Source: Thermosynechococcus sp. NK55a | Lineage (GTDB): Bacteria > Cyanobacteriota > Cyanobacteriia > Thermosynechococcales > Thermosynechococcaceae | Reading direction: 5' to 3' | DNA length: 64,000 nucleotides | NCBI RefSeq assembly: GCF_000505665.1 | Contig: NC_023033.1 | Location: forward strand, 558,001 to 622,000 | Shown: in pieces, positions 1 through 64,000 of the stretch | Layout of the letters: each line of letters starts with the position of its first letter | Numbering within the stretch: the first letter of the stretch is position 1 | Program-made: the position numbers and the translations under genes | The notes under the pieces: model-generated | The model's input: only the letters and a program-made list of their open reading frames with translations | What the model was told of the DNA's origin: nothing | The model's database searches: none

Positions 1-1
1 A

Positions 2-769
2 CTTAACTTCATTGTTACTCTTCTTTTTATCACTTTTGGCGCAACACTTTCCCTAGCCCAAACGCCCTCGAAGCGAAAGGGGCCTCCGCCCATGTTTACC
101 CCAAACGTCATCAACGACCGGACGCTGCCGAATAAACCCGAGATTGAGGGACCGGTTGCGCCGCCAGAGCTCGAAACCCCACCCTTTCTGAAATCACCTG
201 TGCCGCCGCGTCAACCGGAGCCGCTACCCATACCCGATGAGATCGAGGAGCGCCAAGCCTCACCCGACTTGAGGAGTGCTCCCCAAAAGCCCTGTCCAAA
301 GACCATTGTCCTCCAGGCGCCCCCGCCCCCGACCACCACGCCCTATGGCCCGGACTTCCCTAGCACACCCGGTCCGCAATGGATAGAGCCGAACTTCAAC
401 GGTACGACACCAAACCGCCAGGTGCGGCATACTTTCCAGTGGCAGGGCTGCAAAGAATGCTGCTGCGAGGTGCAAAAGGCTAAGCTAGTGGTCACCCTCA
501 AGGCGCTACAGAATGGCCAATCGCACCAAAGCCCTGATGCAGGTAATGACAGCATCTCCCTCTGGAAAAACGGCAGTGTGTTGTACTGGCAGTACCTGTG
601 GCCCAACACTGGGGTGAGTGCCGGCACGACAACAACCCTCACGATTCCGATTGCGCCCTCTTGGCTGAACGGCTACCGGCTGAGCTTCCTGGTTCAAGAC
701 GATACGGCGGTGCTAAATGCTAAGCTGGTCGTCACTGGCTGCTGTGTGAAGCCCAACATTCAACCATAA
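2..769 (+). CDS. Secreted proline- and cysteine-rich protein, 5' end outside window
   Basis: The frame is open from base 2, so the gene starts before the window; the first ATG inside it (92) is unlikely to be the real start. The upstream codons encode a hydrophobic stretch ending in a SLAQ-type signal peptidase I site near base 61, so the product is probably exported. A proline-rich linker of about 90 residues follows. Then comes a compact domain with a cysteine cluster (GCKECCCEV, about bases 447-472) and a second cysteine pair (GCC) near the C-terminus. The strand-like composition of this part suggests a beta-sandwich. I do not recognise the family. The stop codon lies inside a 12-bp tandem repeat and is followed by a strong terminator. 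Confidence 0.75.
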   Translation, partial: LNFIVTLLFITFGATLSLAQTPSKRKGPPPMFTPNVINDRTLPNKPEIEGPVAPPELETPPFLKSPVPPRQPEPLPIPDEIEERQASPDLRSAPQKPCPKTIVLQAPPPPTTTPYGPDFPSTPGPQWIEPNFNGTTPNRQVRHTFQWQGCKECCCEVQKAKLVVTLKALQNGQSHQSPDAGNDSISLWKNGSVLYWQYLWPNTGVSAGTTTTLTIPIAPSWLNGYRLSFLVQDDTAVLNAKLVVTGCCVKPNIQP

Positions 770-798
770 TCCAAACCATAATCCACTTTTCCACTTTT
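762..798. repeat. Overlapping short tandem repeats at the stop codon of the first gene
   Basis: AACCATAATCCA is repeated perfectly at 762-773 and 774-785. It is followed at once by CCACTTTT twice (783-790, 791-798). The stop codon TAA of the upstream gene (767-769) lies in the first copy. Confidence 0.9.
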
Positions 799-801
799 CC
801 T

Positions 802-827
802 AGGCGCCCTGAGGGCGCCTGTTTTTT
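802..827 (+). terminator. Rho-independent terminator after the secreted protein gene
   Basis: An 8-bp perfect stem AGGCGCCC/GGGCGCCT (802-809 with 813-820) with a 3-nt loop is followed by GTTTTTT. It separates the first gene from the RNA-binding protein gene. Confidence 0.9.
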
Positions 828-1021
828 GCCTGAACTGCTGTAGTCAGCTATTACAGTTGACTGAGAGGGAAGGATTAATTTCTTTTTAATCTCCATATAT
901 TTTAAGTCCGATAGAAAACGTTAATTTTCTTTGCAAAGTCCTCGGTTGTGTAGCCTGGATCGCACAGAGAAATCAAGGCAAAAGGCTATCATGATTGTCA
1001 AATTGCGTCTGAGTTCGGGTT

Positions 1022-1294
1022 ATGACACTGTACATCGGCAACCTCTCCTACGAGGCCACTGAAAACGATCTTCGCGAAGTTTTTGAAAAATATGGTGCCA
1101 TTCGCCGGATTGTGTTGCCGGTGGATCGCGAAACCGGTAAGCGACGGGGCTTTGCTTTTGTTGAACTGGCAGATGAAACTCAGGAGGCCGTTGCCATTGA
1201 TGATCTTGATGGTGCTACATGGCTAGGGCGAGTCCTGAAAGTGAACAAGGCCAAGCCAAAACAGGCGGGGGGGCAGGCAAACTCTTCCTTATAA
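1022..1294 (+). CDS. Cyanobacterial Rbp-type RNA-binding protein (single RRM)
   Basis: This 90-residue protein is almost entirely one RNA recognition motif. RNP2 is LYIGNL (residues 3-8) and RNP1 is RGFAFVEL (residues 42-49), both with the aromatic residues that stack on RNA bases. It lacks the long glycine-rich tail of plant GRPs and ends shortly after the domain, as in short cyanobacterial Rbp proteins. Family members bind single-stranded RNA and several are cold-inducible or involved in mRNA placement; which role applies here cannot be read from the sequence. The AT-rich leader of about 190 bp after the preceding terminator is the likely promoter and 5' UTR. The next gene follows within about 40 bp. 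Confidence 0.93.
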   Translation: MTLYIGNLSYEATENDLREVFEKYGAIRRIVLPVDRETGKRRGFAFVELADETQEAVAIDDLDGATWLGRVLKVNKAKPKQAGGQANSSL

Positions 1295-1333
1295 GGGCAT
1301 ACTGGTAGGGAAGTGCTGTTCACTTTTGCTGCT

Positions 1334-1885
1334 ATGCCTCGACGTTCGCCATCTCCACCGCGTCCCCGTCCCCAAACTCGTCGTCCGCCAGAGCCAGAAT
1401 CCAAGTCAGCGGTGAACACCCGTACCTTGGCAATCTTAGGTGGCGTTTTCATTATTGGGGTTGGCGTTGGCGTCACCTTTAGCAAAACCACGACCCTTAA
1501 CCCCGATAATGTGGCCTCGACGCAGTTTATTGATCAAGCAGCACCCAATCCCGATATTTGCGTGCAATTTGGTGCGAGCGCGATCGCGGTGGATACGCGG
1601 ATTTTTGTGACCTTTAATCCCTTTTCAGTTTTTGTGTCCCAACCCTCTATGCAACCGGGCTGTGTTCTGCGGGCCAATAACGTTGCCCTCCTAGAACAGC
1701 GACAACTCATTACGGGTGAACAGTTGCGCAGTTGTCGCCAACGGCTGAATACCTTTGGCTATGTCGGCAACCTAGACGCCAAGCCTGAAATTAGCTGTGT
1801 CTATCAGAGCACAACGGATAAAAACCTCTTCCTCAAACTCTCAGGCTTGGGTAATGGTGCTGCGGGTGAAACCGGTAATTTCTAG
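1334..1885 (+). CDS. DUF3172 family single-pass membrane protein
   Basis: I place the start at ATG 1334 (MPRRSPSP); an in-frame alternative start codon (GTG) lies at 1313. The N-terminus is rich in Pro, Arg and Ser and cytoplasm-like. One transmembrane helix follows (LAILGGVFIIGVGVGVTF), then a periplasmic or lumenal domain with four cysteines that could form disulfides. The arrangement and the motif around NPDICVQFGASAI match the cyanobacterial DUF3172 family, whose function is unknown. It lies between the RRM gene and an MlaE-type permease 10 bp downstream, so cotranscription with the permease is likely. Confidence 0.85.
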   Translation: MPRRSPSPPRPRPQTRRPPEPESKSAVNTRTLAILGGVFIIGVGVGVTFSKTTTLNPDNVASTQFIDQAAPNPDICVQFGASAIAVDTRIFVTFNPFSVFVSQPSMQPGCVLRANNVALLEQRQLITGEQLRSCRQRLNTFGYVGNLDAKPEISCVYQSTTDKNLFLKLSGLGNGAAGETGNF

Positions 1886-1894
1886 GACGCAACC

Positions 1895-2698
1895 ATGAAG
1901 GCGATGAAGTGGCCACGGCTACGCTGGCGTGCAAGTCAGGGTGTACAACGCTTGGGTACAGCCTTTCTCTTAGCGGGTCAAGTCACCTATCATTTGCTGC
2001 GGGGGCGGATTGCTCTGCGGAACTTGATTGAGCAAATGGCTTTGGTGGGGCCTGCTTCCCTCAGTGTTGCCCTGATTACAGCCGCTTTTGTGGGTATGGT
2101 GTTTACGATTCAGGTCGCCCGTGAATTTATTACCTTTGGTGCCACCTCTGCGGTAGGTGGGGTGCTGGCGATCGCCCTTGCACGGGAACTAGGGCCTGTG
2201 CTGACAGCAGTGGTGCTCGCCGGGCGGGTGGGCTCCGCCTTTGCGGCTGAAATTGGGACTATGAAAGTCACTGAGCAGATTGACGCCCTCTATATGTTAG
2301 GCACTGATCCCGTAGATTACTTGGTGGTGCCACGGTTTATTGCCTGTGTGCTCATGTTGCCAATTCTTAATATCTTAGCCCTGGTAACGGGCTTGTGGGG
2401 GGGCTTGATTATTGCTGATTATCTCTACGGTATTCCCCGGGCGATCTATATTGAGTCCATTCAGAACTTTCTGCAAACTTGGGATCTTTGGAGCTCAATT
2501 ATCAAATCGGGCATTTTTGGTGGTGTGGTGGCCATCATTGGCTGCAATTGGGGCATTACAACCACAGGGGGCGCCAAGGGCGTCGGTCAATCCACCACGG
2601 CGGCGGTGGTGATCTCGCTCCTGGCCATTTTTATTCTCAACTTTTTCCTGTCTTGGGCACTCTTTGGCGGCAACAGTAGCCTCGTACCCCCGTTGTAG
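1895..2698 (+). CDS. MlaE-type ABC transporter permease (Ycf63 family)
   Basis: The protein has 267 residues, an N-terminal amphipathic segment and about five membrane helices. The MlaE hallmarks are present: AREFITFGATSAVGG, the ARELGPVLTAVVLAGRVGSAFAAE-type cytoplasmic coupling loop (written here only as a family description) and EQIDALYMLG. MlaE is the permease of the MlaFEDB complex, which moves phospholipids between inner and outer membranes; cyanobacterial and plastid (TGD1) homologues are thought to move lipids too. The ATPase and MCE substrate-binding subunits are not adjacent here, which is usual in cyanobacteria. Substrate is inferred from the family. Confidence 0.93.
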   Translation: MKAMKWPRLRWRASQGVQRLGTAFLLAGQVTYHLLRGRIALRNLIEQMALVGPASLSVALITAAFVGMVFTIQVAREFITFGATSAVGGVLAIALARELGPVLTAVVLAGRVGSAFAAEIGTMKVTEQIDALYMLGTDPVDYLVVPRFIACVLMLPILNILALVTGLWGGLIIADYLYGIPRAIYIESIQNFLQTWDLWSSIIKSGIFGGVVAIIGCNWGITTTGGAKGVGQSTTAAVVISLLAIFILNFFLSWALFGGNSSLVPPL

Positions 2699-2709
2699 AG
2701 GGTTGGCCG

Positions 2710-3090
2710 ATGGAACTGCGAGTCGGACAAGGCTGGCGGGTGGGCCGGCGCAGTGATCAACACTATGCAGGTCTAGTGGGGGCAGAGGATTGGGCCACCG
2801 AACTCACTGACAGCGAGTTTAGGGCATTTGTGGAGTTATTTCGCCAACTCCATGGGCAGCTGCAGGCGATCGCCCCGGAATTGATGCCCGAGGAAATGAT
2901 TACCCTCAGTGGTAGCAACGACGCGGTGCACTTGGAATTGGAGGGCTATCCCCATGCCTATAGCCTGCATCTGATTGTGTTGGGCGATCGCCGTGTTGAG
3001 GGTACATGGCCTGCCCCTGTGCCCCCCGACTTTCTCCTTGCCTGCTGTGAACTCGAGCACAGGATTGCGAAGGAGCAAAGTTTACAATAG
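2710..3090 (+). CDS. DUF1818 family protein
   Basis: A soluble protein of 126 residues with no signal or membrane segment. The pattern GxGWRxGxRxD near the start, the central ITLSGSNDAVHLELEG-type strand region and the C-terminal WPAPVPPDFLLAC match DUF1818, a cyanobacterial family of unknown function. It begins 11 bp after the MlaE-type permease and is probably in the same transcript. Confidence 0.85.
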   Translation: MELRVGQGWRVGRRSDQHYAGLVGAEDWATELTDSEFRAFVELFRQLHGQLQAIAPELMPEEMITLSGSNDAVHLELEGYPHAYSLHLIVLGDRRVEGTWPAPVPPDFLLACCELEHRIAKEQSLQ

Positions 3091-3120
3091 AAAACATCCT
3101 TCTCGGTTGCGATCGCCCCT

Positions 3121-6009
3121 ATGACCTCTGCGAAATCCCCGAAGGTCAGCCCCCCCTTGGCGGCACTGGTCAACACCATCAAACAGTTACAACAGCAAGA
3201 GCAAATTGGGGGACTCATTGCTCCTTTGGTGAGCTTTGCCCAAGAAGCCCTTGGCATGTCCTTTCTTTGGTTGGGGCTGTACAATGAAGGCTCCAAACAA
3301 CTCATTGGCCAAGGGGGCACAACGCCCCTCGGTGATCATCCCTTTCTCAAACAGAAACTGACCCTTGCTGCAGGCAGCCTTCTCGATCAGGTGTTGATGA
3401 ACCGCAAGCCCATTAGTTTGCCCAGTCTCAAGGAAGAACCTCGCCTAGGAGAATTACGGGAAGCCGCTACCCGTTTGGGTATTGAAGGCACCGCTATCTA
3501 TCCCATTGTCCGCCATCGTCAACCCCTTGGCATTCTTATAATTGGCTCCACCACATGGGGCGATACACTGCGGGGAGATGATTTGGCCCACATGAGCCTC
3601 CTAGTCAGTACCCTGGGCCCGGAACTGGAACGCCTAACAGCGACCAAAGCAACGAAAGCGGTACCAGAAGCAAAGCAAGCGGCTGCTCCCACAATTACCA
3701 GTGATGACCCCATACGCCATCTGCTGCAGGAGGCCAGCCGTGCCAATAGCTTCGGCCAACGTATTGAAGCGCTGTTGCTGGCAGTACACCAATTTTCTCA
3801 ACCTCAACGTACCAGCCTCTTTTGGCGAGATTTGGAGCAACCCCTCTATCGGCGGCGTAGTTACACTGTGGGTAAACCCCAGGGCCGCGAGAGCCAGCGG
3901 CAACCCCTAGCGATTACGCAGCAGGAGTTAGCCGGTTGTTATACTGCCTTTGCCAGTGGCCAAATCGTGAGCGTCAGCGATAGTCAAAGTGTCGTCAGTG
4001 CCACCGCACCCTTGCGGCTGATGCAAATGCTCAACTGCCGTGCCCTTCTGGCAACCCCGATTCTGGTGGGCACGGATGTCGTGGGCTTTCTCACATTCGA
4101 GCGCAATGAGCCTTACCCTTGGAACGACAACGAGAAGAAACTCCTGCAAGTCACCGCAGAGCTATTGGCCTTGGCAGCGCCCACTGAACGCCTGGAACAT
4201 CTCTTGGCCCAAACCCGGCATGCCCAAAGCTTGGCGAGTGAGTTGGCTCAAGCCATCTGTGAGGAGCAGGACTGGAGGCGGGTGCTCCACCGGGCGGGCG
4301 AAAAGTTAGCGGCGGATCTAGGGGCGCAGTGGGTCTTTTTGCTGACCTATAACTCCCTGACCCAAGCCTTTGATGTCCTGTTTCAGTATCCCGCTCCCCG
4401 GGGGCGCGATCGCCATCCGCCCTTCCCGCCATTGCCAAAAATGGATTGGCAGCTTCTGGAAACAGCCACAACCGCCATTGCCCTTGAGGACTACAGCAAT
4501 GAATTGCGCCTTTACTCTTGGAGGGAGGTTCTCAGCAAGCTGAATATCCAGTCCCTTCTGGTGGCAACCACCACCCCTGGCCATTCCTTGGAGGCGCTGC
4601 TGCTGGCGGGGCGCACTGAACCCACCGTTTGGGGCAAAAGTCAGCAAACTCTTGTGCAGGAGGTGGCTCGTATCCTTGGCCTGATTAGCCATCAGTGGCA
4701 ACTGCAAAACACCAATACGCAGCAGGAGCAGGTACGATCGGCAATGTTGGCGGGGTTAAGGGCCCTGCAACGCACCCAAAACCTCGAGCGTCTTGAAATG
4801 ACGGGCTTGCAGCAGCTCATGAATTTGATGCAGGTGCCCCTTGTGGCTTTAGTGACTTGGCGACCCGGTCAAACCGTTGGCTCAATTGTGGCACCGCCCC
4901 CCAGCCATCCCAAGTTTGCCATTCGCAACGACACTGAGATTGCCATCTACGAGGATCCCTTGATCCACAGTGCCCTGATGGCCTCCCAAGCCGACGTCAG
5001 TGGCAATCCCTACGCTTGGTTGATTCAAACCACGGCCGCTGAACTGGATCCCCGTACCCGTGAGTGGCTGTCAGGCCCAGACATGGGCCAGATTTTGGCG
5101 ATCGCCCTGCGCACTGATCCAGAATATGAACCGTCGGGAGTGCTGATTGTTGCCGATCGCCGCGATCGCCTCTGGTCAACCTTGCACCTAGAGGCCTTCA
5201 TTACCCTTGTCAACCATTTAGCTTGGGCACACCGCAGCACCTCCCTCATTCAGATGCTCACCCAAGGCTGGCAGACCCTTGAAACCCTCAACTGGTACAA
5301 ACACCGTCGCCTTGAACAGGTCTATGGTCAACTCGCGAGTCTCTGCAATCAGTTGACGCAATGGGTTCAGCAGCACCCCGAGGCAGATTCACTGCTGCGG
5401 CGGTTGGGCACGCTCCTGCAAACCCAGCTGGAATCTCTCCATCCTCTCTTGAGCCATGAGGTGTGGCAACTGGACAAAGCCACCCAGACAGCAGGCCTAG
5501 CGGTAGTCCTCAAGCGAGTGATGGATCGCATTGAAAACTGGAAGCAGCGCAAACAACTGTGGATTCAAGTTCACAATCAACCTGTGCTCACCCTCAATGG
5601 TGACCTTAGCAAGCTGGAGTTAATCCTCTATGAATTGCTGCTTTTTGCCTGCCAGCGATCGCCCTCCCAAGGCCGCATTGACATTTGGTGCCAGCAAATG
5701 GAAGGTATGGGTCAGGGGGGGAAAATGGAGTCTTGGCTGGAACTCTCCATTACCGACAATGGGGAAGTGGAGCCACAGTTACTCATTAAACTGCACCAAC
5801 TGGAGCATCTTGACTGGCTTGCTCCCTCTAGCCTTGATCAGCCCCCCGGGCGCCACCTCAAAATTTGCTGCCATCTTTGTCAACGCCTAGGCTACAGCCT
5901 CGACATGTATAAGTTAGAAGATGGCCGCTTCCTGAGTCGTCTGCTCATTCCCCTAAATAATGGCGACACGGGTACCTTCGAACTGCAATCTTCACAGCCA
6001 CGCCAATGA
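3121..6009 (+). CDS. Four-GAF sensor protein with degenerate histidine-kinase-type ATPase domain
   Basis: The 962-residue soluble protein has four GAF-like modules (about residues 1-168, 190-360, 361-520 and 540-710), a helical dimerisation-like segment (720-800) and a C-terminal HATPase_c-like fold. The N box is poor (ELILYELLLFACQRSP, without the usual Asn) and the G1 box is reduced to TDNGEV. I see no clear phospho-acceptor His motif. It may be a non-catalytic sensor or scaffold that binds a small ligand through a GAF domain. No conserved bilin cysteine context is obvious. Its stop overlaps the feoB start by 4 bp (ATGA), so translation is probably coupled. Confidence 0.8.
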   Translation: MTSAKSPKVSPPLAALVNTIKQLQQQEQIGGLIAPLVSFAQEALGMSFLWLGLYNEGSKQLIGQGGTTPLGDHPFLKQKLTLAAGSLLDQVLMNRKPISLPSLKEEPRLGELREAATRLGIEGTAIYPIVRHRQPLGILIIGSTTWGDTLRGDDLAHMSLLVSTLGPELERLTATKATKAVPEAKQAAAPTITSDDPIRHLLQEASRANSFGQRIEALLLAVHQFSQPQRTSLFWRDLEQPLYRRRSYTVGKPQGRESQRQPLAITQQELAGCYTAFASGQIVSVSDSQSVVSATAPLRLMQMLNCRALLATPILVGTDVVGFLTFERNEPYPWNDNEKKLLQVTAELLALAAPTERLEHLLAQTRHAQSLASELAQAICEEQDWRRVLHRAGEKLAADLGAQWVFLLTYNSLTQAFDVLFQYPAPRGRDRHPPFPPLPKMDWQLLETATTAIALEDYSNELRLYSWREVLSKLNIQSLLVATTTPGHSLEALLLAGRTEPTVWGKSQQTLVQEVARILGLISHQWQLQNTNTQQEQVRSAMLAGLRALQRTQNLERLEMTGLQQLMNLMQVPLVALVTWRPGQTVGSIVAPPPSHPKFAIRNDTEIAIYEDPLIHSALMASQADVSGNPYAWLIQTTAAELDPRTREWLSGPDMGQILAIALRTDPEYEPSGVLIVADRRDRLWSTLHLEAFITLVNHLAWAHRSTSLIQMLTQGWQTLETLNWYKHRRLEQVYGQLASLCNQLTQWVQQHPEADSLLRRLGTLLQTQLESLHPLLSHEVWQLDKATQTAGLAVVLKRVMDRIENWKQRKQLWIQVHNQPVLTLNGDLSKLELILYELLLFACQRSPSQGRIDIWCQQMEGMGQGGKMESWLELSITDNGEVEPQLLIKLHQLEHLDWLAPSSLDQPPGRHLKICCHLCQRLGYSLDMYKLEDGRFLSRLLIPLNNGDTGTFELQSSQPRQ

Positions 6010-7796
6010 CCCCCAGCACGATCGCCCTTCTGGGGCTCCCCAACACTGGTAAATCGACATTTTTCAATCGCATTGCTGCTGCCCGTGCCCATGTGGGCAA
6101 CTGGCCGGGGATTACCGTGGACTTAGCAGAAGCCGAGATTTTCCTCAATGGTGAGAGGGTTAAGCTGGTGGATTTACCGGGCATCTACGATCTGGCGGGG
6201 ACAGCTGCCGATGAAACCATTGTGCGTGAGTTTTTCCAACGCGTGCCGGTGCGGTTGGTGTTAGTGATTCTCAATGCCAGTCAGATTCAGCATCAATTGC
6301 GCTTAGCCCTTCAGGTGAAGGCTTGGGGGCTACCCATGGTGGTGCTTTTGAATATGGCTGATGAAGCTCGGCAACTGGGGATTCAGATTAATACTGAGAA
6401 GTTGAGCGATCGCCTGGGGGTGCCCGTCGTTGCTCTCAGTGCCAAATACGGTGGTGGCTATTGGGAGGCCTACGAAACCATTTGCCATGCTCTCAAGGAA
6501 GCACCTATTCCCCAAGACCCGCTCCTCCAGCCAACGTTGCCAGAGCTTGATTTGGGAGCGATCGCCCCCCTATTGGCGGACACCGTCACTTTCCCCAGTC
6601 GCACCGTTCGCAGACTAACCGAGCAATTGGATCACTGGTTGCTACACCCCCTGTGGGGATTGCCCCTCTTTTTTGGGGGGCTATACCTTGTCTTTCAAGG
6701 GGTATGGGTACTGGGCCTAGGGCTTCAAGGCTGGCTCAGTGACACCTTTGAAGCCTTTCAGGCACAGGTGCTGGCGCCATTCTTCGCAGGGCTTCCCCCC
6801 TTGCTCAGCAGTTTGCTAATCGAGGGCATCTATGGCGGCATGACCACAGTGGCAGCGTTTGTGCCCTTAGTAACCATCTTCTTTATTGTGATGGCGATCG
6901 TCGAGGACAGTGGCTACCTGGCCCGTGCTGCTTATCTCATGGATGGCTTGATGGCACGCTTGGGTTTGGACGGCCGCAGTTTTGTTCTCAGCTTGATGGG
7001 CTTTGGCTGCAATGTGCCGGCCTTGATGGCCACCCGGATTATTCGCTCGCCGGGGCTGCGGCTGCTGACAATGCTGATCATTCCCTTTTCCCTCTGTTCA
7101 GCACGGCTACAGGTGTTTGTCTTTCTCATTGCCTGCTTGTTTCCACCGCAGTGGGGGGCAGCCGTCCTGCTGTCCCTCTATGGTTGGAGCATCCTTGCAG
7201 CCTTGTTCACTGCCCTCTGTTTTCAAGGCTATTTCCCGAATACGGATCCCTTTTTGCTGGAGTTGCCCCCCTATCGTTGGCCGACGGCACAACAGGTGCT
7301 CCTGCGGGCGTGGGGCGAGGTGCGGCACTTTCTCTCGCGGGCAACGGGCTTCATTATGATCGGTGTCTTAGGGGTGTGGGCATTGACCCATTTGCCCTTG
7401 AATGCAACGCCCGCCAGCCCAGAAACCTGGGCGGGCCAACTGGGAAGAGCGCTACAACCGCTTTTAGCACCGGCGGGCATTACCCCTGAACTGACGATCG
7501 CCCTCATTGTCGGTTTTGTGGCCAAGGAAATTGTCATTGGCGCGTTGGCAGTTATCTATCACCTTTCGGGTACCTCCCTACAGCAGGCGATCGCCCAGGA
7601 CTTGACCCCGCTGCAGGCCTACAGCTTTATGCTTTTTACTCTCCTCTATACCCCCTGTCTCAGCACCCTTGCCACCCTCTGGAGTGAATCCAAACGCAAG
7701 CAGTTTACAATTTTTGCTATCCTCTATGCCTTGGTAATGGCGTGGGTCGTCAGTGGCAGTGTGTATCAGCTTGGGCACTGGTGGGGATGGGGCTAG
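6006..7796 (+). CDS. feoB: Ferrous iron transporter FeoB
   Basis: FeoB couples an N-terminal G domain to a membrane channel for Fe(II) uptake. Visible G motifs are G1 GLPNTGKST (residues 10-18), the G2 Thr37 in GITV, G3 DLPG (56-59) and G4 NMAD (116-119). The Gate repeats follow in the membrane part, including the motifs EDSGYLARAA and GCNVPALMATR. At 596 residues it is shorter than the E. coli protein (about 770), as is usual in cyanobacteria. No feoA gene is adjacent. The start overlaps the multi-GAF gene by 4 bp, and cobI begins inside its last codons. Confidence 0.96.
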   Translation: MTPSTIALLGLPNTGKSTFFNRIAAARAHVGNWPGITVDLAEAEIFLNGERVKLVDLPGIYDLAGTAADETIVREFFQRVPVRLVLVILNASQIQHQLRLALQVKAWGLPMVVLLNMADEARQLGIQINTEKLSDRLGVPVVALSAKYGGGYWEAYETICHALKEAPIPQDPLLQPTLPELDLGAIAPLLADTVTFPSRTVRRLTEQLDHWLLHPLWGLPLFFGGLYLVFQGVWVLGLGLQGWLSDTFEAFQAQVLAPFFAGLPPLLSSLLIEGIYGGMTTVAAFVPLVTIFFIVMAIVEDSGYLARAAYLMDGLMARLGLDGRSFVLSLMGFGCNVPALMATRIIRSPGLRLLTMLIIPFSLCSARLQVFVFLIACLFPPQWGAAVLLSLYGWSILAALFTALCFQGYFPNTDPFLLELPPYRWPTAQQVLLRAWGEVRHFLSRATGFIMIGVLGVWALTHLPLNATPASPETWAGQLGRALQPLLAPAGITPELTIALIVGFVAKEIVIGALAVIYHLSGTSLQQAIAQDLTPLQAYSFMLFTLLYTPCLSTLATLWSESKRKQFTIFAILYALVMAWVVSGSVYQLGHWWGWG

Positions 7797-8539
7797 TGAC
7801 CACTCTTTGCGGCATTGGCATAGGACCTGGCGATCCCGAACTCATTACCCTTAAAGGTTGGCGACGCCTACAACAAGCAAGGGTGATTGCTTTTCCGGCG
7901 GGGCTACAGAAACGGCGTGGTATTGCCGAGGAGATTATTTCTCCCTACAAACAACCCCAGCAAATTTACCTTCCCCTCGAGTTCCCCTATGTTCTTGAGC
8001 AAGATATCTTAAAACGGGCATGGCAAAAGGCAGCCGATCAAGTCTATGCATACCTTGCTCAGGGCACTGATGTGGTCTTTGTGTCTGAGGGGGATGTCAG
8101 TTTCTACAGTACGTTTTCCTATCTAGCAGCAGCCGTCCAGAACCTTGACCCCCATATTGCCCTTGAGGTGATTCCGGGAGTTTGCTCCCCCTTGGCAGCA
8201 GCGGCCAGTTTAGGGGTGCCCCTCACCTTGGGGAGGGAGCGCCTAGCGATTTTGCCAGCGATGTACCACGGGGATGAGCTCCCACGGGTATGGGCATGGG
8301 CAGAGGTGGTGGTTTTAATGAAGGTGCGATCGGTGTATGGCTCCGTCTGGCATTGGCTCAAGGAACATAATCTCTTGGAACAGGCGGCAGTGGTGAGCTG
8401 GGCAACAACGCCCAAACAACAAATCTACACCCCCCTTACAAACTATCCAGAGTTAACCCTGCCCTACTTTTCGCTGCTCATTGTTTGGAAGCGGCGCCCA
8501 ATCTTGGAGAATGTTCTCGAGTGCCTAGGTCAATCCTAG
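7787..8539 (+). CDS. cobI: Precorrin-2 C20-methyltransferase
   Basis: This SAM-dependent tetrapyrrole methylase of about 250 residues acts early in cobalamin synthesis. The glycine-rich N-terminal loop GIGIGPGDPELITLKG, the VSEGDVSFYSTFSYL loop and EVIPGVCSP are family hallmarks. I chose ATG 7787, which puts the glycine loop at the N-terminus as expected; a GTG at 7742 would add 15 residues lying inside feoB. The gene overlaps feoB by 10 bp, so expression with the iron transporter is likely. Its 3' end overlaps the convergent nudix gene by 15 bp. Confidence 0.92.
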   Translation: MGLVTTLCGIGIGPGDPELITLKGWRRLQQARVIAFPAGLQKRRGIAEEIISPYKQPQQIYLPLEFPYVLEQDILKRAWQKAADQVYAYLAQGTDVVFVSEGDVSFYSTFSYLAAAVQNLDPHIALEVIPGVCSPLAAAASLGVPLTLGRERLAILPAMYHGDELPRVWAWAEVVVLMKVRSVYGSVWHWLKEHNLLEQAAVVSWATTPKQQIYTPLTNYPELTLPYFSLLIVWKRRPILENVLECLGQS

Positions 8540-8980
8540 ATGTCCACTCAAATAGTCCTGTAACTGTCGGGCATGGTCGTGGGCTAGATCGGCTAAAGGC
8601 AGGTCACTCAGGGGAAAAGCCTCTACTGCCCGCACTTCCTTGGCGTCCAACACCTGCGGCTCACCAACCACCCGGGCAGCGATCGCGATACACACGGCAT
8701 GGACACGGGGATCTCGCTTCGGGTCAGAGTAAACCCCCACTAGGCCTTCAAAGCTCTGGAGGCGCAGCCCTGTTTCTTCTGCCAGTTCGCGGGCGCCCGT
8801 CTCAAGAATGGTTTCTCCCCAATCCATCATACCCCCGGGCAGCGACCATTGACCGGTATCGCGGCGTTGCACCAAAATCAGGCGATCGCCTGCGGTCAAG
8901 GCAATGACTGACACCGCCACAAAGGGATGCCGCCAGAATCCCTTCAGGAAAAAGCCTAGAACTCGCCAAAACCCACTCAC
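8525..8980 (-). CDS. Nudix hydrolase
   Basis: The complete Nudix box spans residues 50-72: Gly50, Glu56, Arg64-Glu65-Leu66, Glu68-Glu69 and Gly71. This motif binds Mg2+ and hydrolyses a nucleoside diphosphate linked to another moiety. The N-terminal 20 residues are aromatic-rich and may be an amphipathic helix. Substrate cannot be assigned; the motif GDRLILVQRRDTGQWSLPGG resembles ADP-ribose or (d)NTP-cleaning enzymes. The start overlaps the end of the upstream peroxiredoxin Q gene by 4 bp, so the two form an operon. Confidence 0.92.
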   Translation of the reverse strand: MSGFWRVLGFFLKGFWRHPFVAVSVIALTAGDRLILVQRRDTGQWSLPGGMMDWGETILETGARELAEETGLRLQSFEGLVGVYSDPKRDPRVHAVCIAIAARVVGEPQVLDAKEVRAVEAFPLSDLPLADLAHDHARQLQDYLSGHLGLT

Positions 8981-9447
8981 CCTTGCAGCCGCTCCAGATC
9001 CGCTAGCACTTGCGCCACGTGGGCATCGGGTTTGACCCGCCGATAAATGGCGGCAATTTTACCCGTGGGATCGATGAGAAACGTATCCCGATAGACACCC
9101 AGATATTCCTTGCCCAGGAACTTTTTCGGGCCATAGCTGCCGTAGGCCTGGGCAACCTTGGCATCCCCATCTGCCAGCAGCCGAAAGGGCAAGTCGAGCT
9201 TTTGCTGGAATTTGGCGTGGGAGGCGACACTGTCGGGGCTGATGCCTAAGATAACGACGTTGCGATCGCCCAAAGTGGCACTAACCTCACGGTAGGCGCG
9301 GGCTTCTTTGGTGCAGCCAGGGGTATTGTCACGGGGATAGAAATAGAGAATCACCCACTGACCTTGAAAGTCAGCCAAACGCACCAGCTGACCAGTGGCA
9401 TCCGCCAGTTCAAAGGGGGGAGCGATCGCCCCAGGGGTTAGGGACAT
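8977..9447 (-). CDS. Peroxiredoxin Q/Bcp, 1-Cys type
   Basis: This 156-residue thiol peroxidase of the PrxQ/Bcp family reduces H2O2 and organic peroxides. The peroxidatic cysteine is Cys45 in TPGCTKEA. In typical PrxQ proteins the resolving cysteine sits five residues later; here that position is Arg50, and Cys45 is the only cysteine in the protein. The enzyme must therefore work by a 1-Cys mechanism with an external thiol. No signal peptide is visible, so it is probably cytoplasmic. It is cotranscribed with the nudix hydrolase. Confidence 0.95.
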   Translation of the reverse strand: MSLTPGAIAPPFELADATGQLVRLADFQGQWVILYFYPRDNTPGCTKEARAYREVSATLGDRNVVILGISPDSVASHAKFQQKLDLPFRLLADGDAKVAQAYGSYGPKKFLGKEYLGVYRDTFLIDPTGKIAAIYRRVKPDAHVAQVLADLERLQG

Positions 9448-9527
9448 CTTTGAGCAATTCCCAATGGTTGACCACTTCTATCTTCCCCTAGTTTGGCGCC
9501 TGCTGGGGTGGCCAAGGAGGGTAGCCT

Positions 9528-10646
9528 CTAGCCCTTAGAGAAAAAGAGGCGAATCAATAGGTACAGCATGAGCTGGCGATAACGATAGAGCAGGAAGGCG
9601 ATCGCCGGTGTCAGAACCACAAAAAAGCCGTAGAGACCGACCACGGTGGCTAAATCGGTGTGGAAAAAGTCGCGGGCAAGGCGAACAAAGTCGTGATCAA
9701 TGCCCCCCTTACCCATGAGGTACATCTCCCGAAACACAGGATTAAACTGCAACTGCCAAGCAAAGCGCATATTAAAAAACACAATGAAAAACCCCAGCAT
9801 ACTGTAGAGGGGACGTTCAACGGGGTAGCGGCACCCCCAACCACTGAGGGCACGGTAGAGAAAAATCACGGCAAAAATCAGTTCAAAGCCATGCCCCATG
9901 GCCACAAAAAGCATTTCATGGATAGGACTAAAGGCCACAAGGCTGTAGAGCAGCGTCAAGACCCCAAGGCAAATAAGGGTAAGCCGATTTTGACGGTAGA
10001 AATAGGCCAAGGCCAGTAATCCTGCATAGATGAGCAGGACAAGACCCCCTGCGCGATCGCCATGGAGGGTGACGCCACCACCGTAGCGAAAATCAAAGGC
10101 CGGAACCGCTGGATAGCCAAAGAGCCACGCCATCACTGCATGACCCAGCTCGTGAACCAGAGTCACCAGCGGACTGAGCAAAAATGTCACCTGCTCTGAA
10201 GCAAGGAGCAAAAGCGATAGACCCAACCCGGCTGCGATCCCTTGCCCATCTTGGGTGCTGAGGGGTTGTACAGGAATGCCAAACTCCTCCCTGCGGGGAG
10301 GGGTGGGGAGCTGCTGACGCAGGTGCTCCCCCTTGGCAAGGCGCAGTAACTCATGGGGACGGGTCAGGTCAAGCACCGCTTCCCAGAGATCGTTGCTGTC
10401 TTGGGAAGCTGTGATCAGGAGACTACTGTGGGCATAGCTTGGCCAATGGATCAGTTCGCGAGCAAGTAGTGTTAGCACAATCGCAGCCGGGACAGCTGTT
10501 GGACACTGCAGGCGCAACAGGAGAGATTCTGGCTGCTGACCCACTGTGACCCCTATCCCCTGGGGGGCAAGGGCCGCTGCTAGGAGGGCTTGAATGGCCT
10601 CAAGATTCCCTCTGGCAGCCACTCGGCGTAGAGCAGAGCGGGTCAT
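9528..10646 (-). CDS. Polytopic membrane protein with HELGH zinc-protease-like motif
   Basis: The protein has 372 residues. The N-terminal soluble part (about 1-130) is followed by six or more membrane helices. A HELGH motif at residues 165-169, inside a hydrophobic segment, is the zinc-binding signature of gluzincin/M50-like metalloproteases. I do not see a clear third-ligand NPDG motif of site-2 proteases, so catalysis is uncertain. It starts 3 bp after the end of the 439-residue membrane protein gene, with which it surely forms an operon. Function unknown; an intramembrane protease or a related non-catalytic protein are the main options. Confidence 0.82.
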   Translation of the reverse strand: MTRSALRRVAARGNLEAIQALLAAALAPQGIGVTVGQQPESLLLRLQCPTAVPAAIVLTLLARELIHWPSYAHSSLLITASQDSNDLWEAVLDLTRPHELLRLAKGEHLRQQLPTPPRREEFGIPVQPLSTQDGQGIAAGLGLSLLLLASEQVTFLLSPLVTLVHELGHAVMAWLFGYPAVPAFDFRYGGGVTLHGDRAGGLVLLIYAGLLALAYFYRQNRLTLICLGVLTLLYSLVAFSPIHEMLFVAMGHGFELIFAVIFLYRALSGWGCRYPVERPLYSMLGFFIVFFNMRFAWQLQFNPVFREMYLMGKGGIDHDFVRLARDFFHTDLATVVGLYGFFVVLTPAIAFLLYRYRQLMLYLLIRLFFSKG

Positions 10647-10649
10647 GAT

Positions 10650-11969
10650 CTATTCCGATTCCAGGCGGCGTAGCCACTCGCGATCAATGGCTTCCGATTG
10701 GGCGAGTTCCTGCTCCACTAAATCCTGATCTGAGCGATAAATGACATCCTGTTCACGGATTTGCCGCTGCTGGGCATAGGCTTGAGCGGCCCGTAATTTG
10801 GCACGCAACTGGGGTGTGGGATTGGCCAAGAGATTAGCGAAGTGGTAGCGGCGGGCATTGCGATCGCGAATGCGTTGATTTTGCCACAGTAACCAGTAGT
10901 ACCGCCCCAAGGGAACCCCCAAAAAGCCAATGCCATAGCCAAGTAAAATCCAAAAGATCGAGGCAACAAAGGCCACCAGTCCCCCCAGCTCTTGGGCGAT
11001 CGCCCCATCTCCCAGCAGGTACCACAGCATCAGTGCACCGATGAGATTGACACAGCCCAAGCCAATGGCCACCATAACTTGCCAAGCGGGCGCCCGACTA
11101 AAGCGCCAGAGCTGCTCCTCCAAGATGGGGGGAAGTGTCGGCTGTGGCCCTTGGCGAGTTTGCGCCGTCGTTTGTAACTCAGGAAAGCAATAGATAATTT
11201 GCCCTGTCTCTGTAACCTGCGGACGACCATTAAAGTGGGTGAGCACAGGCAGCATGTACCACTCATCGTCCCCCGGATTGGTTTCTAAATCGAGATAGGG
11301 GGCAATTTGCTCTGCCGTAACTGCCCCGCCATTGTTGCGAATGACCTGGCCAATCAGCTGCCAGCGGCGTTCTTCAAGGTCAGCATTGGGATTGCCATCG
11401 CCAAAGAGGAAGGAATAGACCCCCTCAAAGAAGCTCATTTCCTCGCCATTTTCCCTTGATGGGGAGCGCGATCGCTGGGGGGAAGGATCGCCAAAGAAAT
11501 ACCAAAAGTCAGGAAAGACCCAAAAATTGAGGCCACCGCCCCCCCAAGAGCTGTCTTGGCCGCGATCGTCACCGTCTCGGCCTTGACTGGAAAGGGCAAT
11601 CAAAATGATGGCGATCGCCAGAAAAATCAGGACAATCGAAATAATGAGAAAAATGCCAAAGGAAATGCGAATGAGATAGAAAACTATGCCCCAAACCCGC
11701 TGCGCTACCGCCCGCAGGCGCAGTTGCCAGTATTTTGCTTGCAGGATACTGCGGAAATTTCTTGGGAAGACGTAGACAATATCGCCGCTTTCGGCCACTT
11801 GCAGCGTTCCCCCAACATCGGCAGCCAGGGCCATTAATCCTTTTTCGGCCGTTTGTAGCGGTAATCCCACTGTACCCGCCACATCCCCTGCGGTAACTCG
11901 GTACCCCAGTGTGTCTACAGCCTGCATCAGGCGGTGATCAACCGTCATGTTTGCCTCCCTATTCGGCAA
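10650..11969 (-). CDS. Uncharacterised membrane protein with duplicated N-terminal module
   Basis: This 439-residue protein starts at ATG 11969 or 11948. It has a small helical domain (about 1-70), a strong transmembrane helix near residues 95-130, and a Gly/Trp/Phe-rich linker (about 130-180). A second copy-like soluble module lies near residues 200-270: both modules end in a similar strand, DIVYVFP and QIIYCFP. Two further helices (about 300-355) and a charged C-terminal tail follow. The repeated module resembles a winged helix, but I cannot name the family. It is translationally close to the HELGH protein, which suggests a joint membrane role. Confidence 0.75.
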   Translation of the reverse strand: MPNREANMTVDHRLMQAVDTLGYRVTAGDVAGTVGLPLQTAEKGLMALAADVGGTLQVAESGDIVYVFPRNFRSILQAKYWQLRLRAVAQRVWGIVFYLIRISFGIFLIISIVLIFLAIAIILIALSSQGRDGDDRGQDSSWGGGGLNFWVFPDFWYFFGDPSPQRSRSPSRENGEEMSFFEGVYSFLFGDGNPNADLEERRWQLIGQVIRNNGGAVTAEQIAPYLDLETNPGDDEWYMLPVLTHFNGRPQVTETGQIIYCFPELQTTAQTRQGPQPTLPPILEEQLWRFSRAPAWQVMVAIGLGCVNLIGALMLWYLLGDGAIAQELGGLVAFVASIFWILLGYGIGFLGVPLGRYYWLLWQNQRIRDRNARRYHFANLLANPTPQLRAKLRAAQAYAQQRQIREQDVIYRSDQDLVEQELAQSEAIDREWLRRLESE

Positions 11970-12017
11970 AACCCCTCTTGTTCCACCCTAGCGTTTTCCC
12001 ACGGGTCTTGGCGAAGC

Positions 12018-12046
12018 AAAAAAGAACCCACCTCAGGGGCAGGTTC
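12018..12046 (-). terminator. Rho-independent terminator of the 2-Cys peroxiredoxin gene
   Basis: On the minus strand a 9-bp stem (12046-12038 with 12032-12024, including two G-T pairs) is followed by six T residues (12023-12018). It lies about 30 bp after the peroxiredoxin stop codon. Confidence 0.85.
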
Positions 12047-12076
12047 CCAAGGGATCAGTCTAAGAAAGAGGAGCCA

Positions 12077-12669
12077 TTAGCCCACTGCTTCAAAATAGAC
12101 CTTGGATTTGACGGGGTCAGGGTTCATCGTTTTGTCACCAGGTTGCCAGCCCGCAGGGCAGACTTCATCGGGGTGAGTTTGAACGTATTGAATCGCTTGG
12201 AGCACCCGCAGGGTCTCATCAACGCTGCGGCCAAAGGCTAAGTTATTGATTGTTGCGTGTTGAATCATCCCTTCTTTGTCAATGATGAACAGGCCGCGCA
12301 GGGCCACTCCTTCTTCGGTCAGCACATTGTAGGCAGTGCTGATTTCTTTTTTAGGTCAGACACCAAGGGATATTTGAGATCGCCGACACCACCAGCTTTG
12401 CGATCGGTTTGTGTCCAAGCCAAGTGGGAGAACTGGCTATCCACAGACACGCCAAGGATTTCGGTGTTCAATTTGGCAAATTCATCGTAGCGATCGCTAA
12501 AGGCAACAATTTCCGTGGGGCAGACAAAGGTAAAGTCCAAGGGATAAAAGAAGAGAACAACGTACTTACCGCGATAGTCCGAGAGCTTGATGGTTTTGAA
12601 CTCTTGGTCATAAACAGCAACCGCTTCAAAATCGGGGGCGGGTTGACCGACACGCAGACAGTCAGACAT
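12077..12669 (-). pseudogene. 2-Cys peroxiredoxin (AhpC/TSA) broken by one frameshift
   Basis: Bases 12669-12319 encode the N-terminal two thirds with peroxidatic Cys50 (FTFVCPTE). Bases 12325-12077 encode the rest in another frame, with the resolving cysteine in DEVCPAGW. The two parts fit one family protein of 197 residues if one base is added to the run of six T at 12347-12352 (A6 on the coding strand). As given, translation stops after 116 residues without the resolving cysteine. Everything else is intact, including the terminator. Either the base was lost in sequencing, or it is a recent mutation, or slippage on the A run rescues it. Typical 2-Cys Prx proteins detoxify peroxides using thioredoxin. 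Confidence 0.9.
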
Positions 12670-12685
12670 AGAAAACCTCGTACTC

Positions 12686-13114
12686 CTAACTAGGATAGGT
12701 TGAATAGGGCTGTTTACATTTTTTAACAGCTATGCCTAATATATCATACTCATAACGGTTTTGATTATGAAATAGTTGATCGCTGCCACCGCCGCTCAAG
12801 GAAGCGGCAGAGCCGTGACAGGGGAAAGAGAGGGCAAAATAGAACATTGTCCCCAAAATATAAACAAAGAGCTTCTGCTGCGGATTTGTCATGGAATTGG
12901 CAAACGCGCTCGTCATATTTTGCAGTTCGGGCACCCCAATCCCCCCCAAAAGAGGGCCGTCCTGTATCAGCGTCATGAAGTTATTGGTAAAGGGGGCAGG
13001 ATAATCAAAATGGCTTGGGGAAGAATAATTGCCATAGGATTTGCTGACCCGAGAGACCGAGGCTGAGGCTGGCTTCCGTTTGTCCAACGGTGGCACCTGC
13101 TGCCTTCTCGGAAA
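12686..13114 (-). CDS. Doubtful open frame between peroxiredoxin and tlyA-like gene
   Basis: This frame is open on the minus strand across the gap between two genes and extends further into the tlyA-like gene. From about 13114 it encodes a Ser/Pro/Tyr-rich stretch, then a part starting at an ATG near 12986 ([10 protein letters not shown]) and one hydrophobic segment ([16 protein letters not shown]). I know no homologue and see no good ribosome binding site. The promoter of the peroxiredoxin gene should lie within its 3' part (a TATATT box near 12741). A 6-bp hairpin at 12791-12808 lies inside. It could be a small gene, a remnant or chance. Confidence 0.25.
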
Positions 13115-13127
13115 ACCGTCATTTTTG

Positions 13128-13916
13128 TCAGGAGGATGATACCATCTTGTTTTCCAGGACACCATTCGCACCATCGGAAAAGTAGGCAAGGAATTCCTGA
13201 TTGCCCGCAGGCCCCAAAATCGGCGAGGGAGTGACACCGTAGCACTGCCACCCCAAAGCTGCGGCTGCGGTTATCACCTGATCCACCGCTTCTTGACGCG
13301 CCTTGGCATCGCGCACTACACCCTTTTTGCCGAGGCGATCGCGCCCCACTTCAAATTGCGGCTTAATTAGAGCAATAAGCTCTCGCGGCGGCCGCAGTAA
13401 TTCCCATAGGGCCGGCAACACTTTGGTTAAGGAAATAAAAGAGACATCCACCACCCCCAGATCGGGTCGGGGTCCATCGTCGGTGTACAGATCAGCGGGG
13501 GTTAGATAACGCAGGTTAGTGCGTTCCCTGAGAATAAGGCGCCGGTCCTGGCGCAGTTTCCAATCCACTTGGCCATAGCCCACATCAATGCCATAGACCA
13601 ATTGGGCTCCCGCTTGCAGCAGACAATCCGTAAAGCCGCCTGTGGAAATACCGCCATCCAAACACACGCGATCGCGCACCACCACCGGAAAGACCCCCAG
13701 GGCATGGGCAAGCTTTTCACCCCCCCGCGAAACATAGGCGGGTTTTGCTTTCACCTGAATTGTGGCATCCACAGCCACCAGCGTCCCCGGCTTATCAATG
13801 GGAATATGGTTGACTTGAACTTCGCCAGCACGAATCCAGCGTTGTGCCTGTTGGCGGCTCTCACACAGATGCCGCTCCACAAGAAGACTATCCAAGCGTT
13901 GCTTTCGGGGAGTCAT
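13128..13916 (-). CDS. TlyA family rRNA methyltransferase (S4 + FtsJ-like domains)
   Basis: The protein has 262 residues. An S4 RNA-binding domain covers about residues 4-65 (LDSLLVERHLCESRQQAQRW). A Rossmann methyltransferase domain follows, with VCLDGGISTGGFTDCLLQAGA as the SAM motif region. Ser replaces the usual Ser/Thr-x-Gly-Gly variant only slightly. TlyA enzymes methylate 2'-O of cytidines in 16S and/or 23S rRNA; many are labelled hemolysin A. The start overlaps the end of the upstream solute-binding lipoprotein gene by 4 bp (ATGA), so the two are cotranslated. Confidence 0.93.
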   Translation of the reverse strand: MTPRKQRLDSLLVERHLCESRQQAQRWIRAGEVQVNHIPIDKPGTLVAVDATIQVKAKPAYVSRGGEKLAHALGVFPVVVRDRVCLDGGISTGGFTDCLLQAGAQLVYGIDVGYGQVDWKLRQDRRLILRERTNLRYLTPADLYTDDGPRPDLGVVDVSFISLTKVLPALWELLRPPRELIALIKPQFEVGRDRLGKKGVVRDAKARQEAVDQVITAAAALGWQCYGVTPSPILGPAGNQEFLAYFSDGANGVLENKMVSSS

Positions 13917-15523
13917 TGATTCTTCCGCAGGGGGGCAAAGGCAAAGAGCTGGTTGACATCAAGGGCTAACCCCCGCAACTGGGGTTGGGCAAAGAGGGTG
14001 GTTTGACTCTGCCACAGGGGCAAAAAGGCCACGGCCTCAGCATTGAGTTCCTGAAGCTGACGCAAGAGGGCGCCGCGGCGTTGGGGATTGGCCTCACGGC
14101 GACTGGCAACAATGAGAGCATTGGCCTCAGGACTGTAGAAAAACGACCCCCACGCAGCACTGGCACCCCTTTCACAGCCGGTGGCTACGGAACCGCGATC
14201 GCAACTCAGGAAGGGTTCAAGGTAGTTATCGGCATCGTAGAAATCACCGTACCAGTCGAGCAAGACCAAGGGATAGGCTCCACTTTCTAAATTGCGGTAG
14301 ATCGTGGCGGAATCGGCACTGTCTAGTTGCACCTGAACGCGATCGCCCAAATCCCGCTCTAGGGAGGCTTTCAGAACCGTTGCCGCCAAGACATTACTGG
14401 GAACATTGGCACGGTACCAAAGGTTCACCACCAAGGGCTGCTGCGGTGAAATAGTCGTGTTCTGCAACCAGTGCTCTATTTGGCTAGAATCGCCGTCTCC
14501 ATAGCGATCGCGAAAGACGGGCTCACTCACAGGAAATAAACTCGGCACTAAGGAGTACAGGGGTTCTGCTTCCCCCAAAAAGACTCGTTCTACGAGGCGC
14601 TGACGATTGACACTCGCAGCCAAAACCTGCCGCGCCGCCAATTGATCCCAAGGGGGTTGGCGCACATTGATGCTCAGGACGGTCACAGCGTTGCCTGCCC
14701 CCGTAATTACCTGCCAGTGCTTCGTTGGCGCTTGCCTCTTGAGGGCGCGAATTTGATTCGGATCGAGAGCACCGATCACCACATCCACTGCCCCCGTGCG
14801 AAAGGCATTGTAGAGATTGGCACTACTGGAGAAAATTTGCACACGAATGCCAGCATTTTCGGGTTTGGTGCCCCAATAGTCAGCAAAGGGTTCAAGGCGC
14901 ACCCCATCCGTCCTGTAGGCCGCTAGGCGGTAAGGGCCTGTGCCCACAAATTGGGTCGGCAAGAAGCGATTGCCCGCTGCGCCATAGGCCGTAGGAGAAA
15001 CAGCACACAAACCACTAAAGGCCAACAAATGGGGAAGAGCCCCAAAGGGTTCCTTAAGGCGAATTTCCAGCAAGTCCTCGGCGATCGCCTTAATTTCTTT
15101 GACTCGTCCTGCGAGCAGGGAGGCGGGCTGGCCACCACTATTCATAAATCGCTGCAGGGAAAAGGCCATGGCCGCAGCATTAAAGGGCGTCCCATCGTGG
15201 AAGTAAACCCCCCGCCGAAGGGGAATGCGGTAGGTGAGGCCATCTTCGCTAACTTCGGGTAAGGCAGTGGCCAGTTGGGGAATGAGGTCTTTGCCTTTGT
15301 AGGTATAGAGGCGATCGCCCAAATTGAACAGAAGCAGGCCCGCCAAGTTTTCGTAGGCATCAGCGGGGTCAAGGGTGCGCAGGCGAGCCGTGGTGCCAAT
15401 GACAAGACTGTGATCCCCTTGGCGCGACCCCTCACCGCCACAGGCAACCAGCAGCAGGCTCAGCAACAGTACAAGACATCCCCACAGTAGCCGTTGTGCC
15501 ACAGACACACCCGCTCGGTACAT
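13913..15523 (-). CDS. Peptide/oligopeptide ABC transporter solute-binding lipoprotein (SBP_bac_5)
   Basis: This 536-residue protein has a lipoprotein signal: a basic start, a hydrophobic core and the lipobox LLVAC with Cys28 as the lipid-modified residue. The body matches family 5 solute-binding proteins (DppA/OppA/NikA), for example TAYRIPLRRGVYFHDGTPF-like wording at bases 15235-15175 and the later VGTGPYRLAAY. It should deliver peptides or a related ligand to an ABC permease. No permease is adjacent; a DppC-like permease is at 53.4 kb in this window and might be a partner. tRNA-His lies just upstream. Confidence 0.92.
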   Translation of the reverse strand: MYRAGVSVAQRLLWGCLVLLLSLLLVACGGEGSRQGDHSLVIGTTARLRTLDPADAYENLAGLLLFNLGDRLYTYKGKDLIPQLATALPEVSEDGLTYRIPLRRGVYFHDGTPFNAAAMAFSLQRFMNSGGQPASLLAGRVKEIKAIAEDLLEIRLKEPFGALPHLLAFSGLCAVSPTAYGAAGNRFLPTQFVGTGPYRLAAYRTDGVRLEPFADYWGTKPENAGIRVQIFSSSANLYNAFRTGAVDVVIGALDPNQIRALKRQAPTKHWQVITGAGNAVTVLSINVRQPPWDQLAARQVLAASVNRQRLVERVFLGEAEPLYSLVPSLFPVSEPVFRDRYGDGDSSQIEHWLQNTTISPQQPLVVNLWYRANVPSNVLAATVLKASLERDLGDRVQVQLDSADSATIYRNLESGAYPLVLLDWYGDFYDADNYLEPFLSCDRGSVATGCERGASAAWGSFFYSPEANALIVASRREANPQRRGALLRQLQELNAEAVAFLPLWQSQTTLFAQPQLRGLALDVNQLFAFAPLRKNQ

Positions 15524-15540
15524 TATCCACTAGAATAAAG

Positions 15541-15614
15541 GGCGAGCGATGGGACTCGAACCCACGAATGGTGGAACCACAATCCACTGCCTTAACCACT
15601 TGGCTACGCTCGCC
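15541..15614 (-). tRNA. tRNA-His (anticodon GTG)
   Basis: On the minus strand the 74-nt sequence folds into a cloverleaf. The acceptor stem is GCGAGCG/CGCTCGC with the extra 5' G(-1) facing C73, diagnostic of tRNA-His. The anticodon stem GTGGA/TCCAC encloses loop TTGTGGT with anticodon GTG, and the T arm is GTGGG-TTCGAGT-CCCAT. The 3' CCA is not encoded. Confidence 0.98.
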
Positions 15615-15659
15615 ATGCCTCCTAAGCTAGTTTTCTAGCATAGCATAGAGAATTCTCCC

Positions 15660-16043
15660 ATGAAAGTGCCTCTCCTTTCCCAAATCAGGGCACGCCCTCT
15701 CTGGTGCAGCGGTGGTGCCTTCTTGCTGTTGGGGATTATTGCGGCCTGCCTCACCAATCCCACCCCTGCCGACTATCAACGCCATACCGCAACGGAAATC
15801 AATACCTTCCTTTTGACTCAGGTGTGCCCAGAGATCATCAATCGCAATAGCGGCATAGCTATGGTGGCTTTGGAAGTCTGTGACCAACTCGAATCCCGCC
15901 CAGCAGAAGAGATTGAACGTTACATCGCCTACAACACCCAAGCCTATAACCTTGGCGTTGCCACCCTCTTTGTAACTGAACTGCCCATTCAAACCATCTG
16001 GAGCCTCGGCCTTTTTGGTCAAATTATTCCGCTAAGGCTATAA
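15660..16043 (+). CDS. Small membrane-anchored protein, DUF4359-like
   Basis: This 127-residue protein has an N-terminal hydrophobic segment (about residues 16-30, AFLLLGIIAACLTNPT) that is either an uncleaved anchor or a lipoprotein signal. Then follows a helical domain with two cysteines (QVCPEI and EVCDQL) and a hydrophobic C-terminal part. The TNPxxxxY start of the domain resembles DUF4359 of cyanobacteria, whose function is unknown. It stands alone, divergent from the tRNA-His gene. Confidence 0.75.
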   Translation: MKVPLLSQIRARPLWCSGGAFLLLGIIAACLTNPTPADYQRHTATEINTFLLTQVCPEIINRNSGIAMVALEVCDQLESRPAEEIERYIAYNTQAYNLGVATLFVTELPIQTIWSLGLFGQIIPLRL

Positions 16044-16445
16044 AGGCTGCTTTCCCCTAGTGGCAGGTGTAAAATGCAAGAATCCAGCGCCCAAGGTACC
16101 GAGCTAGTTCTTTGAGAAATTTGAGGAAATACTGTCCCCAGGGCGATCGCTCAAGGGAGACCTTTGAGTTTTCCCGGCCCATGCCATTGGGAGTGTGGGC
16201 TGTTTCCTACTGAGCCTCGTCGTCAGTCTATTCATGATCCTGCGGTAGCGGCATCGAGTCCTTTTATCTCCTCTTTTGCAATGTCTGGTTTTGCAATGTC
16301 TGGGAGTGCAAGGGTGGTTTTCCTATCTCCTGTGCGGCATGCGATCCTTAGCGCCAAATACCCCATGGGGGCACTCTGATGGTGGAGCGGGGAAGGGCTG
16401 TGCCAAGATATATCAACAAGGAGACGCCGGTAAAAAACAATTATC
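16044..16445. other. Intergenic region before the kinase-TIR gene
   Basis: No convincing gene is seen in these 400 bp. The region contains one HIP1 site (near 16143), a perfect 15-bp tandem repeat (16274-16303) and an AAGGAG sequence at about 16417-16422 that is rather far (about 24 bp) from the kinase ATG. It presumably holds the promoter and a long leader of the downstream gene. Confidence 0.6.
16274..16303. repeat. Perfect 15-bp tandem repeat
   Basis: TTTTGCAATGTCTGG occurs at 16274-16288 and again at 16289-16303 without mismatch. It lies upstream of the kinase-TIR gene. Confidence 0.95.
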
Positions 16446-19028
16446 ATGATTGGGAAAACCCTTGGCGGGCGCTATAAACTCATTCGAGTCTTGGGAGCTG
16501 GGAATTTTGGCCAAACGTTTCTGGCAGAGGATGTTCATCGGCCTATTCGGGCCAAGTGTGTTGTTAAATACCTGCGCCCTGCCCGTAGGGATGCGGCCTT
16601 TCTCCCCTTGGCGCGATCGCTCTTTCAGCGCGAGGCACAAATTCTAGAGCGGCTGGGCACTCATGACCAAATCCCCCGCCTCCTTGCCTACTTTGAGGAG
16701 GACAACGAGTTTTACCTTGTCCAAGACTTCGTTGAGGGTCAAGTCCTACGGCAGGAATTGTTGCCGGGCTGTGCGTGGTCAGAGGCACGGGTGATTGAGC
16801 TGCTCCAAGATGCCCTCGGAGTTCTCAGCTTTGTGCATGAATGTGGTGTCATCCACCGTGATGTTAAACCCGATAACTTAATTCGTCGCCAGTTGGATCA
16901 CCGCTTGGTCCTCATTGATTTTGGTGCTGTGAAGGAAATGGGGGTCTCCATTGGCGGCGGTACCTTAGTGGGAGATGCGAATCCGCAGACGATCGCCATT
17001 GGCACACCGGGGTATATGGCACCAGAGCAAGCCCAAGGACGGCCCCGCCCGGCCAGCGATCTCTATTCCTTGGGAATGGTGGCTGTACAGGCATTAACGG
17101 GGTTGAGTCCCCTGCAACTCACCCAAAACCCCTACGGCTGTTGGTGTTGGCAAGCCACTGAACCGGTGAGCGATCGCCTAGTGCAGTTTGTCAATAAGCT
17201 CATTCACCCTTCTCCCTATGAACGCTTTGCTACGGCTGCCGATGCCCTTGCCAGTCTGCAACAGGTAGAGGTGCCCAAATCTTTTTGGTTTCGCCTTGGC
17301 AAATTTCTCAGAACTCCCGTTCAAGACCTCTGGCGATCGCCAAAGGCAGGTGAGGCGCCACCCCGTCCACTACCCCCTGTTTCCACGCTACCCCCCAAAG
17401 CCACCGAACCCAAACCGCTGTCCTCACCACCGGCAGCCACCGCCGCCTTTCCCAACCAAGGTCGCCGTATTTTTATCAGTCACTCCAGTCACGGCACCGA
17501 TTTGCAATTGGCAAGTGCGCTCCAAGAGGCCTTGCAAAAGGCGGGTCACCAACCCTTTATGGCTAGCCAAAGTATCCGTCTCGGGGAAGCATGGGCACAG
17601 CGGATTGATCAGGAGCTCAAACAGTGTGATTTTTTTGTTCTGTTGCTCTCGCAAACGGCAGCTCAAAGTGAAATGGTGCTCGAGGAAGTCCGCACCGTCA
17701 AACAGTTGCAAGCCCACCGGGGCGATCGCCGTCCCTTTATCTTGCCTGTGCGGGTCAATTTTCCGCTGGATATGCCCTTGAACTATGAGTTGCGGGGCTA
17801 CCTGCATCGACTGCAACAGCGCTTCTGGCGATCGCCAGCGGATACCGACACCCTGCTGCAAGAAATTCTCGACTTGGTGAATGCGACCACGGCCCCTGTG
17901 GCCACCAGTAGCGATGCCCCCCAAGAAACCATTGCTGAACCCGATCAAAAGAATACATTCGTTGGTGATAGTGCCCCTGTTCCCGTGGCTGAGCCAGAAC
18001 TGCCGGAAGGGCAAGTGGAAGTGGCCTCGGCGTTTTATATTGAGCGGCCTCCTATTGAGCAGCGTTGTCGGGAAACCCTCTTGCAACCCGGCTCCCTGAT
18101 TCGCATCAAAGCTCCCCGCCAAATGGGCAAAACCTCACTCATGGCACGGCTGCTCTACCGCGCCACCCAAGAGGGCTATGGCACTGTTCCTCTCAGTTTC
18201 CAACTGGCGGATGCCCAAGTCTTCAGTGATTTGGAAAAACTACTGCGTTGGCTCTGTGCCAGTGTTGGACGGCGCCTAGGGCTAGAAAACCGCCTCAATG
18301 AGTATTGGGATGACATTTTTGGCAGTAAATATAACTGCACTGCCTATTTTGAGGAGTATCTCTTACCCAATTGCCAGAAACCGGGGACACAATTTGAGGG
18401 TCGCCCCCTTGTTCTCGGCCTAGACGAAGTGGATCGGGTGTTTGAATATCCGGAAGTGGCCAGTGATTTCTTTGGCCTGTTGCGGGCATGGCATGAGGAG
18501 GGCAAAAACCGCGATATTTGGCGCAATCTCCGTCTAATTGTGGTGCATGGCACCGAGGTTTACATTCCCCTGGATATTAACCAATCTCCCTTTAACGTTG
18601 GCTTAGCCATTGATCTGCCGGAATTCACCCAAGCACAAATTGCTGAGTTGTGCCGCCTTCACGGCCTGAGTCTCTCAGAAGAGCAGCTTCAAGACCTTCA
18701 GCACTTGGTGGGGGGGCATCCCTACCTGATTCGTCTGAGTCTTTATCATCTCGCCCGCCAAGACCTCACATGGCAGGAGCTAATGGCCAATGCAGCCTCA
18801 GAAACGGGGTTATATCGAGATCACCTGCGGCGACAGTGGTGGCATCTCCAGCAGCAAAAAGACCTGGTACCCGCCTTTAGGAAGATTCTGCAAGCAGACA
18901 ACGGCAGTGTTGTTGATAGCACTATTGGCTTTAAGCTCCACAGTTTGGGACTGATTACCCTAGAGGGGAATTTGGCTAAGGTGCGCTGTGATCTTTACCG
19001 CCGCTATTTTGGCGATCGCCTGCATTAG
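16446..19028 (+). CDS. Ser/Thr protein kinase - TIR - AAA-like ATPase fusion
   Basis: This 860-residue protein has three domains. The Hanks-type kinase (about 1-285) keeps its catalytic residues: glycine loop GAGNFGQTF (17-25), Lys41, HRDVKPDN near 137 and DFG near 157. A Pro-rich linker precedes a TIR domain (about 339-475) starting RRIFISHSS, with Glu413/Glu414 in VLEEVRTV at about the place of the NADase glutamate. A second linker leads to a STAND/AAA_35-like ATPase (about 530-860) with Walker A APRQMGKTS (near 554-562) and Walker B LVLGLDEVD (near 655). There is no membrane helix. An upstream in-frame stop at 16431 supports the ATG. A signalling or defence role is inference. Confidence 0.9.
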   Translation: MIGKTLGGRYKLIRVLGAGNFGQTFLAEDVHRPIRAKCVVKYLRPARRDAAFLPLARSLFQREAQILERLGTHDQIPRLLAYFEEDNEFYLVQDFVEGQVLRQELLPGCAWSEARVIELLQDALGVLSFVHECGVIHRDVKPDNLIRRQLDHRLVLIDFGAVKEMGVSIGGGTLVGDANPQTIAIGTPGYMAPEQAQGRPRPASDLYSLGMVAVQALTGLSPLQLTQNPYGCWCWQATEPVSDRLVQFVNKLIHPSPYERFATAADALASLQQVEVPKSFWFRLGKFLRTPVQDLWRSPKAGEAPPRPLPPVSTLPPKATEPKPLSSPPAATAAFPNQGRRIFISHSSHGTDLQLASALQEALQKAGHQPFMASQSIRLGEAWAQRIDQELKQCDFFVLLLSQTAAQSEMVLEEVRTVKQLQAHRGDRRPFILPVRVNFPLDMPLNYELRGYLHRLQQRFWRSPADTDTLLQEILDLVNATTAPVATSSDAPQETIAEPDQKNTFVGDSAPVPVAEPELPEGQVEVASAFYIERPPIEQRCRETLLQPGSLIRIKAPRQMGKTSLMARLLYRATQEGYGTVPLSFQLADAQVFSDLEKLLRWLCASVGRRLGLENRLNEYWDDIFGSKYNCTAYFEEYLLPNCQKPGTQFEGRPLVLGLDEVDRVFEYPEVASDFFGLLRAWHEEGKNRDIWRNLRLIVVHGTEVYIPLDINQSPFNVGLAIDLPEFTQAQIAELCRLHGLSLSEEQLQDLQHLVGGHPYLIRLSLYHLARQDLTWQELMANAASETGLYRDHLRRQWWHLQQQKDLVPAFRKILQADNGSVVDSTIGFKLHSLGLITLEGNLAKVRCDLYRRYFGDRLH

Positions 19029-19074
19029 GCCCCCCAAAGATTGGCCAGCCAGGCGGCGGTTGTGTGAGCAACAA

Positions 19075-19097
19075 CTCCCTTGCTAAGCTAAAGGGAG
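19075..19097 (+). other. Hairpin after the kinase-TIR gene
   Basis: A perfect 7-bp stem CTCCCTT/AAGGGAG (19075-19081 with 19091-19097) encloses a 9-nt loop. No T run follows, so it is not a standard terminator; it may be a processing or pausing element. Confidence 0.4.
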
Positions 19098-19173
19098 AGG
19101 GGTTCGGTTATCCGCCAATGACTCTCATCTGTCTCGGATCTGTATCCCGCTGCCCAGTTAGCCTTCGCGGGTT

Positions 19174-19620
19174 ATGCCGTCTATGACGTTAATGTACGTT
19201 GCGCCTCAGTGGCAGACCCTAGCATTTCCCTCGACACTTTTTCTCCAACCCATCCTCGAGATTCTCATCAGTGATCTTCCCCCCCAATACAAAGACGAAA
19301 TTAGGCTCGGCCTCCAAGAAGCCCTCGTTAATGCGGCTCGCCACGGCAATCAACTCAACCCCGAGAAGTTAGTTCTGGTGCGTTATACCTTTGCGCCTGA
19401 TCAGTGCTGGTGGGTGATTACGGATCAGGGGGATGGCTTCTCCCCCCCCAGTAATGTTTCTGAAACCGCTGATGAGTTGTTGCCAGCCGCCGACTGTGAA
19501 TGTGGTCGGGGCTTATTTTTAATCTATGCGATCTTTGATGAGGTCTATTGGAATGCCCAGGGTACTGAACTGAGGCTGTGCAAGTATCTCACCCCAACCG
19601 ATCAGAATCGCTTGAGCTAG
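19174..19620 (+). CDS. RsbW-like anti-sigma factor type ATPase
   Basis: The protein has up to 148 residues; ATG codons at 19174, 19183 and 19192 are all possible starts. It is a stand-alone HATPase_c domain of the RsbW/SpoIIAB type. The N box is LGLQEALVNAARHGN, the G1 box DQGDGF and the G2 box GRGLFLI. Such proteins bind ATP and either sequester a sigma factor or phosphorylate an anti-sigma antagonist. No sigma factor or STAS antagonist is adjacent. The neighbouring kinase-TIR protein and the REC-PP2C phosphatase at 52.2 kb are candidate circuit members, by inference only. Its end overlaps convergent ilvE by 4 bp. Confidence 0.9.
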   Translation: MPSMTLMYVAPQWQTLAFPSTLFLQPILEILISDLPPQYKDEIRLGLQEALVNAARHGNQLNPEKLVLVRYTFAPDQCWWVITDQGDGFSPPSNVSETADELLPAADCECGRGLFLIYAIFDEVYWNAQGTELRLCKYLTPTDQNRLS

Positions 19621-20528
19621 AGCGGAATGACATCAATCCAATGGCGATACTGCGGCTCTCGGCCTTCAACGATCGCCTGTAATTGTTTTTGCAGTTGGAG
19701 TGTCAGGGGGCGATCGCTAGGCAGAGTGTAGGTCTCAATACGACTGACGGGCACAATTCGCGCAGCCGTGCCGGTTAAAAAGACCTCATCCGCAATCAAC
19801 AGTTCCGTGCGATCCACGGGTCGCTCCATCACCTTGACCCCAGCTGCTTGCGCCAGTTCAATGACACTGCGGCGGGTGATGCCCTCAAGAATATCCTGAT
19901 CCACGCTCGGCGTAATCAGTTGTCCATCCCGCACCAAGAAGAGATTCATCCCCGACGCTTCACAGACTTTTCCTTGAGCGTTGAGGAGAATCGCCTCATC
20001 AAAGCCCGAGGAAACCGCTTCTGTCTTGGCCAAGGCGGAGACAATGTAGGAGGTGGTGAGCTTGCCCCGGAGGGGAAAGGAGCGATCGCACTGCCGCTGC
20101 CAGGAGCTAATACGACAGGTAACACCAGTGGCTGAAAGATAATCCCCAAGGGGCATGCCGTAAATCAGAAAATCCTTTTCAATATCGTGGAGCCGGGGTG
20201 CAATTCCTAACCCGGAGGTATAAACCAAGGGCCGAATATAGAAAGGCACGCTGGGCTGATTTTTCTGCACCCACTCAATGATTCTTGCTTTAATGTCACT
20301 GGTTGGCAATTCATAGCCCAGATAATGGGCACTGCGACTGAGGCGCCGACAGTGATCCTCAAGACGGAAAAGGAGAATTTCCTTTGAATTGGCAGGATTG
20401 GGAAGACCACGCAAGCCGCCTAAAGCGGCTGTTCCATAGTGGAGGGCATGGGTGGCCACGGAAATTTTGGCTTCTTCAAAGGGCACAAATTGACCCTTGA
20501 GGTAGGCATAGGGAAGAAAATCACTCAT
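19617..20528 (-). CDS. ilvE: Branched-chain amino acid aminotransferase
   Basis: This 303-residue class IV PLP enzyme carries out the last step of Leu, Ile and Val synthesis. Features are the N-terminal HALHYGTAALGGLRG, the lysine in GKLTTSY that forms the PLP aldimine, the EASGMNLFLV segment and the C-terminal FLTGTAARIVPV. These fit IlvE better than D-amino acid transaminase or aminodeoxychorismate lyase. The gene is monocistronic as far as can be seen, convergent with the RsbW-like gene. Confidence 0.93.
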   Translation of the reverse strand: MSDFLPYAYLKGQFVPFEEAKISVATHALHYGTAALGGLRGLPNPANSKEILLFRLEDHCRRLSRSAHYLGYELPTSDIKARIIEWVQKNQPSVPFYIRPLVYTSGLGIAPRLHDIEKDFLIYGMPLGDYLSATGVTCRISSWQRQCDRSFPLRGKLTTSYIVSALAKTEAVSSGFDEAILLNAQGKVCEASGMNLFLVRDGQLITPSVDQDILEGITRRSVIELAQAAGVKVMERPVDRTELLIADEVFLTGTAARIVPVSRIETYTLPSDRPLTLQLQKQLQAIVEGREPQYRHWIDVIPL

Positions 20529-20619
20529 GCGTGAATAGGCAGCGTTGACAAAGAGCAGATGACACCGAAATTAGGGTGGAGTCCCAATAGTTTAACATTT
20601 TCGCTTGACGCTCAAAAAA

Positions 20620-21630
20620 CTAGGGCGTTGACTCTTCTGCGGTTACTTCTTGCACACTAGACACCTGTAGGACTAAGCGAAAAGGGCGACCCATGTGCTG
20701 ATGGATAAACTCTTCCATCAGCCTGACTTGCTTGGGTGTCACAGGTTCACGGGCCCGCACATTCAGGAGCACAATGGGTGGATCACTGACCCAGTCGGTC
20801 TCGCTACTCAGTAAATCTAGTCGCTGAAACGTGAGCGTACCCCGCACCAGCGCTTGCCGTACCTGATACTGGAGGCGTGCCTGTTGCAGAAGGCGACTAA
20901 AACTAATTGCCAGCGGTACGACTAAGACAGCCGTTAAGGCCCCAGCAATAAGCAGTGGACGGCGACTGCGGTGGAGGGGAATGTAGCCGGTGATAACAAA
21001 GAAAACCATACAGGCAAGGGCAATGCCCAGCAGATTGGTGAGATACAGCAGGATAGCCCCCAGGGTGAGGCGGGCATTCCCTTGGGCAAGCCCTAGGCCA
21101 ATCGTGCACACTGGTGGCATTAGGGCAACCGCAATGGCAGTTCCGGCTAAGGTATTGGAAATACGAGGCTCGGCGATCGCGTAAGCACTCACAACACCGG
21201 CCACGACGGCAATACCAAGATCAAGGAGCGTAGGCTGGGAGCGAGCCATAATTTCACTCCCATACACTTCAAGACGCACAAATAGGCCAATCAGCCATGA
21301 TATCCCAATAGCAAGTAAGGTGCCTGTACCTAGAGCGAAAGCTGCCTCTCGAAAGAGTCTGATATTCCCACTTAAAGAGGCAAAGGCTAGCCCGCGAATG
21401 GGTGCCATCAAGGGGGCGATAATCATTGCCCCAATAATCACCGCTGCACTATTGGCCAGTAGCCCAAGGGTGGCGATCGCGCAGGAGGTGACAATCAAGA
21501 CGATATAGGGAACACTCAAACGGGACTCCACATCAAGTGTGCGGGTCAGCTGATCGAGGCTTTCTGGCTTGCGGCGATGGTAGCGGAAGGCTTGTAGCTG
21601 ATGCAACCAATGGAGAAAGAGTTCTTTCAT
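20620..21630 (-). CDS. DUF389 family membrane protein
   Basis: This 336-residue protein has about six transmembrane helices. The motif GLLANSAAVIIGAMIIAPLM and the following PIRGLAFA are the signature of the DUF389/TIGR00341 family. A C-terminal soluble part of about 90 residues is predicted to be cytoplasmic. The family is widespread and of unknown function. It lies 47 bp upstream of nothing recognisable on the same strand; the MEKHLA protein gene precedes it in coordinates but ends upstream of its start in transcription order only for the other direction, so I do not infer an operon. Confidence 0.88.
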   Translation of the reverse strand: MKELFLHWLHQLQAFRYHRRKPESLDQLTRTLDVESRLSVPYIVLIVTSCAIATLGLLANSAAVIIGAMIIAPLMAPIRGLAFASLSGNIRLFREAAFALGTGTLLAIGISWLIGLFVRLEVYGSEIMARSQPTLLDLGIAVVAGVVSAYAIAEPRISNTLAGTAIAVALMPPVCTIGLGLAQGNARLTLGAILLYLTNLLGIALACMVFFVITGYIPLHRSRRPLLIAGALTAVLVVPLAISFSRLLQQARLQYQVRQALVRGTLTFQRLDLLSSETDWVSDPPIVLLNVRAREPVTPKQVRLMEEFIHQHMGRPFRLVLQVSSVQEVTAEESTP

Positions 21631-21677
21631 AGGTGATCTGACGAATTCAGAGGAAAGCAGAATTAGTTAAATCAATC

Positions 21678-22142
21678 CTACAGAAAACGCCAGTGATCAA
21701 AGGTGGCAGCTTGTCCCACTGGGTTGCCTGCCTCATCTAGGACTGTCCAAATGCAAGCATTTTCAATGCGAAACCGTCGCCCCGTGCGGGAGATACGAAT
21801 GCCACTGTAGTGACTGGTATACCCTTGGCGAGCAGCCTGGGCTAGGAGTGTTGACCGTTCAGCTTGAGCCATCGGTTCAGCCGTAAAGCGGGAGGGAAGC
21901 TGCACCCATTCCGTCCAAAGGTATTCCCAGAGGGTGAGGGCAGCTTGGTTGCCGTAATTGAGAATTGGATCTGCCTCACTCCCATGGGATAGAACAGGCT
22001 GGGACCAGTCAAACAATTGCTGCCCTAGGCTCCAGTCATCCTCAGCAGGATTGGGGAGGAGCGATCGCCCCGTCCAGCGCTGAAAACTGACACAAATGCG
22101 TCGTGCCTGCCGGAGTGCTGCTGGCTGTAACCAAGGTTCCAT
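21678..22142 (-). CDS. MEKHLA domain protein
   Basis: The 154-residue soluble protein fits the MEKHLA (PAS-like) family. Diagnostic stretches are ILNYGNQAALTLWEYLWTEW, where NxAAL and W are conserved, and the C-terminal RFRIENACIWTVLDEAGN. MEKHLA domains are related to PAS domains and occur alone in bacteria and fused to plant HD-ZIP III factors; ligand unknown. The start is 3 bp after the stop of the aminotransferase gene, so the two are almost certainly cotranscribed. Confidence 0.9.
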   Translation of the reverse strand: MEPWLQPAALRQARRICVSFQRWTGRSLLPNPAEDDWSLGQQLFDWSQPVLSHGSEADPILNYGNQAALTLWEYLWTEWVQLPSRFTAEPMAQAERSTLLAQAARQGYTSHYSGIRISRTGRRFRIENACIWTVLDEAGNPVGQAATFDHWRFL

Positions 22143-22145
22143 CCC

Positions 22146-23300
22146 TTAGGCTGCGGTCAATACACGACTAGCGGCGGCCACCCCGGCCCCTGGAGTAAAG
22201 TTGCTGTAGCCCAATTCCCCCAGCACAGCTTCGAGGGCACTGATAGCTGCCAAAATATCGCGATCGCTAACAAAGCCCAAGTGACCTATGCGGAAAATCT
22301 GTCCCTTCAGGTGATCTTGGCCCCCCGCGAGGGCAATGTCAAAGCGTTTTTTCATCAGGTTGCGAATTTTTTCGGCCTCTACCCCTTGGGGTGCCACGGC
22401 AGTAATGGCGGGACTGGCACAGTCATCCGGCGCATAGAGGGGCAAGTTGAGTGCCTTCATGGCCGCACGGGTGGCCTGCATCAAGCGCTGGTGGCGAGCA
22501 AAGATACTGTCTAGACCCTCCGCCTGCATCATCTCCAGTGCCGTCTTTAGGGCAAAAAAGAGATTCACTGGTGGCGTAAAGGGGGTTGTGTTTTTGGCGG
22601 CATCTTTGCGGTATTTGCCAAGGTCAAGATAGAACTTGGGCAGCGTTGCGGTTTTGTAGGCTTCCCATGCTTTGGCACTAACGCTGACAAAGGCCAATCC
22701 CGGTGGAATCATATAGCCCTTTTGGGAACCAGAACCAACCACATCCAGTCCCCACTCATCAATAGGGACATTCACAGCGCCAAGACTGGTGACGGCATCC
22801 ACAATGATTAGGGCTTGGCCGTGGGCTTTGACATGGCGGTTAATCGCTTCTAAGTCGTTGATCACCCCCGTTGAGGTTTCGCTGTGGGTAACAATTACCG
22901 CTTTGATGGTTTTAGCCGTGTCCGCCTCGAGGGCTGCTTTGAAGTCATCGGGGTTGAGGGGTTGTCCCCAAGGGGCAGTAATGCGCTCCGTCTTCAGGCC
23001 ATAGGCATCGCACACTTCTCCCCAGCGATCGCCAAATTTGCCGTTACAGCCCACCAGGACGCGATCGCCCGCACTGAGAAAGTTAATGATCCCGGCTTCC
23101 ATTGCCCCTGTGCCGCTGGCCGTCAAAATCAGCACATCATTCGTCGTCTGATGCAGCCATTTCAACCCTGCCGTCACCGCTGCCATGATCTCGCTAAAGT
23201 CACCGCTGCGATGGCCAATAGGATGTTTACTGAGAGACAGAAGAACCGATTCCGGCACCGGCGTTGGACCCGGAATCATTAACATCGACTTATCTTGCAT
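22146..23300 (-). CDS. Alanine/serine-glyoxylate aminotransferase family enzyme
   Basis: I start at ATG 23300 (MQDKSMLMIPGPTPVPES), giving 384 residues; a further in-frame ATG at 23336 adds 12 unlikely residues. The PLP lysine lies in GSGSQKGYMIPPGLAF. This class V aminotransferase group includes serine-, alanine- and aspartate-glyoxylate enzymes; in cyanobacteria the likely role is photorespiratory glyoxylate-to-glycine conversion. It lies 36 bp downstream of gap2 and is followed directly by the MEKHLA gene. Substrate is inferred. Confidence 0.9.
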   Translation of the reverse strand: MQDKSMLMIPGPTPVPESVLLSLSKHPIGHRSGDFSEIMAAVTAGLKWLHQTTNDVLILTASGTGAMEAGIINFLSAGDRVLVGCNGKFGDRWGEVCDAYGLKTERITAPWGQPLNPDDFKAALEADTAKTIKAVIVTHSETSTGVINDLEAINRHVKAHGQALIIVDAVTSLGAVNVPIDEWGLDVVGSGSQKGYMIPPGLAFVSVSAKAWEAYKTATLPKFYLDLGKYRKDAAKNTTPFTPPVNLFFALKTALEMMQAEGLDSIFARHQRLMQATRAAMKALNLPLYAPDDCASPAITAVAPQGVEAEKIRNLMKKRFDIALAGGQDHLKGQIFRIGHLGFVSDRDILAAISALEAVLGELGYSNFTPGAGVAAASRVLTAA

Positions 23301-23336
23301 TGTGAGTTGCGAACCAATTCCTAAGTAATGAAACAA

Positions 23337-24350
23337 CTAAGCCCAGTGGGTGGCCATGTGCTCTGCCAAGTCCAGAACCCGCTGGCTATAGCCCCACTCG
23401 TTATCGTACCAAGCTACCACTTTTACCAAATTACCCCCCAGCACCATCGTTAGGGACGCATCCAAAATTGAGGAGGCATTGTGACCCCGATAGTCGGAAG
23501 ACACAAGCTCCAGTTCACTGTAGTGGATAATCCCCTTCATAGTGGTTTCAGAGGCCTCCTTGATCACTTGGTTGACCTGCTCAGCAATGGTGGGTTTTTC
23601 CACCTGAGCAACAAAGTCCACCACAGAAACATTGGGGGTGGGTACCCGCAGGGCAATCCCGTTCAGCTTCCCTTGCAACTCGGGAATCACCAGCCCGACT
23701 GCCTTAGCAGCCCCCGTAGAAGTGGGCACAATGTTCATCGCTGCTGCCCGGGCTCGCCGCAGATCGCGGTGACTCGCATCGAGCAGGCGTTGATCCCCGG
23801 TGTAACTGTGGGTCGTTGTCATCATCCCCTGCTGGATGCCAAAGGTTTCATGGAGCACTTTGACAATCGGGGCTAGGCAGTTGGTGGTGCAACTGGCATT
23901 GCTGACGATATCCTCACTGGGATCGTAGGTGTGGTGATTCACCCCGACCACATAGGTGGGGATATTGCCTTTGCCGGGTGCTGTGATCAGCACTTTTTTC
24001 GCACCGGCGCTCAGGTGTTTGCTTGCCCCCTCGCGGCTGGTAAAGACCCCCGTGGCTTCAATGACCAGATCAATCCCCCAAGCGCTCCAAGGCAGATTTT
24101 CAGGGTTGCGATCAGACACGCATTTAACCGCATGGCCGCCGGCATAGATACAGTCGTCGTCAGCAGTGATTTCGGCATCATGGAAAATGCCTAACATCGA
24201 GTCATACTTTAGCAAATGGGCATTGGTGCGGGGATCGGAGGTATCGTTGATGCCTACAATCTCTAGCTTGCTATTGGCTTTCCGCTGTAACCAGCAACGC
24301 ATGAAATTCCGACCGATGCGCCCAAAACCATTGATAGCGACTCTAACCAC
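23337..24350 (-). CDS. gap2: Glyceraldehyde-3-phosphate dehydrogenase, Calvin-cycle type
   Basis: The 337-residue enzyme starts with GTG (24350) behind a strong GAGGAAGGG ribosome binding site (about 24357-24365). It has the N-terminal NAD(P)-binding NGFGRIGR, the active-site SNASCTTNC and the C-terminal WYDNEWGYS. The sequence after the second strand ([19 protein letters not shown]) is that of the Gap2/GapA group, which uses NADPH in photosynthetic carbon reduction, rather than glycolytic Gap1. The glyoxylate aminotransferase gene follows 36 bp downstream. The 87 bp upstream hold the promoter. Confidence 0.95.
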
Positions 24351-24437
24351 CTGATCCCTTCCTCTGTTTACTAACTCATGGCCAGAAATGATCTAGGAAA
24401 CATTCTAAGGGGGAATGGTCATTTTATTTCGCTTTTT

Positions 24438-26000
24438 TTAACGATGCACCAAAGGAGGTTCCTCAAGAGGAGCAGATAAGGCCGCCGCCAAAGGGGCACG
24501 GCCAAAGCGCTCCTCCAGTAAATCCATCACGGTGCGGCCAAAGTCATTGGGATTGAGTCGCCAAGCCGCAAGGCACACCTCCCCAAAGACGGATCCCATG
24601 GGTTCCGGGTTCCAAAGCAGTTTTTTGGCCGTCCACGGCATGAGGCTCATGGGGTTGTAGCCAGGACGCAAAATGCCGCGCTCGAGGGCATATTCCTCAA
24701 GGTGGGTATGGGGTTGCAGACCAATGAAGAAAATGGCTGGCTCAACGTTGTCTGCACCAAAGATGCGTTCCAGTTCGCGGTGGTAGGCAATGGTTTGGGC
24801 AATGGTGTCGGGGCGTTCATCAATGACATTGAAGGAATAATTCACAGAGACAAGGGCGTTGAACCCAGCGGCTTTCAAATCACGGCAGTTCTGCAGCACT
24901 GTTCGCAGGTTGTAGCCCATGCGCATTTTTCGCACCAGTTCTTGGGAGCCACTGGTGATGCCGATTTCAAAGTAATTCATCCCCGTTTGCACCATTAGCT
25001 CACACAGCTCGGGGGTGAGGTTGTCGGCACGGATGTAGGCCGCCCAGTGAATATCATTCATGCCTGCTTTGAGGATTTCCCGCAGCAGGGCGATCGCGGC
25101 GGGGATAAATTTACGAGCGGGGATAAACTGGGCATCGGTAAACCAAAAGTTGCGCACACCGCGATTGTAGAGCTGGTGCATTTCAGCGACGACTTCTTCA
25201 GCAGGGTTAATGCGCACCTGTTTGCCTTCAACCACGGTATAGACGCAGTAGCAGCAGTTGTGGGGACAGCCCCGCTTGGTTTGCACCCCGATATAAAAGT
25301 CGCCCCCCTGAAGGTAATACTCAAATTCCGGCCAAATGGTCTCAATGTAGTCGTAGTTGCAGGCGGTTTTTTCGATGGGGGTTGGCCATTCGTGAATGAG
25401 GCGATCGCGGGGCTTGTCAACACCCGCAACATAGCAACGCTCCCCGGAAATGGGTTGGTTCGTTAGGACTTTGTGCAGCAGCGTTTCCCCTTCGCCAACG
25501 GAAACAATGGTGCCTTTAGGCAGTTGAGAGCCCAACTGCTCATAGAAGACACTCACTGCGCCGCCACCGACAATGGTTGTGACTTCTGGATGGTGACGCT
25601 TGGCATGGTGGAGTCCCAAGCGGATTAAATTGAGGTTGCGCCAAAGTTCACCATAGTAGGCGCTCATCACCCGCAGACCCCCGATCGCTCCCCGCAGCTT
25701 CACCAAAGGATTGCGAGCGTAATAGACCTCAAAGGCATGTTGCAGGGGATTGCCCCCCCGTCCCCCCACCGGGGCATAGATTTGAATATCTCGCCAAGAA
25801 AAAACCAGATGGGTGGGTCGAAACTCATCAATGACTTGGGCGAGGGCAGGCCGAAAATCGAGGGGCGGCACTGTCCCCAAATCAAAAATCCGTTGCTCAA
25901 TACTTGGTAATTGCTTATGAATATAGTCTGCAAGATAGACAACCCCAATGGGAAAAATCGGGTTACAGGGGAGACGGACGTAGAGGACACGCGGCGACAT
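24438..26000 (-). CDS. B12-binding-domain radical SAM protein
   Basis: The 520-residue protein has an N-terminal cobalamin-binding-like Rossmann domain (about 1-190). The DxHxxG cobalamin-ligand motif is not evident, so cobalamin binding may be lost or base-off. The radical SAM core (about 230-430) has CPHNCCYC, i.e. C-x3-C-x2-C, for the 4Fe-4S cluster. The later segments GITSGSQELVRKMRMG and SVNYSFNVIDERPDT match the BchE/HpnJ-like class. Reaction unknown. It lies upstream of gap2 on the same strand and divergent from the DUF1830 gene. Confidence 0.88.
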   Translation of the reverse strand: MSPRVLYVRLPCNPIFPIGVVYLADYIHKQLPSIEQRIFDLGTVPPLDFRPALAQVIDEFRPTHLVFSWRDIQIYAPVGGRGGNPLQHAFEVYYARNPLVKLRGAIGGLRVMSAYYGELWRNLNLIRLGLHHAKRHHPEVTTIVGGGAVSVFYEQLGSQLPKGTIVSVGEGETLLHKVLTNQPISGERCYVAGVDKPRDRLIHEWPTPIEKTACNYDYIETIWPEFEYYLQGGDFYIGVQTKRGCPHNCCYCVYTVVEGKQVRINPAEEVVAEMHQLYNRGVRNFWFTDAQFIPARKFIPAAIALLREILKAGMNDIHWAAYIRADNLTPELCELMVQTGMNYFEIGITSGSQELVRKMRMGYNLRTVLQNCRDLKAAGFNALVSVNYSFNVIDERPDTIAQTIAYHRELERIFGADNVEPAIFFIGLQPHTHLEEYALERGILRPGYNPMSLMPWTAKKLLWNPEPMGSVFGEVCLAAWRLNPNDFGRTVMDLLEERFGRAPLAAALSAPLEEPPLVHR

Positions 26001-26191
26001 AGGTTAGCCCAAGACAAGATCTATGGAAAGGCTAAATTCTTAATAAATCTCTATAGCTGTTTAGTTTTTAACACATTTGCGCCTTTCCAGCAGGAGATCA
26101 CGGTAATTCAAGGAAGGGATCAACTGTCGATCCTGTAGTTGAGTTTACAACTGCATCGAATTGGCAATGTTAGGCTAACGAGGGTAAAGAC

Positions 26192-26575
26192 ATGTCCTAT
26201 AACAAATCCTTACTCCCTATGCCGCAAATCTTTGATCCCGTCCCCAGCGATAGTTGCGATCGCATCCTCTGCTGTTATGTCAATGCCACCAGCAAAATTC
26301 AGGTGGTACGCATTACAAATATTGCCAACTGGTATTTCGAGCGGGTGGTTTTCCCGGGGCAACGACTGGTGTTTGAATCGCCACGGGCAGGACAGCTGGA
26401 AGTTCACAGCGGCATGATGGCGAGTGCCATTCTCTCCGACACGATCCCCTGTAGTGAGTTATTGGTGCAAGAGGGGGGAGATAATTTTTTTCCGAGTGAT
26501 CCTGCCAGCCAGCAACGGCTAGAATTGCTCAATGAGACTCCGGCACCAGCGACTGAAAAAGTGATGATCCCTTGA
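26192..26575 (+). CDS. DUF1830 family protein
   Basis: This 127-residue soluble protein contains CCYVNATSKIQVVRITNI, followed by NWYFERVVFPGQRLVFE, the conserved block of DUF1830. This small cyanobacterial family has unknown function. The stop codon overlaps the TTG start of the reductase gene downstream (TTGA), implying coupled translation. About 190 bp separate it from the divergent radical SAM gene. Confidence 0.88.
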   Translation: MSYNKSLLPMPQIFDPVPSDSCDRILCCYVNATSKIQVVRITNIANWYFERVVFPGQRLVFESPRAGQLEVHSGMMASAILSDTIPCSELLVQEGGDNFFPSDPASQQRLELLNETPAPATEKVMIP

Positions 26576-27252
26576 GCCAGCCCCGGCCCATTTCCCGCCC
26601 CTACACGACTGCAATTTTGGCCAGTAGTTTAGATGGCTGCCTGGCTCGGGCCGATGCCCGCGGTCAGCGCATTGCCTCGGCCTATGACTTTCAGCACCTG
26701 GAACAGCAGGTAGCGCAGGTGGATGCGGTACTCTTTGGGGCAACAACACTGCGTTTGGGGGGGACAGCGATGCGCCTTCAATCTTCTCATCTGATTGCTG
26801 AGCGCGAACATCAAGGGCGATCGCCCCAACCCTTGCAAATTGTCTGCTCTGCTAGTGGTGAACTAGACCTCAATCTTCCCTTCTTTCGCCAGCCGATTCC
26901 CCGTGCCCTACTGACGACCGAGAAAGGCGCCAGCCGTTGGCAAGGATCCACTGCCTTTGATCACTGTTGGTGCACTAGGGGAGAGGCGATTGACTGGCCG
27001 CAGGCTTTTGCCCACCTTCAAGCCTCTGGGGTGCAAACCTTGGCCGTGCTGGGGGGAGGACAGCTTTTCGCTTCCCTGTTACAAATTGCTGCCATTGATG
27101 AATTGTGGTTGACCCTCTGCCCACTCCTCCTTGGATCGGCAGCCCCTCGCCTCTATCCAGAGGAGATCCCCTGCTCAGGGAGGTTAAGCCTCCTGAATGT
27201 CTTGCCGGTGGGCAATGAGGTTTATCTCCACTATCGTCTTAGTTACCCTTGA
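26572..27252 (+). CDS. RibD C-terminal-like (dihydrofolate-reductase-fold) reductase
   Basis: The 226-residue protein resembles the reductase half of RibD: the RPYTTAILASSLDGCLA start corresponds to the NADPH-binding RPyvtlk-x-SLDG motif, and TLAVLGGGQLF to the later glycine loop. A TTG at 26572 is the only start that keeps the first strand. Free-standing members can reduce the riboflavin pyrimidine intermediate, but other substrates are possible. It is translationally coupled to the DUF1830 gene and convergent with the HAD gene. Confidence 0.88.
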   Translation: MSQPRPISRPYTTAILASSLDGCLARADARGQRIASAYDFQHLEQQVAQVDAVLFGATTLRLGGTAMRLQSSHLIAEREHQGRSPQPLQIVCSASGELDLNLPFFRQPIPRALLTTEKGASRWQGSTAFDHCWCTRGEAIDWPQAFAHLQASGVQTLAVLGGGQLFASLLQIAAIDELWLTLCPLLLGSAAPRLYPEEIPCSGRLSLLNVLPVGNEVYLHYRLSYP

Positions 27253-27275
27253 CCCTTTGTTGCCACTGAGTCTAA

Positions 27276-28025
27276 TTAGTTCTCATCACTCCTGATCTGG
27301 ATCTCCAAGGGTGAGGCAAGGATGCAATCACAATAATTCAACGCTGGTGGTCTATGCCAACCCCAGGTGACACCAATGCTGGCCGCTGCGCCTCCCCGCT
27401 GTGCCATGAGGCCATCACTGTCGGCATCCCCAATGACGACGGTTTGTTCGGGCCGCACCCCCAGGCGATCGCACGCCCTCAGGAATACCTGCGGATCGGG
27501 CTTCGTGGGTAGCTCATCTGCCCCCTGCCAGAGTTGGAAAAAGGGCTTCAGGTGATAGGTGTCTAAAAAAGCCTCAATCTCTGAGGTGCGATCGCTAGAG
27601 ATAATTGCCAAGGCACATCCTAACCGATGGAGCCGTTGCACTAGCTCAATGACCCCCGGTAGGGGTGGGGTTAACGGTGCTTTGGCGCTAAATTCTCGGT
27701 CTGCTTCCCCAAAGGCAGCGTTGGCCCGTTCTAAGGCAGCAATCCAAGGAATTCCCTGTGTGGCCACAAAGGCGGCGGCGGCAATCAGGTTCTCCTGCCG
27801 TGTCCCCACAGCTTGCAACCCCGTTGGATCAAGGTGATCACCAATCACCCCAAAAGCCTGAAGTAACGACTCCTTAAGATTGGGAAAGGGTTCGGCAATT
27901 TTCACAGCACGGGCGATCGCCACCACCCTCAGGTAATGGGCAACATCGGCTAGTGTGCCATCCTTGTCAAAGATCACCGCTGCTATAGGGCGAAAACAGT
28001 GTCCCTGACACCATAGCTGCACCAT
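27276..28025 (-). CDS. HAD superfamily phosphatase (phosphoglycolate phosphatase-like)
   Basis: I place the start at ATG 28025, giving 249 residues, because upstream ATGs (28061, 28148) add unconserved residues and run into the divergent trpG promoter or coding region. HAD motif I is FDKDGTLAD, motif II is IISSDRT, motif III is KPDPQVF and motif IV is GDADSD. The cap position matches the Gph-like subfamily I. Substrate is unassigned; phosphoglycolate is one plausible choice in a photorespiring cell. Confidence 0.88.
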   Translation of the reverse strand: MVQLWCQGHCFRPIAAVIFDKDGTLADVAHYLRVVAIARAVKIAEPFPNLKESLLQAFGVIGDHLDPTGLQAVGTRQENLIAAAAFVATQGIPWIAALERANAAFGEADREFSAKAPLTPPLPGVIELVQRLHRLGCALAIISSDRTSEIEAFLDTYHLKPFFQLWQGADELPTKPDPQVFLRACDRLGVRPEQTVVIGDADSDGLMAQRGGAAASIGVTWGWHRPPALNYCDCILASPLEIQIRSDEN

Positions 28026-28049
28026 TCCCCCAACCCCTTGAGTAGTAGG

Positions 28050-28073
28050 ATCAAGACACATATCAAGACACAC
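28050..28073. repeat. 12-bp near-perfect tandem repeat in trpG/HAD promoter region
   Basis: ATCAAGACACAT (28050-28061) is followed by ATCAAGACACAC (28062-28073), 11 of 12 identical. It lies in the 72-bp space between the HAD gene and trpG. Confidence 0.85.
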
Positions 28074-28097
28074 AGAAGATGAGAGGACCCTTCTCCC

Positions 28098-28700
28098 TTG
28101 ATTATCGTTATTGACAACTACGACAGCTTCACCTACAACCTTGTCCAATACTTAGGGGAGCTAGCGCGGGAGTTCCCAATTGCTGGGGATCTGCGGGTCT
28201 TTCGCAACGACAAGATCAGCCTCGATGAGGTTGCTGCCCTTGCCCCTGCGGGTGTCGTGATTTCTCCCGGCCCTGGTCGCCCTGCGGATGCGGGGATTTC
28301 CGAAGCCCTGATCCGTAGCTATGCTGGACAACTGCCCATCTTGGGGGTTTGCTTGGGACATCAAGCCATTGGCGAGGTTTTTGGTGGTAAGGTGACGCTC
28401 GCACCAACCCTGATGCACGGCAAAACGTCGGAAATTTACCACAAGGGTGTGGGGGTATTTCAAGACTTGCCTCAACCCTTTAGTGCCACTCGCTACCACA
28501 GCCTCGTCATTGATCGCGACAGTTGCCCCGAGGTGTTGGAAATTACCGCTTGGACGGAGGATGGCCTAATTATGGGGGTGCGCCACCGCCAATATCCGAC
28601 GCTGGAAGGGGTGCAATTCCATCCCGAGAGCATTCTCACCACCTGCGGCAAAGACCTGCTACGGAACTTTTTGCGACGGCTGTCCAGTCCACCGTTGTGA
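28098..28700 (+). CDS. trpG: Anthranilate synthase component II (glutamine amidotransferase)
   Basis: This 200-residue class I amidotransferase begins with TTG 28098 ([20 protein letters not shown]), the standard TrpG/PabA N-terminus. The catalytic Cys85 is in [12 protein letters not shown], and the His-Glu pair lies in QFHPES. It supplies ammonia from glutamine for anthranilate, or for aminodeoxychorismate if shared with PabB. It stands alone, divergent from the HAD gene. Confidence 0.93.
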
Positions 28701-28751
28701 GCCCGCCACTTTTCGGTACACTGAGCTGGAATAGGAGTGTGGGGAGAAAAA

Positions 28752-29501
28752 ATGGAACGGCGGCAGTTCTTGCGTTTGGCTCAAGTGGGCGCGATCGCCA
28801 GCCTTGGTGGACACTGGGCAGCCCATGCCCAAGGGGGTAGTCTCTCGCTCCAGTGGTTTGGCCACACCTGCTTTCTCTTTACCGGCAGTGGTCAGCGGGT
28901 ACTCGTCAATCCCTTCCGCCCCCTTGGTTGCACCAAAGGATTGCGGCCTCCCCGCGTCACCGCTGATATTGTCATGATTAGCAGTCGCCTCTTGGACGAG
29001 GGCTACATCCAAGGCTTACCCGGTCGGCCTAAACTGCTCTTGCAGCCAGGCTCCTATAAAGTCAATGGTTTAAGTATTCAGGGCATTCGTACCAGTCATG
29101 ATCGTGTTGGTGGCTTCCGCTTTGGTATCAATGTGGTTTGGCGCTGGCAGCAGGGGGGCATCAACCTCCTGCACATGGGCGGCATTGCGATGCCCATCAC
29201 CGTCGAGCAACGCATTCTTATGGGTCAACCTGATGTCATGATCGTGCCAGTGGGAGGCGGTGCCAAAGCCTATAGGGCTGAGGACGCCAAGGCGGCCATT
29301 GAAGTTTTACAACCGCGTTTGGTTATTCCTTGCCACTATCGAACCGCTGCCGCTGACCCCAATAATTGTGATCTGGCGGGGCTAGAGGACTTTTTGAAAG
29401 TCATGGAGGGAACCCCAGTTCGCCGCAGTGGGGGTGCTGCCCTCAGTCTATCGGCAGCCAATCTGCCCCAGAAGACCACTATTCAAGTCCTCAGCATTTG
29501 A
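28752..29501 (+). CDS. Tat-exported UlaG-like metallo-beta-lactamase-fold protein, metal site degenerate
   Basis: Starting at ATG 28752 (MERRQFLRLAQVG), the N-terminus has a twin-arginine motif RRQFL and a hydrophobic stretch ending AHA, so the protein of about 249 residues is probably Tat-exported. The remainder resembles UlaG-type MBL hydrolases: LQWFGHTCFLF, RTSHD, LLHMGG and PCHYRT are at the expected places. The metal-binding HxHxDH is missing; the region reads MISSRLLDEGY. Enzymatic activity in the usual manner is therefore unlikely. The start at 28737 (GTG) is less likely. Confidence 0.82.
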   Translation: MERRQFLRLAQVGAIASLGGHWAAHAQGGSLSLQWFGHTCFLFTGSGQRVLVNPFRPLGCTKGLRPPRVTADIVMISSRLLDEGYIQGLPGRPKLLLQPGSYKVNGLSIQGIRTSHDRVGGFRFGINVVWRWQQGGINLLHMGGIAMPITVEQRILMGQPDVMIVPVGGGAKAYRAEDAKAAIEVLQPRLVIPCHYRTAAADPNNCDLAGLEDFLKVMEGTPVRRSGGAALSLSAANLPQKTTIQVLSI

Positions 29502-29566
29502 TTAAAAAAAGGCTATATTTTGTGTCAGTGTTTCCCGTAGAACCAGTAGCGAGTTGAGGAAACGCC

Positions 29567-30538
29567 ATGATTCAGGTCGAACACCTGACCAAGGTTTACG
29601 GTACAACCATAGCCCTACGGGATGTCAGCTTTTCAGCCACTAGTGGTGAGATTCTCGGTCTCCTTGGCCCCAATGGCGCCGGTAAAACCACCACAATGCG
29701 GATTTTGGCGGGGTATTTGCCGGCAACCAGTGGCACTGCAACCATTGCCGGTTATGAAGTCCACACAGATCCGATGGCAGTGCGGCAGCGCATTGGCTAT
29801 CTGCCAGAAAATCCCCCCCTCTATACCGAAATGACGGTGGCGGGCTATCTGCACTTTGTGGCTCGCATCAAGGGCGTCAGTGCGGGCGATCGCCCCCAGC
29901 GGGTAGAATACGCCCTCAAAAGCTGTGGTCTCTGGGATCAGCAACGGACAATTATTCGCAAACTCTCGAAGGGCTACCGGCAGCGGGTCGGCATTGCCCA
30001 AGCGATCGTTCACGATCCGCCAGCCATCATCCTGGATGAACCCACGGTGGGTCTGGATCCGCGCCAAATTATTGAGGTGCGCAACCTGATTAAAAACTTG
30101 GCAGGACAGCACACAGTGATTCTTTCCACCCATATTTTGGCGGAAGTGAGCATGACCTGCGATCGCGCCGTGATTATCCACAAGGGCGAAGTGGCAGGGG
30201 TAGGCAAGCTAGATGAACTGCTGCAACGCCTCAGCAGTAACTACACCTATGACCTTGAACTGGCAGGCGATCGCGCCCAAATTCAATCCCTCCTGCAACA
30301 GTTGCCTGAGCTGCAACAGATTACATGGGAAAATCGCCCTCTTCAGGGACGACAGCAGCTTCAGGTCAGCAGTCCTTCAGAAATTGGCGCCGATCTTGCC
30401 AGTCTCCTTGTCCAAAATGGGGTGCAACTCTTTGAAATGCGCCGCTCCCGTGCCAACCTAGAGGAGGTGTTCTTGAAGCTAACGACCGATGAACCCACCG
30501 CAGAACCCAGTGATGCCACCGAAGAAGCCCATGCTTAG
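29567..30538 (+). CDS. ABC exporter ATPase (GldA/CcmA-like)
   Basis: This 323-residue ABC ATPase has Walker A GPNGAGKTT, signature KLSKGYRQRVGIAQA (an LSKG-type variant of LSGGQ) and Walker B AIILDEPTVGLDP, then the H-loop STHIL. A C-terminal extension of about 100 residues is typical of ABC-2 exporters. Together with the next two genes it forms a Gld-like operon (ATPase, membrane protein, auxiliary protein). A TATATT box at 29512-29517 in the 65-bp leader is a candidate -10 element. Confidence 0.93.
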   Translation: MIQVEHLTKVYGTTIALRDVSFSATSGEILGLLGPNGAGKTTTMRILAGYLPATSGTATIAGYEVHTDPMAVRQRIGYLPENPPLYTEMTVAGYLHFVARIKGVSAGDRPQRVEYALKSCGLWDQQRTIIRKLSKGYRQRVGIAQAIVHDPPAIILDEPTVGLDPRQIIEVRNLIKNLAGQHTVILSTHILAEVSMTCDRAVIIHKGEVAGVGKLDELLQRLSSNYTYDLELAGDRAQIQSLLQQLPELQQITWENRPLQGRQQLQVSSPSEIGADLASLLVQNGVQLFEMRRSRANLEEVFLKLTTDEPTAEPSDATEEAHA

Positions 30539-31358
30539 CGTTTCCCTCCACGGGCTGCGTGTCCTTCTTGCCAACATTCTTGCCATCTATCGCCGTGAAC
30601 TCCAAAGTTACTTTAGTACCCCCTTCTACTATGTGATTGCGGGGGTGTTCTGGCTCCTCAGCGGCCTGTTTTTCCTCACTGTCATGACGACAATTATTAG
30701 CCAAGTGGCTCAGCAGGATTTGCTCCAACAGCAGTTTGGAGCGCCGCGCCAAGCCATTGACGTGCCCAAGCTGATTTTCGAAAGCTTTCTTGGACTCCTA
30801 GGCTCCATTTCCCAAGTTATTTTGCCGATGCTCTCAATGGGACTCTACACCGAAGAGCGTAAACGCGGCACCCTTGAACTGCTAGCCACCTCGCCGATTA
30901 CGAACTGGTGTGTGGCAACGGGTAAGCTCCTAGCAGTGCTCACCTTCTATACCACGCTTCTGCTGCCCGTGGTTGTCTACCAATTTGTAGCCCTGCGGCA
31001 GAGTACGCCCCCCCTCTCCCTTTGGCTCATTCTCGCGGGCAATGGCGGATTGATTCTCTTGGCGGCGGCAGTTCTCTCCCTTGGGATGTTTCTCTCGTCC
31101 TTGACTGATAGCACGATCTTGGCAGCCATTTTGGGGTTTGCTGTGTTGCTGATTCTTTGGGTGCTGGACGTCTTGGCTAAAAATACTGGCGGAAACCTCA
31201 GTGATATCCTCACCTACCTCTCACCCCTAGAGCACTTTACCAACCTGAGCCGAGGCATTTTCCGCACCAGTAGCCTTTTTGTTTTTGGCAGTTACGTTTT
31301 CCTAGGCATTTTCCTCACAGCCCAGTCCATTGATGCTTTTCGTTACCAGCGCAATTAG
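30531..31358 (+). CDS. ABC-2 type permease (GldF-like)
   Basis: Six membrane helices are predicted in about 275 residues. I start at ATG 30531 (MLSVSLHGL), which overlaps the ATPase stop; an earlier in-frame ATG at 30489 would add 14 Pro-rich residues. The motif YFSTPFYYVIAGVFWLLSGLFF and the loop EERKRGTLELLATSPI are characteristic of ABC-2 permeases of the gliding/NatB type. In Bacteroidetes GldF works with GldA and GldG in gliding; here the exported substrate is unknown. Confidence 0.92.
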   Translation: MLSVSLHGLRVLLANILAIYRRELQSYFSTPFYYVIAGVFWLLSGLFFLTVMTTIISQVAQQDLLQQQFGAPRQAIDVPKLIFESFLGLLGSISQVILPMLSMGLYTEERKRGTLELLATSPITNWCVATGKLLAVLTFYTTLLLPVVVYQFVALRQSTPPLSLWLILAGNGGLILLAAAVLSLGMFLSSLTDSTILAAILGFAVLLILWVLDVLAKNTGGNLSDILTYLSPLEHFTNLSRGIFRTSSLFVFGSYVFLGIFLTAQSIDAFRYQRN

Positions 31359-31370
31359 GGAGTACAGGTC

Positions 31371-32912
31371 ATGAAACGCTTTGCCCTAGGCTCACCCGAA
31401 CGATGGACCACGGTATTCCTGTGGGCGGCGCCACTGTTCATCATCGCTGGGTTGAGTGCTGGCCTCGTCACCAACCGCTGGAATTGGCTGCCCTTGGGTC
31501 TTTTAGCCTTAGGGGGGATTGCCCTGCTGCTATGGCTAATCCAGCAAAGTCGGGTCTCCACAGGGTTTTGGGGACGGCGTTCCACCCAAACAAATGCCAA
31601 TGCTATCTTGACTGTGGTTGCGGTGATTGCGCTATTGGGCATCATTAACTTTTTGGCCGATCGCTACAGTGTTGAAATCGATCTCACCGAAAACCGTGCC
31701 TTTACCCTAGCGGCAGAAACCCGTGATGTTCTGCAAAATCTGGGTCAGCCGGTGCAGGTGTTGGTGTTTGATGCCAATGCTGCCAGTCGCGATCGCCTGC
31801 TGTTGGAACAGTATCGCCGTCAGGCTCATAACCGCTTTTCCTTTCAGTTCATTGACCCCCAAGAGCAACCCGCCCTTGCCAAAAAGTACAACGTGACTCA
31901 AGTGGGACAAGTGATTGTTGTTGCCGGTGAGAAAACCCAGCGCATTGATGAAGACCTTTCCGAAAGCAACCTCACCCCCGCCTTGATTCGCGTCACTAGC
32001 GATCGCACGATCCGCGCCTATTTCACCACAGGACACAATGAACTCCCCCTCACTGGTGGGGCCGCCAGCCTCAGTGAAGTGGCCAAACTCCTCGAACAGC
32101 GGGAGGTGAAACTCCTGCCCCTGAATTTGCTGGAGACGGGGAGAATTCCCGAGGATGCCAATGTGATTGTTGTCGCTGGACCCCGGCAGCCTTTTTTACG
32201 CCTTGAGCAGGATCTTCTCAAGGAGTACCTCAATCGTGGCGGTAGCCTTTTGCTGATGCTTGATGTGGATGTCAACGCAGGTCTTGATGATTTACTGAAA
32301 AACTGGGGACTCACCCTCGATAATCGCTGGGTCATTGATGGCTCTGGTGTGGGTCAGCAGGTGGGACTTGGGCCCGACACAATTATTGTCACTACCTATG
32401 GCAATCACCCCATTACTGAGCGCTTTGCCCAAGGTCCCAGCGTCTTTCCCCGAGCGCAAGCCATTCGCATTAATCCTGTAAAGGACGATAACATTGTTGA
32501 AATTGCCCTTTCGGGCTCGCAAACTTGGGCAGAAACCGATTGGAAGTCGGGCAACCTTGAATTCACCGAAGGCGTAGATACCAAAGGCCCGCTGCCGATT
32601 GGCGTGGCTATTACCCGTCAGTTGAGTGACAATCCACCGAAGGAAGCCCGCCTAGTGGTCTTTGGAGATTCGGAGTTTGCTACCGATGGCGTGATTGCCT
32701 ATCAAGGGATTAATAGTGATCTCTTTGTCAATTCCGTACTCTGGTTGGGCGATCGCGACCAAAAGGCACTCTCGATTCGTCCTCGCCAAACCACGAATCG
32801 CCGCCTTCAACTCAATGTCACCACCAGTCGTTGGTTAGAGATTATCAGCGTCTTTCTCTTGCCCCTTATCGGGTTTGGTTCTGCCGTCTTTGTCTGGTGG
32901 CGGCGACGCTAA
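31371..32912 (+). CDS. GldG-like ABC transporter auxiliary protein
   Basis: The 513-residue protein has two N-terminal membrane helices, a third near residues 85-100 (TVVAVIALLGIINFLADRY), a large periplasmic region and a C-terminal helix followed by a basic tail (WWRRR). The motif LTENRAFTLAAETRDVL, the segment FTTGHNELPL and the block LKEYLNRGGSLLLMLDVD place it in the GldG/DUF4350-like group. It follows the permease by 12 bp. The three genes most likely encode one exporter. Confidence 0.9.
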   Translation: MKRFALGSPERWTTVFLWAAPLFIIAGLSAGLVTNRWNWLPLGLLALGGIALLLWLIQQSRVSTGFWGRRSTQTNANAILTVVAVIALLGIINFLADRYSVEIDLTENRAFTLAAETRDVLQNLGQPVQVLVFDANAASRDRLLLEQYRRQAHNRFSFQFIDPQEQPALAKKYNVTQVGQVIVVAGEKTQRIDEDLSESNLTPALIRVTSDRTIRAYFTTGHNELPLTGGAASLSEVAKLLEQREVKLLPLNLLETGRIPEDANVIVVAGPRQPFLRLEQDLLKEYLNRGGSLLLMLDVDVNAGLDDLLKNWGLTLDNRWVIDGSGVGQQVGLGPDTIIVTTYGNHPITERFAQGPSVFPRAQAIRINPVKDDNIVEIALSGSQTWAETDWKSGNLEFTEGVDTKGPLPIGVAITRQLSDNPPKEARLVVFGDSEFATDGVIAYQGINSDLFVNSVLWLGDRDQKALSIRPRQTTNRRLQLNVTTSRWLEIISVFLLPLIGFGSAVFVWWRRR

Positions 32913-32922
32913 CACTTCTGCC

Positions 32923-34185
32923 ATGGCAAGAGCCTCCTGCCCCTATCCCCGTTTGCTCCTGTATGCCCTAATCATTGGTCTTCTCGGCGGCTGTGTGGCC
33001 ACGGCTTTTTATCTGGGTCTCAAGCTAGGGTTTGCGCTGTTGTGGGGGACTGAGCCTAACCAAGTGAGCATTGGCACGTGGGCACATCTCTATCCTTACA
33101 TTCCGCTGGTTACGGCCTTTGGCGGCTTGCTGGTGGGTTTATCGGTCAAATTCTTTGGGGCAAAGGGGGAGATCGCGGCGGCGATCGCAGAGTTACACCA
33201 TGAGGGTCGGTTCAGTTATCGCTTTCTACCCGGTATGGCATTGGCTTCTGGCCTATCCTTGCTATTTGGCAGTAGTGCTGGCCCTGAAAGTTCAATGATT
33301 GACATCAATGGTGGCTTAGGCACTTGGTTGGCAGCTCGTTTGCATCTATCCCCAGATAGCACCCGCATTCTCACCCTCTGTGGGATGGCAGCGGGCATGG
33401 GCGTGTTTTTTGAGTCGCCCCTTGGTGCAACGCTATTCGTTTTGGAACTCCCCCATCGCCGTAGTCTTGAGTTTTATGAGGCAATCCTGCCAGCCTTGAT
33501 TTCTGCTGTTGCTGGGTTTACCCTTTTTCGGGTGATTACAGGCACAACCATTGGCGGCATTTACCGCTTTCCTACCTACGATAGCCTGCGTCCTGAGGAT
33601 ATTGGCTTTGCAGTGTTGATCGGCATCATTGGCGCAGCCGTGGGAACGCTCTTTGTCTTTTTAGATCGGCAGATTCAACGCTGGCTGACCCCCTATCGGC
33701 AATATCCTCTCCTCTTGATCGTGGCAGTGGGGTTTCTGATTGGCTTAATTGCCCTGATTCACCCAATCACGCTGTTCTACGGTGAGCGCCAAATTGAACA
33801 AGTCATCCAAGTGGTGAACCGCTACAGCATTGGCATTTTGCTGAGGGTTGCCTTCTTTAAGCTCCTTGCTCTGAGTCTTTGTCTGCGGGGAGGGTTCCGT
33901 GGGGGGGTAGTCTTTCCCCTATTTTTTGTAGGTGCTTGTGTGGGTATGGCTGTGCACCAAGCACTCCCGAATACGCCCTTGAGTGTGGCCTTGGCTGGCA
34001 TGATGGCGGCAGTCACGGTGGTGGTTACCAAAACGCCTTTGGGCCTGGCGATAATTCTGACGGTGATTTCCCATACGACAATGCTGCCCCTGATTACGAT
34101 CGCGACTCTAACCAGCTATCTATTGACCTTGCCTATTGCTTGGATCCCCAGCCAGCGATCGCGCCGGGACCCCCCTGATCCCTGA
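32923..34185 (+). CDS. CLC family chloride channel/transporter
   Basis: The protein has about 420 residues from ATG 32923 and at least ten hydrophobic helices. CLC landmarks are GSSAGPESSM (the region of the GxEGP motif, divergent), FESPLGATLFVLEL (helix H/I region) and GFRGGVVFPLFFVGACVG, the GxFxP-like anion-binding loop. CLC proteins move Cl- either as channels or as Cl-/H+ exchangers; the gating glutamate corresponds to Glu in GPES by position, but this needs alignment. It starts 11 bp after the GldG-like gene. Confidence 0.88.
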   Translation: MARASCPYPRLLLYALIIGLLGGCVATAFYLGLKLGFALLWGTEPNQVSIGTWAHLYPYIPLVTAFGGLLVGLSVKFFGAKGEIAAAIAELHHEGRFSYRFLPGMALASGLSLLFGSSAGPESSMIDINGGLGTWLAARLHLSPDSTRILTLCGMAAGMGVFFESPLGATLFVLELPHRRSLEFYEAILPALISAVAGFTLFRVITGTTIGGIYRFPTYDSLRPEDIGFAVLIGIIGAAVGTLFVFLDRQIQRWLTPYRQYPLLLIVAVGFLIGLIALIHPITLFYGERQIEQVIQVVNRYSIGILLRVAFFKLLALSLCLRGGFRGGVVFPLFFVGACVGMAVHQALPNTPLSVALAGMMAAVTVVVTKTPLGLAIILTVISHTTMLPLITIATLTSYLLTLPIAWIPSQRSRRDPPDP

Positions 34186-34222
34186 GAAAATCTTAACAGA
34201 ATATAAAATTCAGACATAACCC

Positions 34223-34252
34223 TTTACATTTTTCTGAGAGATTGATTAACAT
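34223..34252 (+). promoter_or_regulatory. Candidate psbA promoter
   Basis: TTTACA (34223-34228) and TAACAT (34247-34252) are separated by 18 bp. A start of transcription near 34259 would give a leader of about 110 nt before the psbA ATG. This is inferred from spacing and composition only. Confidence 0.5.
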
Positions 34253-34367
34253 AGGGTTACATTCCGTTGCACAGCCAGCGAGTGCTCCTGAAGCCTCTCA
34301 GGCATTCGGTTTGGCCCTGTGAGCGGTTTGTAACCCTCATTCATTTTGTTCAACAGGACTTATCACT

Positions 34368-35450
34368 ATGACGACTGTTTTACAACGTCGCGAGCAACTG
34401 AACCTGTGGGAGCAATTTTGTAGCTGGGTCACCAGCACCAACAACCGCCTCTATGTGGGCTGGTTCGGCGTGTTGATGATCCCCACTCTGCTCGCTGCTA
34501 CCATCTGCTTCGTGATTGCTTTCATCGCTGCTCCCCCTGTGGACATCGATGGCATCCGTGAGCCTGTCGCCGGCTCTTTGCTCTATGGCAACAACATCAT
34601 TACCGGTGCCGTTGTCCCCTCTAGCAACGCCATTGGCTTGCACTTCTACCCCATTTGGGAAGCTGCCTCCCTCGATGAGTGGCTCTACAACGGTGGCCCT
34701 TACCAACTCATCATCTTCCACTTCTTGATCGGTGTCTTCTGCTACATGGGTCGGGAGTGGGAACTCAGCTACCGCCTTGGGATGCGGCCTTGGATCTGCG
34801 TGGCCTACTCCGCTCCTGTGGCTGCGGCTACCGCTGTGTTCTTGATTTACCCCATTGGTCAAGGCAGCTTCTCTGACGGGATGCCCCTCGGTATCTCTGG
34901 TACCTTCAACTTCATGCTGGTGTTCCAAGCGGAACACAACATCCTCATGCACCCCTTCCACCAACTGGGTGTGGCCGGTGTCTTTGGTGGTGCTCTGTTC
35001 TCCGCCATGCACGGTTCTCTGGTGACCTCCAGCTTGATCCGTGAAACCACTGAGACCGAGTCTCAAAACTACGGTTACAAATTTGGTCAAGAGGAAGAAA
35101 CCTACAACATCGTGGCTGCCCACGGTTACTTTGGCCGGTTGATCTTCCAATACGCCAGCTTCAACAACAGCCGTGCGCTGCACTTCTTCTTGGCGGCTTG
35201 GCCTGTGATTGGCATCTGGTTTACTGCCCTGGGTATCAGCACCATGGCCTTCAACCTCAACGGTTTCAACTTCAACCACTCCGTTGTGGATGCTCAAGGC
35301 AACGTGATCAACACCTGGGCGGACATTATCAACCGTGCCAACTTGGGGATGGAAGTGATGCACGAGCGCAATGCTCACAACTTCCCCCTCGACTTGGCCA
35401 GCGCTGAGTCTGCTCCTGTGGCAATGATTGCGCCGAGCATCAACGGCTAA
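34368..35450 (+). CDS. psbA: Photosystem II D1 protein, high-light type (Glu130)
   Basis: The 360-residue reaction-centre protein binds TyrZ (Tyr161), the Mn cluster ligands (Asp170, C-terminal Glu/Asp/Ala344) and the QB plastoquinone. Residue 130 is Glu (GREWELS), the high-light form; residue 144 is Cys. The C-terminal 16 residues after Ala344 are removed by CtpA during maturation. From memory, Glu130 with Cys144 matches PsbA3 of Thermosynechococcus, whereas PsbA1 has Gln130 and PsbA2 has Pro144. No second psbA copy is adjacent, consistent with the isolated psbA3 locus. A canonical terminator follows. Confidence 0.99.
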
Positions 35451-35488
35451 TTTCCAGAGCAACTCTAACTAGTGTTTTAGCTAAAGGA

Positions 35489-35518
35489 ACCGCCTCTGTA
35501 CTAGGGGCGGTCTTTTTT
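35489..35518 (+). terminator. psbA terminator
   Basis: An 8-bp stem (35489-35496 with 35504-35511, one T-G pair) with a 7-nt loop is followed by C and six T residues (35513-35518). Confidence 0.92.
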
Positions 35519-35542
35519 ATGATGGTCAAAGGGTAGAGACTT

Positions 35543-35562
35543 TATTAATGAATATTAATGAA
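35543..35562. repeat. 10-bp perfect tandem repeat that duplicates a start codon
   Basis: TATTAATGAA occurs at 35543-35552 and 35553-35562. Each copy contains an ATG. The first ATG (35548) opens a five-codon frame ending at TAG; the second (35558) starts the downstream gene. Confidence 0.92.
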
Positions 35563-36361
35563 TAGTTGGATATCCCTCTTAGAAGTCGCAGTGCTCCTTG
35601 TGGTTCAAGCAGCAACACCAGCCCCGGAGATTATCACGCGGGCGATCGCGATCGCGGCCGAGCAGTTTGGTGAGGAACCAGCGCAAATTAGCGTGGTTCA
35701 AGTTCACCCCAAAATTTGGTCCGATGGCTGTTTGGGCTTGGGGGGATTGCGGGCTGATTGTGCTGAGCGCTTGACCCCCGGTTGGGAAATTACCCTGACG
35801 AATCCCAATGCTCCTTATCCTCAACAGTGGGTCTATCGCACCAATCAAAGTGGTTCCCTGATTCTTTGGGATGCTGCTGGCAGTCAGATGATTGGCACCC
35901 TCATTCAGCGACCTCAGCGCCTGAACCCAGAAGAGTTGCCGCCCCCTCTGCCTGAGGGCGTGAGTTTTCGCGTTATTCGGCAAAGTGGTGCCTCTGGCAA
36001 TCGTCCACCTGCAACAACAACGACACTCCTCTATAACGATGGTCGGATTGTGCAGGAAACCACCAGCACTCGTGGGCAAACTCTCAGCCGCACCCTGCGC
36101 ACAGTTACATCTACTCAAGTTAGTCAGTTTAATCAATTGTTGAGCGATCGCCGGTTTGAGCGCTTCAATGGCTTTGATTTTGTACCCATGCCCCTAGAGC
36201 GAGCGGTGCCTATTAATTTTGTTTCTACCCCCACCGCAACGGTGCGCTTCGCTGAAGCCAATGAATACCGCCTTGCCTCTGATTTAGTTGCCGTTTTGCG
36301 GGCATGGGAGCTATTGGTTGCCAAAGGTCAGCTGCCTAAACCCTCATCAAATTCAAAGTAG
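35558..36361 (+). CDS. Exported protein of unknown function
   Basis: The 267-residue protein has a short hydrophobic N-terminus (ISLLEVAVLLVVQAA) that looks like a signal peptide with cleavage near residues 19-22, so it is probably periplasmic. Two parts can be seen: an N-terminal domain with a Cys pair (SDGCLGLGGLRADC) and a C-terminal domain with LLYNDGRIVQET, joined by a Pro/Glu-rich linker. The CLGL...C pattern is common in exported cyanobacterial proteins. I cannot name the family. It uses the second of two duplicated ATGs. Confidence 0.82.
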   Translation: MNSWISLLEVAVLLVVQAATPAPEIITRAIAIAAEQFGEEPAQISVVQVHPKIWSDGCLGLGGLRADCAERLTPGWEITLTNPNAPYPQQWVYRTNQSGSLILWDAAGSQMIGTLIQRPQRLNPEELPPPLPEGVSFRVIRQSGASGNRPPATTTTLLYNDGRIVQETTSTRGQTLSRTLRTVTSTQVSQFNQLLSDRRFERFNGFDFVPMPLERAVPINFVSTPTATVRFAEANEYRLASDLVAVLRAWELLVAKGQLPKPSSNSK

Positions 36362-36716
36362 GATAATGTAGCCTTGTTCCCATGGAATAAGATACGAATG
36401 GAATATGACGATAACTTTATCCCAAGAGCCTAGTGGCGAAACTTTGTTCAGCTCATCCAAAGACTGAAATCTTTTACCTTTTTGAATCTGATGGATGATT
36501 TTTTCGGCTTCTTCAACTTTTAGACCTGGAACAGGATTGGCAAGATTCTCAGTTTTTCTAGAGCAATTGATCGACTAGACACTCTACTCTAATTCAGCAA
36601 AGCTTCTTTTGACTTTATCCAATTCATCCAATTCCATCTAATTCCTGAGCCAGCTTTTCGAGTCTATCTATAATGTCTTAATTTGGTTATTTAAGCCCTT
36701 CTGAAATTCATTAAAT
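36353..36716 (-). pseudogene. Decayed helix-hairpin-helix protein gene
   Basis: Reading on the minus strand, bases 36574-36353 are open and encode a helix-hairpin-helix-like domain (LANPVPGLKVEEAEKIIHQI, then FQSLDELNKVSPLG) but have no start codon. Upstream in the same frame are stops at about 36575, 36584 and 36640 separated by coherent helical sequence (ELDELDKVKRSFAELE). Another piece, DIIDRLEKLAQELD, is in a shifted frame near 36640-36680, and NEFQKGLNNQIKT lies before it. Joined, the pieces resemble one protein with a coiled coil and a ComEA-like C-terminal domain. At least two shifts and several stops make it non-functional. Confidence 0.65.
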
Positions 36717-37132
36717 AATGTTCAAATACAGTTCAAATATAGCTACTTTGAAAGGAAATGAAGAGATAGATTATCCTTGATGAGTCCTCTAATATCCTTA
36801 AAGAACATCAGCTATAGCTTAGACTGACGAGAGCAGATTATCTCCTATGTTAAGCAAGGTGGCAAATTTATGAGGTGATTTGCAATTATTATTGTACTGC
36901 CTAATGTCTCATTCTTTGTTAGAATAGCTATAACTAAGAATCAGGTTGCTTATCTGTAATTTCTCTAAATTAGAACCTCTTCGTCTTCAAGCTCAATTCT
37001 TGATGCCCACAGGCCAACTCGACTACCTCTTTACCAAGGATAGTTTCATACTCTGTTCAGAGTCTCCGTTGGAGTAGTATCATGAAAGCAATTTCAAGCC
37101 CACTGGCGTCACTAAGTTAGGAGCATCAATCA
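36717..37132. other. AT-rich intergenic stretch
   Basis: No gene is supported in these 416 bp, which are clearly more AT-rich than the surroundings. An 11-bp near-perfect tandem repeat (GTTCAAATACA/GTTCAAATATA, 36720-36741) lies at its left end. An AGGAG ribosome binding site (37119-37123) for the DUF751 gene lies at its right end. It may contain further remnants of the decayed gene or an unrecognised RNA. Confidence 0.5.
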
Positions 37133-37336
37133 ATGGATGGCTTTTGGGAAAATGTCCTGCGCTACCAACGGTATTTTGTTACGGTTCTATTGGGCGTAGT
37201 ATGGAATTTTGTTGAGCCATTGGTGCCTCTTTTTAAGCGTCCGCTGAGCGCGATCGCCCTTATTGGCCTCATGGCGGGACTCCTCACGTTTGTGGCACTG
37301 ACGTTACGAGCAATGTTGGGTTTAACCGCCGCATAA
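37133..37336 (+). CDS. DUF751 (Ycf33-like) small membrane protein
   Basis: The 67-residue protein has two transmembrane helices. The pattern NVLRYQRYFVTVLLGV, then LKRPLSAIALIGL and the end LRAMLGL match the DUF751 family of cyanobacteria and plastids (Ycf33). Function unknown; thylakoid location is likely. A good AGGAG lies 10 bp before the ATG. The DUF3038 gene follows after 9 bp. Confidence 0.9.
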   Translation: MDGFWENVLRYQRYFVTVLLGVVWNFVEPLVPLFKRPLSAIALIGLMAGLLTFVALTLRAMLGLTAA

Positions 37337-37345
37337 GGTAGCACG

Positions 37346-37948
37346 ATGGCCCCTTCCCTGCCCATCAAGGCACAAATTGACCTGATTTTGCTGAGTCTCG
37401 AAGCCTTGGCTCATGTGGGTTCAGCAGAGGTCCTGGCATTGGCAGAAGCTATGGGGTTTGAGGCCTACTTGCCTGATCGTGTGGGGTTATGGCGACTGCG
37501 GCAATCGAGTCCCCTGCGGCGGGGTCGCAATGGCCGACGCAAACTAGATGTGGACGAAGCCCGTGCCTTGGCCTTGATCTGCAGCCGCTTAGCCCAGCAG
37601 CACCAACAAACCATCCGCACCGCCATTGAATGCTGGCAACAGCAGACAAGTCAAGGTCGCCCCCCCCACTTAGATCCGGTTCTTGGGGATTATATTGATC
37701 GCTTCACTAGTTTGTATCAAGACCGAATGGCTGACGACAGCAGGGATGGCACTGAATTAGCACAACTGGCCTTAGACTTACTTGTGGATTTGCTCTTTTA
37801 CAGTACGCCTCAGGGGGCACGCCGCCTTTGGATCACCCTGCTAGAGCGCACTACTCCTGCGCCCCCTTCTCTGTTATTGGTGGAACCTGAACCAGTACCT
37901 GCACCAGCCCCTGAACTGCCCACCCTGTTTCCCCATTCCGATGTCTAA
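37346..37948 (+). CDS. DUF3038 family protein
   Basis: A 200-residue, mostly helical, soluble protein. The N-terminal KAQIDLILLSLEALAHVGS and the LWRLRQSSPLRRG region fit the cyanobacterial DUF3038 family of unknown function. The C-terminus is Pro/Glu-rich. It overlaps the next gene (DUF4335) by one base (TAATG), a pairing that is common for these two families. Confidence 0.85.
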   Translation: MAPSLPIKAQIDLILLSLEALAHVGSAEVLALAEAMGFEAYLPDRVGLWRLRQSSPLRRGRNGRRKLDVDEARALALICSRLAQQHQQTIRTAIECWQQQTSQGRPPHLDPVLGDYIDRFTSLYQDRMADDSRDGTELAQLALDLLVDLLFYSTPQGARRLWITLLERTTPAPPSLLLVEPEPVPAPAPELPTLFPHSDV

Positions 37949-39083
37949 TGAGTACTACCCTCAGCTATTCTCAGCCCACTTGCCAACTGGATGTTGCTGC
38001 TGAATTTTTTCCTTTTAGTCAGAAGCTGCGCCGTGCGCCCGTGCGATCGCTCCACTTTACGCTGTCTCTCGGAGAAAAACTCAGCTTTGAGGGCAACGAT
38101 CGCCAGCTCTATCAACTCAAAACGCTCGTCAACGAGTATATTGAGGCTTTCCTGAGGCATCACCCAACACCGACAGAAGTGACTGCAGAGGGCTTTGCCC
38201 TGCGATCGCGATCGCCTCTTGAACATGAACTCCATCTACCCGATGGGCAGGTGATTCTTCTGCAACTGACAGAACTATACGACTTGGTGACCGTTCTTGA
38301 TAACTGGTCTGCCGTCATGGAACCGTTGCCAGAACTGGTGGAGCGCGCCCAATCAACCTTTGCTCAAATCCCAGTCTGGGCCAAAAGTGCAGCGGTAGCC
38401 GTGGCCGTAGTTGCTGCCTTTACCCTTGTCAGCCAACGCTGGCCAATACCCCCAGCTCCGATGGTTGTCAGTTCCTCTAAGGCGAGCCGTGAGGAACCCA
38501 ACCTGCCTCACCTAGCGATGCCATCGCCTTTGCCAGAACCTGCGGAACCCCCACAACTCACTCCCCTACCTAGCCCGCCACCAGCTCCCCCTGAAACTTC
38601 TACGCTTGTGCCGCTGCCTTCACCCCCAGAAATGCCGCCCCCAGCGATCGCGCCTGCCCCACCCCCGCCTCCTGTTGCCCAAGAGGCACCTCCCCCCAGC
38701 CCCCTGATCAAAATAACCTGGTGGTGCAAGCTCCCACTAAGCGCGCACCTGCTGGTATTGAAGTTGCCCCAATGAGCACTCCCCCAGCTGAAACAACCCC
38801 CATCCCTGCAACTACCCTGCGTGAGGTGAAAACCTATTTTCAAGACCGTTGGCGCCCGCCGGCCAGCCTAGACACGAGTCTGGAGTACCGCATTGTCCTC
38901 AATCCCGATGGCACCCTTGCCCAAGCACTGCCCCTGAATGGTGCGGCAGTTCGTTTTATTGATCGCACGCCAATACCTTTACAGCAAAGTCCTCTGGCCA
39001 GTCCCTTTGGGGGCGATCGCCCGATTTTACTGCGGTTGGTCTTGATGCCCTCTGGAAGCGTGCAAGTGCTGGGTGAAAATTGA
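37948..39083 (+). pseudogene. DUF4335 family protein broken by one frameshift
   Basis: The first part (from 37948) encodes the N-terminal DUF4335 domain, one transmembrane helix (SAAVAVAVVAAFTLVSQ) and a long Pro-rich linker. The reading frame then runs into unrelated sequence and stops at 38775. The expected C-terminal domain (YRIVLNPDGTLAQALPLNG to LRLVLMPSGSVQVLGEN) continues in another frame to 39083. Adding one C in the C6 run at 38692-38697 or the C5 run at 38700-38704 restores one protein of about 378 residues. No other lesion is seen, so a sequencing error or very recent mutation is likely. It follows DUF3038 as usual. Confidence 0.85.
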
Positions 39084-39087
39084 TGTT

Positions 39088-40566
39088 CTATGAAGCACTT
39101 GAAGAGACTGCGGGGGTAATAGTTGCAATTTCCTGCAAGCGTTTCTTGACTTCGGCAGCATTAGGATAGCGTTCCCGAGGATCGGGGTGGGTCAAGCAGT
39201 TAATCAAATCCACCATTAGCGGATCTAAATGGGGAATGTCCTCGGCATAGAGACGATACTCACGGGTGCCCCAGCGGAAATAGGTCTCCGGTTCATAGCC
39301 CGTGAGTAAATACACCATTGTTGCCCCCAAGGCAAACAGATCTGAAGCGGGCTCGGGTTTTCCCTCCTGTTGTTCTGGTGCCGAATAGCCCACAGTACCA
39401 ATAAATGTTCCAGATTCAGAGGTTAAGACGGATGCTTTACCCCAGCCCACGAGCACGAGTTCTGTTGCTTGCCGTTTGACGTAGGGATGAATGAGATTGG
39501 AGGGACGAATGTGTAAATGCAACACAGGGGGGTCTTGCTGGTGCAGCATTTCAAGCAACTCACACACAGGAATGAGCCAACGACTGACCTCAATCACGTT
39601 CATTGACCCTTGTTTTTGAACCCGCTGCTTGAGGGATTGGCCATAGACCATTTCCGAAACCAAATAGGAATCACTGCCGCACTGAAAGGCTTCCCAAAAT
39701 TGGGGTAAGACCGGATGTTGGATGTTGCACAATTGCCGCGCTTGGCGCCGAAAGGCACGGATTTCCTCCCGTGAGGCAGCAAGACTATGTCCCTTAATCA
39801 CTGCTGCTAGGCCACTGCGCCACCCCAAATAAATATTGCTTTGACCAAGGGCACGAATAATCTGGTAGTTACCGAGGGTTTTCCAGACCCGCAGAGGCAC
39901 ACCGCAATCAATGCAAAAAATATCGTTTTCTTGGGCATGGTTGTGCTGGCAATCGGGGGGAGCACGCCACTCGCTGAGTAAATGAACTGGCAGTTGACCT
40001 GTGACTGCAAACTCAGCCTCTTCCTCCTCTTGGGCGGTGACACTGCTACTACTGGAGGTGGGGGTGCTTTCTTCGGCACGGGATGGGGGTTCGGCCGCTG
40101 TACCAATGGCTTCTTCTTCCCCTGCATAGGTGCCCTTCTCAACATCTACTAAGCGACCTTCAGGCACCGTTTCCATGCGGGCACTGGGAGTGGCAGGACG
40201 CTGATCAGAACCAAGGCGAATTTGAATATTGGGGCCAGAGCGTGCCAAGCGCAGGATGCCACCATCCGTCAAGGTTGCCTGCTGAATGCGTTTGCCATCC
40301 AAATAGGTGCCGTTAGTGCCAAGGTTGACCACTTCCCATTGCAAACCATTACGACGGAGCTCCACATGGTGACGCGACACTACCGCGCTATAGAGCACGA
40401 CATGATTATCAACTGCTCGGCCAATGCGGATAACATTTTCATTCTCAAAGGTCCAGCTTTGGACTGGGGTGGCTTGAACCGGATGGAGCAATGTCAATGT
40501 AATCACCTTGTCTAACCGCCTCTTCGTACCTGAATACACTCTAAAAGAACTAGGACATACGTTCAT
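39088..40566 (-). CDS. FHA - zinc ribbon - pseudokinase protein
   Basis: Up to 492 residues: an ATG at 40566, but GTG 40506 gives a start closer to the FHA domain. The FHA domain (about 20-120) has GR (49-50), SRHH (64-67) and NLGTNGT (81-87) for phosphothreonine binding. An acidic Ser-rich linker precedes a Cys/His cluster (Cys206, Cys218, Cys221) that may bind zinc. The kinase fold (about 230-480) keeps Lys258 but the HRD motif is HLH (350-352) and DFG is GWG (374-376), so it lacks both catalytic aspartates: a pseudokinase. It follows a zinc-ribbon FHA gene in the same operon. Confidence 0.88.
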   Translation of the reverse strand: MNVCPSSFRVYSGTKRRLDKVITLTLLHPVQATPVQSWTFENENVIRIGRAVDNHVVLYSAVVSRHHVELRRNGLQWEVVNLGTNGTYLDGKRIQQATLTDGGILRLARSGPNIQIRLGSDQRPATPSARMETVPEGRLVDVEKGTYAGEEEAIGTAAEPPSRAEESTPTSSSSSVTAQEEEEAEFAVTGQLPVHLLSEWRAPPDCQHNHAQENDIFCIDCGVPLRVWKTLGNYQIIRALGQSNIYLGWRSGLAAVIKGHSLAASREEIRAFRRQARQLCNIQHPVLPQFWEAFQCGSDSYLVSEMVYGQSLKQRVQKQGSMNVIEVSRWLIPVCELLEMLHQQDPPVLHLHIRPSNLIHPYVKRQATELVLVGWGKASVLTSESGTFIGTVGYSAPEQQEGKPEPASDLFALGATMVYLLTGYEPETYFRWGTREYRLYAEDIPHLDPLMVDLINCLTHPDPRERYPNAAEVKKRLQEIATITPAVSSSAS

Positions 40567-41194
40567 AGATAAAAGTGACTAAATCTCCCTTGCCCAATGC
40601 AATGCGATCGCCCGATTGCAGGCGGTGACGATTGCCCGGATATAGGGGAGTATTGTTAATGTAAGTTCCATTGGCACTTCCCACATCTTCAATATAGTGG
40701 GCATTCCCCTCAATGCGCAGATCCGCGTGGATACGGGAGACAATTTCTGAGTTGGGAAAGCCAGCCACATCAATATCGGGGGGAATACGATCATTGGGCT
40801 TGCCAATATGAATAACAGGACGCCCCGTGGGAATGTGCAGTTCGGTGCGAGTTTGCACATGAATCAGCTTAGCTTCAATAGTGGCAATCTCAACGGAGAA
40901 GACATGAGCCGGTGGTGGGGGCGGCGGGGATAGCCTTGGCAGGCGGCCTTGATGGGCAACGGGTCCCACTGTTGGTGCAGCACTGGCTGTCTGGTGCATC
41001 ACCTCTGGCATTGGGGGTGGGCTGACGGCAATGCGACGCAAATTAAAACCACATTGGCCACAAAAACTAGCCTCTGGTTGAACTGGGGCACCACAATTTG
41101 GACACGGAGTCATACTGGGCATGGGCGAAAAGCACGCTTCACATTGAACAGCACCAACGGGATTGGGATGGAAACACTCGGAACAGATAATCAT
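40550..41194 (-). CDS. Zinc ribbon - FHA domain protein
   Basis: The 214-residue protein has two CxxC-type zinc ribbons at the N-terminus (ICSECFHP...QCEAC and PCPNCG...FCGQCG), a Pro/Ala-rich linker and a C-terminal FHA domain (about 115-210) with IGKPNDRIPPDID, SRIHAD and SANGTYINN. FHA domains read phosphothreonine, so it is a candidate reader of a Ser/Thr kinase. It is encoded just upstream of the FHA-pseudokinase gene and is probably cotranscribed. Its partner kinase is not adjacent; the kinase-TIR fusion at 16.4 kb is one possibility. Confidence 0.9.
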   Translation of the reverse strand: MIICSECFHPNPVGAVQCEACFSPMPSMTPCPNCGAPVQPEASFCGQCGFNLRRIAVSPPPMPEVMHQTASAAPTVGPVAHQGRLPRLSPPPPPPAHVFSVEIATIEAKLIHVQTRTELHIPTGRPVIHIGKPNDRIPPDIDVAGFPNSEIVSRIHADLRIEGNAHYIEDVGSANGTYINNTPLYPGNRHRLQSGDRIALGKGDLVTFIYERMS

Positions 41195-41362
41195 AGATAT
41201 GATGCCCTATTCCACGACCCATCCAACCAACCTAAGATTCCCATGGCTTATCTCTATTTCCCGAGGTAAAGCTAAACAACCTAGCCTTCTCTACATTTAG
41301 GTTAGCTTTTACACCCCAATTCTATACGGGTTCATTGCCAAACGGCTGCTCATTGGGAACAC

Positions 41363-42187
41363 CTAGAACCGACCACTGACATAATCGCGGGTTGAGGGAT
41401 CTGCTGGCCTTTGAAAAAGTAAGGAGCTGGGAGCGTACTCAATCAGTTGCCCCGTTGTCTGTCCCTGGCTATTGGTTTGCAGGGCTAAAAAGGCCGTCCA
41501 GTCGGAAATCGGCGCTACCTGTGGCAGGTGATGGGTTGCCATGATCACAGTTAGGTGTGTTTGAGGTGACACAGACACTCCTCACATAAGGCGAGTAGCA
41601 GCAGTATCTAGCCCCATGCAGGGGTCATCCAGTAGCAAATCTCCGGTTGCAGGGCGATCGCCCACGCTAGGCAAAGACGCTATTGCTGCTCTAGGGGCAG
41701 GTGTAATGCCAGCTCGCCTAAATGATTTTTCAGAGTTTGCCACAGATCCACCTGTTCCAAGGAAGATTGCACAAGGGCATCGAGATCCCCCTGATAGCCA
41801 TGCACACGGGCACTAAAGGCAACGTTGTCATAAATTGATTTTGGAAATAAAGACTGGGGCTTCAGGGGCATACGACAGCGCAGTTGTGATACATTCCACC
41901 TACTTGAGGGCATGCTGCCGATAGTGAATTTCTCCAGTCATGTGGAGATTCGGAAAAAGTTCAATCAAGCGGTTCAAACACCTTAACAGTAGGCTTGTGC
42001 CAGACCCCGAGGCACCGATCAATGTCACCCATTGTCGCGGGTAAATAGTGAGGCTGACATTCCTAAGCAGCGGTTGATTACGGGAGAACACACTCAGTTG
42101 GCGTACTTCGAGGAGGGTATCTTGGCCAATGGCAATAGGGTCAACAGTGGTCATCGGCAGGACTTGGGCAGCAGCGTCACTACCCAT
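41363..42187 (-). pseudogene. Decayed phosphate ABC transporter ATPase gene (pstB-like)
   Basis: Read on the minus strand from 42187, the sequence resembles PstB: VTLIGASGSGTSLLLRCLNR is the Walker A region, with Thr in place of the essential Lys. The frame stops near 41900. The expected SIYDNVAF segment follows in a shifted frame (41913-41680), with a stop immediately before the RLCLAWAIALQPE block. The Walker B-like LLLDDPCMGLD needs another shift, and a further stop lies near 41590 before TVIMATHHLPQVA. Several independent lesions and the K-to-T change show a true pseudogene. A functional pst operon must lie elsewhere, if present. Confidence 0.88.
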
Positions 42188-42211
42188 CTAAACCGTAATC
42201 TAAGCCGTAAT
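42188..42211. repeat. 12-bp near-perfect tandem repeat
   Basis: CTAAACCGTAAT (42188-42199) and CTAAGCCGTAAT (42200-42211) differ by one base. They lie between the end of the RND pump gene and the decayed pstB. Confidence 0.85.
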
Positions 42212-42225
42212 GTTGAGCTACTGCA

Positions 42226-45200
42226 TTAGTGTTGCTGAAGCTCCTCAGGGGAGGCGCCCGTTGGGGGAACAGCGGGTGCTGGCAATGGCGCAGGAAGACT
42301 GCGGTGGGTGGTACGCTCAAAGCCATGCAGAATCACATAAAAACAGGGAATGAGAAAGAGGGTGAGCAGTGTTGCCACCGCTAAGCCAGAAAACACAACA
42401 ATGCCAAGGGGCTGCAAAAATTCTGAGCCTTCCCCTAGCCCCAATGCCAAGGGGAACATGCCCACCACCGTTGTAATCGTGGTCATCATAATCGGGCGCA
42501 GACGGGCAGGGGCAGCTTTGCGAATGGCTTGGCTACGGCTACAGCCCTGCTGCTGGTAAATTTCGTTGGCCAGTTCCACCATGATGATGGCATTGTTGAC
42601 GACAATTCCCACCAGTAAAATGGCCCCGACAATTACCGTGGCGCCAATGGCCGTCCGTGTCAGGTACAAGCCCCAAATTCCACCGGCCAGAGCCAAGGGA
42701 ATGGTAAACATAATCACTAGGGGGTCAAGCAGCGAGTTGTACTGTACCGCCATGACCACAAACACGAGAAAGGCCGCCAAACTGCCCAAGACCCCTAAGG
42801 CCTGCTGCAATTGCTGATTGGCTTGAGCTGCTGTACTGGGCATCAGGGACACCCCCGGTGGGAACTCAAGCTCCCTCAGAATGGCGTTGGTCTCAGCAAG
42901 TGCCGCACTGAGACTGGCGCCTTCGACCAGATTACCCGCCAGCATAAAGACTTGCTGCCGATTGATCCGCCGAATTTCCGCCGGTGCTTGACTGGGTTCG
43001 ATGCGAGCGACATCCCCAAGGCGGAGGGGATGGTTATTGGCGGTAAAAAGGGGAATCGTGGCCAGGTCGGCAGGGTTTTGGATGCTCTCACTGTTGAGTT
43101 GGACGCGAATATCGACGAGGCGATCGCCCCGTTGCAGCCGCGTTGGCACAAACCCCGTCAAGGCTGTTTGAATCGTCTGGCCAAGATTGAGGGTATTCAG
43201 CCCTAGTTCGCCGACCCGCTCCCAATCCGGCAAAATTTGAATTTCGGGTTGGGGAGGATCGGCATCGGGACGAAAGCGCACTAATGTGGCCTTTTCATCA
43301 AGGACTCGCAGGACTTGGCGACCAAAGCGGCTCAGGGTGTCTTCATCGTTGCCCCGTAGGATTACGTCCAGATCTGCGCCGCGCACGGGTGAGTTGGTGA
43401 GAATAATGCCACGCACCTGGCCAGGGCTCAGACGCAGCCGCACTCCCACCAGGTTGAGCTGATCAAGGGCTTGTGTGGCTACTGTGATATAGCGATCCAC
43501 CTTAACACCCCGCCGCAGAATAATGTTGCTATTTGCCCGCAACGGATTGGCAATCGTATTCGTGCCAAGGAGGGCGCCACCCGTTGTGGTAAAGACTGCC
43601 TCTGTGCCGGGTTGGGCCATCAGCACCTCATCCACTGCCGCCATGACACGGCGACTCTGGGGCAGGGGTGTTCCGGGCGCAAAAATGGCGCTCAGGTTGA
43701 CTTGACCAGTATTAATCCGTGGTAGCAACTCTTGGGGAATTTGCTGGCTGAGGAGCCAACTGCCACCGCCCAAGAGGGCGATCGCCAGCCCAACCACTAG
43801 CCAGCGTGCCCGTAGCACTTGCCCCAAGGCCCATTCATAGCGTCCCCTCAGCCAGAGGAACTTTTCATTAAAAAGGCGAATAAAGGCCACCTGCCGTAGG
43901 CGATTTTGCACCCGTACCCCCAAAAGGCGGGAGGCTAAGGCCGGCACCACCGTGAGTGCCACCAGCAGCGATGCGGCAACGGCAAAACTAATCGTTAGAA
44001 TCAACTCATTAAAGAGCAGTGCAATCAAGCCCCCCAACAACAAAAAAGGCAAAATAGCAACCAAGTTAGTGAGGGTAGATGCTACAAGCGCTGATTCAAT
44101 ACCTTGGCTACGCCGTTTCACCTCCTCAAGGTACTGTTCTTGGATCATGTGCTGAGGGTCAATCTCCGCCAAAGTTTCTAACATCACAATGGCGTTATCC
44201 ACGACGATGCCAACCCCGAGCGCCAGGCCACCCAAGCTAAAAACATTCAGAGAGAAATTAAATAGCCCCATCAGCAGTATCGCCGCCATCGTGGACAGGG
44301 GAATGGCCAGCAAAATAATCAGGGTTTGCCGTACCGAACCAAGAAACAGCAGCACAGCGATCGCCGCCAAGAGGGTTCCCGTCAGACCTGCAGTGATCAC
44401 ATTGTTCAAGGCGTTGCGGATATAAACCGACTCATCAAGGACAGGAATAATCCGCGCATCGCGGGGGACGAGATTGGCTGCCTGTAGCGCCGCTAAACGT
44501 CGCTTGATCCCATCGGCCACTTCCACTGTATTGGCTGCCGGTTGCTTGAAAATGCTGATTTTAACCGCGGGTTGGCCATTGAGTGTCACAAATACCCGTT
44601 GTTCGGCACTGCCATCGACAACTTGTGCCACATCCCGCAGATAGACCCGCTGACCATTGGTGCCTGTCAGCACCACATCCTCAATTTCACTGAGATTACG
44701 AAAGCGCCCCACTGTTCGCGTTAAAGGTTCTGCGCTTTGGCCGCGAATACGTCCGCCTGAGACATCTTGGTTGCGATCGCTCAGCGCCGTTAAAATTTGG
44801 TTTAACCCCACCCCTGTGGCCTGCAATCGATCCAGATCCACAAGAATTCGTACTTCTTCGGTCGTCCCCCCAGAGACATCCACCCCTGCCACACCAGGGA
44901 CGATACTGAGTTCGCGCTCCAAATCCTCATCGGCAAAGACTCGTAACTCGCGGCCACTAAGGGTTTCTGAGGTCAGTGCAAACTCATAAACTGGCAATTG
45001 CGATGGATCAAACTTAAACAGTCGCGGCGACTCAATAATATCGGGCAAGGTACTGCGGGCACGGTTAAAGGCAGCGGTGACCTCATTGAGGGCCTGATCA
45101 ACATCGCCACCGGGCTCAAAAAATAGGTCAATACTGACTTGCCCTTCACGGGTTTGGGAATAGACCTGCACCACCCCCTCCGTGCGACTCAGGGCTTCCT

Positions 45201-45417
45201 CAAGGGGCTTGGTCACCTCCTCAACAGCAACACTAGGTATCACCCCCGGAATATTCAGCCGTACACCAATGCGCGGGTAGGTAATCCCCGGGAGTAGATC
45301 CACTTGCAGACGCAGAAGGGTAAAGACCGCCAAAACCACGACTGTGAGGGTCAGCATCAGAGTGCCGATGTGGCGGGTTACCGCCAAGCCACTAAAACTA
45401 AAGCGTGGGGAGGTCAT
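42226..45417 (-). CDS. RND efflux pump, HAE1-like inner membrane transporter
   Basis: The 1063-residue protein has the RND layout: helix 1 at the N-terminus, two large periplasmic loops and two sets of membrane helices. Stretches such as LALGVGIVVDNAIVMLE (TM4 with the proton-relay acidic residues), and GAILLVGIVVNNAIIMVE in the second half, are typical of the HAE/AcrB group. It exports hydrophobic compounds or metals through an adaptor and an outer membrane channel, neither of which is adjacent. Three tandem 13-bp repeats lie just before the start codon. Confidence 0.95.
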   Translation of the reverse strand: MTSPRFSFSGLAVTRHIGTLMLTLTVVVLAVFTLLRLQVDLLPGITYPRIGVRLNIPGVIPSVAVEEVTKPLEEALSRTEGVVQVYSQTREGQVSIDLFFEPGGDVDQALNEVTAAFNRARSTLPDIIESPRLFKFDPSQLPVYEFALTSETLSGRELRVFADEDLERELSIVPGVAGVDVSGGTTEEVRILVDLDRLQATGVGLNQILTALSDRNQDVSGGRIRGQSAEPLTRTVGRFRNLSEIEDVVLTGTNGQRVYLRDVAQVVDGSAEQRVFVTLNGQPAVKISIFKQPAANTVEVADGIKRRLAALQAANLVPRDARIIPVLDESVYIRNALNNVITAGLTGTLLAAIAVLLFLGSVRQTLIILLAIPLSTMAAILLMGLFNFSLNVFSLGGLALGVGIVVDNAIVMLETLAEIDPQHMIQEQYLEEVKRRSQGIESALVASTLTNLVAILPFLLLGGLIALLFNELILTISFAVAASLLVALTVVPALASRLLGVRVQNRLRQVAFIRLFNEKFLWLRGRYEWALGQVLRARWLVVGLAIALLGGGSWLLSQQIPQELLPRINTGQVNLSAIFAPGTPLPQSRRVMAAVDEVLMAQPGTEAVFTTTGGALLGTNTIANPLRANSNIILRRGVKVDRYITVATQALDQLNLVGVRLRLSPGQVRGIILTNSPVRGADLDVILRGNDEDTLSRFGRQVLRVLDEKATLVRFRPDADPPQPEIQILPDWERVGELGLNTLNLGQTIQTALTGFVPTRLQRGDRLVDIRVQLNSESIQNPADLATIPLFTANNHPLRLGDVARIEPSQAPAEIRRINRQQVFMLAGNLVEGASLSAALAETNAILRELEFPPGVSLMPSTAAQANQQLQQALGVLGSLAAFLVFVVMAVQYNSLLDPLVIMFTIPLALAGGIWGLYLTRTAIGATVIVGAILLVGIVVNNAIIMVELANEIYQQQGCSRSQAIRKAAPARLRPIMMTTITTVVGMFPLALGLGEGSEFLQPLGIVVFSGLAVATLLTLFLIPCFYVILHGFERTTHRSLPAPLPAPAVPPTGASPEELQQH

Positions 45418-45423
45418 GGCAGG

Positions 45424-45462
45424 TCAATTACCCTAGTCAATTACTGTAGCCAATTACTGTAA
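45424..45462. repeat. Three tandem 13-bp repeats at the RND pump start
   Basis: Units TCAATTACCCTAG (45424-45436), TCAATTACTGTAG (45437-45449) and CCAATTACTGTAA (45450-45462) follow without gaps; neighbours differ at two positions. They end 6 bp from the ATG of the RND gene (45417, minus strand), so they occupy the translation start region. Confidence 0.9.
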
Positions 45463-45536
45463 AAGTCATCTTTTTAGACACCGCTACTTTAACATCGTTT
45501 CCCAGCGGTCGGACTGCTTCCCAAAAGCAATGGGGT

Positions 45537-46871
45537 CTATGCCCACACCCAGCGATCGCGCCCCCCATGTTTCGCCTGATACAAAGCTTGATCAGCACGA
45601 GGAATTGAGTCACTGAGCACCTGTTCCCCCGTTCTAAACAGAGTGACACCCAAACTAATTGTCACAGATAAAAACTGCTGATCTGCGAGTTCCACGGGCT
45701 GGCTTCTCACGACTGAGCACAGTTCCTCGGCCGTTGCTCTCGCCTCCTCTTCGTAGGCAACAAAAAACAACAGGACAAATTCCTCGCCTCCCCAGCGGAC
45801 CAAAATGCCCTCTTTGCGGTCTTCTAACACCTGCTTTGCCCTTGCCGCCAAGGTGCGCAGAACCACATCCCCCTGATCGTGACCATAGGTATCGTTAATG
45901 CGCTTAAAGTGATCAATGTCAAAAATCATGACCGTGAGCAGGGCTTCTCCCGTAGCGGCCTGGGATTCATAAGCCTCAACTCGACTCAACAGAAAGCGAC
46001 GATTGAAAGCGCCAGTGAGGGGATCTAACCAAGCCAGAGCCAAAAGTGCTTGCTCCCGCTGCCGCATATCACTGATGTCAGAAAAGATCCACACGCGCCC
46101 TAGGCGACTATCGCCACGCACCGGGTGGGTATCAATGAGAAATGTTTTCTCACCCATCCGACACTCCCCCTGCGCACTGAAGTTGCCATTAGCAGCCAGC
46201 CCTTGAAAAATGTTGACTAGCTCATCGCGGTTATCGCATCGCTCCCGCGCCTGTTTCATGTGCTCGGCAACAATCTGAACTGGATGGCTGCCCGCTGGCA
46301 GTTGCAGCCATTGAGCAGCGTAGGAATTGACCATTGCTGTAGAGCCATCCCCTTTGATTAAAACCAAGCCCAGCGGCACTGTGTCGAAAATATCTTGGAA
46401 TTGCACTTCAAAGATGAAGCTATTTTGACTTTGACGATGATGGATCAACAGTTGGCGGTACAGAGCCGCAATGTAGCCTTTCTGTTCTGCGAGTTGCCGC
46501 AGCGGGCCTTCGACGGGATTCACCAGTAGCAACCCCTGGCAACAATCCTCTGGGTCACCGCAGGGGATGTAGACAATTCGCTCAACCTTATTTAAAAGAC
46601 AGAAAAAAATAGAGGGCAGTTTGAGAAAAGGCAAAACATCAATAACAGCTCCCTGGACCAAATCTCGCCACGGCCCGATGATTTGCAGATTGGGAAATTT
46701 GGTAGTGCTGGTTGTGGTGATAATTTGTGCGCAATTGCCTTGCTGATCAATCGTTAGGGCGAGAACAAGCTCAGATTGCGACCAATTTGCGATTAGATGA
46801 CAAAATGCTGTGATAGTATCGGGCGCGGGAAGAAGCTGGCGGGGTAGGTGTTCCTGCACTTTTTTTAGCAT
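45537..46871 (-). CDS. GAF-PAS-GGDEF diguanylate cyclase
   Basis: This 444-residue soluble protein has a GAF-like N-terminus (about 1-150), a PAS domain (about 160-270, IFDTVPLGLVLIKGDGS) and a GGDEF domain (about 280-444). The active site reads GGEEF, and the metal-binding DIDHFKRINDTYGHDQGD is intact, so it should make cyclic-di-GMP. There is no RxxD inhibitory site upstream of GGEEF. It starts 25 bp after the end of the RsbQ-like hydrolase gene, so the two are an operon. The hydrolase may supply or remove a PAS/GAF ligand. Confidence 0.93.
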   Translation of the reverse strand: MLKKVQEHLPRQLLPAPDTITAFCHLIANWSQSELVLALTIDQQGNCAQIITTTSTTKFPNLQIIGPWRDLVQGAVIDVLPFLKLPSIFFCLLNKVERIVYIPCGDPEDCCQGLLLVNPVEGPLRQLAEQKGYIAALYRQLLIHHRQSQNSFIFEVQFQDIFDTVPLGLVLIKGDGSTAMVNSYAAQWLQLPAGSHPVQIVAEHMKQARERCDNRDELVNIFQGLAANGNFSAQGECRMGEKTFLIDTHPVRGDSRLGRVWIFSDISDMRQREQALLALAWLDPLTGAFNRRFLLSRVEAYESQAATGEALLTVMIFDIDHFKRINDTYGHDQGDVVLRTLAARAKQVLEDRKEGILVRWGGEEFVLLFFVAYEEEARATAEELCSVVRSQPVELADQQFLSVTISLGVTLFRTGEQVLSDSIPRADQALYQAKHGGRDRWVWA

Positions 46872-46896
46872 GCCCTAACCAGAATAGATTGTGCAT

Positions 46897-47721
46897 TTAT
46901 ATGCTTATGTATTTTTTGAGTAAAGAACCAACGGCTGTGGGATGGGTCATGTGGGGAAGATGGCCTTGAGCGTCGATCCAATCAAGGGTACTGTGGGGCA
47001 GGGTGGCATGTAACCACAGGGCGACCCCTTGGGAAACTACGAAGTCATTGCGGTTAAAAATCAGGTGTACAGGCTGCTGTACCTTGCCGACAAAGGAGCG
47101 GGTATCGGAGTCAAAAATCATCCGGAGAGTGCGCAGGGCAATCCCTGGCTGCAATCGAAAGAGGATCTTAGAAAAGTCAGCTAGCTGGTGCTCCTCCTTC
47201 ACCCCAAACATGAGTGGGGCAAAACCCGCAGCCCATGCTTGATAGTTCGTCACCATTGCCTCATAAATGGCCTGTAGGTCGGCGAGGGTTAGGGTGCCAG
47301 GATAGTTCTCATCCTTGAGATAGTAAGGGGAGGGACCAATCCAGATGTGTCGTCGAAATAGGTCCGGTCTGGCGATCGCGGCAATGGCACCGATCATGCA
47401 ACTGACCGAGTGGCCAACATAGATGCAAGATTGGACGCCAAGATTATCCAGCAATTCAATGAGATCATCGGCATAGCCATACAAATGGCTGTGTCTTTGG
47501 ACATCATAGCGGTGTTGCGTATCCTCATCGGAGCCACAGCCTGCAAGATCATAGCGGATATAGGTGAAGCCCTTAGGGAAGAAAGGGTTTAAATAGTCCC
47601 AAGCGCTTTTATCAGTACCAAAGCCATGTCCAAGCACCACAGGAACCTCACCCCAGCCATCCATCTGGACGTAGGGCTTGAGAGACTCGGGAACACAGGG
47701 AACTTGACTTGTAATTTGCAT
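46897..47721 (-). CDS. RsbQ/KAI2-like alpha/beta hydrolase
   Basis: The 274-residue enzyme has the catalytic triad Ser105 (VGHSVSCMIG), Asp226 (NRNDFVV) and His254 (AQGHLPHM), with spacing as in Bacillus RsbQ (about 96/219/247) and the plant receptors KAI2 and D14. The oxyanion region GHGFGTDKSAW is also typical. RsbQ works with the PAS phosphatase RsbP in energy stress by acting on an unknown small molecule. Here the neighbour in the operon is a GAF-PAS-GGDEF protein, so a similar ligand-supply role for a c-di-GMP enzyme is inferred. Confidence 0.93.
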   Translation of the reverse strand: MQITSQVPCVPESLKPYVQMDGWGEVPVVLGHGFGTDKSAWDYLNPFFPKGFTYIRYDLAGCGSDEDTQHRYDVQRHSHLYGYADDLIELLDNLGVQSCIYVGHSVSCMIGAIAAIARPDLFRRHIWIGPSPYYLKDENYPGTLTLADLQAIYEAMVTNYQAWAAGFAPLMFGVKEEHQLADFSKILFRLQPGIALRTLRMIFDSDTRSFVGKVQQPVHLIFNRNDFVVSQGVALWLHATLPHSTLDWIDAQGHLPHMTHPTAVGSLLKKYISI

Positions 47722-48051
47722 AGAAGTTTCGCACTGATAAAAGCTGGAGTTAGTTTCTTTAGCTTTTAGTGAATGAATTGAGCTGGAAACCCCCAGAAAA
47801 ATTCTACAAAAAGCATAACATCTCTAAGAGTGGCGCCAAATGATTTAGCAAAAGTTTATTACTGCCTCGCAGTGAGTAAGCGGTCTTGAACAGCTTATTG
47901 ACCGGCCAACCGCTGCCGCAGGGCAGCCCCTGTGCCACGAGCTGCTGCTGGGACAGCACCGATTAACCTTCCTAAGTCAGGTTCTGCAAAATAGCGGATG
48001 GTGTTCCCCTTACACTAGCCTAGAAAAGGCAGAGATTCAGAAGAGACAAAG
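47722..48051. other. Intergenic region with a short coding-like remnant
   Basis: These 330 bp separate the hydrolase gene (minus) from the ThyX-like gene (plus), so both promoters must lie here. On the minus strand 48014-47895 is an open frame without a start codon. It encodes an ordered sequence (IRYFAEPDLGRLIGAVP, then a helix ending LRQRLAGQ) that looks like the C-terminus of a lost protein or an unrecognised short gene. A TACACT box at 48011-48016 may serve the ThyX-like gene. Confidence 0.35.
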
Positions 48052-48867
48052 ATGCAAGATGGGCGTGTAATTGCCGATTCAATTTCGCCAGCAGGGGTGC
48101 GCTTGGTGACGCTTCAACTGACGTATCCGCGCTTTATCCATAGTGAACTCCTCACCCATCGCGTGTTTTCTCGCAATTCCGCCAGTTCGCGAGCCGTTCC
48201 CGTGGCTAAAATGATGGCACAAGTGGAACAGAACCCAGTCATCCCCTACCATTGGGGAAAAAACCAGCGAGGGATGCAGGCGCGTGAAGAAAGTGAACAA
48301 AAGGAGGCGGCAAAGGAAATCTGGCTGAAAACTCGCCTCGCAGTTCTTGAGGGGGCACGCCAGCTCCATGAGCTGGGAATTCATAAGCAAGTGGTCAACC
48401 GCATGCTTGAACCGTGGATGTGGATGCAAACGGTTGTCAGCAGTACCGAGTGGGATAACTTTCTGCGCCTGCGCAATCACCCCGATGCCCAGCCAGAAAT
48501 GCAGGCCTTGGCCAAGCTGATTCAGCATTTGCTGGAGACCCATGAACCCACTCCTGTGGCTGTGGGAGATTGGCACCTACCCTACATCGATCCGACTGAG
48601 CGCCAGCAATATAGTCTCGAGGAGTGCAAGTATATGTCTGTGGCCCGTTGTGCACGGGTGTCCTACTATCTGCGGGATGGTCAACGCAGTGACCCTGCCT
48701 CTGATCTTGCCCTCTATGAGCGCTTGGCGGGAGCAGAACCGAAGCACCTCTCTCCCCTCGAGCACGTGGCGGAATGTATGGGCGATCGCCAGTCCTACGC
48801 GAATTTTGTTGGCTGGCGACAACTCCGTTACTTTGAGGAGAGAAAATCAGCAAGTCCCCGCAAATGA
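48052..48867 (+). CDS. Divergent FAD-dependent thymidylate synthase (ThyX-like)
   Basis: This 271-residue protein has two ThyX hallmarks. The first is THRVFSRNSASSRAVP, which matches RHR-x7-S except that the first Arg is Thr. The second is FLRLRNHPDAQPEMQ, matching FxxLR-x4-AQxE. ThyX enzymes methylate dUMP to dTMP with flavin and methylenetetrahydrofolate. It is longer than usual ThyX (about 220-250) and resembles divergent members often seen in phages. Whether it is the main thymidylate synthase cannot be told from the window. Confidence 0.85.
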   Translation: MQDGRVIADSISPAGVRLVTLQLTYPRFIHSELLTHRVFSRNSASSRAVPVAKMMAQVEQNPVIPYHWGKNQRGMQAREESEQKEAAKEIWLKTRLAVLEGARQLHELGIHKQVVNRMLEPWMWMQTVVSSTEWDNFLRLRNHPDAQPEMQALAKLIQHLLETHEPTPVAVGDWHLPYIDPTERQQYSLEECKYMSVARCARVSYYLRDGQRSDPASDLALYERLAGAEPKHLSPLEHVAECMGDRQSYANFVGWRQLRYFEERKSASPRK

Positions 48868-48896
48868 TCCGCGATACACTGAGTACCAGAAGAGGC

Positions 48897-48920
48897 TTAC
48901 TTGACTATTTACTTGACTAT
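48897..48920. repeat. Perfect 12-bp tandem repeat with paired TTGACT boxes
   Basis: TTACTTGACTAT occurs at 48897-48908 and 48909-48920. Each copy contains TTGACT, which resembles a -35 box. It lies 15 bp before the ATG of the 44-residue membrane protein gene. Confidence 0.92.
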
Positions 48921-48935
48921 AGCGAGGCGTGAACT

Positions 48936-49070
48936 ATGGATGCTGTGATTAGCGTAAAGCCCATTCTGCTGGCCATGACGCCTGTATTTATTCTGTTGTG
49001 TTTGTTTTTTGGCACCCGCAATGGCTTCTACGACACGGATCAGTACCACGGCAACGGTTCTGCTCATTAA
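48936..49070 (+). CDS. Small single-helix membrane protein (44 residues)
   Basis: The frame ATG 48936 to TAA 49070 encodes 44 residues. It has a GAGG ribosome binding site 8 bp upstream and a clear layout: a short N-terminus (MDAVISVKP), one transmembrane helix (ILLAMTPVFILLCLFF) and a polar, His/Tyr/Asp-rich tail (GTRNGFYDTDQYHGNGSAH). The composition is that of small thylakoid proteins of photosystems or cytochrome complexes. It is none of the photosystem or b6f subunits I can recall; exact identity is open. Confidence 0.75.
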   Translation: MDAVISVKPILLAMTPVFILLCLFFGTRNGFYDTDQYHGNGSAH

Positions 49071-49102
49071 ATCTAACTAGGGAGGGTGACTGATCGCCAT
49101 TC

Positions 49103-50725
49103 ATGATCGAGTGCCTCAACTATGGGGTGGGTCACGCTGAGGAGGGGGTGTGCATTGGCTTAGGAATTGGCACCTATCGAATTTTGCTGGACTGCGGTGT
49201 GCCGTCTCTTGATGTCCTGCCCCTTGCTGAGATTGAACAGCATCCCTTTGATCTAGTGCTCTGTAGCCATGCCCACGCGGATCATGCCCGCAGTTTGTTG
49301 GCACTCCATCGCCGTTTCCCCCATATTCCGATCTATGCCAGTGAAGTGACAACGCAACTGTTGCCCCTGAATTGGCCAGATGAAACGGTGCCTCCCTTTT
49401 GCCGTGCCTTACCTTGGCGATCGCCCGTGGAGTTTGGCGATGGCCTAACGGCTGAACTCTTTCCTGCGGGGCATCTGCCGGGGGCAGCGGTTTTTGTCCT
49501 CACCTATCACGATCCAGACCCAGAGCAACCGCCCCTGAGCGTGGTTTATACGGGGGATTTTTTCCTGTCCCATACTCGCTTTACGGAAGGACTACCCCTT
49601 GCGGATCTACGGGGATTGCAACCGGATGTGCTCATCATTGAGGGCAGCTTGGGCACAGCGCGACACCCCCACCGCCGGCAACAGGAAAACCAATTGGCGG
49701 AGCGCATCCGCACAGCGATTGACCAGGGCTATAATCTATTGCTTCCCCTGCCTCCCCTCGGTACTGCCCAAGAAATTCTCATCCTCCTGCGCAGTCATCA
49801 TCTCTTTACAGGACAGCCGATTCAGATTTGGGTGGGGCCAGCGATCGCCCGCGGTTGCGATGCCTACCTCACGGTTTTGCCCCATTTACCCACCGCCATT
49901 CAAAACTTTGCCCACCACCAGTCCCTCTTTTGGGATCAGCGGGTCAAACCCCAAGTGCAGCCCTTGAGGAATTTGGCGCAAATTCGAGGTGAAGTCCCTA
50001 CCATTATTCTTGTGGAGGAGGATCAAGACCTGCGCCCCTACGTGACCCAAGGGGGACGACCTTGGCTAGTGCTCTATCCACGTTTACGCTATGGTCAACC
50101 CGTACGGGAAGGCTATCCTGAGTTTGGAGACTTACCCAATGTGGAGGTGGATACGTTTTTACTCTCCCTCCATGCTGATGGTCCTGCAACAACTCAACTG
50201 ATTCACAATATCCGACCGCAGCATGTGGTGCTGATCCACGGCAATCCCAACTACCTTGCGGACTTGGCTAGCCTGAATGAATTGAGTAACCGCTACCATC
50301 TGCACACCCCCACCAGTGGCTCAACGATTCAATTTCCCATTGGCCAATTGACCCTTTCGACGCCCAGTTCATTGGTGCAACTGGCCTATGAGGGAGAGGT
50401 GAGTGAGTGGAATCATGAAGTCATGATTCACCTACCAGCTTCTATTACCACCGATCCGCGCTGGCGACGGCTGGCAGATACCGGTTTTGTTCTGGCCTCT
50501 TGGCAAGGGGAGCAATTACTGATTCGCGGCATGACTCCCAAAGAAGTACTCGGTGGTACTTCAGCCCTAATCCTGCCCGACCAGCCCAGTTGCTTTAACT
50601 GTCAGTTTTATCGCGGTCAACGCTGCTGGAACGAAGCCTCTGCCCTCTACAACTTCAAAGTGGCACCGGAGGGCTATTGTCCAGCCTTTGAGCGGGCGGA
50701 AACGCAACCGGAACCCGAAAGCTAG
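49103..50725 (+). CDS. Metallo-beta-lactamase/beta-CASP-like hydrolase with C-terminal Cys cluster
   Basis: The 540-residue protein has the zinc site SHAHADH (His56, His58, Asp60, His61), AGHLPGAAV and YTGDFFLS of the MBL fold. The middle part resembles the beta-CASP insert of RNA-processing nucleases (CPSF-73/RNase J class), with a final HGNP motif. The C-terminus adds a Cys cluster (CFNCQFYRGQRCW...GYCPAF) that may bind metal. RNA or DNA hydrolysis is likely, but no substrate is indicated. It is 32 bp from the small membrane protein gene. Confidence 0.85.
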   Translation: MIECLNYGVGHAEEGVCIGLGIGTYRILLDCGVPSLDVLPLAEIEQHPFDLVLCSHAHADHARSLLALHRRFPHIPIYASEVTTQLLPLNWPDETVPPFCRALPWRSPVEFGDGLTAELFPAGHLPGAAVFVLTYHDPDPEQPPLSVVYTGDFFLSHTRFTEGLPLADLRGLQPDVLIIEGSLGTARHPHRRQQENQLAERIRTAIDQGYNLLLPLPPLGTAQEILILLRSHHLFTGQPIQIWVGPAIARGCDAYLTVLPHLPTAIQNFAHHQSLFWDQRVKPQVQPLRNLAQIRGEVPTIILVEEDQDLRPYVTQGGRPWLVLYPRLRYGQPVREGYPEFGDLPNVEVDTFLLSLHADGPATTQLIHNIRPQHVVLIHGNPNYLADLASLNELSNRYHLHTPTSGSTIQFPIGQLTLSTPSSLVQLAYEGEVSEWNHEVMIHLPASITTDPRWRRLADTGFVLASWQGEQLLIRGMTPKEVLGGTSALILPDQPSCFNCQFYRGQRCWNEASALYNFKVAPEGYCPAFERAETQPEPES

Positions 50726-52139
50726 GGAGTTTGTAACTGTCGCTGCAGAACCACAGTGGGGCTTTCCGCGCCTGTTTTGGGGTCAATGGCGATCGCCATC
50801 AGGGCAATGGAATAGACCCTAGAAGGCACGTCAATGTGAAGGACAGTTTGCCAGTAATCCCCATAGGGATAAAAGTCAAACTCCACTAGCCAGCGGGGGC
50901 CAGCGATTAACTCCCCTGTTTCGCCATTGGTGATCCACACTTTGACGGAGCAACCCCGTTGTGTTGCAGGCAAATTCACCTTCAGGTGCAGCGGCGATAC
51001 CAGTGGCTCCGGTGACAGCAGGAGCTGGGGTGGGGTCAATACATAGGTACTCTCAGGATTTGTCGATACTGGGGGTGTGGTTTCAAGGGGGGGCGCTAAC
51101 TCAGCCAACTGCTGCAATCGCGACCAAAATCGCTTTTGGCGATCAATGGGCAAATCGCGAGGCGGTGATACAGTAACCGCAGACAAGGGCTGGCAAAAGC
51201 TGGGCAAATCCACAACAACGGGCGCTTTCACAGGCTTCAGTTGGGGCGGTAGGGAAAAACCGCTCACCGGCACAGGTTGGAGGGCCGTATCCCCCAAGAT
51301 GGGCAACTGCGGGCCAGTGGGCGTTTTACGCTTCGGGGGGAGGGTTGGGGCGGCGCAGAGACGGCAGGGATCTCGGGTGCCGGGAGCACCGTGACCATAA
51401 AGGCTTGGACTTGGCGAAGATCCCTGTGTTCTAGGGGTTTGTTGGGTAGGAGGCGGGCTTCCCCCACCATGACTGGATAATCTGCCAAGGGGGTGAGTGT
51501 ACACTGAAACCCCCATTTTCCCTCGCGGGCGATCGCTGGCACTGAGTGCTCCTGTACCACATCGCGGGTGACGGGATTGCGCAAGCGAATCACCACTGTA
51601 CCGGGAACGGCAACTGTGCCTTCCAAAACCAACGTTTCATCGGCAAAGATTGTGTAGGCACTTTGGGGCAGCTCAATCAGCGTCGTGGGCAACTGCGCAG
51701 GGGAGGGTTCTTGGGGCTGAGGGGGGTCGGCGGCTTTAACTGGCTGCTCTGGAACCGCAGGCAAGGTTTCTGGTGTGGGCAAGTCCCATGCTTCGCTTTG
51801 GGCAAGGACATCAAGGGCGATCGCAAACACCTCTGAATCCAGCACCCCCTCTCGCGCCACACGGCATCGAAACTCCCAACGCCCCGGCTGCAAATACGTA
51901 AAGGGCAGAATACCCATGAGTCCTGTGGAACTGCTGCGGTGGGTGCGGCGTTGATAGCGTTGCTTGGACACCCCCTGATCATCGTAAAGATGGGTAATTT
52001 GCACTTCCACAGAGGTTTCGGGAACAGGACAGCGCGCCATCAAGCGGTAACTGCCCTCCAAAACTTCCGCCGAGGGTGGCTCTAGGGGCAACCAAGCACG
52101 ATCGCCCTCCTTTTGCAATAAAAACTCCCATCCGCCCAT
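50722..52139 (-). pseudogene. Unknown cyanobacterial protein broken by one frameshift
   Basis: From 52139 the first frame encodes a beta-rich N-terminal domain (starting MGGWEFLLQKEGDRAW), a Pro-rich linker and a second domain (FADETLVLEGTVAVPGTVVI). It then runs out of frame near 51264. The C-terminal part (from the PPKRKTPTGPQLPILG region to the end at 50722) is in another frame. Adding one base in the G6 run at 51335-51340 (C6 on the coding strand) joins both into one protein of about 472 residues. No second lesion is seen. Function unknown; each part looks like an immunoglobulin-like sandwich. Its end overlaps the beta-CASP-like gene end by 4 bp. Confidence 0.8.
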
Positions 52140-52212
52140 AGCTCACCTTCACTCCGCTACTGCTTAGGATATTGCACAGAAGATGCCGTATTATGCAATC
52201 TGGAGCCCCCAG

Positions 52213-53388
52213 TTAGGGGTGGGAGAACGCCACTTGCACCAGTGAAACATCATCGCTGCCAAAGGCAGCGGGCGCTGCATGCCTTTGCACCTGGGAAATC
52301 AACTGGGACAATGGGGGCACAGGGTTTTGGGTATGGGCAGCAATCAGTAATTCCCTAAAGGCTTCCAGACCCCAAACCTGATTGTCGGTTGTTTCAAACT
52401 CATAGACGCCGTCACTAAAGAGATAGAGAACTGCCGAAGGGGAGACTTCAATCGTGGCTTGGGTAAAGACCATGTCAGCAAACATACCAATGGGAATGCC
52501 CGGGGTCTTGAGGAGGGTAGCTCGCCATTGATCAGCCTCAGGGGTGAGGAGGAGTGCCGGCGGGTGTCCACCACTGGCATAGGTCAACTGCCGCGTTTGG
52601 CGATCGTACACGCCGTACCAAATCGTGAAATACTTTTCGTGCTGAGCCGTCATTTGAAAGCCATTGTTGAGGGCTTCAAGAACTTGGGCAGGTTGGAGGA
52701 AATCAAACGTGCCGCTGGTTTGCTCCCGCGTTGTGCTCCGCAACAGATTCAAAACGGAGACCGAAGGCAGAGCCGCCCCCAAGCCATGGCCTGAAACATC
52801 GAGAATGTGGAGCACTAAATAGCGATCGCCCACCCAGCAAAAGTCAAAGCAATCGCCCCCCAACTGACTGGAAGGCAAGAAGTAGTAGTTAATTTTGCAG
52901 GGAGCTTCTTGGGGAGCCGGCAGGAGCGACCGCACATAATCAGCAGCCTCGTGAAGCTCAGCCTCAAGGAGTTGTTTTTGCTTAAGCAGGTCCTGACTCA
53001 GTTGATAGAGGCGCAGACCCGCCTGAATTCGTGCTCGCAGTTCGTTAGGGTCAATGGGCTTTGACAAGAATTCATCGGCACCAGCATCCAAGCCTTGAAT
53101 GCGATCCTCCAGTTCCCCTTTGGCCGTGAGTAGAATAAAAAAACTGCGGGAGAGTTCCTGATCCTGCTTGATGTGACGGCACACCTCTAGGCCGTCCAGT
53201 TCGGGCATCATCCAGTCGCAGATAATCAAGGCGGGTTTCTCGGCGGTGGCGATCGCAATCCCCTCGCGGCCATGACTGGCAACGGATACCTGATAGCCCA
53301 AATCCCTTAGGATTTTCCGCAACAGGAATCGGGTGGTGGGATCATCATCAATAACCAGAATTTGATAGGGCTGGCGATCGCCACTCAT
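52213..53388 (-). CDS. Response regulator with PP2C (RsbU/SpoIIE-type) phosphatase output
   Basis: This 391-residue protein starts with a receiver domain (1-125): acidic pair Asp14-Asp15, phospho-acceptor Asp58 (ICDWMMPELDG) and Lys110. A coiled-coil linker (about 125-155) leads to a SpoIIE-type PP2C domain with GGDCFDF, LHILDVSGHGLGAAL and SDGVYEF metal-binding motifs. Such proteins dephosphorylate STAS anti-anti-sigma factors when activated by a sensor kinase. The window also has a RsbW-like kinase (19.2 kb), but no direct link is shown. It is followed by, but not clearly joined to, the DppC-type permease gene. Confidence 0.95.
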   Translation of the reverse strand: MSGDRQPYQILVIDDDPTTRFLLRKILRDLGYQVSVASHGREGIAIATAEKPALIICDWMMPELDGLEVCRHIKQDQELSRSFFILLTAKGELEDRIQGLDAGADEFLSKPIDPNELRARIQAGLRLYQLSQDLLKQKQLLEAELHEAADYVRSLLPAPQEAPCKINYYFLPSSQLGGDCFDFCWVGDRYLVLHILDVSGHGLGAALPSVSVLNLLRSTTREQTSGTFDFLQPAQVLEALNNGFQMTAQHEKYFTIWYGVYDRQTRQLTYASGGHPPALLLTPEADQWRATLLKTPGIPIGMFADMVFTQATIEVSPSAVLYLFSDGVYEFETTDNQVWGLEAFRELLIAAHTQNPVPPLSQLISQVQRHAAPAAFGSDDVSLVQVAFSHP

Positions 53389-53434
53389 AGCCTAATTCTA
53401 AGAATCTCCCCCTAGTGTATCCCAAGGGCTTTGG

Positions 53435-54571
53435 CTATTTTTGTATCCGCTTGGGATCAAGGGCATCCCGCAGGCCATCGCCGACAATGTTGAAACACAG
53501 CACCGTAAGCACAATCAGTGTGGCCGGCGCCCAGACCAACCAGGGCTGTAAGACCAAGATTGAGGCATTGGTTGCCAAGGAAAGCATATTCCCCCAGGAG
53601 GGATCCGGCTGTTGGATCCCCAAGCCAATGAGACTGAGCACCGATTCCGCCACAATAAAGCTGGGAATCGAGAGCGTTGCCGCAATAATCACGTAGGTCG
53701 CTGTTTGGGGAATAATGTGCCGCACAATAATGTAGAGCGATCGCCCCCCCATGACCTGTGCCGCTTGGACAAAGGCCATTTCCCTAATGCCTAGAACCTG
53801 ACCACGAATGACTCGCGCTAGCCCTGCCCAGCTCACAAAGGACGTGATCACTGTAATCAGCAGGAATCGCTCACCACTACTGAGCCCCACCGGGAGTACT
53901 GCCGCCAAGGCCACCAGCAGATAGATGGTCGGCAGCGTCATCAGCACCTCAACACCCCGCATCAAAACTGCATCGAGCCAGCCGCCAAAGTAGCCGGAAA
54001 TGGCACCCACGAAAATGCCAATCGGGAAGGCGATCGCCACCCCCACAAGCCCAATACTGAGGCTAATGCGGGCACCAAAGAGCAGCCGACTCAGCTGATC
54101 GCGTCCTTGGTCATCGGTTCCCAACAGGTTTAGATAGCCCTTGCCCACCGTGCCAAACAGGTGGCGATCGCTGGGAAACCCCGCAAAGAGAGTACGCGGT
54201 TCAATTTGCGGATGGGTGAGACTCCAGCGCCTCGGTAGGGGCAGGGTAATTTCCAAGAAGCGATAGGGGCTACCCTTAACAAATAGGCGAATCGGCGACG
54301 GTTCCTGCCAGTCCACAATCAAAGGCCGTTCCCCCGTTTCCAAGTTCACAGGACCTAGGCGAGTGGGATAGACATGGGGCCCAAGCCACTGACCATTGGG
54401 GGTGCGCCAGTAAATCCGGGTGGGGGGCAGTAGGGCACCATCCACTTGAAAGGCATAGGGACTATAGGGGGCAATAAAATCTGCAGCGATCGCCAGCAGG
54501 TACAAAGTCAGCAACACCCCCAAACTGACCATCACTAAGGGGTTGCGCCGCAGCGTTTGCCAAGGGGTCAT
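53435..54571 (-). CDS. Peptide/nickel ABC transporter permease, DppC type
   Basis: The 378-residue inner-membrane protein carries the BPD_transp_1 fold, with the EAA-type loop around RGQVLGIREMAFVQAAQVMG, and six helices. The N-terminus (LGVLLTLYLLAIAADFIAPYSPY) is that of OppC/DppC proteins. A long loop of about 110 residues after helix 1 is unusually large. No partner DppB or ATPase is adjacent; the solute-binding lipoprotein at 13.9 kb might serve it. Subunit scattering is common in cyanobacteria. Confidence 0.92.
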   Translation of the reverse strand: MTPWQTLRRNPLVMVSLGVLLTLYLLAIAADFIAPYSPYAFQVDGALLPPTRIYWRTPNGQWLGPHVYPTRLGPVNLETGERPLIVDWQEPSPIRLFVKGSPYRFLEITLPLPRRWSLTHPQIEPRTLFAGFPSDRHLFGTVGKGYLNLLGTDDQGRDQLSRLLFGARISLSIGLVGVAIAFPIGIFVGAISGYFGGWLDAVLMRGVEVLMTLPTIYLLVALAAVLPVGLSSGERFLLITVITSFVSWAGLARVIRGQVLGIREMAFVQAAQVMGGRSLYIIVRHIIPQTATYVIIAATLSIPSFIVAESVLSLIGLGIQQPDPSWGNMLSLATNASILVLQPWLVWAPATLIVLTVLCFNIVGDGLRDALDPKRIQK

Positions 54572-54970
54572 TCGTCACTTATCCGCGAGGGTACAGACTA
54601 TACAGCCTTTTTTCTATCCTAGGGCTGCTGTAGCAGACTGAATGCCTACACGTATTCCACACTTTTTAGAAAGGCACCACTGCGCTGTAGGTAAGTTTTA
54701 GCCAAAAATCAATAGGCGATCAATAAAACTTAACAAAGCAATGATAAATTTCTCTTCTTGTTCGGTAGGACTGATTGACTCAAATTAACATTTTCTTAAA
54801 AAGAATACTTCTCCTTTGCAATAAAGTGGTAGCTTTATTAAATGTAATCATTCTTTAGTCAGATCATTCTCGCAAACACCCTTTTTCTGGTGTGGGCACC
54901 TGTTGATTAAAAAATAATTGAGTTGCTTGATTCATTTGAATATCGTTCTGATAGAGGAAGTACAGAGCGA
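54572..54970. other. AT-rich intergenic region upstream of cyAbrB
   Basis: No gene is supported. This 400-bp stretch between divergent genes is very AT-rich and should contain the promoters of both. A weak hairpin (ACACC...GGTGT, about 54876-54893) is present, without function that I can name. Confidence 0.5.
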
Positions 54971-55372
54971 ATGAAAAAACCGAAGCCCCTAACTGGTAAA
55001 GCGCTCCTGCAGCGATTACGTGAATTAGGTTCTGCATCCCGTAAAGAAGCAGCAAAGCTCTGTGGCTACTATCGCGTCACAAAATCCGGTCAGGTGCGTG
55101 TCAACTTAGGGAAATTTTACGAAGCGGTACTCGCTGCCGGCGGACTCGAAGTACAGCCGTCGGAGCAGGAAATCAATGGTCACTCAGGACGGGGGCGATC
55201 CCCCTCCTATCGGGTAAAAGTGCACCAAAATGGCCAGATTGTGATTGGTGCTGCCTATACCAAAGCGATGAACCTAAAGCCGGGGGATACGTTTAAAATT
55301 AAGCAGGGGTATAAACATATTCATCTCTACCTCATCGATCCAGAAGCAGTGGATGACGCCCCCGCAGAGTAA
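54971..55372 (+). CDS. cyAbrB-type transcriptional regulator
   Basis: I start at ATG 54971 (MKKPKPLTGKALLQRLRELG); 54923 is an in-frame alternative. This 133-residue protein has the cyanobacterial AbrB layout: an N-terminal conserved helical region (KALLQRLRELGSASRKEAAKLCGYY) and a C-terminal AbrB-like DNA-binding part (YRVKVHQNGQIVIGAAY...LKPGDTFKIKQGYKHIHL). cyAbrB proteins control carbon and nitrogen genes. It overlaps coaX by 20 bp, so cyAbrB, coaX and ccmO may form one operon. Confidence 0.92.
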   Translation: MKKPKPLTGKALLQRLRELGSASRKEAAKLCGYYRVTKSGQVRVNLGKFYEAVLAAGGLEVQPSEQEINGHSGRGRSPSYRVKVHQNGQIVIGAAYTKAMNLKPGDTFKIKQGYKHIHLYLIDPEAVDDAPAE

Positions 55373-56117
55373 TCAATGGTTTGCCCTGATTATTGGCAAT
55401 ACTCGGCAGCACTGGGCACTCTTTAGGGGTGAGCACCTCAGCCGCACTTGGCACCTGACCCCTGAGGAAGCTGCCTTCAATCCTGCCCAAGACTACCCCA
55501 ACCTCCCCTGCTGGGGGGCCAGTGTTGGTTCTGTGCCCTTGCACCAAGTCTATCCGAGGGCGATCGCCCTCACCCTCGAAGATATTCCGATTCCCCAGAT
55601 GTACCCCACCCTAGGGTTGGACCGTGCCCTTGCCCTCTGGGGAGCACTTCAGGTCTATGGGGCACCGGTGTGTGTCGTGGATGCCGGCACCGCCCTAACG
55701 CTGACCCTAGCCAACGATCGCCGTGAATTTGCTGGCGGTGTGATTCTTGCCGGTGTTGGATTAATGGCGCGAGCCCTAGCGGACTACACGGCAGCTTTAC
55801 CCTATGTGACGCTGCCCACAGACCCCCCCCGCCGTTGGGGCACTACCACCACTACCGCTATTGAAAGCGGCCTCTACTATGGCACTGCCGCCATTTTGCA
55901 AGCCTATCTGGCCGCCTTTTTTCAGGAGTTTCCCCAAGGCACAGTGATTGTGACCGGGGGCGATCGCCCCTTTGTCAGTGACCTGCTGCGGACATTTTTA
56001 GATTCCGATCGCTGGTGTGAGGATGATCATCTTGTTTTTTGGGGCATCCGCGCTCTCCGCAATCTAGCCGCTAAGATAGAAATGCACCCCATCAAAAGGA
56101 TTGACGAATTCCGCTAA
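55353..56117 (+). CDS. coaX: Type III pantothenate kinase
   Basis: This 254-residue kinase catalyses the first step of coenzyme A synthesis. The ASKHA-fold phosphate-1 motif is present as LIIGNTRQHWALF (GNTxxxxA/F), with the usual Asp replaced in the DxGNT motif. The VDAGTALTL segment and VTGGDRPF are also typical. It overlaps cyAbrB by 20 bp and ccmO by one base (TAATG), so translation is coupled with both. Confidence 0.92.
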   Translation: MTPPQSNQWFALIIGNTRQHWALFRGEHLSRTWHLTPEEAAFNPAQDYPNLPCWGASVGSVPLHQVYPRAIALTLEDIPIPQMYPTLGLDRALALWGALQVYGAPVCVVDAGTALTLTLANDRREFAGGVILAGVGLMARALADYTAALPYVTLPTDPPRRWGTTTTTAIESGLYYGTAAILQAYLAAFFQEFPQGTVIVTGGDRPFVSDLLRTFLDSDRWCEDDHLVFWGIRALRNLAAKIEMHPIKRIDEFR

Positions 56118-56878
56118 TGGAGCGACGGGATGACTTTACGGATTTGGCCTTAGGACTGGTCTCAGCCCAGAGCTTTCCGGCGATCGTGGGTATTGCTGAT
56201 CACATGCTCAAATCCTCCGATGTCCTCCTAGTGGGCTATGAAAAAATTGGCGGTGGTCACTGTAGTGCGATCGTCCGCGGGCGAATTGCCGATGTGCGCC
56301 TTGCGGTGGAAGAGGGCGCTGAGCGGGCGCAGCAATTTGGTCAAGAACTTAGTACGTTAGTGATTCCCCGACCTGATCCCAACCTAGAAAAAATTCTCCC
56401 CATTGGCAGTCTTCTTGCCCAGATTGCTTCTAAAAGTCGCGGCCATCGCCTCAGTAGCCATGCCGTGGGTCTTCTGGAAACGCGGGGATTTCCGGCCATG
56501 GTGGGGGCAGCCGATGCCATGCTCAAGGCCGCCGATGTGATGCTGACGGCCTACGAAACTATTGGGGCAGGGTTATGTACAGCCATTATTCGCGGTACGG
56601 CCTCCAATACGGCGATCGCCCTCGAGGCCGGAATGGCAGAAGCGGATCGCATTGGCGAACTCCATGCAGTGATGTTGGTGCCCCGTCCGCTGGAGGATTT
56701 GGATCAATCCTTGCCCTTGGCACCTGCCCTCCAGCGGGAACTGCAACCCCTGCGTCTGCCCCTCACCCTCAAGCAAAAAGAAACCGAACCCCTTGCTCTC
56801 CAAGGGGCGGCTCAAGAGAGTGTGGCTGTGGAAGCCGCCGCCGAAAGAGTGTCCGTCGACTCCCCTGCCAATCCCTGA
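56117..56878 (+). CDS. ccmO: Carboxysome shell protein with two BMC domains
   Basis: The 253-residue protein has two BMC domains in tandem: residues about 11-85 (ALGLVSAQSFPAIVGIADHM) and about 115-190 (AVGLLETRGFPAMVGAADAM). The pseudo-symmetrical pattern matches CcmO, needed for beta-carboxysome shell assembly. The C-terminus (about 195-253) is a Leu/Pro/Glu-rich extension. It is not in a ccmKLMN cluster here; the operon partner genes are cyAbrB and coaX. Its last 67 bp overlap the convergent flavoprotein gene. Confidence 0.95.
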   Translation: MERRDDFTDLALGLVSAQSFPAIVGIADHMLKSSDVLLVGYEKIGGGHCSAIVRGRIADVRLAVEEGAERAQQFGQELSTLVIPRPDPNLEKILPIGSLLAQIASKSRGHRLSSHAVGLLETRGFPAMVGAADAMLKAADVMLTAYETIGAGLCTAIIRGTASNTAIALEAGMAEADRIGELHAVMLVPRPLEDLDQSLPLAPALQRELQPLRLPLTLKQKETEPLALQGAAQESVAVEAAAERVSVDSPANP

Positions 56879-58092
56879 CCGGCAATCCAGCCTGTTGTCC
56901 AGGCACTTTGCAGGTTAAAGCCCCCCGTCACACCATCCATATCGAGAATTTCGCCGGCCAGGAATAGCCCCTCACAGCAGCGGCTAGCCATTGTCTTGAA
57001 GTCCACTTCCTTGAGAGCCACCCCACCGCAGGTCACAAACTCCTCCTTGAAGCTGCCTTTGCCAGCGATCGCGAATGTGCCTCGGTGTAAGACCTCCGCC
57101 AGAGCCAGCAGTTGCTTTTTACGCAAATGTGCCCAAGTTTGCTCAGGGGGAATACCAAGGGTGGTGGTCCAGTAGCTCCAGAGGCGACGGGGCAGCGGAA
57201 AGGGACAATGGTTAGCGATCGCCCGCTTCGGGGTATGGCTGCGACAGGCTGCCAACTCCCCTTGAATCTGCGGCAGCGATAGGTGGGGGAGCCAGTTGAT
57301 CACTAAGAGGCCGCGATAGTTGTGAGCCGCCAAGGCACGCGCTCCCCATGCCGAGAGTTTTAGGACCACGGGGCCACTGAACCCCCAATGGGTAACGAGA
57401 ATTGCGCCTGTTTGCGTCAAGGGCGGCTGCTGCGGCAGTTTGAGGGTAGCTTGCACAGTTGGGACACTGAGGCCTGAGCGCTCCTGCAAGAGGGGGTCAT
57501 TAATTTGAAACGTAAACAGCGAAGGTACCGGCGGAATAATCGTGTGTCCCAATTGCGCCGCCAACCGATAGCCATGGGAACTACTGCCCGTGGTCAAAAG
57601 GACGCGATCGCCCACAAGGGGTTGAGCCTGCTGAGCAATCGTGACGTGAAACTGGCTGCCCACTTTGGCAATGTCCTTGACCGCTGCACGGGTACGAATG
57701 CGAATGCCCAAGGCTGTTGCTTCCTGCACAAGGCAGTCAATAATCGTTTGTGAGTCATCACTCACAGGAAAGATCCGCCCATCGGCCTCAGTTTTCAGCT
57801 TCACTCCCCGCGCCTCAAACCAAGCGATCGTGTCTTGGGGTTGGAAGCGACTAAAGGCACCCCGTAAGGCCTTGCCACCACGGGGATAGTGTTGCGCCAA
57901 CAGCGCCGGATCAAAACAGTGGTGGGTGACATTGCAGCGACCACCACCAGAGATGTGGACTTTGCTGAGCACCGCTGCCCCAGCTTCTAAAATAGTGACG
58001 CGATCGCGAGGATTAGCCGTGGCACAGGAGATCGCCCCAAAAAATCCAGCGGCACCCCCGCCAATGACCAAAATCTGCCGAGTCACGATCAA
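56812..58092 (-). CDS. HI0933/BaiN-like NAD(P)/FAD-dependent oxidoreductase
   Basis: The 426-residue flavoprotein begins with the dinucleotide-binding loop VIGGGAAGFFGAI. The SKVHISGGGRCNVTHH segment is diagnostic of the HI0933 (YhiN/BaiN) family, as is the C-terminal GEILDMDGVTGGFNLQSAW. Family members bind FAD; substrates are mostly unknown. Its 3' end overlaps ccmO by 67 bp on the opposite strand. It starts 4 bp inside the end of the MscS-like gene (58089), so the two are cotranslated. Confidence 0.93.
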   Translation of the reverse strand: MIVTRQILVIGGGAAGFFGAISCATANPRDRVTILEAGAAVLSKVHISGGGRCNVTHHCFDPALLAQHYPRGGKALRGAFSRFQPQDTIAWFEARGVKLKTEADGRIFPVSDDSQTIIDCLVQEATALGIRIRTRAAVKDIAKVGSQFHVTIAQQAQPLVGDRVLLTTGSSSHGYRLAAQLGHTIIPPVPSLFTFQINDPLLQERSGLSVPTVQATLKLPQQPPLTQTGAILVTHWGFSGPVVLKLSAWGARALAAHNYRGLLVINWLPHLSLPQIQGELAACRSHTPKRAIANHCPFPLPRRLWSYWTTTLGIPPEQTWAHLRKKQLLALAEVLHRGTFAIAGKGSFKEEFVTCGGVALKEVDFKTMASRCCEGLFLAGEILDMDGVTGGFNLQSAWTTGWIAGQGLAGESTDTLSAAASTATLS

Positions 58093-59837
58093 GATTCCAA
58101 GGGAAAAGGATAGGTCTTTTCATTGTTGCCGTTTTTGCCGTTGCGATCGCGCACCAAATGAAGCTGTTGATGCAGCCGACCCACGGCAATCCCCTCTGCA
58201 GCCATGAGGTTGAGGAGACGACGGCGAAACTCCCGCCCCACAGCCCATTGCTGTCCCGGTTGTGTCTTAATCCAAATGCGCACGAGTAAGCCACTGGCAG
58301 TAATCTGATCAATTCCTAAGATCTCTGGCCGCTCCAGCATCTTGAGTTGCCACTCAGGTTCTGCGTAGAAGTGGGTACTGACGTCATTCAGCAGCGACAA
58401 CAGGCGATCGGGATTGGTTTCAATATCCACCCACAGCTCTAGGTTGACACGTGACCAAGTACGGGTGAGGTTGGCCACCTTTGTAATCGTACTATTGGGA
58501 ATAGTGATGAGATGCCCCTCCGCATTGCGTAGCTGCGTAATCCGTAAGTTGAGATTTTCTACCATTCCTGAATAGGGTTCAATTGCCACCACATCCCCAA
58601 TACCGTATTGGTCCTCCCAGACAATTAACAGGCCATTGATCACATCCTTAACCAAATTTTGGGAACCAAGGGAAATAGCCAAGGCGAGAAACCCCCCCAC
58701 AGCCAGAATGGATGAGACAGGCATGCCCAGCGAACTCAGAATCACAACCAGCCGCGTTAAATAAATAACTGCAGTCTTCAAACTCCGCATCACTTCAATG
58801 GTGGTGCTAATCCGCAATGTTTGGCGCTGGGTATCGGCAAACTTGAGGAGATTATTTTGCTCCCAGAAGACACGAATGCGATCAAAGGCCAAATCGGCAA
58901 ATTGATTCAGCAGCCCAGTGCCAAACCAGACCACCATCCAGAGAATCGGCAGGCCATAGACTTGAGAACTCAGCCCGCGAGTCATGGGGAAGAGCCGCAG
59001 AATTGCTGCTAGGCCGAGCAGCCAGAGAGCCACTTGTACCCACAACAGCAGATAGCGAACGAGACTAATGAGTTTAATGCGCTGCTTGAGAAAAAAGTGA
59101 TGTCGCAGGTGGGGTAGAAGCGGCAAAACCCATTCGGGTTCGGCGGTTTGAGGGGTCGCTGTGTCCAGTTGCCCTTGCAGATGCTTGCGTTGGCGGATTA
59201 AGAATCGCTGTACAATTAAAATGACAAAACTGCCTGCTCCCACCTTCAAAAAAATCAAGACAGCCTGCTGGATTTGCCTGATTAGGGCAGCGTGGGTGCG
59301 TTCTTGAATCGCTTGGTTCATCTGCTGCTGCAAAATGTCTCGCCACTGCTGGGCAAGGGTTTCGGGAGGTAGTTGATGGTAGTTGCTGTCGGCCTCTGTT
59401 ACCGTCAGGAGGCGAGTGGTGCGTTCCGCTTGGCCAATGCGAGCACTGATCACCAAAGCATTATGGAGGCGGGCAACACCAATATCTACTCTCGCGGGCG
59501 ATCGCCGATCGTCCTCAAGGGCACTATGAAGTACCCGTCGCAGATTAGACTGGATGAGCTCGGCCCGGAGTTCAACGGGCATGACATCACCGAGTTTGCT
59601 GCGATCGCGAATTGTCGGTGCAGCAATTGTAAAGAGTGTATTGCCATCAAAACGCACATCGGTAATTTCTAGTTCACCCATGCGAGTGACGCCAGGGGGC
59701 AGCGGAGTGGCAGGGGTTTGATTGATTGCCGGTAGGGGGAGTTGAGCCAGGCTCGGCCAAGGAGAGAGAATGGCTAAAAAGAAGGTCAGAAAGGCGATCG
59801 CTCCCCAGCGCCAGAATTGTTTATGCCAGTTGATCAT
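58089..59837 (-). CDS. MscS-family mechanosensitive channel with large N-terminal domain
   Basis: The 582-residue protein has a signal peptide, a periplasmic N-terminal domain of about 150 residues, several membrane helices and a C-terminal MscS domain. The pore-lining helix and the beta domain are visible as GGFLALAISLGSQNLVKDVINGLL-type sequence (bases about 58695-58625), DQYGIGDVVAIEPYSG and NSTITKVANLT. It probably releases solutes on osmotic downshock. The HI0933-like gene overlaps its end by 4 bp. Confidence 0.93.
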   Translation of the reverse strand: MINWHKQFWRWGAIAFLTFFLAILSPWPSLAQLPLPAINQTPATPLPPGVTRMGELEITDVRFDGNTLFTIAAPTIRDRSKLGDVMPVELRAELIQSNLRRVLHSALEDDRRSPARVDIGVARLHNALVISARIGQAERTTRLLTVTEADSNYHQLPPETLAQQWRDILQQQMNQAIQERTHAALIRQIQQAVLIFLKVGAGSFVILIVQRFLIRQRKHLQGQLDTATPQTAEPEWVLPLLPHLRHHFFLKQRIKLISLVRYLLLWVQVALWLLGLAAILRLFPMTRGLSSQVYGLPILWMVVWFGTGLLNQFADLAFDRIRVFWEQNNLLKFADTQRQTLRISTTIEVMRSLKTAVIYLTRLVVILSSLGMPVSSILAVGGFLALAISLGSQNLVKDVINGLLIVWEDQYGIGDVVAIEPYSGMVENLNLRITQLRNAEGHLITIPNSTITKVANLTRTWSRVNLELWVDIETNPDRLLSLLNDVSTHFYAEPEWQLKMLERPEILGIDQITASGLLVRIWIKTQPGQQWAVGREFRRRLLNLMAAEGIAVGRLHQQLHLVRDRNGKNGNNEKTYPFPLES

Positions 59838-59920
59838 CTACTGCCAATAGTTTGCTTGAAGGCAAACAGTGCTACAAGTATCCTCTCACCTTTTGAGGGC
59901 TTGACCCAGTTCAAGGTTCC

Positions 59921-60157
59921 CTAGGGGCGATTGCCAAGGTTGCGGGGAGTGCAGTCGCTAACCACATCGCGGATTAAGGAAAGACGCGAGGAAATGTACC
60001 GTTCCAGATGATAGCGCTGGTGGTGCTCCAGGGGGTAAACATCACTAAACTGCGTCACTAGCCACCCCTGTAGGGAGTGATCGTCCATACTCAACAATCG
60101 TCCCACCTGTGCTTGCTCAACAAAGTGCCAGAACTGACGAAGGAGAGAGGGGGTCAT
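59921..60157 (-). CDS. Small conserved-looking hypothetical protein
   Basis: A 78-residue basic and helical protein (LLRQFWHFVEQAQVGRLLSM, then HHQRYHLERYISSRLSLIRD). There is no membrane segment. The two amphipathic helices with many aromatic residues and good codon use suggest a real gene. The family is unknown to me. A GGAGGG-like site lies just upstream of its ATG on the minus strand. Confidence 0.7.
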   Translation of the reverse strand: MTPSLLRQFWHFVEQAQVGRLLSMDDHSLQGWLVTQFSDVYPLEHHQRYHLERYISSRLSLIRDVVSDCTPRNLGNRP

Positions 60158-60416
60158 ACTTGCCCTCCTTTTAAGGTTTTCTTTAGATTTTGCCTATCTA
60201 CTACCATACGTCGAGCCTGGGATGTTGGGGAGGAATCTGCGGAAGCTGCAACTAAAGTTAGGGAATCCACATGAAGTTCTGTAAACTTGTGTTGCGATTT
60301 CTCACTCCTCACTGTAACCCGTGATTCCTTGGGGATGCCCCGCTAACGGTAGGACGGTGAACCGCTAAAATAGTAAGGCTTTGCTTTACCAACATACTCA
60401 GAAATCATTGGGGTCT
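60158..60416. other. Intergenic region before aspS
   Basis: This 259-bp stretch contains the promoter of aspS. It includes an ACTCCTCAC sequence near 60304-60312 and a short GGGGATGCCCC hairpin near 60331; both may be chance. I see no gene. Confidence 0.4.
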
Positions 60417-62222
60417 ATGCGCACGCACTACTGTGGCGATGTTCGGCTAAGGGATGTCGGAACAACGGTCACCCTCTACGGTTGGGTTGATCGGCGCCGA
60501 GATCATGGCGGCGTTATCTTTATTGATTTGCGCGATCGCTCCGGCATTGTCCAAATTGTCAGTGATCCCCAGCGCACTCCCGACTCCTACCCCCAAGCCG
60601 ATCGCCTGCGCAGTGAGTATGTGGTGAAAATTGTTGGCCGTGTTAGCAAGCGCCCTGCGGATTCGGTGAACCCGAAATTGGCCACGGGGGACATCGAGAT
60701 CTACGCCGATTACATTGAGGTGCTCAATACGGTGCGCCAACAGCTCCCCTTTGCCATCTCCAGCACTGAGAATGAACAGGTGCGCGAAGAGGTGCGGCTG
60801 CGCTATCGCTATCTTGATCTACGGCGAGAACGGATGGCACGGAATTTGCAGTTACGCCATCGGGTTATCCAAGCTATGCGGCGCTTCCTAGAGGACGAGG
60901 CGGGCTTTATTGAGGTGGAAACCCCCATCCTCACCCGCTCGACCCCGGAGGGTGCTCGGGATTATTTAGTGCCTAGTCGTGTGAATCCTGGGGAATGGTT
61001 TGCCCTCCCTCAATCGCCGCAGTTGTTCAAGCAGTTGTTGATGGTGGCGGGATGCGATCGCTATTACCAGATTGCCCGCTGCTTTCGCGATGAGGATTTA
61101 CGGGCCGATCGCCAACCCGAATTTACCCAACTCGACATGGAAATGAGCTTCATGGATCAAGAGGAAATCCTGGAGCTCAACGAAGCGCTGATTTGCCACA
61201 TTTTCAAAACTGTAAAGGGCATTGACCTACCGCGCCCCTTTCCCCGCCTAAGCTACCAAGAGGCCATGGATCGCTATGGCACCGATAAACCCGATACCCG
61301 CTACGGCCTCGAACTGGTGGATGTCTCCGATATTCTCAAGGACTCTGGTTTCAAAGTCTTTAGTGGGGCGATCGCCCAAGGGGGTGTCGTGAAAATTTTG
61401 CCGATTCCCAATGGCAACGATCGCATCTCCAACGTCCGCATTAAACCCGGCGGCGATCTCTTCCAAGAGGCCGCCACTGCAGGTGCCAAGGGACTGGCCT
61501 ATATCCGCGTTCGTAACAATGGCGAAATTGATACCATTGGTGCTATCAAGGATAACCTCTCTCCAGAGCAAAAGGCTACGCTCCTAGAGCGCACGGGTGC
61601 CGAGCCGGGGCATCTTCTCCTTTTTGGGGCAGGGGACGCTGCCACGGTGAATAAGACCCTGGATCGGCTGCGGCAGACCATTGCCCGCGAGTTTGATCTC
61701 ATTGATCCAATGGCAACCCACCTTCTGTGGGTGGTGGATTTCCCGATGTTCGAGTGGAATGCCGAGGAAAAACGTCTTGAGGCCTTGCACCATCCCTTTA
61801 CCGCGCCCCACCCTGACGACCTTGCGGATCTAAAAACCGCCCGTGCCCAAGCTTACGATCTCATCCTCAACGGCCATGAAGTCGGTGGTGGCAGCTTGCG
61901 CATCTATCAACCGGAATTGCAGCGGCAGGTGTTTGACATCATCGGCATTGATGAAGCCACTGCCCAAGAAAAATTTGGCTTCCTTTTAGAGGCCTTTGAA
62001 TTTGGAACTCCGCCCCACGGGGGCATTGCCTATGGCTTGGATCGTTTGGTCATGCTCCTTGCTGGCGAAGATTCCATTCGCGACACCATTGCTTTCCCCA
62101 AAACCCAACAGGCCCGTTGTCTGCTCACCGGCGCCCCCAGCAGTGTTGAACCGCAGCAACTCAAGGAACTCCATGTGACGCCCGCCAAGCTAGCAAAAAC
62201 CACCACTCAAACCAAAGCCTAG
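60417..62222 (+). CDS. aspS: Aspartyl-tRNA synthetase
   Basis: The 601-residue class II synthetase starts at ATG 60417 ([15 protein letters not shown]); an alternative start 12 codons earlier is less likely. It has an OB-fold anticodon domain, class II motif 2 (around [20 protein letters not shown]), the bacterial GAD insert and motif 3 ([15 protein letters not shown]). It could be discriminating or also charge tRNA-Asn; the sequence alone does not show this. It is convergent with the GGCT-fold gene, with an 11-bp tandem repeat in between. Confidence 0.97.
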
Positions 62223-62229
62223 GCACATA

Positions 62230-62251
62230 GATTTATTGGCGATTTATTGGC
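62230..62251. repeat. Perfect 11-bp tandem repeat at the end of the GGCT-fold gene
   Basis: GATTTATTGGC occurs at 62230-62240 and 62241-62251. It covers the stop codon of the GGCT-fold gene (62233-62235, minus strand) and so sets its last codons. Confidence 0.92.
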
Positions 62252-62652
62252 CGATTCCACACCCCCTCTGGCAGCCACTCACCATTGAAATCCCGCACGC
62301 GCTCAGTACTCATGATGTAAGCCCATGCTGTACCCAAGGGTTGATGAGTCAAGTCATACACTGGCACCTCTTGGCGACAGTAGACATTCACCTCAGGAGA
62401 CAAATTGGGACTGTAACCTTCAAAGGCATCCAGCTGCGTCAAGAGGCTGGCAGGTGGATCATCAAAGAGTAGTAACTCCCCCTGCACCCAACCTTCCTCA
62501 GCCGTTAGACCGGGGTACCCCATCGGCAGGTGATAAAGGCGGCCTCTCACCAATGCCGTTTGATGGCCACTTAGCCAAGGCCGACAGAAGAGGTCATGGG
62601 GTGGATAGCCGGGTTTGAGGGTGCCATAGACAAAAAGGCGTAGTACCGTCAT
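62233..62652 (-). CDS. Gamma-glutamylcyclotransferase-fold protein
   Basis: From ATG 62652 (MTVLRLFVYGTLKPGYPPHD) the protein has 139 residues; an upstream ATG at 62778 adds a poor N-terminus. The substrate-binding loop VYGTLKPG is the family hallmark of GGCT/AIG2-like proteins. The family acts on gamma-glutamyl amides or related compounds; the real substrate is not apparent. The C-terminal codons lie in a tandem duplication. Confidence 0.9.
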   Translation of the reverse strand: MTVLRLFVYGTLKPGYPPHDLFCRPWLSGHQTALVRGRLYHLPMGYPGLTAEEGWVQGELLLFDDPPASLLTQLDAFEGYSPNLSPEVNVYCRQEVPVYDLTHQPLGTAWAYIMSTERVRDFNGEWLPEGVWNRPINRQ

Positions 62653-62847
62653 GTTGCAAAGGAATAGCATCAATTTGCTGACAGAACTTACTTTACTGAG
62701 TTTGATAGCGGTTTGCCCTGCTCCGGACTGCCCTCGACAATCCACTGCCCAGCGAGCCAAAATGAAAAATTCGAGCATGGGGGTTAGGGCTCCCGCGCCA
62801 GTTTTGCCCCATTTTTGCAGAAGTGACTCCCCAAAAAAGCAACCAAT

Positions 62848-63167
62848 TTATCCATTGCTTCTGCGTGCTAGCGTTAAACCATAGTGGGAGGTCGCCCTTT
62901 GCCAAGTGGTGTGAGCCACAATCAGTGCCCCAGCAGTGCGTACTGCAGTTAAAGCCAAGGATAAATTGACTAACCAGAAAGAATGTTACCAAAACAGCAT
63001 TGAGGGCTATTTGCTTAGCTTGTGGTATGGGGGGGAGGTTTTGCCATGGGGGTGCTGGGAATGGCGCCAATGGGGTCTGCCATCGGAAATCGGGCAGCCA
63101 GTGTTCCTAGCCAAAAGGAGAGGATTGAATGCACCGTTGCCAGATATTCCTGAAAAAAGTCAGCTAT
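62848..63167 (-). pseudogene. Decayed MarC-family membrane protein gene
   Basis: Reading on the minus strand from about 63167, the peptide DFFQEYLATVHSILSFWLG...MADPIGAIP matches the N-terminus of MarC (UPF0056) proteins, which have a conserved DPxGxIP motif. The frame then runs into a stop near 63030. A second frame gives AKQIALNAVLVTFFLV, and after one more shift VNLSLALTAVRTAGALIVAH, which resembles the next MarC helices. The start codon looks mutated to ATA. Only about half of the gene remains, with at least two shifts. Real MarC proteins have about 200 residues and unknown function. Confidence 0.65.
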
Positions 63168-63639
63168 TTAGAACAGCAAGAATCTCGTGGCTAATGGCGC
63201 GCAGTTGGTTTTGCAGATCTTCAGTGGGCAGATTGTTGCCACTAAAAACCCCCTGACCAATACTGCTGAAGCGCCACTGCTTACTCATATAGCTAAACCC
63301 CACAATCTCTAGGCCAATGGCCCGCCGTTGGGGAGAGTCTGGCTCACCATAGAGGCGGATTTGCAGGAGCAAACTGCGGGCTTGCCAGCGGCGACTCCAA
63401 CCGGGCAGGTGAAAGCCAATGTCAATTGAATCGGGATCCACCAAGTTGCGGGTGTGGGGGTCATCGGCCCAAGGGTGCAGGTCTGCCTGCAGATCCGGAT
63501 TGCACTGCTTGAAGAGATGGACGATCGCCCCCAATTTGCTAGCCATTTGCACCGTCACTGCCTGCTCTGCTGCATTCACCGTGGTTGTCTCCGCAACACC
63601 GCTGTTCTCAAAGTTAGCGAGGGGAAACGGCTTGATCAA
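63160..63639 (-). CDS. Unidentified soluble protein
   Basis: The 159-residue protein appears to start with TTG 63639 (IKPFPLANFENSG); a GTG about 20 codons in is an alternative. It has no signal or membrane segment. A strand-rich middle (SLLLQIRLYGEPDSPQRR, then GLEIVGFSYMSKQWRFSS) and a final helix (LQNQLRAISHEILAVL) are visible. I do not recognise the family. It overlaps the end of the upstream membrane protein gene by 26 bp, so coupling is likely; a lost base fusing the two cannot be excluded. Confidence 0.72.
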   Translation of the reverse strand: MIKPFPLANFENSGVAETTTVNAAEQAVTVQMASKLGAIVHLFKQCNPDLQADLHPWADDPHTRNLVDPDSIDIGFHLPGWSRRWQARSLLLQIRLYGEPDSPQRRAIGLEIVGFSYMSKQWRFSSIGQGVFSGNNLPTEDLQNQLRAISHEILAVLNS

Positions 63640-64000
63640 CTCTAGGGGTTGGCAGCAGTGTCAAAGAACGATCAAAGCGGGGTTGCCCCACAGAGTAAGT
63701 CAGGGCATAGCTTTGTACCAAAAGCCAAAACCACAACTGCGGCGCCAGGGGCTCCAGCCAGGGCTGACAACGGCGGATCAAGGGGGGCAGCCAGAACCCA
63801 AAGAGGGCATGGTACAGGGCATCCAAGCTAAAACTGAGGTAGCTTTGCAGCCAGCGCAGCAGATCCCAAAGCCCCACCATTTCGTAGATCCACCAGAGGA
63901 GACCGGGATTTTGCCAGGCAGCTCGCAGCGCCATGCGGTTAAAGGGTAGCCAACCGGCACGGTCTTTGATAAAGCGATCGGCCAATTCCGGAGATTCCTG
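63614..64000 (-). CDS. Unidentified membrane protein, 5' end outside window
   Basis: On the minus strand the frame is open from the right edge, so the start is beyond the window; the TTG at 63985 need not be the start. The visible part (about 128 codons) is rich in Trp, Leu and Phe, with amphipathic and membrane-like helices (PLAPQLWFWLLVQSYALTY). I do not recognise the family. The downstream soluble protein gene overlaps its end by 26 bp. Confidence 0.7.
   Translation of the reverse strand, partial: QESPELADRFIKDRAGWLPFNRMALRAAWQNPGLLWWIYEMVGLWDLLRWLQSYLSFSLDALYHALFGFWLPPLIRRCQPWLEPLAPQLWFWLLVQSYALTYSVGQPRFDRSLTLLPTPRVDQAVSPR

Follow-up and report, generated by a model that had tools for sequence, protein, structure and literature searches.

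Cyanobacteria and other multicellular bacteria harbor conflict systems built around a core STAND NTPase, to which swappable effectors such as kinase, TIR, caspase, and trypsin domains are attached (Kaur et al. 2020, PMC7159879; 2021, PMC8195603), and Trypco1 is regarded as a hallmark of such predicted systems (PMC7159879). In nSTAND2, two genes each encode a STAND NTPase, one of them equipped with a variable effector, and one partner has eroded NTP-binding motifs (PMC8195603, Fig. 6C). The same paper names an "Npun2340/2341 family" of the MNS clade. Additionally, a survey of cyanobacterial kinases from 2007 listed kinases of T. elongatus whose C-terminal regions it left unidentified, and TIR and AAA are never mentioned in it (PMC2176072).

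The gene discussed in this article, referred to as gene A, lies in a stretch of 64,000 nucleotides from Thermosynechococcus sp. NK55a (hereafter the window; NC_023033.1, positions 558,001 to 622,000) and encodes a kinase, a TIR domain, and an AAA_35 NTPase in one chain; a second AAA_35 NTPase, carrying WD40 repeats and referred to as B, is encoded elsewhere in the genome. Neither the A/B pair, with enzymes N-terminal on one STAND-like protein and repeats C-terminal on the other, nor the kinase-TIR fusion was found described in PMC7159879 or PMC8195603, and no paper describing the pair was found in the open-licence literature on AAA_35 with TIR or WD40 in cyanobacteria.

Domain Organization and Catalytic Residues of Gene A

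The initial annotation of the window had read gene A as a single 860-residue chain of kinase, TIR, and STAND/AAA_35 NTPase, in agreement with the open frame and with three Pfam matches, all of which far exceed the curated cut-offs (Table 1). Its description of the kinase motifs as intact also holds, as Lys41, the C-helix Glu63, the HRD motif (residues 137-139), and the DFG motif (158-160) are invariant among 21 full-length orthologues. With the Lys, C-helix Glu, HRD, and DFG of Hanks-type enzymes all present, the domain is a Hanks-type kinase, predicted to be active.

Table 1. Features of gene A and its 3' neighbor, numbered from the first nucleotide of the window
Feature	Position	Strand	Basis
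Gene A, kinase-TIR-AAA_35 protein, 860 aa	16446..19028	+	Uninterrupted frame and full-length orthologues
Hanks-type Ser/Thr kinase domain, aa 10-265	16473..17240	+	Pfam Pkinase, E 2.7e-33
TIR domain, aa 342-451 (Pfam), model to ~aa 480	17469..17885	+	TIR_2, 3.4e-19
Glu414 codon, counterpart of TIR NADase Glu	17685..17687	+	Alignment to PdTIR, AbTir, Cat1
AAA_35 STAND-type NTPase, aa 519-856	18000..19013	+	Pfam AAA_35, 4.7e-147
Walker A APRQMGKT, aa 556-563	18111..18134	+	Invariant, 21 orthologues
Walker B Asp-Glu, aa 660-661	18423..18428	+	Invariant, 21 orthologues
RsbW-like HATPase_c_2 gene	19174-19620	+	Pfam match; 145 nt 3' of gene A

Over the whole chain dN/dS is about 0.06-0.14, and for the individual domains about 0.04-0.12, indicating purifying selection in all three, with the TIR domain constrained as much as the kinase and with dS almost saturated for the two most distant strains in the comparison. 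Identity in the two linkers falls to 10-40% in distant orthologues. The recurrence of the full-length chain in all 11 Thermosynechococcus genomes and in several other genera excludes an assembly join, and the invariant catalytic residues and low dN/dS demonstrate a genuine fusion of three maintained domains. Promoter and terminator scans around gene A returned site numbers no higher than those in shuffled sequence.

Two other kinase-like segments were observed. One lies within the window at about 39124-39756 on the minus strand, in a frame of 496 aa, and is a Ser/Thr kinase-like segment with 33% identity to the gene A kinase. The other, in a kinase frame of ~1000 aa (L003, G000:C1:930593-931426), carries a single in-frame TAG in G000, G025, and G026, three genomes of Thermosynechococcus, and none in the others.

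Structure and Catalytic Prospects of the TIR and NTPase Domains

The AlphaFold model of the AAA_35 region (pLDDT 89.0) was matched by Foldseek to PABY2304 (1.9e-10) and SSO1545 (1e-8), as well as to Avs3/4, Apaf-1, and RPP1 and other plant NLRs; AAA+ proteins of the ORC/Cdc6 type also appear. The earlier assignment of a STAND NTPase with Walker A and B is upheld by the invariance of both motifs and by these fold matches, and with both motifs intact and the modelled fold matching over the whole NTPase region, the domain is classed as STAND-type.

The TIR model (pLDDT 89.7) resembles RPP1, SPARTA, RUN1, SARM1, and AbTir, the best matches being mostly NADase TIRs, and non-enzymatic TIRs (TRAM, TcpB) are matched as well. 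The Glu at the NADase position, already noticed in the initial annotation, is Glu414, which aligns with the catalytic Glu of PdTIR, AbTir, and Cat1 and is kept in 21 of 21 orthologues and in 54 of 57 TIR-AAA_35 relatives. Known NADase TIRs begin the WxxxE motif with Trp; at the corresponding position, 410, A has Met, and all 57 aligned rows have Met or Leu (Val in one row). This substitution lowers the likelihood of NADase activity, which may exist in A yet cannot be assumed. With regard to the loss of the catalytic Glu and the NAD pocket, named at the outset as evidence against the proposed system, the Glu is retained and the WxxxE Trp is replaced by Met.

Distribution and Genomic Surroundings of Gene A

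The full-length chain is present in 11 of 11 Thermosynechococcus genomes and also occurs in Thermosynechococcaceae G018, G016, G012, and G014 and in Acaryochloris-like genomes (two of these split). Of the 390 genomes of the class, G042 is the only one beyond this family to have the chain intact, and G035 has it in split form. Kinase-TIR-AAA_35 proteins form a single clade on the NTPase tree (100/99), which makes a single origin of the fusion, followed by mainly vertical inheritance, probable. In G035 (L074:9731-12379), G003 (L067:8955-11614), and G002 (G002:C43), gene A is distributed over separate frames, reflecting decay or sequencing errors, and B still adjoins it.

The neighbors of gene A are an ABC substrate-binding protein, TlyA, tRNA-His, IlvE, DUF389, MEKHLA, an aminotransferase, GAPDH, and a radical SAM protein. 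A defence island around the gene in the window was ruled out, the immediate neighbors being of housekeeping type. The AAA_35 NTPase of gene A had zero matches among 50,697 phage records. The RsbW-like ATPase that the initial annotation had placed next door is indeed present, while the functional link suggested for it lacks a conserved adjacency: the gene adjoins gene A in 9 of the 11 Thermosynechococcus genomes and neither in G019 and G026 nor in any other genus examined. It was rejected as a partner of A, its adjacency being confined to those nine.

The Partner Gene and Its Association with Gene A

The suggestion that one chain constitutes the whole system was not sustained, as the conserved partner is an AAA_35-WD40 NTPase located outside the window. 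In the Acaryochloris-like genomes and G014, B starts 53-70 nt 3' of A on the same strand and encodes an AAA_35-family NTPase of ~1180 aa with WD40 repeats and one transmembrane segment between the NTPase and the repeats. The NK55a orthologue, situated at G000:C1:888985-892491, shares 43-46% identity over 1150-1180 aa with the downstream B of these relatives; its distance of ~314 kb from A counts against the two-protein switch proposed below. Walker A is kept in 44 of 47 B proteins and Walker B in all 47.

Each of the 11 Thermosynechococcus genomes has two AAA_35 domains and no more, one belonging to A and the other to B, with the two genes never adjacent, and the same unlinked arrangement of just one A and one B is found in G018, G016, and G042. 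Within the Thermosynechococcaceae, kinase-type A and WD40-type B co-occur in the same 21 of 29 genomes, B being shortened in G002 and G014. A and B were thus found either adjacent or as the sole AAA_35 genes of a genome, the arrangement by which a two-AAA_35 module was defined.

For the wider family, TIR-AAA_35 genes were fetched by similarity to A alone, blind to their neighbors. For 31 of the 34 cyanobacterial genes with readable flanks, a B gene follows on the same strand at a distance of no more than 3 kb; for 19 it is no more than 300 nt, and several B genes overlap A by 1-4 nt. Kinase-AAA_35 genes without a TIR domain (L149-L152, family f24, genus g34) have B directly downstream in 4 of 4 cases, of the WD40 type in the one scanned by Pfam. 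AAA_35 genes with neither TIR nor kinase are linked to B less often (3/8, one being a fragment of a split gene), which counts against pairing. Strong B matches number 1-9 per genome of 2.5-8 Mb, and the probability of chance adjacency is estimated at well under 1%. Tree distances of A and B are correlated (Spearman 0.62; 0.50 without the kinase clade), a value as high being reached in 0 of 2000 permutations; common species history contributes to this correlation, and, since A and B are paralogous, part of it could stem from similar inheritance.

In some loci, gaps of 0.4-2.3 kb separate A from B; a third component in these gaps was ruled out, as the gap ORFs vary between loci. In G025, B (L084, G025:C1:2216843-2220061) contains three in-frame stops within ~25 codons at Walker B and is readable on both sides, which reflects either two compensating frameshifts or sequence error; A is intact there. 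Unless it is a sequencing error, this broken B argues against strict dependence of A on B.

Exchangeable Domains in the Wider Family

In cyanobacteria elsewhere, the TIR-AAA_35 part is 50-60% identical and is joined to different N-terminal domains. The N-terminal plugs of A comprise kinase, caspase, CHAT, trypsin, and adenylate/guanylate cyclase (once C-terminal), or are absent, and the C-terminal plugs of B comprise WD40, TPR, GAF, HisKA-HATPase, FHA, amidase, and CHAT; the A tree requires at least 12 changes of plug label. Trypco1 genes lie directly 5' of trypsin-type A genes, and some relatives of the core are located on plasmids. For example, a plasmid of Nostoc sp. ATCC 53789 (L156:7494-14386) carries a row of Trypco1, trypsin-TIR-AAA_35, and AAA_35-WD40-amidase genes, and a mobilizable plasmid of Nostoc sp. 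HK-01 (L157:1320-12938) carries CHAT-TIR-AAA_35 followed by a WD-40 gene, with an FGE-sulfatase-domain gene and an ATPase a few kb away. At L116:1934-7575, the cyclase is at the C-terminus of A rather than the N-terminus, and A and B overlap by 124 nt.

Strict vertical conservation with no link to stress or defence, which had been named beforehand as evidence against the proposed system, was found in part: gene A is strictly conserved within Thermosynechococcus and surrounded by housekeeping genes, whereas relatives occur on plasmids, beside Trypco1, and with caspase, CHAT, or trypsin plugs.

Proposed Function and Competing Explanations

Gene A is best explained as the effector half of a two-protein STAND-NTPase switch of which B is the other half, a reading given a probability of roughly 0.55. 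Its basis consists of the domains, the catalytic residues, the pairing of A with B in gene order and co-retention, and the swappable plugs at the outer ends. From these we infer a physical assembly of A and B, a sensor role for B, and the direction of signalling. By analogy with STAND switches in general, the membrane-anchored B would pick up a signal through its WD40 propeller, and the AAA_35 modules of A and B would bring the two proteins together in the presence of ATP; this assembly would cluster the N-terminal parts of A, leading to proximity-driven activation of the kinase and to stacking of the TIR domains. The main effect would be kinase output, and NAD may be cleaved as a secondary effect. 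The outcome would be either stress signalling or suicide or dormancy directed against invaders. For a conflict role in the wider family speak the Trypco1 genes beside trypsin forms, the plasmid copies, and the proteolytic plugs, and against it in the Thermosynechococcus clade speak universal retention, purifying selection, and housekeeping surroundings. We lean towards resident signalling in Thermosynechococcus, since strong purifying selection and retention in 11 of 11 genomes favor a resident switch over a mobile defence gene.

A tentative alternative deserves weight, in which the TIR is a non-enzymatic assembly or adaptor domain, the kinase alone provides the output, and the pair forms a conserved module for stress signalling, not for immunity. 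It would accommodate the replacement of the WxxxE Trp by Met or Leu (Val once) in every family member examined, the genus-wide retention of a slowly evolving gene (low dN/dS) among housekeeping neighbors, and the kinase-AAA_35 genes that pair with B, WD40-type where scanned, although they have no TIR. It fits less well with Glu414, which nearly all relatives keep (54/57 and 21/21) although a mere scaffold has no evident use for it, with a TIR as constrained as the kinase, and with best fold matches that are mostly NADase TIRs, even though TRAM and TcpB appear too. Anti-phage abortive infection, with killing through NAD depletion by the TIR and with the kinase in a regulatory role or as an additional effector, seems rather unlikely for the gene in the window, which has no defence island, is retained genus-wide in place of the patchy spread usual for defence genes, and has an NTPase unmatched in the phage records. 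This explanation draws on the relatives with caspase, CHAT, or trypsin plugs, Trypco1 neighbors, and plasmid locations, on the STAND fold common to A and Avs3/Avs4, and on PADLOC PD-T4-6 models matching A, those matches being confined to the kinase (aa 1-285 at most).

It is improbable that A is self-contained, its kinase phosphorylating the TIR or the NTPase and so gating NAD hydrolysis, perhaps in concert with the RsbW-like protein. In its favor, no catalytic site of the three is damaged and the RsbW-like gene follows A in most Thermosynechococcus genomes (9/11); against this, A never occurs without WD40-type B in the Thermosynechococcaceae, the RsbW-like gene is not beside A in G019, G026, or the other genera examined, and the TIR-AAA_35 core also occurs with very different N-terminal enzymes or none. 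As the core works with such other enzymes or none, phosphorylation cannot be a general gate, and the phosphorylation-gated NAD hydrolysis envisaged in the initial annotation is purely conjectural. Equally doubtful is the notion that A and B are old paralogues, co-inherited and not working together: both contain AAA_35, and in Thermosynechococcus they are unlinked and vertically inherited, but dozens of loci with differing plugs have them as tandem, often overlapping genes with B downstream, and streamlined genomes with no other AAA_35 keep precisely one A and one B.

If A and B do form a two-protein switch and cooperate, they would represent a bacterial counterpart of the apoptosome and of TIR-NLRs in which one ATPase senses, another executes, and each has a swappable outer end. 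It is conceivable, and more speculative than the switch itself, that they exemplify a class of divided, apoptosome-like switches widespread in cyanobacteria, in which A places a swappable enzyme and a TIR on one STAND NTPase, B equips another with a swappable sensor, and both proteins co-assemble; in Thermosynechococcus, a single complex would then link protein phosphorylation with TIR signalling based on NAD, this being the sole such pair in a streamlined genome. The Thermosynechococcus pair is convenient for experiments, with one A, one B, no paralogues, thermostable proteins, and genomes of ~2.5 Mb, and with it one could ask directly if cyanobacterial TIRs and kinases under STAND control act in immunity or in ordinary stress signalling.

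Comparison with Known Systems

Three assignments to described systems were rejected. Thoeris was ruled out, although A has, like ThsB, a TIR with a conserved Glu, because ThsB_TIR scores 16.9 bits against a cut-off of 21.2 and there is no ThsA-like neighbor. PD-T4-6 of PADLOC was ruled out as the listed matches cover the kinase only, not the TIR or NTPase. In nSTAND2, as in the A/B pair, two STAND NTPase genes occur, one with a variable effector; A and almost all B proteins, however, keep Walker A and B, the NTPase family differs, and membership was ruled out, since a dead NTPase is not a feature of the pair. The Npun2340/2341 family may be the same as the A/B AAA_35 family.

The Avs proteins (Avs3, Avs4, EfAvs5) share the STAND fold with A; each of them works as one protein whose C-terminus holds the repeat sensor, whereas A has no sensor repeats. 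Plant TIR-NLRs (RPP1, RUN1, ROQ1) likewise join a TIR to a STAND NTPase, with fold matches for both, and differ in that A has no LRR, an additional kinase, a second NTPase partner, and no WxxxE Trp. The Apaf-1 apoptosome resembles the pair in its fold and in building an effector platform from a STAND NTPase that senses through a WD40 propeller; in the pair, the NTPase with WD40 is in B, the effectors (kinase and TIR) are in A, and a CARD is absent. With the STAND conflict systems (PMC7159879, PMC8195603) the family shares an NTPase core with swappable effectors (kinase, TIR, caspase, trypsin), Trypco1 beside trypsin forms, a WD40/TPR superstructure, and cyanobacterial enrichment, and the A/B pair is a variant of STAND-based effector/sensor systems.
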